Virus record (IMG/VR): IMGVR_UViG_3300039098_000049
Span: 1-27,088 of that record
Length of the DNA: 27,088 nt
Source: a virus
Direction: 5' to 3' (one strand)
Shown: positions 1 to 27,088 of the stretch, in pieces
Position numbering within the stretch: the stretch's first letter is position 1
Layout of the letters: every line of letters starts with the position of its first letter
The notes under the pieces: model-generated
The model's input: only the letters and a program-made list of their open reading frames with translations
Told to the model about the DNA's origin: nothing
Databases searched by the model: none
Translations under genes and position numbers: made by a program

Positions 1-222
1 GGTATTAAGAAACTAATAATAAAAATCAGAGATTGGATTATGAAAGCAAGATTTGGAACTGAGTTAGTATTCTTATATGATGTAGAAGAAATAGAAATCA
101 TATTATTAAAAGGTAGAAAAATGAAAGCTAGAAAAGATAAAGAATATCGCACATTTAAAGAATCACAAAAGAAAGATAGAATAAAATTGATCCAAGAAAA
201 CTGGGAAACAAAAATAAAATAG
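1..222 (+). CDS. 5'-truncated small phage protein, unknown function
   Basis: The reading frame is open from the first base to the TAG at 220-222, giving 73 visible residues. The first internal ATG (40) has no Shine-Dalgarno sequence in front of it, so the gene probably begins outside the window. The visible part opens with a short hydrophobic/basic stretch, has a beta-like segment (LVFLYDVEEIEIILLKG) and ends in a Lys/Arg-rich charged helix. I recognise no family. The stop overlaps the ribosome binding site of the next gene, so it belongs to the same operon. An ATG-40 start giving a 60-aa protein remains possible. Confidence 0.55.
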   Translation, partial: GIKKLIIKIRDWIMKARFGTELVFLYDVEEIEIILLKGRKMKARKDKEYRTFKESQKKDRIKLIQENWETKIK

Positions 223-231
223 GAGGTTTAT

Positions 232-555
232 ATGAAAGTTAATGAAGCATTAGAATATATCAAAAATAGTTTAGATGATATGTTTTGGGAATTAGTTAAT
301 GACAAATATGTATTAAAACCACACTTACAAGATAGATTTAATACAATCAAACAAGCATTAGAAAAACTAGATAAGATAGAGGTAATAGTAAATAAGTTCG
401 ATGCAGATAAAACAAAAGAATTGATACAAGATTTTGATGATAGGTGTGAGAAATTTTATGGAATAGATGAATTATATAAAGAGATGTATTACCAATTAGA
501 TAAAACAGACACATTACAGTATAAAATAAAACAAATATTAGGAGGAAACCAATGA
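232..555 (+). CDS. Hypothetical 107-aa helical protein
   Basis: AGGAGG at 221-226 sits six bases before the ATG. The protein is acidic and almost entirely helical in character, with heptad-like Leu/Ile spacing and little else: NEALEYIKNSLDDMF at the start, then EKLDKIEVIVNKFDADK, and a LYKEMYYQLDKTDTLQYKI tail. There is no signal peptide or membrane segment. The family is not recognised. The TGA overlaps the next ATG (ATGA), which indicates translational coupling. Small helical proteins of this kind are common in phage early/middle operons, but no role can be assigned from the sequence. Confidence 0.75.
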   Translation: MKVNEALEYIKNSLDDMFWELVNDKYVLKPHLQDRFNTIKQALEKLDKIEVIVNKFDADKTKELIQDFDDRCEKFYGIDELYKEMYYQLDKTDTLQYKIKQILGGNQ

Positions 556-674
556 GATATTTCAATAAGAGAGATATAACAAGATTTTTACAGGAAACAG
601 ATAATAAGCAAGGTGCGATAGAATATTTTAAGAAACACATATCAGCTAGACTATTAAAACGTTGTATAAAGTAA
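552..674 (+). CDS. Hypothetical 40-aa basic protein
   Basis: A 41-codon ORF starts at an ATGA overlap with the preceding gene and has GGAGG at 541-545 with good spacing, so it looks translated despite its size. The product (MRYFNKRDITRFL..., ending LLKRCIK) is strongly basic and predicted helical. Function is unknown. The last codons overlap the -35 element of the promoter at 662-690. Confidence 0.55.
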   Translation: MRYFNKRDITRFLQETDNKQGAIEYFKKHISARLLKRCIK

Positions 675-690
675 GATTATGTAGTATAAT
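662..690 (+). promoter_or_regulatory. Sigma-70-type promoter (TTGTAT-17-TATAAT)
   Basis: TTGTAT at 662-667 and a perfect TATAAT at 685-690 are separated by exactly 17 bp. Transcription would start near 697, just before the structured leader at 707-797. The promoter would drive the 815-1710 gene pair, which ends in a terminator at 1714-1744. Confidence 0.55.
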
Positions 691-706
691 TAAGTATAAA
701 ACCTAG

Positions 707-797
707 CCACCTGATATAAAGGGTGGAAGAGTTAGAGGAGGATTTATGCGCAATAAATACTGAATAGACATCTTGCAATCATGTAGGGTGTTTATTC
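707..797 (+). promoter_or_regulatory. Structured 5' leader with a 5-codon micro-ORF
   Basis: Three elements are stacked in the leader. The first is a 6-bp hairpin, CCACCT (707-712) with GGGTGG (721-726). The second is AGAGGAGG (735-742 region) followed by ATG-CGC-AAT-AAA-TAC-TGA at 746-763, a possible MRNKY peptide. The third is an 11-bp hairpin, GAATAGACATC (762-772) with 787-797, including two G-U pairs. It overlaps the micro-ORF stop and ends eight bases before the AGGAGG of the 815 gene. A leader-peptide or translational control device would look like this, but no known riboswitch class is recognised. Confidence 0.4.
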
Positions 798-814
798 TAT
801 CAATAGGAGGAAAA

Positions 815-1096
815 ATGAAGAAGAGTAAATATCGGGAAAATTATATTAGTAAAGAACAGTTGGAAGCAAATAGTTATGTAATAAAAGGTAGTGTGTTAAG
901 TTGGCATAATGGGATATTACCTAATGCTAATGAAATTATATTAGAAATTGAAAAAATAAAAAAGAAAGAAATAAAACTATGGATTGAAGTAATAGGCAAA
1001 TTAAGAACCATATCAATATATTTAATCAACGAGGAAACTAGAGATGCAACGTTTGAATTTTATAGAGATATATTAAATAAATGGGAGATAAAATGA
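815..1096 (+). CDS. Hypothetical 93-aa protein
   Basis: AGGAGG at 805-810 points to the ATG at 815. An in-frame TTG at 773 would extend the frame through the leader hairpin and has no ribosome binding site. The protein is mixed alpha/beta, with a central Lys/Glu-rich helix (EIEKIKKKEIKLWIEVIGKL) and a Trp-containing C-terminus. It has no membrane segment and I recognise no family. Its stop overlaps the start of the secreted HhH protein (ATGA at 1093-1096), so the two are translationally coupled and probably act in the same process. Confidence 0.7.
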   Translation: MKKSKYRENYISKEQLEANSYVIKGSVLSWHNGILPNANEIILEIEKIKKKEIKLWIEVIGKLRTISIYLINEETRDATFEFYRDILNKWEIK

Positions 1097-1710
1097 AAAG
1101 AATACTAACAATTTTAGCAATAGGATTAGCATTAACTATAACAGGCTCATTAGCTTATGCCTCAATACAATATGTGCTTAATAAAACTGTGCAAGAGAAT
1201 GTATTAGTAGGTGATACTACGGTATATAGTGAGGGATTAGTAATTGAGTTAATAGAGCATGACACATATCAATTAACGTTCTTAGATATCGAGGAAACTG
1301 ATACGCAACGCCACTACATCACATATACATATAGTTATGAGATATTAGTAAGTGGAATGAATATAGAGGTATCAAGTTTATCAAGTGATATAACAGTAAG
1401 CGATTTAACATATACGGACACGACTATATCAATCACGTTCAGTTTAAATCAGACAATGGAATTTGAGCAGGGTGATGTGATAAATGTGAGTTTCTATTTT
1501 GAGGCAGTAGAGCAAACAGCAGTAAATATAAATACAGCTACGATAGATGAGTTGGTTAGTGTTGGGTTTACAGAAAGTGAAGCAGGAGAGATAGTTGCAT
1601 TAACTTATAATGTGGCTGATCTAGTTGAATTATATAATTATATATACATATTTGACGCAATAACTAGGTTCGAGTCATTGGTAAATGATGGGACGATAGT
1701 GTTTGAATAA
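1093..1710 (+). CDS. Secreted protein with C-terminal ComEA-like helix-hairpin-helix
   Basis: I choose ATG 1093 (205 aa) over ATG 1081 because GGGAGA lies just upstream and it forms an ATGA overlap with the previous stop. Residues 1-23 form a classical signal peptide (KR, hydrophobic core, AYA cleavage motif). Residues 24-140 are beta-rich and Thr/Ser-rich, loosely like the TasA/camelysin-type sandwich of Bacillota, which is a weak impression only. Residues 144-200 (NINTATIDEL..., GFTESEAGEIVA, then ADLVELYNYIY) match the layout of the paired helix-hairpin-helix DNA-binding motif of competence protein ComEA. The expected GIG hairpin is degenerate (GFT). The gene is followed by a terminator, so it forms a short unit separate from the late operon. 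An extracellular DNA-binding or adhesion role is inference. Confidence 0.7.
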   Translation: MKRILTILAIGLALTITGSLAYASIQYVLNKTVQENVLVGDTTVYSEGLVIELIEHDTYQLTFLDIEETDTQRHYITYTYSYEILVSGMNIEVSSLSSDITVSDLTYTDTTISITFSLNQTMEFEQGDVINVSFYFEAVEQTAVNINTATIDELVSVGFTESEAGEIVALTYNVADLVELYNYIYIFDAITRFESLVNDGTIVFE

Positions 1711-1713
1711 TAT

Positions 1714-1744
1714 AGAGGAGTGACTACGGTTGCTCTTTTTATTT
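1714..1744 (+). terminator. Rho-independent terminator with UACG tetraloop
   Basis: GAGTGAC (1718-1724) pairs with GTTGCTC (1729-1735) around a TACG loop closed by C-G, an unusually stable UNCG tetraloop. TTTTTATTT follows. Upstream A/G bases can pair with the first T residues. It ends the 815-1710 unit. Confidence 0.8.
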
Positions 1745-1771
1745 GACTTTATGCGCATTTAATTGTATTCT
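1743..1771 (+). promoter_or_regulatory. Candidate late promoter (TTGACT-17-TATTCT)
   Basis: TTGACT at 1743-1748 lies directly after the terminator, and TATTCT at 1766-1771 is 17 bp downstream. TATACT at 1771-1776 is an alternative -10 with a poorer -35. It would start the packaging and structural operon near 1778. Confidence 0.5.
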
Positions 1772-1782
1772 ATACTTGAATA

Positions 1783-1828
1783 AGCATATCGTATGCTCAA
1801 ATTACGAGAGATGCACATACTCAGTGCA
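1783..1828 (+). promoter_or_regulatory. Two short inverted repeats upstream of the small terminase
   Basis: AGCATA-TCG-TATGCT (1783-1797) and TGCAC-atactca-GTGCA (1812-1828) lie between the predicted start of transcription and the small-terminase ribosome binding site (GAGGTGG, 1834-1840). They could stabilise the 5' end of the mRNA or form part of a cos/pac recognition site, which often lies beside the small terminase gene. The sequence alone does not decide between these. Confidence 0.4.
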
Positions 1829-1845
1829 AAAACGAGGTGGATTAT

Positions 1846-2319
1846 ATGGCAATAGGTAAATATAAACAATGGTTAACAGAGGAAGCACTAATAGCTTTAT
1901 CTACTTGGGCTAAGTTAGGATTAACTGATGAAAATATAGCACATAATATGGGAATCAATGTTTCTACACTATATGTGTGGAAGAATAAGTACAAAGATAT
2001 TAAAGAGGCCTTAACACACGCAAAAGCTATTGCAGATTCTATTGTTGAGAATTCACTATATAAAAGAGCTAATGGATTTAGTTATGATGAAGTAACAAGA
2101 GAAAACAAATTTAATCCAACTACTGAAGTGTATGAAATGATAACTACAAAGATAGTAACTAAAATGGTTATACCTGATACAACAGCCCAAATATACTGGT
2201 TGAAAAATAGAAAACAAGATATGTGGAGAGATAAACACGAAGTTAATATTAGTGGTAATGTAGAAATGAAAGGTTTACGAGATGACATCGCAAGATTTGG
2301 AATGAAAAATGAAGTTTAG
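1846..2319 (+). CDS. terS: Terminase small subunit
   Basis: This is the DNA-recognition subunit that brings the packaging site to the large terminase. GAGGTGG at 1834-1840 selects ATG 1846 (157 aa) over an in-frame GTG at 1837 that lies inside this site. Residues 24-50 (LGLTDENIAHNMGINVSTLY...) form a helix-turn-helix. The C-terminal part carries the IYWLKNRKQDMWRDK signature seen in many Bacillota phage small terminases, where a WLKNR..WxDK segment follows the oligomerisation region. It overlaps the large subunit gene by 11 bp, the usual arrangement. Confidence 0.88.
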   Translation: MAIGKYKQWLTEEALIALSTWAKLGLTDENIAHNMGINVSTLYVWKNKYKDIKEALTHAKAIADSIVENSLYKRANGFSYDEVTRENKFNPTTEVYEMITTKIVTKMVIPDTTAQIYWLKNRKQDMWRDKHEVNISGNVEMKGLRDDIARFGMKNEV

Positions 2320-3676
2320 TGATATTGTATTAAATGATAAACATTATGATATCTTAAACGATGAAACACAAATCATCTTTGCCGAAGGAGTTACTAATTC
2401 GGGGAAATCATTAATACTAGGGTTTAAGTTCTTTCAACATATTCTTAGATCCAGTAAAGAAGAAAATCAATTTATGATAGCAGGGCAATCCGTACCAGTT
2501 ATAGAAAAGATGTATATACAAAATGAATCATCATTCTATAATATGTTTCCACCATTATGTGAATATAGTAGAGGTGGACAAGGTGGTGCTAAAATTACAG
2601 TACAAGCAAACACTGGGCCTAAATTTATTTACTTAGTAGGGTATGACAACGCTAAAAGATGGAAAGATATATTAGGGTTAAAGATAAATGGTTCATTGGT
2701 AGAAGAAATAAACATAGCTAACGATGAGTTCATATCAGAATTATTTATGAGAACATTTAGAAACAGTGGGTTTCTATTAGCTTCATCAAACGGAGCAGAC
2801 CCAGATACATATGTTTATACTGAGTATCTAGATAAAGGTAGGCCATTAGAAAAATATACAGATCAAGTTCCTGATAGCACATGGGAATGTTTAAATAGAG
2901 CAAAAGCATCAAGTAGATACCGTTATTACTTTTTTACATTTGCAGATAATGGAACAATGAAACAATCAGAGATAGATGCATTATTAGAGGAAACACCAGA
3001 AGGGTCATGGATGTGGTTAACTAAGATACTAGGAGAACGTGGTATTAGAGAAGGTGCTGTATTTGCTGACTATATGACATATGCGAAGAACATGATTAAA
3101 TGGTCTAGTATATTCCCTAATAATAGAACATCAGATTACCCATTTGTTAAATACACAATAGGTATAGATGTAGGAGCAGAAGACTATACAGTATTCACAT
3201 TAAATGGATTTACATTAGGGTATCAACATCAAGTAGTAATAGATTATGTAAAAATCAATCACGCAGGTACTGAGGAAATATGGACAGCATTTAAGAATTG
3301 GTATGACCCATATGACTATATAGTAAGCGGATATATGCATGGTGCATTTATAGACTATGCAGGTGGTGGTGCAATCGTTAAGTTATCTATCCATGATAAA
3401 CTTAAAAAGAAATATGGTATACAAATAGTTAATGCATTTAAATATCGTATACGGGAACGTTGTGATGTAGGTATTAAGTTATTACATCAAGGTCGGTTAG
3501 TATTTACTGATAGGTCAGAAGACATATACAAAGCATTTACTAAGGCTTTTTATAATGACAAACGAGAAAAAGAAGGAAAAGATATTAGGGATTTCAAATC
3601 TCATATCAATAAAGATTATGTAGATGCCACAGAATATGGCACAAGTCCTTTCATGAAACATATGATAGCCAAGTAA
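2309..3676 (+). CDS. terL: Terminase large subunit (ATPase and nuclease)
   Basis: This is the packaging motor that translocates DNA into the prohead and cuts the concatemer. Its 455 aa is normal for the family. Walker A is GVTNSGKS at residues 27-34 and a Walker B-like GSLVEE lies at 128-133. The C-terminal RNase H-like nuclease begins with IGIDVGAEDYTVF, whose first acidic residue is D287. A second acidic site is in FIDYAGGG, and the last is in YVDATEYG (D439). The ATG lies within the end of the small subunit gene, so translation is coupled. The order terS-terL-portal supports the call. The overall pattern resembles PBSX/SPP1-type large terminases. Confidence 0.93.
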   Translation: MKFSDIVLNDKHYDILNDETQIIFAEGVTNSGKSLILGFKFFQHILRSSKEENQFMIAGQSVPVIEKMYIQNESSFYNMFPPLCEYSRGGQGGAKITVQANTGPKFIYLVGYDNAKRWKDILGLKINGSLVEEINIANDEFISELFMRTFRNSGFLLASSNGADPDTYVYTEYLDKGRPLEKYTDQVPDSTWECLNRAKASSRYRYYFFTFADNGTMKQSEIDALLEETPEGSWMWLTKILGERGIREGAVFADYMTYAKNMIKWSSIFPNNRTSDYPFVKYTIGIDVGAEDYTVFTLNGFTLGYQHQVVIDYVKINHAGTEEIWTAFKNWYDPYDYIVSGYMHGAFIDYAGGGAIVKLSIHDKLKKKYGIQIVNAFKYRIRERCDVGIKLLHQGRLVFTDRSEDIYKAFTKAFYNDKREKEGKDIRDFKSHINKDYVDATEYGTSPFMKHMIAK

Positions 3677-3689
3677 AGGTGGTGGGTAA

Positions 3690-5489
3690 ATGTTTGATAA
3701 ATATAAAAAACGGAAGCAAAATAAATTTAATAAAAGTATGAACGAATGGTATGAGAACAGAAAAGGAGATGGCTCAATGGAATATAATCCAATGTTATCA
3801 CACATTAATTTCGGAGAGAACCAACTCCAACATTATGTAGATAGTTTAAATGAAAACTTTACTTGGTCTAAATCAGATCCTGCATCATTGTTTAAATTGT
3901 ATAGTAAGTATAGAGTTGATACAAGTATGCCTCGTAGAAGCACAGGTAAACGTGGGATAGATAGATTAGTAGAATCTAATTACTGGTATGCCAAGTTATT
4001 TATTGATAATGAAGAAGGCGTAGAAAACGCAGTTAGGTATTCAACTGGAGTAGCATCTAAGATACCATCAACTATGGCTACATTATGTTTGGGTAATGGT
4101 TACACATATAATTTAGAGATTGAAGATAAAGAAATAGAAGATGAATCAGAAACATTTGAAAATTTAGAATACATACTAAATGAAAATAATTTAAACACAT
4201 TACTATTCAAAGCATTTAGAACACAGTCATGGGCAGGTGGATTTGCATTTAAATGGTCGATACATTCAATGTTTGATACACCAGTATTAGAAGTTGTAAG
4301 CCCAATGAACTATCGTTATGAAGCCGTAGCAGGTAGGATAGTAGAAGACATATTCATTAAGTATTACTACAAAGAAGACAAAACATATAAGTTAGAAGAA
4401 TCATATGGAGTAGACCAAGATGGCGCTTATATTACATTTAAACTATATACAGGTTCGATTGTAAAAGGCGAAAACTGCGAGTGGAAAGAAGTAACATTAG
4501 ATGAATTAACAGAAACGAAAGAATTAAAAGATATTCATATTAAAGGTTATATGAATAGATTATCAATATATGTACCAAACAAATCAATTAATAGTATGTT
4601 CCCAGATAGCTTATATGGTGAATCGGACTATACAAGTTCTTATGGAGCTTTAAACTTCTTAGATGAAAGTTATTCAACATATGCTCAAGAGTTGAGGGAT
4701 GCAAGATTACTCAAGTATATGCCTGATACTATGGGAGAATTTGATGCAGATAATATGGAAAGTTCTTATCCTAGTTTCTTACGTTCTACACACTTAATAT
4801 ATAAAGGTAGTATAGGACAAGATGCAGATGACAAGATTGAGTATAGACAAGCCGAACTAGATACTTTAAAATCTGAACAAGCGATTAAACAAAACTATAT
4901 GATTGTATTAAATAACGCAGGACTATCACCATTAACGTTTGGGTTAACTGGGTTAGAAGCAATAGATGCTACAGCTGAATCGCAACAAGAACGTGAGAAA
5001 GTATCAATCAGAACTCGTAATACAAAGAATGCTATTCAAGAACCAGCAATATCTAAAATGTTAGCAGTGGGTTATGATTTATACCAAATTATGCAAATGA
5101 TACAAACAACTAATGGGGATGCTTATACTGTTAATATTAAACCATCAACTGTTATATTTAGATTCAACGATTACATAATTAAATCTAAACGAGATAAAAC
5201 AGATGAAGCAACAATAGGAGTAGCAGGTAAAACATGGGATATTAAAAAAGCAGTAGACTATGTGCATGAAGATATGACTGATGATGAACGTATAGAAATG
5301 CGAATCAATATCAAAATTGAAAATGGTATCAACGTGTTTACTAAAGAAGAAGAACTACATTATAAAACAATGGTACAAGAGATAGTAGAAGAAACACCTG
5401 ATTTAGTTGAAAATGAAGATGGCTTAGATACTGAGGAAAATGAGGTAGAGCCACAGGATGAAGACAAAGAAGAAGTTATTGAAGAATAA
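3690..5489 (+). CDS. Portal protein
   Basis: A 599-aa protein directly after the large terminase, with AAAGGTGGTGG before ATG 3690. The portal is the dodecameric ring at one capsid vertex through which DNA enters and leaves. Position, length and composition fit SPP1/Bacillota siphophage portals: a basic N-terminus, an alpha/beta body with a short clip-like region, LKSEQAIKQNYMIVLNNAG followed by a helical crown segment, and a very acidic disordered tail (EENEVEPQDEDKEEVIEE). No single motif is diagnostic, so the call rests on gene order plus general likeness. Its TAA overlaps the next ATG by one base. Confidence 0.85.
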   Translation: MFDKYKKRKQNKFNKSMNEWYENRKGDGSMEYNPMLSHINFGENQLQHYVDSLNENFTWSKSDPASLFKLYSKYRVDTSMPRRSTGKRGIDRLVESNYWYAKLFIDNEEGVENAVRYSTGVASKIPSTMATLCLGNGYTYNLEIEDKEIEDESETFENLEYILNENNLNTLLFKAFRTQSWAGGFAFKWSIHSMFDTPVLEVVSPMNYRYEAVAGRIVEDIFIKYYYKEDKTYKLEESYGVDQDGAYITFKLYTGSIVKGENCEWKEVTLDELTETKELKDIHIKGYMNRLSIYVPNKSINSMFPDSLYGESDYTSSYGALNFLDESYSTYAQELRDARLLKYMPDTMGEFDADNMESSYPSFLRSTHLIYKGSIGQDADDKIEYRQAELDTLKSEQAIKQNYMIVLNNAGLSPLTFGLTGLEAIDATAESQQEREKVSIRTRNTKNAIQEPAISKMLAVGYDLYQIMQMIQTTNGDAYTVNIKPSTVIFRFNDYIIKSKRDKTDEATIGVAGKTWDIKKAVDYVHEDMTDDERIEMRINIKIENGINVFTKEEELHYKTMVQEIVEETPDLVENEDGLDTEENEVEPQDEDKEEVIEE

Positions 5490-5938
5490 TGGAACTATTA
5501 GTCGACAAGAATAGAGTATATAAACGGTATCGGCCTAGTGCTGATGAAAAGATTAAACTTAAAAACAATGGATTGCAATGGGTGTTATCATCTAATGTAT
5601 CAGCAGTAGGAACAATAGGTAATGATTTAGTAATACGATTTATAAATGGCTCATTGTATCAATATCCAAATCAAGCAAAGTTATTTGAACCCATGTTAAA
5701 AAGTAATTCCAAAGGACATTATGTATGGGTGAAATTACGCAAACCACAAGTAGCGTTTAATAAGATAGGTAGTTTACCATTAGACACCGATACTGATGTA
5801 ACTGATGATGAACTATTAAAACTTGTAGATGATAGAGGAAAAGCAACTGAACAAAAGTTATTAGATATGGGTATGTTTATACCAACAACAGGAAACGAAT
5901 TAGGTTTAATAGGGTTACAAACCTTATTAGGAATATAG
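5489..5938 (+). CDS. KTSC-domain protein between portal and scaffold
   Basis: A 149-aa protein whose start overlaps the portal stop (TAATG) and has no clear ribosome binding site, so it is translated by coupling. Residues about 34-84 (SSNVSAVGTIGNDLVIRFIN, then SLYQYPN and a following helix) fit the KTSC domain, a small beta-rich fold with a YxYxNVP-like motif found in phage and bacterial proteins. The C-terminal third is acidic then hydrophobic (GLIGLQTLLGI). KTSC proteins are often encoded near phage head genes, but their exact role is not established. A minor capsid or morphogenesis role is inferred from position. Confidence 0.72.
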   Translation: MELLVDKNRVYKRYRPSADEKIKLKNNGLQWVLSSNVSAVGTIGNDLVIRFINGSLYQYPNQAKLFEPMLKSNSKGHYVWVKLRKPQVAFNKIGSLPLDTDTDVTDDELLKLVDDRGKATEQKLLDMGMFIPTTGNELGLIGLQTLLGI

Positions 5939-6001
5939 TAACAAATACACTACATAGCTAGTGGAAAATATAGTCGTACAGACTTTAAAAGGAGATATAA
6001 A

Positions 6002-6538
6002 ATGAATGAAGAAGTAAAAGTTACACCTGAACCTATTGTAGAAACAGTAGTAGAACCAGTAGTTAAAGAGGTGGTAGAAACAAAAACTCCAACTGAATTA
6101 AAACGAGAGTTATCAAAAGAATTAGGTATCAACTTGTTTGATGTTAATGCGGAGGAATTTGCAAAATTCAAAGAATATCAAGAAAATCAAAAAACTGAAC
6201 AAGAGAAACTAACTGAACAAGTTAATTCATTCAAAGAAAAAGAAATAAAATTCAACACAGAAACAGAAAAACTAAATGCAGAGATAGTTGGATTGAAATT
6301 AGGTATTCCAACAGACAAACTAGATGATGCATTGGCATTAGCGAAGAATAACATGAGTGATGGGCAAACAATCGAAGATGGATTAAAAGCAATCCAAGCG
6401 AAGTATAAAGATATGTTTGTTAAAGCACCCGGTGTTACGTTAGAGGTTGGGACACAAATGAGAAATAGTGAAGCAAATAGCAATACCCCACCTGACCCTG
6501 CATTAGCTAGATATTTAGCGAAACAGAAAAAAAAATAA
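6002..6538 (+). CDS. Capsid scaffolding protein
   Basis: A 178-aa protein directly before the major capsid gene. AAAAGGAGAT precedes ATG 6002. It is highly charged and mostly coiled coil: Pro/Val/Glu-rich residues 1-30 (TPEPIVETVVEPVV), then long E/K/Q helices to about residue 100, then a short helical C-terminal region ending in a basic tail (LARYLAKQKKK). A basic helical C-terminus that contacts the coat protein is typical of phage scaffolding proteins (SPP1 gp11, phi29 gp7). It directs prohead assembly and leaves before or during packaging. No protease gene is seen beside it, so scaffold exit without cleavage is possible. Confidence 0.83.
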   Translation: MNEEVKVTPEPIVETVVEPVVKEVVETKTPTELKRELSKELGINLFDVNAEEFAKFKEYQENQKTEQEKLTEQVNSFKEKEIKFNTETEKLNAEIVGLKLGIPTDKLDDALALAKNNMSDGQTIEDGLKAIQAKYKDMFVKAPGVTLEVGTQMRNSEANSNTPPDPALARYLAKQKKK

Positions 6539-6577
6539 AAGCGCACATAAAATAAGACGCAGGAAAGAGTTACAATC

Positions 6578-7564
6578 ATGGCAAACAACGCAATTAAAGC
6601 TACCAGTTATTCAGCATTGGCAGCAAAAATCTTAGAAGAAACTTTAGTATTACCGAACATAGGGCACAGAGAATTTCAAAACCCAACAGATTCATTTAAA
6701 GTATGGGTAGCTGGTGATGAGTCAATGGTTACTTATGTACCGGGAACTCCAGCAACAGCAACAGACCCAGCAGGGGATTATGTTACAATTAATAACCCTA
6801 CTGACAAAGCAATTTACAAAGTTATTGATAAAAACCAATTAAGAAAAGTTTATAACCCAGTAGAACATATCGATCAATTAGTAGTTAAATCTATTCAAGC
6901 AGCTTCAGTTAATTTAGATTCAGCAGTTATGGAAGTTTTACTATCTGGCGGAACAGCAGCTTATATAGCAAAAACACCAGTAGCAGCAGGATCATTAGTA
7001 GAAGGTTCTGAATATATCGTATTAGTAGCAAACTCAGCAGGAGATGCAACAGATGTTGGTTGTGCAGCAACTACAGCAGTTGTAGGAGAAACTTTCACTT
7101 GTTTAGCAGATGTAGGAAGTTCTGAAACAGCTTTATCAGTAGCATTATATGCAGCTACAACAGGAGATTTACTTAAAGCTCAAGTTATCGCAATGGAAAA
7201 ATTAATGAATGATAACAAAGCACCAATCGAAGGCCGTTATTTAATAGTAACTACAGCTATGGCAGCTTTATTTGAATCAGCATTAATCTTACAAACTAAT
7301 TATGGTGATAGTATCCAAGCAAATGGTTTCAAAACTATTGGTACAGCTTATGGATTTACTATCTTAATGAGTTTATATACACCTGATTTAGTTAATATGA
7401 TTGCACTTCATGCAGATGCATTCGGTGGAAACTTTGAACAAATCGAACCAATTGAATTAATAGAAGTACCTCGTGGTAACGGAACCATAGGAGCATGGGC
7501 AGTTGATGGTCGTATGGCTTACAATTACGGTGTTCTTAGAGCAGGATTAGTTCAAATAGGATAA
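6578..7564 (+). CDS. Major capsid protein with apparent inserted domain
   Basis: A 328-aa protein with AGGAAAG before ATG 6578, probably an HK97-fold coat protein. The N-terminal arm (residues 1-40) precedes body segments such as VWVAGDESMVTYVPG and QLRKVYNPVEHIDQL. The C-terminal half (YLIVTTAMAALFESA, TAYGFTILMS, YGVLRAGLVQ) resembles coat-protein axial-domain segments. Residues about 137-190 (LVEGSEYIVL..., TDVGCAA, VGETFTC) look like the small beta-domain with pattern G-x-Y-x-I...DxxxxGA...VGxxFTA seen in many phage tail and virion proteins. It seems inserted and so may be displayed on the capsid surface. Strong expression is implied by its position before an attenuating terminator. Confidence 0.88.
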   Translation: MANNAIKATSYSALAAKILEETLVLPNIGHREFQNPTDSFKVWVAGDESMVTYVPGTPATATDPAGDYVTINNPTDKAIYKVIDKNQLRKVYNPVEHIDQLVVKSIQAASVNLDSAVMEVLLSGGTAAYIAKTPVAAGSLVEGSEYIVLVANSAGDATDVGCAATTAVVGETFTCLADVGSSETALSVALYAATTGDLLKAQVIAMEKLMNDNKAPIEGRYLIVTTAMAALFESALILQTNYGDSIQANGFKTIGTAYGFTILMSLYTPDLVNMIALHADAFGGNFEQIEPIELIEVPRGNGTIGAWAVDGRMAYNYGVLRAGLVQIG

Positions 7565-7600
7565 ATAGAAAATAACAATTAATTAAAACTTTGAAATTAT

Positions 7601-7631
7601 AGGGTGGGGTTTATACCCTGCCCTTGTTTCA
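7601..7631 (+). terminator. Attenuating terminator after the major capsid gene
   Basis: AGGGTGGGGT (7601-7610) pairs with ACCCTGCCCT (7615-7624) around a TTAT loop, a 10-bp GC-rich stem with two G-U pairs, followed by TTGTTTC. The T tract is weak and the downstream genes continue on the same strand, so partial termination that boosts capsid mRNA over connector mRNA is likely. Confidence 0.65.
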
Positions 7632-7648
7632 TAAAAGGAGATAAATAT

Positions 7649-8113
7649 ATGTTCGTACAAGACTTATTAGATATAGTTCCAGAATCACTAGATGATGATA
7701 CAAATACTTATTCAGTAGCAGACCACTTACCATATCCATCATTTGAACACGTTTTTGCAGAAACAGGTGTAGATATGGTAGCAGGTATAGGAGAATTAGA
7801 AGCAACACCAGTATTAAAATATATGACAAAGTTTACAATGAATGTATTAAAAAGTTTAGTTAAACCACAATCAAGAATTATGCAAGAGTTCTTAATAGCT
7901 AAATCAGCAACATATAGGATAGCATTTATTGATACAGTATGCACATTAATCTCAACAACAAGAGGCAAAGGGATTTCCGACTTTTTAGCGACAGGGACAT
8001 TATCGCAAGAAGATTTACCTAAGGTAGTTCAAGCATCAGCAATAGCTAACAATTTACTTATTGCACGTTATTCTGAAAAATTACCGGCAGAATATATAAG
8101 AAGTGATTACTAA
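7649..8113 (+). CDS. Putative head-tail connector (adaptor) protein
   Basis: AAAAGGAG at 7634-7640 selects ATG 7649 (154 aa). A longer frame from GTG 7604 would run through the terminator hairpin. The protein is mainly helical with a central TKFTMNVLKSLVKPQSR helix and a C-terminal EKLPAEYIRSDY. In SPP1-like gene order the first gene after the capsid encodes the adaptor that docks under the portal (gp15-like), and length and helicity fit. No motif is decisive. Its stop overlaps the next ATG by one base. Confidence 0.6.
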   Translation: MFVQDLLDIVPESLDDDTNTYSVADHLPYPSFEHVFAETGVDMVAGIGELEATPVLKYMTKFTMNVLKSLVKPQSRIMQEFLIAKSATYRIAFIDTVCTLISTTRGKGISDFLATGTLSQEDLPKVVQASAIANNLLIARYSEKLPAEYIRSDY

Positions 8114-8472
8114 TGTATGATGTACTATTCGGTTCAAATGAATATCCACTAACAGTATTATGGATAGAATATAACGCACCATCAACTGTTGATGATAGTA
8201 TTACTTATGAGGGAGCTGTGCCTGTTAAATGCCGTAGAGTTAAAAATACAAGCCAAAGAGAGCAAAGGGTTAATGGTCTTAAAGAAACAACATACTTTAC
8301 AACTATTAAAACTAAAGATGAATTACCATTTAAAGCAAAAGATAAAATTAAAATAGGTTCAAAAATATATTCTATTAAATCAGCAGACCAAGTAGAGAAT
8401 GATGTTTACAAAGATTCACGCATAATATATCAAAACTTCTTAGACTTTGAAACGGAGTTAATATTAGAATGA
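8113..8472 (+). CDS. Putative head-closure (stopper) protein
   Basis: A 119-aa protein starting at a TAATG overlap. It is beta-rich: VLWIEYNAPSTVD, GAVPVKCRRVKN, KTKDELPFKAKDKIKIGSK and YSIKSADQ form the type of small barrel in which an oligomeric stopper protein (SPP1 gp16-like) closes the connector. The phrase 'F.AKDKIKIG.KIYSI' is a common pattern in such proteins, describing a parameterised beta-barrel edge. The call rests on position, size and this pattern. The stop overlaps the next gene by four bases (ATGA), so translation is coupled. Confidence 0.6.
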   Translation: MYDVLFGSNEYPLTVLWIEYNAPSTVDDSITYEGAVPVKCRRVKNTSQREQRVNGLKETTYFTTIKTKDELPFKAKDKIKIGSKIYSIKSADQVENDVYKDSRIIYQNFLDFETELILE

Positions 8473-8768
8473 CAGAACAAGATTTACAAATGAAAATAGA
8501 TTTGCTAATGGCACAAGCATTAGTTCTTGTTCAAACATTAAGCCCATATAGAAGTGGTGATTTATCGAGAAGTTTCAAAGCTACAATAGTAGATGGCGGA
8601 TTAAAAATATCTACTAACATGGAATATATGCCATACACTAATGAGAAGTGGATTAGTCCACAATGGCGAGGTAGAAAAAACCCTAATGAGGGATGGTTCG
8701 AGGAAACAACAGAATATATTGCAAGGTATATTGCACTTGGATTAGGAGGCACTTATGTATCTAACTGA
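8469..8768 (+). CDS. HK97 gp10-like head-tail/tail completion protein
   Basis: A 99-aa protein starting in an ATGA overlap. The middle carries TLSPYRSGDLSRSF..., followed by GGLKISTNMEYMPYTNEKW and NPNEGWFEETTEYIARYI. The pattern 'P.rTG.L..S......G....I.s..eYA.y.e.G' with a C-terminal helix after NP.W is characteristic of the HK97 gp10/SPP1 gp16.1-like tail-attachment family. It would sit between connector and tail. It overlaps the next gene by 14 bp, whose AGGAGG lies inside its coding sequence. Confidence 0.68.
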   Translation: MTEQDLQMKIDLLMAQALVLVQTLSPYRSGDLSRSFKATIVDGGLKISTNMEYMPYTNEKWISPQWRGRKNPNEGWFEETTEYIARYIALGLGGTYVSN

Positions 8769-9957
8769 GAAACAAATAGCAACAGTTATTCAAACTGATT
8801 TAAATACTATTGCAACAACATTATATGATGCTACTACTATTGCAACTAAAGTGGTATTTTATGTAACACCTAATCTACATGAGTACGATAGAATAATAGA
8901 AATGGAATATGAAGTAGATGATGATATTGTTTACACACCAGTATTATTAAAGCGTGTTAGTTCAAGTATACAGGATGACTTTATACAAGGAACATATACG
9001 GAAGCGTTTTTAACAGAAATATTAGCGTTTGAAAATGACAAAGATTCAATAGAAATAATATTTAATCAATATGCATATAACGAGTCTGTAACGGATTCTA
9101 AAGTAATAAGTGGTTGGACTGTATTAAAAGCAAGAACATCACAATTAAAATTTGTAAGAACATATGATGCAACAGATGGTAGCGATAAGACACGCATAGG
9201 GTATATGTTTGATTTCACATGGCAGTTCGTATTAGGTGGAATAATGGACTCAGCTTCATCATTTACTATTGATGGAAATAGTATAGATGTAATTGGTGTT
9301 AATTATTCAAGTGATAAACTAGCAATAGCTAATATCGCATATGGTACAAATGTATTGCCAGTAGGCGCAACAGGATTCGTATTAAGCCTTACAATACCTG
9401 CACAAAATCTAGCACCTAATATCGCATTATTTGAAGACTTAGCATCTAAGAAGTTTAATAAATCATATGCTGTTGTGTGGACTATTGCTGATTTTAATAC
9501 ACAATCATATTCAATGATTATGAGAAGTGGTACATTAAACTATGTAAGAGATCAGTTGTTAAGTTATACATTAACATTTGAAGAAGCATTACCTAGAACA
9601 TCAATCACAGTAGATACACAAGTGTTACCAGTATTATCATTTAACTTGTTAAGAAATGTTAAAACAAAAGGTAATGCTGATGGAATAGAAATAAAAAATA
9701 CCCCACAAGAAACAGGGTATACAATGAGTATTAAATTTGGATATATATCATCATTAGCAAAAAGTAGAGAATTATTACAAGCTATATTAGATAAGAATTA
9801 TATGACAAATACATATACGATTGTGGTAACTGCAACAGGTGGAGTAACTAAATCATATACAGCATATCTAGCAGGTGGAAGTTATGCGTTTGAACAAACA
9901 GGCGAATTGATGTATGACTGTACTTTTGTAGAGGTACATCCTAACGGTATAGTATAA
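8755..9957 (+). CDS. Tail protein, possibly combined tail-completion and tube protein
   Basis: AGGAGG precedes ATG 8755. The 400-aa protein is beta-rich. Residues 1-110 (LTEKQIATVIQTDLNTI..., then KRVSSSIQDDF) resemble a tail terminator domain: an N-terminal helix then a strand-rich region. The rest (VLKARTSQLKF, FDFTWQFVLGG, ...) alternates strands as in tube or distal-tail proteins, and the C-terminus (TYTIVVTATGG, AYLAGGSYAFEQTGELMYDC) recalls tail-tube edges. In related genomes separate tail-completion and major tail genes occur here; this single longer gene may merge or replace them. The exact role is uncertain. It ends in a TAATG overlap. Confidence 0.55.
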   Translation: MYLTEKQIATVIQTDLNTIATTLYDATTIATKVVFYVTPNLHEYDRIIEMEYEVDDDIVYTPVLLKRVSSSIQDDFIQGTYTEAFLTEILAFENDKDSIEIIFNQYAYNESVTDSKVISGWTVLKARTSQLKFVRTYDATDGSDKTRIGYMFDFTWQFVLGGIMDSASSFTIDGNSIDVIGVNYSSDKLAIANIAYGTNVLPVGATGFVLSLTIPAQNLAPNIALFEDLASKKFNKSYAVVWTIADFNTQSYSMIMRSGTLNYVRDQLLSYTLTFEEALPRTSITVDTQVLPVLSFNLLRNVKTKGNADGIEIKNTPQETGYTMSIKFGYISSLAKSRELLQAILDKNYMTNTYTIVVTATGGVTKSYTAYLAGGSYAFEQTGELMYDCTFVEVHPNGIV

Positions 9958-10463
9958 TGGCTGAACATAGCATACTAATAAAATGGGATGAACTAGGGTT
10001 AGGCGATAGCAAAACAGTTGGCGATACTCCATTAGAAGTAGAGAAGAAAACACAAGATAAAAATAAAGCACCTGAAACCAAAACGACAGATAATAAATCA
10101 AATGATATGATGAAAGTATTACAAGTAGGAACAGCAGTATATGCTTTTGCAAGACAAGGTGGACAAATGGTTGTTAATTATAAAACTATTGATCATCAAA
10201 CAAGAGGCGAAACTTTAAAAGCTGAAAGATTACAAACTAAATTCAGTAATACAACTAATAATATAGGTTTAGGTTTAGGAGTAGGTGCATCAATATTAAC
10301 AGCCAATCCAATAGTAATAGCTATGACAGCTTATGGGTTAGCACAAAGAGCTTTTAACTTAGCATTAGATACAAAGAAATATGCAGTAGAAATTAGTTCA
10401 GAAAGATACAGAAGCCAATATTTTCAAAATAGGCTAGTGAGAGATATAAGCGAGGTAAGATAA
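9957..10463 (+). CDS. 168-aa hydrophobic-core protein in the tape-measure position
   Basis: It starts at a TAATG overlap with the tail gene and ends two bases before the hub gene. Residues 20-52 are a charged low-complexity linker (Lys/Asp/Thr-rich). Residues 53-100 are helical. Residues 102-131 are a Gly/Ala hydrophobic stretch (LGLGVGASILTANPIVIAMT) able to insert in a membrane. The C-terminus is an amphipathic basic helix (SERYRSQYFQNRL). Tape-measure proteins normally sit exactly here and carry similar hydrophobic segments, but are 600-2000 aa long. This could be a miniature tape measure or a DNA-ejection/pore protein. I do not recognise a family. Confidence 0.5.
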   Translation: MAEHSILIKWDELGLGDSKTVGDTPLEVEKKTQDKNKAPETKTTDNKSNDMMKVLQVGTAVYAFARQGGQMVVNYKTIDHQTRGETLKAERLQTKFSNTTNNIGLGLGVGASILTANPIVIAMTAYGLAQRAFNLALDTKKYAVEISSERYRSQYFQNRLVRDISEVR

Positions 10464-10464
10464 C

Positions 10465-13400
10465 ATGATTAAGTTAATTGTAGAATCAGTAGAATATGAC
10501 ATCTCAGCTTATATAGATGAAAGTTCTATTGTTTATTCAGACAATATAGATGAAACAAAAGCACATGGTGGGTTCTCAATACCATTTATCAAACCTAATG
10601 AAATAGTTAAATTTGATATGTCTAAGTCTTTAGATAGATTAATGCAAGTAGTTATTGATATAGATGGTGAAGTTACATATTGGAAAATATCTGAAGATAG
10701 AGTTGATCTAGTTAGGAAAGGAACAACACCTTTATACTCACATGAAATATCTTTAATAGAACCAACAGTCGATTTAGAAAATAGACCACTGCCAGATATG
10801 ACAGTAACACAACCAAAAGGTTCATTAGATAATTATATATATACTATAAATGCAATAACAGGTGAAGAAGATATAATAGGCTCAGTAGAGGGTTCACCAA
10901 TAGAAGCAAGTTATGAACAAACAGGAGTAAAAGTTGTTGATAGTTTAACAACATTAGATTTTAATTATGGTATTAGTAATGACATAACAGTAATTGATGA
11001 AACAGAGTTATTAGAAGTAAGACCATATACAATGCAATTAAACTATACTATTTATAACATTCAATACATATACCCATATGATTCACCAGAGGGCGAATTA
11101 GAATTAACAGTATATGCAGATGGAACATTGATAGAAACATTTACAACTGAAGTTTTAAAAGCTGATAGTAAATGGACATTATTCGGTGGGACAGTAATAT
11201 TACCAAGAATTAAAACAGATAATAAATCATTTGTATATACACCAAGTTCAACAGGTGAAGTTATAACTGTTAAAGCAAGAACAACAGGTGAATATGTAAC
11301 AGTTGGTTCAACTATACATTATGATGAATTATGGATAACTGAATTAGGATTCAATATTTTAACATTTGATGAGGGGGAAACTTCAAAAATAATGTTAGAT
11401 AATGTAGTAGATAAGATATTACTTATATCACCATCATCAGCAATAGATAACCCTACACAAGAGTTTACACTAGCAGATGTAACTAGAAGTCGCATATCAA
11501 CAACAGTAAGCCCAGAGTTTACATTTAAAGGTTATACAATGTATGATGCACTTAATGAGGTAGCAAGTTATGTAGGTGCAATAGTTTATTTAGGGGAAGA
11601 TGATTATACAACAGTATATTTTCATTTCTACGATGATGTTGGTATAGAGGGTAATATAGAATATTTAGAAGAAGAACAAAATGTATATTTGACTGATTAT
11701 GTTACAGCATTAGAAATAAATGCACAAAATGTAATCAATGAAGATAATGAAAGATACGCATTGATTGAACCAAGTGAAACAGGTTGGATGTCAATTAGGA
11801 CAACTGATATAGGAGAAATAACAGATGACAATGCAACATTACATACATCAAGACCATATTATAAAAGTTTTAAACTATTAGCAAAAGGGTTAGCATTTGA
11901 AATGTTAGATGGTGCAACACCTGTAACATTCTTAGCAACAGTTGAATGGGATATATCAGATTTTGTAGTTGAAAAAACTAAATGGAATGCATTAGAAAAT
12001 CAAGCATTAGATTCTAGATCAGGTATATTAAATAAAGGTAATACAGTTTATTATTCACAAGGTCAAAAGATGTTATATAACTTAGGGTATAATGATGTGA
12101 TACTAGCACCAGCTTGGAATAAAGTATTGCCAGCTAACTATGCAATAGTAGAAGCTATATTATGTCAAGCAGCAGTTGAAAATCCTACATATACGTTTGC
12201 AAGTGATTATCAACCTACAATAAGTTTATTTGATATGCTGTTTAGAATTTATTATATGCCATATTCAAATGCAAGAGTAACAGTATATAGAGATGATGCA
12301 GCAAGATTAAATAAAGCAGTTAAATATTTTAATGAACAAGCAAGTATAAACGATATGAAATCATTAGGAGATATTGCTAAACGCCATGCAAATAGAAAAG
12401 GTAACCCTATTTCAACATATAAGGGCATAACAACTAATATCTATAACCTTATAAAGTTAGGTATGAAAAATGATAGAGATGAAATATTATCATCGTATGA
12501 GATAGTAATGAGTCCATTGTTAAGGGAGTTTGTATTACACTATTCAAAAGACAACCCAAACATATCGGCATATAAAGGAACACCAAGTGCTTATAGGCAA
12601 TATGAAATACCAGTAGATGATCTTGTTTTTAGAAAAGATAAGTATAGTGAATTTGTATATTTTAGTGAAACAGATGATGATTCAATTTATACAATTTATA
12701 CATCTAATCAAATACTAGCAAACTTTAAACCAATACCTGATGGCGATAAATTGACTTATGCTGTAATTGAATTAGATTACACAGGAGCAGGTTATACTGA
12801 AACAGTAGAAGCGACAGTTGATACATTAGCATTTGGTAATACATTAGCAATACAAATTGAAATGCAAGATAACTATTCAGCAGGTGCAAAACAAGTTGAT
12901 GGTGTTGTATATGATGGTTCAGCAGGTGGAATATCACAAACAAGACAAGCTGACACGCCATATGGTGATGAGTTAGGCCGAGTAGAAAACATTAAAATTT
13001 CAACTTATATAACTCATGCAGTTACATCAGATAATTACCCTGATAATGATACAAGTATTAGCGGTGAACAATCTGTATTAGAATTAGTAGTTAAAAAAGA
13101 TGCAAGAGAAATATGGGGATTAACACAAGAGTTAGTATTTAGATCAGACTATTCTAGTATAACAATATTTAGTGGGATGGCTAAGTTTAATGGTTTAGTA
13201 GCTAAAGGTAGTACCGTAGAATCAAGACCGTTATTACTTAAAAAAGGTTACTTCCCAATTAACGAAAGTATAGATTTTACTAAAACAATTCAAACATCAT
13301 GGGATTCAACTGTAACCGACAATGAATTATATACAGAAATAGATGCACCAGCAGGTTCGTATGAGGGTTATATATGGATGGAAATGTCAAACAACACACC

Positions 13401-14310
13401 AATATTTGCTGTAAGAACAACAGAGTTTGATTCATTAACAGCAGCAACTAATGGACATTCAATATTTTATAATATATCATATGAAAAAATAGTATCAAAT
13501 TATACAACAGAATTAGATAATACAGTAACAATAACAGATAGTATAGCTGTAACAAGATTTATATTCCCAGTATTAACGGTATCAGAAACGTTTACAATGA
13601 CTGATACGATAAATGTAATTAAATCAACTAACATTGTTGTAGACTTATTAGAAACAATAGCAATGACTGCTTCTGTCAATGTGATAGCATTTGAGTTTCC
13701 TGTATTAACAATATCAGAAACATTTACAGTATCAGATGTAATAGTTGCATATAAATCACAAGACATAGTGATAGACTTAACAGAAACATTGAGTGTTCAT
13801 GCAGCAATAGCAAAAAGTGCTAGTTCTCAATTTTTAGTACCAGTATCAAATGTATTAACACTTACAGATACAATAGATGCTTACAGGTCAACTAACACAG
13901 TTGTAGATTTAGAAGAAACAATATCAGTTACAGCATCAATAAATGATGTTTCATCAACAACTTATGTAGAGGATATATCAGAAACATTTACAGTATCAGA
14001 TTCAATAAGTGTATCAATATCAACAGATGTAATTGTTGATTTAGAAGATACAATAACTGTAACAAGGGACATATCAGAATCACAAATTACAGCAAATTGG
14101 GTTTACATTGGAACAAGTGGTAGTTATGACAAAACAGTTACATATGTAGCGAGTGGCTCACTTTGCGCTCCAAACGCAGTTATTGATGCGTGGTTAGAAA
14201 CAACATACCCAGCAACAGATTATGCTTACGGTTATGTAATACGAGTAGCAAGGGGTAATGAAGATTTATACCCATGTTCACCAATAGCATATTACTATCA
14301 AGCAAGTTAA
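10465..14310 (+). CDS. Tail hub / tail-associated protein with C-terminal repeats
   Basis: A 1281-aa protein with GAGGT before ATG 10465. The N-terminal ~400 residues follow the baseplate-hub (Tal-like) plan: KLIVESVEYDISAYIDESSI, then a segment of the form YSHEISLIEPTVDLENRPLP, a common signature of Bacillota phage hub proteins, and later GYTMYDALNEVASYVGAIVY. Residues about 400-1010 are mixed beta-rich domains, and no peptidase motif is evident. Residues 1013-1207 are nine copies of a 22-residue beta repeat. Residues 1208-1281 form a small Cys-containing terminal domain (CAPNAV..., YPCSPIAYYYQ). It likely closes the tube and carries the fibres. The host-contact role is inference. Confidence 0.75.
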   Translation: MIKLIVESVEYDISAYIDESSIVYSDNIDETKAHGGFSIPFIKPNEIVKFDMSKSLDRLMQVVIDIDGEVTYWKISEDRVDLVRKGTTPLYSHEISLIEPTVDLENRPLPDMTVTQPKGSLDNYIYTINAITGEEDIIGSVEGSPIEASYEQTGVKVVDSLTTLDFNYGISNDITVIDETELLEVRPYTMQLNYTIYNIQYIYPYDSPEGELELTVYADGTLIETFTTEVLKADSKWTLFGGTVILPRIKTDNKSFVYTPSSTGEVITVKARTTGEYVTVGSTIHYDELWITELGFNILTFDEGETSKIMLDNVVDKILLISPSSAIDNPTQEFTLADVTRSRISTTVSPEFTFKGYTMYDALNEVASYVGAIVYLGEDDYTTVYFHFYDDVGIEGNIEYLEEEQNVYLTDYVTALEINAQNVINEDNERYALIEPSETGWMSIRTTDIGEITDDNATLHTSRPYYKSFKLLAKGLAFEMLDGATPVTFLATVEWDISDFVVEKTKWNALENQALDSRSGILNKGNTVYYSQGQKMLYNLGYNDVILAPAWNKVLPANYAIVEAILCQAAVENPTYTFASDYQPTISLFDMLFRIYYMPYSNARVTVYRDDAARLNKAVKYFNEQASINDMKSLGDIAKRHANRKGNPISTYKGITTNIYNLIKLGMKNDRDEILSSYEIVMSPLLREFVLHYSKDNPNISAYKGTPSAYRQYEIPVDDLVFRKDKYSEFVYFSETDDDSIYTIYTSNQILANFKPIPDGDKLTYAVIELDYTGAGYTETVEATVDTLAFGNTLAIQIEMQDNYSAGAKQVDGVVYDGSAGGISQTRQADTPYGDELGRVENIKISTYITHAVTSDNYPDNDTSISGEQSVLELVVKKDAREIWGLTQELVFRSDYSSITIFSGMAKFNGLVAKGSTVESRPLLLKKGYFPINESIDFTKTIQTSWDSTVTDNELYTEIDAPAGSYEGYIWMEMSNNTPIFAVRTTEFDSLTAATNGHSIFYNISYEKIVSNYTTELDNTVTITDSIAVTRFIFPVLTVSETFTMTDTINVIKSTNIVVDLLETIAMTASVNVIAFEFPVLTISETFTVSDVIVAYKSQDIVIDLTETLSVHAAIAKSASSQFLVPVSNVLTLTDTIDAYRSTNTVVDLEETISVTASINDVSSTTYVEDISETFTVSDSISVSISTDVIVDLEDTITVTRDISESQITANWVYIGTSGSYDKTVTYVASGSLCAPNAVIDAWLETTYPATDYAYGYVIRVARGNEDLYPCSPIAYYYQAS
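13501..14085 (+). repeat. Nine-fold 22-residue protein repeat in the tail hub
   Basis: In-frame tandem repeat in the hub gene, residues 1013-1207. Units alternate two flavours, LTVSETFTMTDTINV and VDLLETIAMTASVNV, with spacing of 22 residues (one 24/20 pair keeps phase). DNA identity between units is low, so the array is old or under protein-level selection. A beta-solenoid or fibrous stack is expected. Confidence 0.75.
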
Positions 14311-14330
14311 GAAAATAGGAGGAAACAATA

Positions 14331-14975
14331 ATGGCAGTACAAGGAATAACAACAGAAGGCGAACAAGAATTGTTTTTAAACGGTTGGACTTCAATCGTAA
14401 CATGGGCAAAATTATATACAGATGCAGATGTAGAAGTAGATGAACAAACAGTAACGTTAGTATGGGATGGAACAAACGAAAATATGAAACTTACAGCAGA
14501 TGTGGTATTTGATGTAACAGGTGGAACTAACAATGTAGAATATGTTAAGTTTGGGTATACAAGTGGTAGTGATATAGTTGTGTTTACAGAAATATTTTCA
14601 ACGTTATATGATTTTAGTACAACAGGGACACTAACGCTAGATTATGGATATTTCTATATAAGTGGAACTTCAATATCAACAGCAGGTGAAGAAGAACTAG
14701 CAGACAATGGATTTGAAACAATAGTAACTGCAAAACTTTATACAACAGGTTCAGCAGTATTATTAGATACACAAACAGTTAGTTTTACAGCCGAAAGTGG
14801 TGATTTGAGTTTAGATGACTCTATTGTATTTGATGTAGCAAGTGGGATCCCATACTCAATACAATTATTTAATACAGGTGGAGATAACTTATATCAAAGA
14901 GTATTTGATTCAGCAATAGATGAATTTACAACACCGGGAACATTAACAGTTGATACTTGGGTGTTTAGCTTCTAA
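14331..14975 (+). CDS. Tail-associated protein with two tandem homologous domains
   Basis: TAGGAGGAAA precedes ATG 14331. The 214-aa product is made of two ~105-residue copies. Copy 1 runs from ITTEGEQELFLNGWTSIVTW to GTLTLDYGYFYI; copy 2 runs from ISTAGEEELADNGFETIVTA to GTLTVDTWVFSF. Matching landmarks are [T/A]GE[QE]EL, AKLYT, DTQTVSF/EQTVTLV, VVFDV/IVFDV, and STTGTLT/TTPGTLT. Both are beta-rich. It sits between hub and fibre, so a fibre adaptor, baseplate wedge or virion decoration role is likely, but I recognise no family. Its TAA overlaps the next ATG by one base. Confidence 0.68.
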   Translation: MAVQGITTEGEQELFLNGWTSIVTWAKLYTDADVEVDEQTVTLVWDGTNENMKLTADVVFDVTGGTNNVEYVKFGYTSGSDIVVFTEIFSTLYDFSTTGTLTLDYGYFYISGTSISTAGEEELADNGFETIVTAKLYTTGSAVLLDTQTVSFTAESGDLSLDDSIVFDVASGIPYSIQLFNTGGDNLYQRVFDSAIDEFTTPGTLTVDTWVFSF

Positions 14976-15064
14976 TGATAAAAATAGCGACAGTAAAAGC
15001 AACTATAAAAGTATCTACTAAAGGTGGAGTAGCTAAACCAAAGGCTAAACCAAAAGTAAAATGA
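14975..15064 (+). CDS. 29-aa lysine-rich microprotein
   Basis: A 30-codon ORF starting in a TAATG overlap with the preceding gene and ending two bases before the next start, so it fills the gap between two genes exactly. The product begins MIKIATVKATIKVSTKGG and ends in a Lys-Pro repeat (AKPKAKPKVK). It has nine lysines and no acidic residue. Translation by coupling would also deliver ribosomes to the 15066 gene, which has no ribosome binding site of its own. Function is unknown. Confidence 0.45.
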   Translation: MIKIATVKATIKVSTKGGVAKPKAKPKVK

Positions 15065-15065
15065 T

Positions 15066-15320
15066 ATGAAAAAACTAATCATAGTGCAATTTATTATTAC
15101 AATATTATCTATAATTTCTATTGTTGTTGTATTTACTAATGGTTATCTTATAAATAATTCTAATGATTGGGAATTAAGATTACGAGCAACAGAATTAGTA
15201 ACACCATTAACAAATTTGTTTTTGGGTATTTTAGTAATTTTATATATATTAAATATATCAATATTTATGATAACAGTTTCAAATAAACTAGGAGGAAATA
15301 ACCATGCAAAAAAAAGGTAG
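15066..15320 (+). CDS. Small two-helix membrane protein
   Basis: An 84-aa protein with transmembrane helices at about residues 4-24 and 50-72 separated by a short charged loop (NNSNDWELRLRATE), and a basic C-terminus (NNHAKKR). No ribosome binding site is visible. The start lies two bases after the 29-aa gene's stop, so reinitiation is likely. The last 17 bases overlap the fibre gene and include its ribosome binding site region and an A8 tract. Topology resembles small holins, but the position inside the tail module is unusual for a holin. Function is uncertain. Confidence 0.6.
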   Translation: MKKLIIVQFIITILSIISIVVVFTNGYLINNSNDWELRLRATELVTPLTNLFLGILVILYILNISIFMITVSNKLGGNNHAKKR

Positions 15321-18300
15321 CTTATTTATAATTAACAATACAGGTTCATATTTACAAACACAGAGAGGTGTATTAAGGGCATTAGATGATTATGCTTCAG
15401 TTATTCAAGTATTAGCACCATTTGATATAAATACAGTAGTAGAGGTTAATTATCTTATCTATGGGGTTAATAATTCAACACTAACACAGTATGTATCATC
15501 AACAGTATATACAGGTGCTGATGTATTAGAAAGCACACATAGTTTATATCAGACAGTTTCAGATTGGGTGTTATGGGAAATTCCAGTAACATCAAGAGCA
15601 TTAGCAAAAATATCAAAATATAAAAGTTCACAGTTAGGTATTGCTTTCTCATTTAAAGAAAGATATGCACCACCTACTGCACTTACATACATTGATACTT
15701 TTGGTATAAGTTCAGACTTACCAGCAAGTGGGACTACATTAGGTGATTATTATTTATGTGATACATATAATTACACATCAGCCGAAGCAAGTTTGGAATT
15801 TACTAAACATGATTATGCAGTATGGAATGGAACAATATGGACTAAACCAACTCAATATACATTAACAGAAAATACGACTACTATTAATCTAGTGGTTAGT
15901 GGTTCAATGTCTGCTATTATTCCTACTGAATTAACAAGTGATGAAGAATTTGTTATAGAGTTTACTGATGTTCAATCAGATGTTAATAATATGATAAATG
16001 GTTCACAAGTAGTAGGTGAAGCAACTAAAGCTACATACGATGGTGATGATAACGAAATAACAACTACATACGAAACAATAACAGATAACAATGCTAAGTT
16101 GGCATTAAAAGTTGATAAGACAACAACAGTAATTGGATTAGATTTACAAAATAATATTGAATTAGAAGAGTTTAAAACAGCAATAGGTAATGCAACATTA
16201 TTATTAGATGGACTTATGTCTAAAGAAGATAAAGCAAGTGTTGAAGCATTACTAGCATTATTAGATGTAGAAGACCCTGATTCATTAGTAAATAATATCA
16301 ATGAGTTAGTTGCAATATTTGTAGGTTATCCTGAGGGTGAACTTATGGTTGATTCCTTAGCAGCTAAAGCAGATCAAGCTACTACATATACAAAAATTGA
16401 AGTTGATAACTTAATATCAACAGTTTATAGAGTTAAAGGTAGTGTTAATGCATATGCTAACTTACCTACATCAGACCAAACAATAGGTGATGTATGGAAT
16501 GTAAAGGTAGATGAAAGTACAGATGACAGTATAGGTGTAAATTATGCGTGGGTCGGTATTGATGCTACTCATCTTGATGGTTGGGATAATATCGGTGGAA
16601 TAGAAGCATTGGCAACAGCAGTTAATGATGGGTTAATGAGCCAAGAAGATTACTCAGCAATGGTATTATTAAAAGCTAGAGTAGATCAAGATGTTACTGA
16701 AAATAGTACCCCACAATTTACGGGTATAACATTATATAATGCACTAGGTAATGCGATAGCAACATATGATGGCATAGATGTAATATTCTCATACGGTGGT
16801 AAAACAGTAGAAATGGCAAAAAACTTATTTACACGAGTTAAAGCAACAGTTCAAATTGAAGAGGGAGATGTTGTACAATATTCAGGTAGTGTTGGTGTAA
16901 GTGGTAAAATCAATGGTAAACCTGCTGTGCAATCTGAAATAAACATAGCACCTTATCTAATTTTAGGTGTAGCAACTGAACAAATTACAGTAGGTAGTGA
17001 GGGTGAAATAAACTTCTATGGTGCAATTAATGGTATTGATACCACAGGTTATAATGGTACAGGTAGTGAAGATGATATATTGTATTTCGATAGTGCAGGT
17101 TCAACTCCGGGTGCATTGACATTTGATGAACCAACAGCACCTAATGTTCAAATAAAAATAGCATTATTAAGTATTGAACACGGAACAACAGGCCAAATAA
17201 AAGTTAGACCAAATGTAGGCCATTTCTTAGGTGATGCACATGATGTATATTTTAACGGACATACATTCGTTGGTGGAGAAAGTATTAAATATAATATCAC
17301 TAATGAAAGATTTGAAATATTTAACACATTACCATTAGAACAAATTATACCAATGACTTATGATACAACAGGTAAATTTTATTGTGATATAGATAGTTTA
17401 GATTTAGTAACAAATACAAAGTTTGAATTGCTAATACCTGAAATGTCAACAGACTTAACCGAAACAGTAACAATTAGTCTTGATAATGAAGTAACATATA
17501 AAGCATTAAAATATGCTGATACACTTAACGAGGTATTAGTTAAACATATTCAAGATACAAAAATAGATGTGTATTATGATGGCACAGAGTTAATGATAAA
17601 AGGTGAACCGCTAATCGGTAAGCAAATCACATTTGATGAAAGTATCGTATCAATCTATGATACATTCAAAGCAATAAAAGGTTCGGCTCAACTAGACACA
17701 ATGCATGGATTGAGTTTAAATCAACAAAACTTATTAGGTGATGTGGTAAGTTCTTTGTCATATACTAATTACATTTCACAAGATGCAAATGGTGATTTAG
17801 TAGTAAATAATGCTTATACAAGTGGGAATTTAACATTTAATATTATTAGTGGTAATACATATTTTATTAGAATTAAAATGAAAGATACAAGTGTAAATGT
17901 TTTAAGAAATGAAATAATAATATTTTATAGTGATGCAACTATTCAGTTATTAACAAGTATATTATCAGATGATGAATTAGTAATCTATGGTAAGATTACT
18001 GCAAATAAATCATTACTAGCAAATATAGGAGCAAGAGCAAATGCAGGTGGAGGACAATTAGATAATTTATCTTGGGAACTTATAGATATTACAAACACAC
18101 CACTAGCAAGTAAATCAGCAAGTGAAATGAATTTAATCGTACAAGATTATTTCGAGGGCAACAAAGATATAGAGGACTTTGAATTATCTAGTATAGGTGT
18201 TCAGTTGTTTGATGTAGAAACATATAACAATTTCGATGATTACACAGTTGCTACATATTATCGTTTAGCATTTGATAATTTAGTAGTAGGTAAAGATTAC

Positions 18301-19668
18301 TATATATCAACGAATGAATTAACTACATTACCAACAGGAATTTATATGGTTGTAGGCGATGATTTTCATTCAGCAGGAACTAATGCAAAAAATATAATTA
18401 CTAATAGCGTAGGACAAAATTTAACATTCACAGCAACGGCAGACCACAAATATATTAAAGTATATGGTGGAAGTTCTGCTATTATAGAAGAATTTATTAA
18501 GAATATGAGTTCATATATTGAAATACAAATTGAAGAGGGAACAACCGCCACAACATACACAGCATACAACAGCCCACCAAACTTCAAAGCAATCGCAACA
18601 GCTCGTTCAGTAGGTACAGATATACGAGATACAGTCTACCCATTAAATGGTGCGTGGTGGTATAAGCAATATGTTAAAATTACATTATTTGTAGATACTG
18701 ACTTTACCACATACAATGATACATCTTATACAAATTTAGATAGGATATCAATAACAAAACCATTAGATTATTTTGGTTATGGTATTGGTGATACTTCTAC
18801 TGGTAATGTTGAATTAGAAAGTGGAGTTTATAATGAGGGTAATTTTGCTGATGATACAGCAAGTATAGGGAAGTTATTTACTAATAATTCTACAACGCTA
18901 ATATATTATTGTGTAGCAAAAGGAACTTACGCTGATTTAACGGCAGTACAAACAGCGTTAACTGGAACTACAATTAAATATGAATTAGCCGAACAAGTTA
19001 TAACTGAAATAGAAACACAAGGTAGTATAATACAAGAAAGCAATACTACATTACAACAAGTAAACAATTTCGCTACTGAATACGATATAACATTTGCAGG
19101 TAATATAGATAAGTTAGTTAGTATGCACGATGATAGAATAGTACAAATTAAGCAAGAGATGGAACAATTACGTTGGACTGATTTAGTTCGTGCTATGACA
19201 CCACAATATGTTAATCCATCTACAAGTAAACCTGATTATGATTATGTAAATATTGGATTACTTTTCCCAAAAAATGATACAACTGAACAAGCAATTATCA
19301 GTTATCAAATGCCACATAGTTACGCAGTAGGTACAAACATTAGACCTCATTTACACGTAGGACAAGCGTATGATTTACAAGCGGTATTTAAATTCGAATA
19401 TAAATGGGTATCTATCGGTGGAGATGGTGCGGTAGCAAATCAAACTATTACATTTGATGAGTATGCAGTTGAATATTCAGGTGGATTGATGCACCAAATA
19501 TTACGTTCAAGCACAGAAATTGATGGAACAGGTAAAGGAATATCAAGTATATTAAAAGGTTTCTTATACAGAGATGATGATGTATATACAGGCGATATGT
19601 TAGTAACTGACTTTGATATACATTATCGCGAGGACTCAAACGGAAGCAAGGAAGAATTTATTAAATGA
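15304..19668 (+). CDS. Large tail fibre / receptor-binding baseplate protein
   Basis: AGGAGGAAAT precedes ATG 15304. At 1454 aa it is the largest protein here. Residues 1-220 resemble a baseplate-upper-protein-like attachment region. Residues ~255-370 are helical (AKLALKVDKTTTVIG, LLALLDVEDPDSLVNNINEL). Residues 375-430 carry YRVKGSVNAYANLPTSDQTI and GDVWNV, a frequent fibre shaft motif. Residues ~504-635 follow a recurrent virion beta-domain (IEEGDVVQYSG, LGVATEQITVGSEGEI, DILYFD). Residues ~940-1280 include carbohydrate-binding-like beta segments. The C-terminal 150 residues contain PHLHVGQ and end in FDIHYREDSNGSKEEF, a C-terminal fibre signature seen in other phages. It probably recognises the host surface. 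Confidence 0.82.
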   Translation: MQKKGSLFIINNTGSYLQTQRGVLRALDDYASVIQVLAPFDINTVVEVNYLIYGVNNSTLTQYVSSTVYTGADVLESTHSLYQTVSDWVLWEIPVTSRALAKISKYKSSQLGIAFSFKERYAPPTALTYIDTFGISSDLPASGTTLGDYYLCDTYNYTSAEASLEFTKHDYAVWNGTIWTKPTQYTLTENTTTINLVVSGSMSAIIPTELTSDEEFVIEFTDVQSDVNNMINGSQVVGEATKATYDGDDNEITTTYETITDNNAKLALKVDKTTTVIGLDLQNNIELEEFKTAIGNATLLLDGLMSKEDKASVEALLALLDVEDPDSLVNNINELVAIFVGYPEGELMVDSLAAKADQATTYTKIEVDNLISTVYRVKGSVNAYANLPTSDQTIGDVWNVKVDESTDDSIGVNYAWVGIDATHLDGWDNIGGIEALATAVNDGLMSQEDYSAMVLLKARVDQDVTENSTPQFTGITLYNALGNAIATYDGIDVIFSYGGKTVEMAKNLFTRVKATVQIEEGDVVQYSGSVGVSGKINGKPAVQSEINIAPYLILGVATEQITVGSEGEINFYGAINGIDTTGYNGTGSEDDILYFDSAGSTPGALTFDEPTAPNVQIKIALLSIEHGTTGQIKVRPNVGHFLGDAHDVYFNGHTFVGGESIKYNITNERFEIFNTLPLEQIIPMTYDTTGKFYCDIDSLDLVTNTKFELLIPEMSTDLTETVTISLDNEVTYKALKYADTLNEVLVKHIQDTKIDVYYDGTELMIKGEPLIGKQITFDESIVSIYDTFKAIKGSAQLDTMHGLSLNQQNLLGDVVSSLSYTNYISQDANGDLVVNNAYTSGNLTFNIISGNTYFIRIKMKDTSVNVLRNEIIIFYSDATIQLLTSILSDDELVIYGKITANKSLLANIGARANAGGGQLDNLSWELIDITNTPLASKSASEMNLIVQDYFEGNKDIEDFELSSIGVQLFDVETYNNFDDYTVATYYRLAFDNLVVGKDYYISTNELTTLPTGIYMVVGDDFHSAGTNAKNIITNSVGQNLTFTATADHKYIKVYGGSSAIIEEFIKNMSSYIEIQIEEGTTATTYTAYNSPPNFKAIATARSVGTDIRDTVYPLNGAWWYKQYVKITLFVDTDFTTYNDTSYTNLDRISITKPLDYFGYGIGDTSTGNVELESGVYNEGNFADDTASIGKLFTNNSTTLIYYCVAKGTYADLTAVQTALTGTTIKYELAEQVITEIETQGSIIQESNTTLQQVNNFATEYDITFAGNIDKLVSMHDDRIVQIKQEMEQLRWTDLVRAMTPQYVNPSTSKPDYDYVNIGLLFPKNDTTEQAIISYQMPHSYAVGTNIRPHLHVGQAYDLQAVFKFEYKWVSIGGDGAVANQTITFDEYAVEYSGGLMHQILRSSTEIDGTGKGISSILKGFLYRDDDVYTGDMLVTDFDIHYREDSNGSKEEFIK

Positions 19669-19685
19669 TAATTTTGGAGAAATAA

Positions 19686-20294
19686 ATGAATTTTATAATA
19701 TATGTCCACAAAAATAAAATAAATGGTAAATGTTATGTTGGTGTTACCTCTACAACTACACAATTAAGGTGGGGGAAACAAGGTTCTAAATATTTAGGGC
19801 AACCAAAATTTGCTAACGCTATAATGAAATATGGTTGGGACAATTTTGAGCATATCATTTTAGAAGAAACCAATAACGAAAATGAGGCAGACATATTAGA
19901 AAGAGAATATGTATTAAAATTTAATTCTTTTAAAAACGGATACAACTCAACTACTGGTGGGTATAAAAATTTCAAAATTTCAGAAGAAGCAAAGAAAAAG
20001 ATTTCAAATACTATGAAAGGTGTGCCAAAACCTAAAAAACTTATGGAAAACTTATGGGAATTAAGAAATCATTACTGGAATAATGGTGGTATTGAAAAAC
20101 AAAGAGAATTTGCAAAAGGGAATACTTATGGAAATAAAAAAATTATGGTATATGATACATTTACAGAAACAGATATGATATATCCATCTATAAAAACTTT
20201 TTGTGAAGAAGTTGGGTTAGGGCATCATTTAGTAATTAGTGCAAAATATGCACAATGTAAAGCAGGTAGTAGATATTATATAGAAAATGTTTAA
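19686..20294 (+). CDS. GIY-YIG homing endonuclease (free-standing)
   Basis: A 202-aa protein with TTTGGAGA before ATG 19686. The nuclease motif is IYV (5-7) ... YVG (17-19), followed by an Arg (R28), KYG/DNFEHIILEE, and a catalytic-type acidic site LEREY (71-75) leading into NGYNSTTGG (84-92). Residues ~98-115 (ISEEAKKKISNTMKG) are a NUMOD3-like DNA-binding element. The C-terminus (KKIMVYD..., YPSIKTFCEEVGLG) resembles the NUMOD1/IENR1 helix-turn-helix. Such mobile genes cut intron-less or gene-less alleles and spread by repair. No intron structure is recognised around it, so it appears as an intergenic insertion after the fibre gene. Confidence 0.87.
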   Translation: MNFIIYVHKNKINGKCYVGVTSTTTQLRWGKQGSKYLGQPKFANAIMKYGWDNFEHIILEETNNENEADILEREYVLKFNSFKNGYNSTTGGYKNFKISEEAKKKISNTMKGVPKPKKLMENLWELRNHYWNNGGIEKQREFAKGNTYGNKKIMVYDTFTETDMIYPSIKTFCEEVGLGHHLVISAKYAQCKAGSRYYIENV

Positions 20295-20368
20295 GGTTAT
20301 CCCCGATTAAGTTTCGGGGGTAATCATACATTAGGTTTCATATATTTACAATACGCGTGGGTACACGC
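20295..20368 (+). promoter_or_regulatory. Two GC-rich hairpins downstream of the homing endonuclease
   Basis: GGTTATCCCCGA (20295-20306) pairs with TCGGGGGTAATC (20314-20325), a 12-bp stem starting directly after the endonuclease stop. GCGTG (20355-20359) pairs with CACGC (20364-20368), ending two bases before the AAGGAG of the next gene. The first lacks a T tract, so it is a poor terminator. An mRNA-stability element, a translation control structure or a remnant of the mobile insertion are alternatives. Confidence 0.5.
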
Positions 20369-20385
20369 ATAAGGAGAATACAAAT

Positions 20386-20913
20386 ATGAACAATGCAAAA
20401 AAAAGGAGTAAAAAATACTCTACAACTATTAAAAGATATAATACTGATAAAGTTGAACAAGGTGATTTATATTATCTTAATAATAAAGGTGGGTTCAGTA
20501 AGAAAGATAGAATGAATGTAAAGGTAAATGGTATAGCAGTCAAAACATATCTATCATTATATGAGGACTTACAACAAGTTAAGCGAGATGCTGACTTATA
20601 TTTAAACACCCAAAATCAAGCCCTCACAGAGTTTTTAATCTCAAAAGGTCTAATTACACCTAATGTAGATTTAAATGCTCTCATAGGAGATTTATCAAAG
20701 TTATTAGTGGTCGTACCTAGCAAGTCCTATGACCTTTTACAGAAAGATAGTAATGGATATATTGTCAGTAAAACTGAAATCAATGGTAGTATAATTGATA
20801 GACCTATAGAATACCCAGTTGATTTACTACACGGATATACTAGAGAGATTAATGGAAAGTTTATTGATGATGAAGTTAAGAAAAATGAAATATTAAGTGG
20901 GGGTATGTTCTAA
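20386..20913 (+). CDS. Hypothetical 175-aa protein, late operon
   Basis: AAGGAG precedes ATG 20386. The N-terminus is very basic (NNAKKRSKKYSTTIKRY). A central helical region follows (YLSLYEDLQQVKRDADLYL, then LTEFLISKGLITPN), and the C-terminal part is mixed (VVVPSKSYDLLQKDSNGYI). No membrane segment and no recognised family. The gene begins with an A8 tract (20397-20404) in a 14-base stretch identical to the start of the fibre gene. It is linked by a TAATG overlap to the next, membrane-protein gene, so an accessory virion or lysis/egress function is possible but unproven. Confidence 0.65.
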   Translation: MNNAKKRSKKYSTTIKRYNTDKVEQGDLYYLNNKGGFSKKDRMNVKVNGIAVKTYLSLYEDLQQVKRDADLYLNTQNQALTEFLISKGLITPNVDLNALIGDLSKLLVVVPSKSYDLLQKDSNGYIVSKTEINGSIIDRPIEYPVDLLHGYTREINGKFIDDEVKKNEILSGGMF

Positions 20914-21293
20914 TGATGGAAATGTTAAGTGGAATTAAAGATAGTATAATAGAATACTGGCCAGTAGTAGTTGCCTTTGTAATTGCTGTAGGTGGTTTTG
21001 TAGGTATAGCCTATGTTACATTCACACAAGCCCAAGCCATAGTTCAACCTATACTTGATAAGATACAAGGCTTTAGAGATAAAGATGATGAAGATAAAAG
21101 TGTTGCTAGTGTACTTGAAAGTATTAATATAGAAAGTATGAAAGCAGATTTACTTTATAAGATACAAAATACAAGTGTATCACCTGAATTAACATTAGTA
21201 TATCAAACTCAATTAGATAGATTAATGTCTATAACGGATAAAACTGCCACTACTATAAATGATTTAACTGATAAAGCAGATACATATTTATAG
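20913..21293 (+). CDS. Single-pass membrane protein, holin-like position
   Basis: A 126-aa protein starting in a TAATG overlap. One hydrophobic segment lies at about residues 16-38 (YWPVVVAFVIAVGGFVGIAY), followed by a long charged, partly coiled-coil domain (FRDKDDEDKSVASVLESI). The topology, with a short N-terminus, one helix and an acidic cytoplasmic-type tail, resembles phage hemolysin XhlA/holin-associated or similar accessory proteins, but no family is clear. Its position at the end of the late operon, where release genes normally lie, is the main hint. Confidence 0.55.
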   Translation: MMEMLSGIKDSIIEYWPVVVAFVIAVGGFVGIAYVTFTQAQAIVQPILDKIQGFRDKDDEDKSVASVLESINIESMKADLLYKIQNTSVSPELTLVYQTQLDRLMSITDKTATTINDLTDKADTYL

Positions 21294-21329
21294 TATTAAT
21301 TTAAAAATATTTTACAAGGGAGTACAAGA

Positions 21330-21713
21330 ATGATTAAAAGAATATTTAGAATATTAGGATTGTTATTTACTTATGTATCACCATTTATTATAGTGTATTT
21401 AAATCACGCTGTATTAGTTAGTGGTGGCACAGATATTGACACAATCGGTTTGATAATTGTACTTGGTACATTTGTAGGTATAATACGATTTATTGAGCAT
21501 AAGATTAAAGTTTACGAAATACAAGATAAGAATAAAATGTTCTTAGTGATGTGGAATGGTAGTAAAAGAATTGTGTTTGCTATAGGTCTATGGTGGCTAA
21601 TGGTTACTATTGAGGCTAACGTAGATAAATTAGTATTGACATTGCAACTACTTACTGTTACATTTATGATTGGTTTATTCTTTAATGTGTTGGGTAATAG
21701 AAAAAGTAAATAA
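21330..21713 (+). CDS. Polytopic membrane protein at the end of the late operon
   Basis: AAGGGAG precedes ATG 21330. The 127 aa contain about four hydrophobic segments (near 7-30, 37-54, 80-95 and 100-120), with basic loops (HKIKVYEIQDKNK, NGSKR) and a basic C-terminus (LGNRKSK). Size and topology fit a holin, but similar small proteins have other roles. It is the last + strand gene before the convergent terminator. No lysin gene lies next to it. Confidence 0.55.
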   Translation: MIKRIFRILGLLFTYVSPFIIVYLNHAVLVSGGTDIDTIGLIIVLGTFVGIIRFIEHKIKVYEIQDKNKMFLVMWNGSKRIVFAIGLWWLMVTIEANVDKLVLTLQLLTVTFMIGLFFNVLGNRKSK

Positions 21714-21746
21714 AAAAGGCGTTGACATTTAGTCAGCGCTTTCTTT
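21712..21746. terminator. Bidirectional terminator between convergent operons
   Basis: GGCGTTGAC (21718-21726) pairs with GTCAGCGCT (21732-21740) around ATTTA, flanked by a run of A on the left and TTCTTTT on the right, so both strands read a stem followed by T residues. The - strand gene at 21729-22034 ends inside the loop (TAA at 21729-21731), so its last codons form one arm of the stem. Confidence 0.85.
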
Positions 21747-22034
21747 TGGTGTTAATCTATCATCTTTTTTAAAACTTTCTAATGCCCTTTGTTTTATTTC
21801 TTCTTTGCCGAGTAATCCTATACCCATAAGTAGTATGTTAAACAACGGTATAAAACATTGTAACAATATATAAAATTGTGCTAATATTGTATGAATAAGT
21901 GGTCTACTACTTTTTGAAATAACATACTCATCTTTTATCTCAAACCAAATTATAGTTGATACAAGCCACAATAAAGCATAAACAAACAAAGGGAAGTAAA
22001 CAAATATAAACATATATGTTGATTGATAATCCAT
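21729..22034 (-). CDS. Two-helix membrane protein, last gene of the - operon
   Basis: AAAGGAGG precedes the start at 22034. The 101-aa product has hydrophobic segments at about residues 7-31 and 49-75 with a charged loop between (FEIKDEYVISKSSRP) and a charged C-terminus (KDDRLTPKESAD). It starts one base after the stop of the 283-aa membrane protein gene, so the two are expressed together and may form a complex. The final codons lie within the shared terminator stem. No family is recognised. Confidence 0.6.
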   Translation of the reverse strand: MDYQSTYMFIFVYFPLFVYALLWLVSTIIWFEIKDEYVISKSSRPLIHTILAQFYILLQCFIPLFNILLMGIGLLGKEEIKQRALESFKKDDRLTPKESAD

Positions 22035-22035
22035 T

Positions 22036-22887
22036 CTACATTTCCTCCTTTAAAAACCTTTTTAATAGGACGTAGTCGTCCGATAAGTTAGTTGAGTAAT
22101 CTTGTAATATACCATTTAACCCTAAATTATACCCACTATATATATTCAATGTAAATATAATTACTTGCGTTAATAATATAATTAAATCTTCAATTACAAA
22201 TTTACTTAATAATACATTAGCACCACCTACTACAGCACTACCTACAAAAGTTAATACATTAGTTTGATATGATGAGAATACATTTTTATTCTTATTATAT
22301 CTTTTTCTTTTGTCTTTTGATTGTTGTATATGAGATACACTTAATATATCATCTATAGTAATCTTATAGTGTGATACCTTTATGTTATCTAAGTTAAAAT
22401 CGTTTGTAACGCCCATTTGGTACTCTAGGAACTCTTTTCTACGCTCAACCCACTTATTATACCTTTTTACTCGAAAAGGCTTATACCACCCTTTTTTAAG
22501 GTATTTAATCTTGCGGTCTAGCACTTTCTTATATTCTTTCTCTTTTTCTACTCTAGCCTCATTTATTACATATGTTTCTAAATTATCTACTAGGTTTCTA
22601 TCTACAACCTCTTTAATCAACTTACGCTTAGCATCTTCCTTAACTTTAATATCACTATGAGTTTGTAATGCAACGCTTTCGCCTTTATCTACCCATAAGA
22701 ACCTAAGGAACATAGCAAAGAATGTAGTTGAGAATGTAGTTATATAATATTGGAAACTCGTTAAGAAACTCCAATCACCCGTAAAGTAAAAGAATACACT
22801 CGCTATTACAAATAAATATATTAATGTGGTTATCGTATATCTAAAAAATGCTTTCCACCAACCAATATTATCCATTTCTATTTTCAT
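22036..22887 (-). CDS. Four-helix membrane protein with central cytoplasmic domain
   Basis: AGGAG lies before the start at 22887. In the 283 aa there are two hydrophobic hairpins: residues about 15-36 and 43-65, and about 212-230 and 233-253. Between them is a ~145-residue strongly charged region (VKEDAKRKLIKEVVDRNLV..., YKKVLDRKIKYLKKGWYKP). The C-terminal tail is short and acidic/basic. No enzymatic motif is visible and I recognise no family. Being in the early-type operon rather than with late genes, it could act in superinfection exclusion or membrane takeover, but that is only inference. Confidence 0.65.
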   Translation of the reverse strand: MKIEMDNIGWWKAFFRYTITTLIYLFVIASVFFYFTGDWSFLTSFQYYITTFSTTFFAMFLRFLWVDKGESVALQTHSDIKVKEDAKRKLIKEVVDRNLVDNLETYVINEARVEKEKEYKKVLDRKIKYLKKGWYKPFRVKRYNKWVERRKEFLEYQMGVTNDFNLDNIKVSHYKITIDDILSVSHIQQSKDKRKRYNKNKNVFSSYQTNVLTFVGSAVVGGANVLLSKFVIEDLIILLTQVIIFTLNIYSGYNLGLNGILQDYSTNLSDDYVLLKRFLKEEM

Positions 22888-22903
22888 TTAATTTTCAACT
22901 CCT

Positions 22904-23326
22904 TTATAAATACTTATCTAAAACACTTTTACAATATTTTAATGATTTACTACGCATATAATAGTAATCATTTCCATATTGATTATACCATAATTTTTCT
23001 CTTAATTGAAATGCTTGGGTAACCATACCCTTACACTCTACTATAACTTCTTTATCTACACCTTTAATTTTTAGTTTAAAATCACTTTTATAACTTAGTT
23101 TCCCATAACTACGCTCTTTATCTCTACACCAATCAAAATACTTGAATGGTTCCATTAATAAGAAATAAGGTTCAAACTCTAACACCTCTATATTAGGGTG
23201 TTCTAAAAAATATTTATAATGATTTACCTCTAATTTACTTCTAAACTTTATGTTATTGTGAACTAAATTGTCATCTAATGATTGATTATATTTACTGCGT
23301 TTTGCTTTCTTAGTTAGTTTCCCCAA
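22904..23326 (-). CDS. DUF1064-type phage nuclease (PD-(D/E)XK)
   Basis: A 140-aa protein starting at TTG 23326 (AGAGGTG upstream). No other start would keep the conserved N-terminus. The pattern is that of the DUF1064 family: FRSKLEVNHYKYF with E33, then YKSDFKLKI with D82, then EVIVECKG with E97-x-K99, and a following helix QAFQLREKLWY. This is the E...D...ExK nuclease core, related to Holliday-junction resolvases. The likely role is processing recombination or replication intermediates of phage DNA. It follows directly and in frame after the 53-aa gene's stop. The catalytic set is complete. Confidence 0.8.
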   Translation of the reverse strand: MGKLTKKAKRSKYNQSLDDNLVHNNIKFRSKLEVNHYKYFLEHPNIEVLEFEPYFLLMEPFKYFDWCRDKERSYGKLSYKSDFKLKIKGVDKEVIVECKGMVTQAFQLREKLWYNQYGNDYYYMRSKSLKYCKSVLDKYL

Positions 23327-23488
23327 TTAATCACCTCTAAGTTCCTGTATTTTATATTCTAGTTTATCTATTTCTAAACTATATTTAGTTCTATCACTAA
23401 TCATATGATAATATTTCCTGTAATTATACCGTGCATTATATAATTGTTTACGCAATTTATATAGTTTATACTTTTTAATTAAGTTCAA
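23327..23488 (-). CDS. Hypothetical 53-aa basic helical protein
   Basis: The TTG start at 23488 follows immediately after the lipoprotein stop (TAA-TTG), with GGAGAG upstream inside the lipoprotein gene. The product begins MNLIKKYKLYKLRKQL and is rich in Lys/Tyr, with a C-terminal coiled-coil-like SLEIDKLEYKIQEL. It ends with a TAA directly followed by the TTG of the nuclease gene. Its reading frame is continuous with both neighbours. Function is unknown. Confidence 0.5.
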   Translation of the reverse strand: MNLIKKYKLYKLRKQLYNARYNYRKYYHMISDRTKYSLEIDKLEYKIQELRGD

Positions 23489-23734
23489 TTAATCACTCTC
23501 CGTTATAATCATATTAACTTTAAATGATATTAAATCAGCGCATAACATTCTAGTAGTCCCATCTTCGCTATCAACCTCTACCCAATCGTGATTTCTTAAA
23601 CTTAGTTGATAATCAACATTCCCACTATTATGATACATTGCAAAGTCTTTATTATCTTTTTGTTTATCATTATTCCCACACCCACTAAGCGTTAATGTAA
23701 GTGCTAGTAATATAACTAATAATATCTTTTTCAT
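23489..23734 (-). CDS. Small lipoprotein
   Basis: AGGAGGAAAT precedes the start at 23734. The 81-aa product has a lipoprotein signal: KK, a Leu/Ile/Thr core, and lipobox LSGC with the modified Cys at residue 19, followed by an Asn/Asp/Lys linker (NNDKQKDNKD) and a ~50-residue beta-rich domain (YQLSLRNHDWVEVDSEDG). It would be anchored on the outer face of the membrane. Phage lipoproteins often block superinfection, but nothing in the sequence proves that. It lies in the early-type operon, just ahead of the 53-aa gene. Confidence 0.72.
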   Translation of the reverse strand: MKKILLVILLALTLTLSGCGNNDKQKDNKDFAMYHNSGNVDYQLSLRNHDWVEVDSEDGTTRMLCADLISFKVNMIITESD

Positions 23735-23745
23735 TTTATTTCCTC

Positions 23746-23895
23746 CTAAGTGCTATGAACTATATGTGATAGAATAGTGGAAATACTTTCTAATATAGAT
23801 AGTTCTTCTTCATTTAGTTTTTTATTGTCGTTTAATTCAATAACAGCATCTAACTTTTCATTTAATTCATCTATTTCTTTTCTTATTTTATTCAT
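23746..23895 (-). CDS. Hypothetical 49-aa acidic helical protein
   Basis: Start at 23895 with AGGGGGAAA upstream. The 49-aa product is acidic and helical, with heptad-like spacing (IRKEIDELNEKLDAVIELN, then EEELSILESISTIL). Its TAG overlaps the AGGAGG of the lipoprotein gene. Function is unknown, and a small dimeric coiled-coil regulator is possible. Confidence 0.5.
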   Translation of the reverse strand: MNKIRKEIDELNEKLDAVIELNDNKKLNEEELSILESISTILSHIVHST

Positions 23896-23902
23896 TTTCC
23901 CC

Positions 23903-24043
23903 CTACACTAAACATAATATATACCCTAATAATATAATAAATGTAATAAACCACATTAATTTAGATTGATGAACCCAATTATTATTCCATTTACTTTTTA
24001 CTGGTACAATGTTCTCCTGTGCAATCTTTTTCTTCTTTAACAT
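23903..24043 (-). CDS. Hypothetical 46-aa single-pass membrane peptide
   Basis: Start at 24043 inside the preceding gene and out of frame with it; AAAGGGT lies upstream. The N-terminal half is basic (MLKKKKIAQENIVPVKSKW) and the C-terminus is a hydrophobic helix (LMWFITFIILLGYILCLV). The stop is a few bases before the ribosome binding site of the 49-aa gene. A coding overlap of 53 bases with the 57-aa gene makes this call tentative. Confidence 0.4.
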   Translation of the reverse strand: MLKKKKIAQENIVPVKSKWNNNWVHQSKLMWFITFIILLGYILCLV

Positions 24044-24164
24044 ATATATCTACCCTTTCATTTAACTCTATAATCTTTTTCTCGTTTTCCCCTATTAATC
24101 TTTCATATCTTCTTAACACGTGATTAATAAATTGTATGTCTTCCTTTATTTGTCTATTGAACAT
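23991..24164 (-). CDS. Hypothetical 57-aa coiled-coil protein
   Basis: Start at 24164, 11 bp inside the end of the 62-aa gene, with GGAG some bases upstream. The product is a charged helix (INHVLRRYERLIGENEKKII) followed by a short tail with three cysteines (KDCTGEHCTSKK has two; spacing C-x4-C). Function is unknown. Its 3' part overlaps the start of the 46-aa membrane peptide gene. Confidence 0.45.
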   Translation of the reverse strand: MFNRQIKEDIQFINHVLRRYERLIGENEKKIIELNERVDIYVKEEKDCTGEHCTSKK

Positions 24165-24342
24165 CTTTATACTCCAACTTCTTATGTAATTTTTCTATAA
24201 ATTTCTTATCTATCTCTTTTACTAAATCATAGAGCATATATTTAATCTTATTAGATAAGTACAACTCCCCATCTTCGCACCGTACATTATCCTCTAATAT
24301 ATTTTCTAATGATTTTAACAGTAAATCATATTGTATTAACAT
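24154..24342 (-). CDS. Hypothetical 62-aa protein
   Basis: Start at 24342 with AAAGGA upstream, overlapping the preceding gene by 17 bp. The product is a Leu-rich amphipathic helical protein (MLIQYDLLLKSLENILEDN, then YMLYDLVKEIDKKFIEKL) with one Cys and no membrane segment. Family unknown. It is embedded in a run of overlapping small genes typical of phage early operons. Confidence 0.5.
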   Translation of the reverse strand: MLIQYDLLLKSLENILEDNVRCEDGELYLSNKIKYMLYDLVKEIDKKFIEKLHKKLEYKDVQ

Positions 24343-24466
24343 TCTTGTAGTCCTTTCTATACTTGTCTTTTCTTTCTATCTCTTTCTTTTTATCTTTATA
24401 TACTTTAGCACCCTTATATTTAATTTGATGTTCTAGATGCTCGTAATTCCTTGATTTAGGTTTCAC
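24326..24466 (-). CDS. Hypothetical 46-aa highly basic protein
   Basis: GTG start at 24466 overlapping the TGA of the upstream gene (GTGA), with AGGGTGG at good spacing. The product is Lys/Arg/Tyr-rich (IKYKGAKVYKDKKKEIERKD) and helical. Nucleic-acid binding would fit its charge but is not shown. Its TGA lies within the next gene's start region. Confidence 0.45.
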   Translation of the reverse strand: MKPKSRNYEHLEHQIKYKGAKVYKDKKKEIERKDKYRKDYKNVNTI

Positions 24467-24672
24467 TCTAACCACCCTAATTCTATCATTTGTTGATGTA
24501 TTGCTAGGTGTAGTTTTTTAGGCAAAACATAAGAACTATGTATAGAATAAGTTTGAGCAAGTGGGAAAATAGATACCCAAACATCTTTTTCAAAGTTTCT
24601 ATATACAATATGGTCTTTCCTATTTGTGTGTAATTTATATTTTATTTTTTTAAACATTTCTTGTGCGTTCAT
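24463..24672 (-). CDS. Hypothetical 69-aa protein
   Basis: AAAGGAGTGA precedes the start at 24672. The product has an N-terminal basic helix (AQEMFKKIKYKLHTNRKD), a central strand region (VWVSIFPLAQTYSIHSSY), and a C-terminal helix (LHLAIHQQMIELGWLE). No family is recognised. The end overlaps the GTG of the 46-aa basic gene. Confidence 0.6.
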   Translation of the reverse strand: MNAQEMFKKIKYKLHTNRKDHIVYRNFEKDVWVSIFPLAQTYSIHSSYVLPKKLHLAIHQQMIELGWLE

Positions 24673-24676
24673 ATTA

Positions 24677-24847
24677 TCACTCCTTTATACCCCACCAATG
24701 ATTATCATATTCATTGAAATCTTTTACAACTACATTGTACGGTATATTAAAATCTACACTTAATTTATGTAAATGAGCCTCTATTATACTGCGAGATGAG
24801 TTAGTGATTACACTAAATATAGTGTATTTGAATGTGTTGTATGTCAT
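24677..24847 (-). CDS. Hypothetical 56-aa protein
   Basis: The ATG at 24847 follows directly after the TAA of the upstream gene and in the same frame. No strong ribosome binding site is visible (GGTTGTTGG only), so it depends on coupling. The product is mixed, with a basic middle and an aromatic C-terminus (FNEYDNHWWGIKE). The AAGGAG of the next gene overlaps its last codons. Function is unknown. Confidence 0.5.
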   Translation of the reverse strand: MTYNTFKYTIFSVITNSSRSIIEAHLHKLSVDFNIPYNVVVKDFNEYDNHWWGIKE

Positions 24848-25111
24848 TTAATACCAACAACCATCCAATGTAAATATATAGTTGTATTCAGTTGTGGCAA
24901 CCTTATTATAATAACCATCACAGACATCAAAATAATATAAATCTTTTATATCATCAAGTTTCAACTTACTAATACTAATAATAAAGGTGTTGTTATCTAT
25001 AAAAGTTATGTCTTTTCTTTCTAAAAAATGTATAGTGTCATCTGTTAAATTTTCGTTAAAATACTCTTTTAATATATTAATATCTTTTTCTACTGTTAAT
25101 ATTACGCTCAT
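24848..25111 (-). CDS. Hypothetical 87-aa acidic protein
   Basis: AGAGGGG precedes the start at 25111. The product is acidic: strand and helix at the N-terminus (VILTVEKDINILKEYF), then ITFIDNNTFIISISKLKL, and a Tyr-rich C-terminus (YYNKVATTEYNYIF) ending in CWY. No membrane segment and no recognised family. It lies just after the Mom-like gene, from which it is separated by 15 bp, so it is co-transcribed. Confidence 0.6.
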   Translation of the reverse strand: MSVILTVEKDINILKEYFNENLTDDTIHFLERKDITFIDNNTFIISISKLKLDDIKDLYYFDVCDGYYNKVATTEYNYIFTLDGCWY

Positions 25112-25126
25112 TACTACCCCTCTTTT

Positions 25127-26029
25127 CTACATCAAATCAAAAATGCTTATCTGATTTATTTCTAATTTTAGTGTTGACATATCAAACTCATTTATAAACC
25201 AAGTATAACTGTCGTTTTGTTTTTGGTTTTCTATTTCATCATCAAAGTCATTATAATTTTTATAATAATAGTCTTTAGACTTTTTCATATAATCTTTATC
25301 ACCTAACTCTTTAAAGAACAAATAACATCTTGCAACAATACCTTTTGGGTGTAGATAGTCTTTCATATCTCTTTGCCCTTTTTCGTATATTGGATATGGT
25401 TGTTGTATAAACTTTATTTTCTTTTTAAATTTCTTATCTAACACAAAACCATATCTATAAGTCTTAACTTTAAATGGTTCAAGTTTGTTATCAAAAAACA
25501 ATCTATTTAACATTAACATTCTAGTTGGTCTTTTAGAGTTTGTAAATGGTATTTCGTGGTGTGATATATCTTTTTCTTTCTCATAAAAGAATGTTGTTTC
25601 GGTATAACCATAGTAATTAAAACTACTTGCTTTATATATTGTACCACAACCTAATCTACCATCAGCAAATGTTTGTATAACCTTTATATGTGGGTGGTCT
25701 TTTCTAAGTATCTTAAAGGTTGCTGACATAAATATTGTTTCAGCGTTATGGCCTAATTCATCATCAATCCATAGCCTATTCAACTCAACAACTTGACCCT
25801 CTACTAACTCATCACACCAATTTTTGTATGATTTTGGTTGCATTAAGTTCCCATACACAGCAACACCAAGTATTCTGCGACCTCTAAATATACCAAAATT
25901 AACCTTTCCAAATGATGTATTCCATTTTTTAGAGTAATGATTTTTAATGGTTATATCTTTTGCTTGAATATAAGAGATTTCTTTTATAATTAACTCACCC
26001 ATTAGTTTACTTTGTTTTGTTACTATCAC
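25127..26029 (-). CDS. Mom-family DNA adenine modification protein
   Basis: A 300-aa protein with GTG start at 26029 (GAGAGGG upstream); the ATG nine codons later has no ribosome binding site. Mom of phage Mu converts adenine in DNA to a bulky carbamoylmethyl form that blocks many restriction enzymes. The core pattern of that GNAT-like family is visible: HYSKKW (31-36), GVAVYGNL (55-62), ELNRLWI (82-88), and FADGRLGCGTIYKASSFNYY (121-140). The C-terminal part (YRYGFVLDKKFKKKIKFIQQ, then PYPIYEKG) also fits longer Mom-like proteins. The last ~80 residues are a charged extension. It lies between helicase and small-gene cluster, so it is probably made early. Confidence 0.83.
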   Translation of the reverse strand: MIVTKQSKLMGELIIKEISYIQAKDITIKNHYSKKWNTSFGKVNFGIFRGRRILGVAVYGNLMQPKSYKNWCDELVEGQVVELNRLWIDDELGHNAETIFMSATFKILRKDHPHIKVIQTFADGRLGCGTIYKASSFNYYGYTETTFFYEKEKDISHHEIPFTNSKRPTRMLMLNRLFFDNKLEPFKVKTYRYGFVLDKKFKKKIKFIQQPYPIYEKGQRDMKDYLHPKGIVARCYLFFKELGDKDYMKKSKDYYYKNYNDFDDEIENQKQNDSYTWFINEFDMSTLKLEINQISIFDLM

Positions 26030-26044
26030 ATAATCGCCCTCTCT

Positions 26045-27088
26045 TTAGAATGGTAAATCAGGTATTGTGTTTTCTTTAACCTTACCAAATTCTTCTTGCT
26101 CTACTATTTCAAATCTACTCATTTCCATATTCCATTTTTTTTCTATAAATCTCACATAATCACCCTCAAACCCATAATTAACATCACCTAACATACCATC
26201 TCTATTCTTTCTAACAAACATTTTAATAAATCTTTCACCTTTAAATACTTGGTCTATATCATCAGTATGTAGCATTAAAACTATATTACTGTCTTGTTCC
26301 AAACTTCCTGAATCTCTTAAATCACTCAATACAGGTTTTCTAGGTTTACCTTGTTCTATACTACCTCTACTTAATTGAGATAACGCTATAACAGGTATAT
26401 CAAGTTCCATAGCAAGTTGTTTAAGCATTTGAGATATATATGATACTTGATTTTGCTTTTGATTTCTATATTGATTACTTGTAAGCAACTGTAAATAATC
26501 TATTACCAATATATCTAATTCCCCTTTTTTCTTTAAATGTTTAGCGAAACCAACTAATTGTTCTATTGACATACCACCTTTATCGTAAAAGTTAAATTTA
26601 AACTTTCGTATATCCTCTTTAGCCCTCATAATGTTAGCCCAATCTTTTGAAGAAAGACCCTCTTTACGCTTTATAGATTGAGCCTTAACTCCACCCATAT
26701 TAGCAACTAATCTATTCATAAACTCTTTTCTATTCATTTCTAACGATACAAATAATGGGTGCTTACCTTGTAAACAAAAGTTCTTAACTAGGTTAAGTGC
26801 AAAGGCACTCTTTCCAACACTAGGTCTAGCACCTATCAACATTAGATTAGTCTTTTCTAATAACACTAATTTATCTAATTCTTTATAACCTAATTTAAAT
26901 TGTTCAATAGGAGTATCATCTTCTAAATTCTCAACCCAAGTATCAATATAAGAACCAAATTCCTCATATTCAAGGTTAGATGAAATCCCCATATTAGTTA
27001 TAGCACTTTCAACCTCTTTTACGAGTTCAACTGAGGCTATACCACTTAAATCTCTACTAACTCTTTTTAGATATAATTTATATAATAC
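26045..27088 (-). CDS. dnaB: DnaB-type replicative helicase, 5' end outside the window
   Basis: The frame is open to the last base, so the gene is cut. Another 32 codons lie before the internal ATG at 26992, including a helical stretch (LYLKRVSRDLSGIASVELVK) fitting the linker after the DnaB N-terminal domain. Counted from that ATG, the motifs are Walker A GARPSVGKS (54-62), LEMN (84-87), Walker B ILVIDYLQLL (161-170), the ALSQLSRG motif (203-210), LSDLRDSGSLEQDSN (222-236) and a C-terminal Arg-containing FVRKNRDG. This is the RecA-like hexameric helicase that unwinds DNA at the phage fork. It starts the visible - strand operon, followed 15 bp later by the Mom-like gene. Confidence 0.92.
   Translation of the reverse strand, partial: VLYKLYLKRVSRDLSGIASVELVKEVESAITNMGISSNLEYEEFGSYIDTWVENLEDDTPIEQFKLGYKELDKLVLLEKTNLMLIGARPSVGKSAFALNLVKNFCLQGKHPLFVSLEMNRKEFMNRLVANMGGVKAQSIKRKEGLSSKDWANIMRAKEDIRKFKFNFYDKGGMSIEQLVGFAKHLKKKGELDILVIDYLQLLTSNQYRNQKQNQVSYISQMLKQLAMELDIPVIALSQLSRGSIEQGKPRKPVLSDLRDSGSLEQDSNIVLMLHTDDIDQVFKGERFIKMFVRKNRDGMLGDVNYGFEGDYVRFIEKKWNMEMSRFEIVEQEEFGKVKENTIPDLPF

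Follow-up and report, generated by a model that had tools for sequence, protein, structure and literature searches.

The photosystem II subunit PsbU is an exported protein in which a helix-hairpin-helix (HhH) fold related to that of ComEA serves protein contacts. ComEA itself is the DNA-uptake receptor of Gram-positive bacteria, represented by the families PF12836 (HHH_3) and TIGR00426 and by the structures PDB 8dss, 8dfk, and 2duy. In the B. subtilis protein, K164 is better conserved than any other residue studied, and the K164A substitution lowers transformation more than 100-fold (PMC9747964). Exported phage proteins with a role in exclusion have precedents in Llp of phage T5 (PMC9586334) and in Ltp of phage TP-J34 (PMC3952083). 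No phage-encoded exported protein of the ComEA type was found in the limited, open-access literature that we searched, in keeping with an initial annotation of the DNA described here, which named no described system that fits.

Here we report on P0001, a gene in a linear 27-kb IMG/VR virus record (IMGVR_UViG_3300039098_000049, positions 1 to 27,088), the whole of which is referred to below as the window. The gene recurs upstream of the packaging genes in divergent phages, and its product ends in a domain of probable ComEA-type ancestry that has lost residues used by ComEA for DNA contact. The fold, the placement, and this loss are better supported than the function, for which we tentatively propose a protein-contacting role at the host envelope.

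Results

The P0001 gene and its transcriptional context

The P0001 reading frame is intact (Table 1), and its 205-residue product begins with a basic segment and some 15 hydrophobic residues, continues through a beta-rich middle, and ends in helices. Comparison with the closest relatives gave dN/dS values of 0.13-0.28, which shows purifying selection; because full-length homologues of 43-58% identity exist as well, we regard P0001 as a genuine protein gene. Constraint differs along the protein: in two of three comparisons the beta domain (dN/dS 0.14-0.17) is held more tightly than the HhH domain (0.41-0.45).

Translation of P0001 is probably coupled to that of the preceding reading frame, since start and stop codons overlap and a ribosome-binding site lies just upstream. 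Given this overlap, the promoter of its own with which the gene had initially been credited is not supported, and promoter-like sites are no commoner in the window than in shuffled sequences (7 observed, 10.9 in shuffles). A TATAAT-like box lies directly upstream of the copy in contig L017. The terminator proposed at the 3' end was borne out by its folding energy, and of the 11 loci, eight, most relatives among them, have a terminator closely 3' of the gene. The same order of terminator, promoter-like site, and terS recurs in L020, L042, and L096, where the promoter sequences are closer to consensus form (TTGACA-17-TATAAT in the first, TTGACT-18-TATAAT in the other two). Followed by a terminator and then by a promoter-like site for terS, P0001 closes the upstream transcription unit; it is thus a neighbour of the packaging genes by position, as annotated, but stands apart from the packaging unit.

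Table 1. Coordinates of P0001, its domains, and the adjoining features in the window
Feature	Position	Strand	Basis
Upstream ORF, 93 aa, no family match; TGA overlaps the P0001 ATG (ATGA)	815..1096	+	sequence, family scans
Ribosome-binding site GGGAG, 5 nt before ATG 1093	1083..1087	+	read from sequence
Gene P0001, 205-aa exported-type protein	1093..1710	+	ORF call, homologues
Signal peptide or N-terminal anchor, residues 1-21, possible cleavage before Y22	1093..1155	+	homologue alignment, crude hydropathy
Beta-rich domain, residues 24-140	1162..1512	+	low-confidence model, fold search
Degenerate ComEA-type HhH domain (probable), residues 143-205, four helices	1519..1707	+	hhalign, AlphaFold2, Foldseek
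E163 codon, position of the ComEA DNA-contacting lysine K164	1579..1581	+	profile alignment, PMC9747964
Intrinsic terminator	1714..1739	+	-12.4 kcal/mol, z -4.5
Promoter-like site ahead of terS (TTGACT-17-TATTCT), a weak match taken singly	1743..1771	+	pattern, relatives
Terminase small subunit terS; start could be ATG 1846	1837..2319	+	phrog_309, E 9.7e-56
Terminase large subunit	2309..3676	+	family match, TerL alignment

Distribution and the slot before terS

Scans with one protein at a time (P0001, TerL, or TerS) retrieved no relatives; a TerL alignment search yielded 33 contigs with TerL proteins 47-76% identical. Full-length P0001 homologues stand upstream of terS in L020 (58% identity), L017 (54%, with a GT2 gene between homologue and terS), and L042 (43%). 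C-terminal parts of homologues occur at the contig ends of L029, L030, and L034, and further scans added L096, L097, L099, and L100. Ten other virus contigs thus carry P0001 relatives, all of them closely upstream of packaging genes, and the proximity to terS first read from the window alone recurs in related phages. These phages span three divergent terminase lineages. The terminases of the last four contigs (Terminase_3C and Terminase_3 in Pfam) are far removed from that of the window: TerL of L096 is 20% identical to it over part of its length, and that of L100 is more weakly similar. Despite such divergence, the gene again stands directly before terS.

Among 37 related records the gene is present in ten, once each, a count that is not a frequency because four of the ten were picked for carrying it and many of the others are fragments. 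Several relatives that hold the region lack the gene and have near terS either very acidic small lipoproteins (L018 401-880, L022 5-460, L038 1213-1557, and L039 1389-1733) or a GT2 glycosyltransferase (L025, L027, and L033). L100 has two such lipoprotein genes before terS (86-682 and 1123-1407), directly before its P0001 homologue. GT2 genes (PF00535, E 1e-16 to 1e-19 where scanned) lie beside terS or terL in L017 (950-1912), L034 (513-1484), L025-L028, L030, L032, L033, L035, and L036, and none does so in the window. A functional link between P0001 and GT2 was rejected, as the pairing is not constant among relatives, and a match of a neighbouring lipoprotein to the superinfection exclusion protein Cor (E 0.016) was set aside because it covers mainly the signal peptide. 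We read P0001 as an accessory gene on account of this partial presence and of its recurrence before terS across three terminase lineages.

A 128-nt block of 90% identity spans the gene start in L042 (35-161) and L096 (5-131). Since the terminases of these contigs are dissimilar, the block points to recent gene exchange, and it suggests recombination at the signal-peptide region between the two phages. The L096 copy (43-668) changes frame inside the HhH part, owing to a genuine frameshift or to an error in sequencing. Short nucleotide similarities at gene starts, such as that of window positions 1070-1112 to L100, were put down to an A-rich ribosome-binding sequence in common. A DNA pattern for [VIM]N[IM]NTAxxEL matched seven loci in viral contigs, none with a recognisable HhH protein, and the P0001 family had no match in genome contigs, phages, and plasmids, genomes being scanned by short peptide patterns.

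Elsewhere in the window, a strong Mom-like DNA modification protein (25127-26029, minus strand; PF25680, E 2.9e-57) shares 52.6% identity with a Lactococcus phage PMBT69 protein, and a DnaB-type helicase gene lies at 26045-26992. A homing endonuclease of the Group I intron endonuclease type (19686-20294, plus strand; TIGR01453, E 2.4e-16) lies between the tail genes and the last late genes. The tail-region protein at 14331-14975 (plus strand) has an apparent internal duplication, no family match, and a net charge of -13.1 per 100 residues, an acidity like that of P0001. A lysogenic-conversion gene was considered and set aside: neither the window nor the relatives of 34 and 35 kb, records that may be partial, contain a tyrosine integrase.

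Its place beside terS in three terminase lineages could make P0001 a virion or packaging component, and the tail-region protein is equally acidic. Such a role is nevertheless very improbable given the signal-type N-terminus, the terminator that separates P0001 from the packaging genes, and the absence of the gene from relatives in the same terminase clade.

Export signal and beta-rich middle

A signal peptide with an AYA cleavage site had been annotated at the N-terminus. Its first part stands: an export-type N-terminus, again a basic start and then about 15 hydrophobic residues, is found in every full-length homologue aligned. AYA, however, is not the conserved site in relatives, most of which have V-x-G and then Y in the cleavage region (S-L-A and then Y in the window protein), and cleavage, if any, is therefore likelier before Y22. 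An uncleaved N-terminal anchor may take the place of a cleaved signal, and we infer from these features that P0001 is exported or membrane-anchored in the host. The protein has no lipobox. A second exported-type protein of this phage, an 81-aa lipoprotein-like ORF at 23489-23734 (minus strand), has one.

The beta-rich middle initially described reappeared, at low confidence, in a full-length AlphaFold2 model (block means of 22-61 over residues 1-140). A fold search with this domain returned weak matches to Ig-like and cohesin-type sandwiches, too weak (E at least 0.24) for it to be placed with either. Residues 24-140 had no match to the ComEA regions in Pfam, NCBIfam, and PDB, and are not the ComEA oligomerisation domain.

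An exported-type, beta-rich, and acidic protein might also serve at the cell surface in ways unrelated to exclusion, for example by stabilising the envelope, aiding lysis or release, or mediating adhesion of the infected cell. The sandwich matches would suit this, as would the fact that Pfam and PHROGs recognised no lysis protein among the ORFs scanned. Those matches are insignificant, however, the gene is missing from many relatives and is therefore not a core lysis gene, and P0001 is distant from the putative membrane proteins at 20913-21713; we consider a surface role of this kind rather unlikely. Scans of window ORFs recognised no endolysin family (region 20386-21713, plus strand), and if the window is complete for lysis genes, the phage may have a novel lysis enzyme or a host without a normal wall.

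A C-terminal domain of probable ComEA-type ancestry

Within the window, only the C-terminus of P0001 matches HHH_3 (E 3.8e-5 for this record). Taken as a single sequence it matches weakly, scoring 17.4 bits (E 0.0049) against PF12836, with a curated cut-off of 27 bits, and 12.9 bits against TIGR00426, with a cut-off of 53.1 bits. The family profile, built from shallow alignments of 9-10 sequences, is clear: against seven known ComEA-type domains, hhalign gave a probability of 92% and a score of 36.3, about twice the best of 200 column-shuffled controls (17.9). Searched against PDB sequences, the profile matched EEPD1 (E 4e-5, two HhH stretches) and ComEA (E 1.9).

AlphaFold2, run on ten homologues, modelled the C-terminal domain with a pLDDT of 93 and helices at 151-156, 161-169, 177-184, and 189-198, which coincide with HhH positions. 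Sequence comparison picks up mainly the first HhH, the second appearing only as predicted helices. The top Foldseek matches in PDB were four PsbU chains, all weak (TM 0.58-0.65, probability 0.41-0.69, E 0.75-1.8). Profile comparison agrees with the original reading of NINTATIDEL as an HhH of the ComEA/HHH_3 type, and the predicted helices fit it.

Could NINTAT be coincidental, and the C-terminus an unrelated four-helix domain? The single-sequence scores lie below the curated cut-offs, no ComEA chain is among the Foldseek matches, and the motif is degraded in L020, L017, and L042. Yet the motif is found again in L029, L030, L034, L096, L097, L099, and L100, the profile score is double that of any shuffle, the helices are predicted where an HhH would have them, and the fold list is topped by PsbU, a member of the same superfamily. 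Coincidence is improbable in view of these points, and ComEA-type ancestry is probable, most strongly for the first HhH.

Loss of DNA-contact residues

The lysine that follows the first hairpin of ComEA, K164, aligns with E163 of P0001, and glutamate occupies this position in 10 of 10 family sequences. In the first HhH, G-[FL]-[TSN] stands in place of the hairpin pattern G-h-G, and no such motif occurs in the second. The HhH domain of the family contains 1-4 lysines or arginines and has a net charge of -6 to -11, whereas known HhH domains have 6-8 such residues and a net charge of -3 to +1. We at first read strong acidity as ruling out DNA binding but then gave it less weight, as the lipoproteins found at the same slot in related phages are even more acidic (about -20 to -26 per 100 residues in the four computed); charge by itself is a weak argument, since exported proteins other than P0001 are equally or more acidic in these phages. 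The site-specific changes, E163 and the lost hairpin glycines, are the stronger argument, and judging by them the P0001 HhH probably does not bind DNA as ComEA does.

These changes bear directly on the role put forward in the initial annotation, that of a secreted DNA-binding protein which, in the manner of ComEA, would work at the cell surface to capture, guide, or block DNA. HhH ancestry speaks for it, as does a layout in which an N-terminal signal or anchor precedes a middle domain and the HhH comes last, parallel to that of Gram-positive ComEA (PMC9747964). A glutamate at the key lysine throughout the family, hairpins without their glycines, few basic residues, and a middle without a match to the ComEA oligomerisation domain make DNA handling very unlikely. 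We give still less credence to a decoy, an exported, strongly acidic, charge-reversed mimic of ComEA or DNA that would tie up DNA-handling proteins of the host envelope (ComEA partners or envelope nucleases) and leave the infected cell unable to import DNA or cleave it at the membrane. With the DNA-touching residues either gone or replaced by acidic ones, P0001 more likely grips proteins at the host envelope than handles DNA.

Discussion

Our tentative preference is for an exported accessory protein that acts on the host envelope through protein contact, most plausibly in superinfection exclusion. P0001 would be made during infection from a gene that ends the transcription unit preceding the packaging genes, and its N-terminal signal would carry it across, or anchor it in, the host membrane. 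There it would present the beta-rich domain together with an HhH scaffold descended from that of a ComEA-like protein. With its DNA-contact residues lost, the scaffold may now be a protein-protein contact module, like the related domain of PsbU, through which P0001 would bind a component of the host envelope and alter the surface of the infected cell, so that a second phage would be kept out. Action on the host envelope is suggested by the lipoproteins and GT2 glycosyltransferases that keep the gene company near terS. Exclusion as the last step, taken on its own, is possible but somewhat doubtful, and P0001 had no family or structure match to known exclusion proteins. Computation supports the gene, its homologues, the HhH ancestry, the loss of DNA contacts, the terminator, and the common slot; export, protein binding, the target, and exclusion are inferred.

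If the envelope-acting reading is right, phages have repurposed the DNA-uptake domain of ComEA for an exported protein in which it does not bind DNA, and have passed the gene between otherwise different phages at one slot before the packaging genes. That slot, which in relatives also holds lipoproteins and GT2 genes, would then be a place to seek new envelope-acting genes in phage-phage competition.

Among known systems, ComEA shares with P0001 an N-terminal signal or anchor, a middle domain, and a C-terminal HhH starting with NINTAT. P0001 differs in being a phage gene, in its glutamate for the key lysine, its lost hairpin glycines, a second HhH unrecognisable by sequence, and a middle that is not the oligomerisation domain. 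EEPD1 (PDB 9yi2), which the family profile matched best among PDB sequences, is a protein of the endonuclease/exonuclease/phosphatase family and has only the HhH in common with P0001. T5 Llp, Ltp of TP-J34, and Cor are likewise small exported phage accessory proteins, and lipoprotein genes occupy the P0001 slot in relatives; these three are lipoproteins, whereas P0001 lacks a lipobox and shows no relation to them by sequence or family. PsbU is photosynthetic and has no beta-rich domain, and the weak scores carry no claim of orthology, but it gave the best Foldseek matches and, like P0001, combines an export-type protein with a ComEA-related HhH fold.
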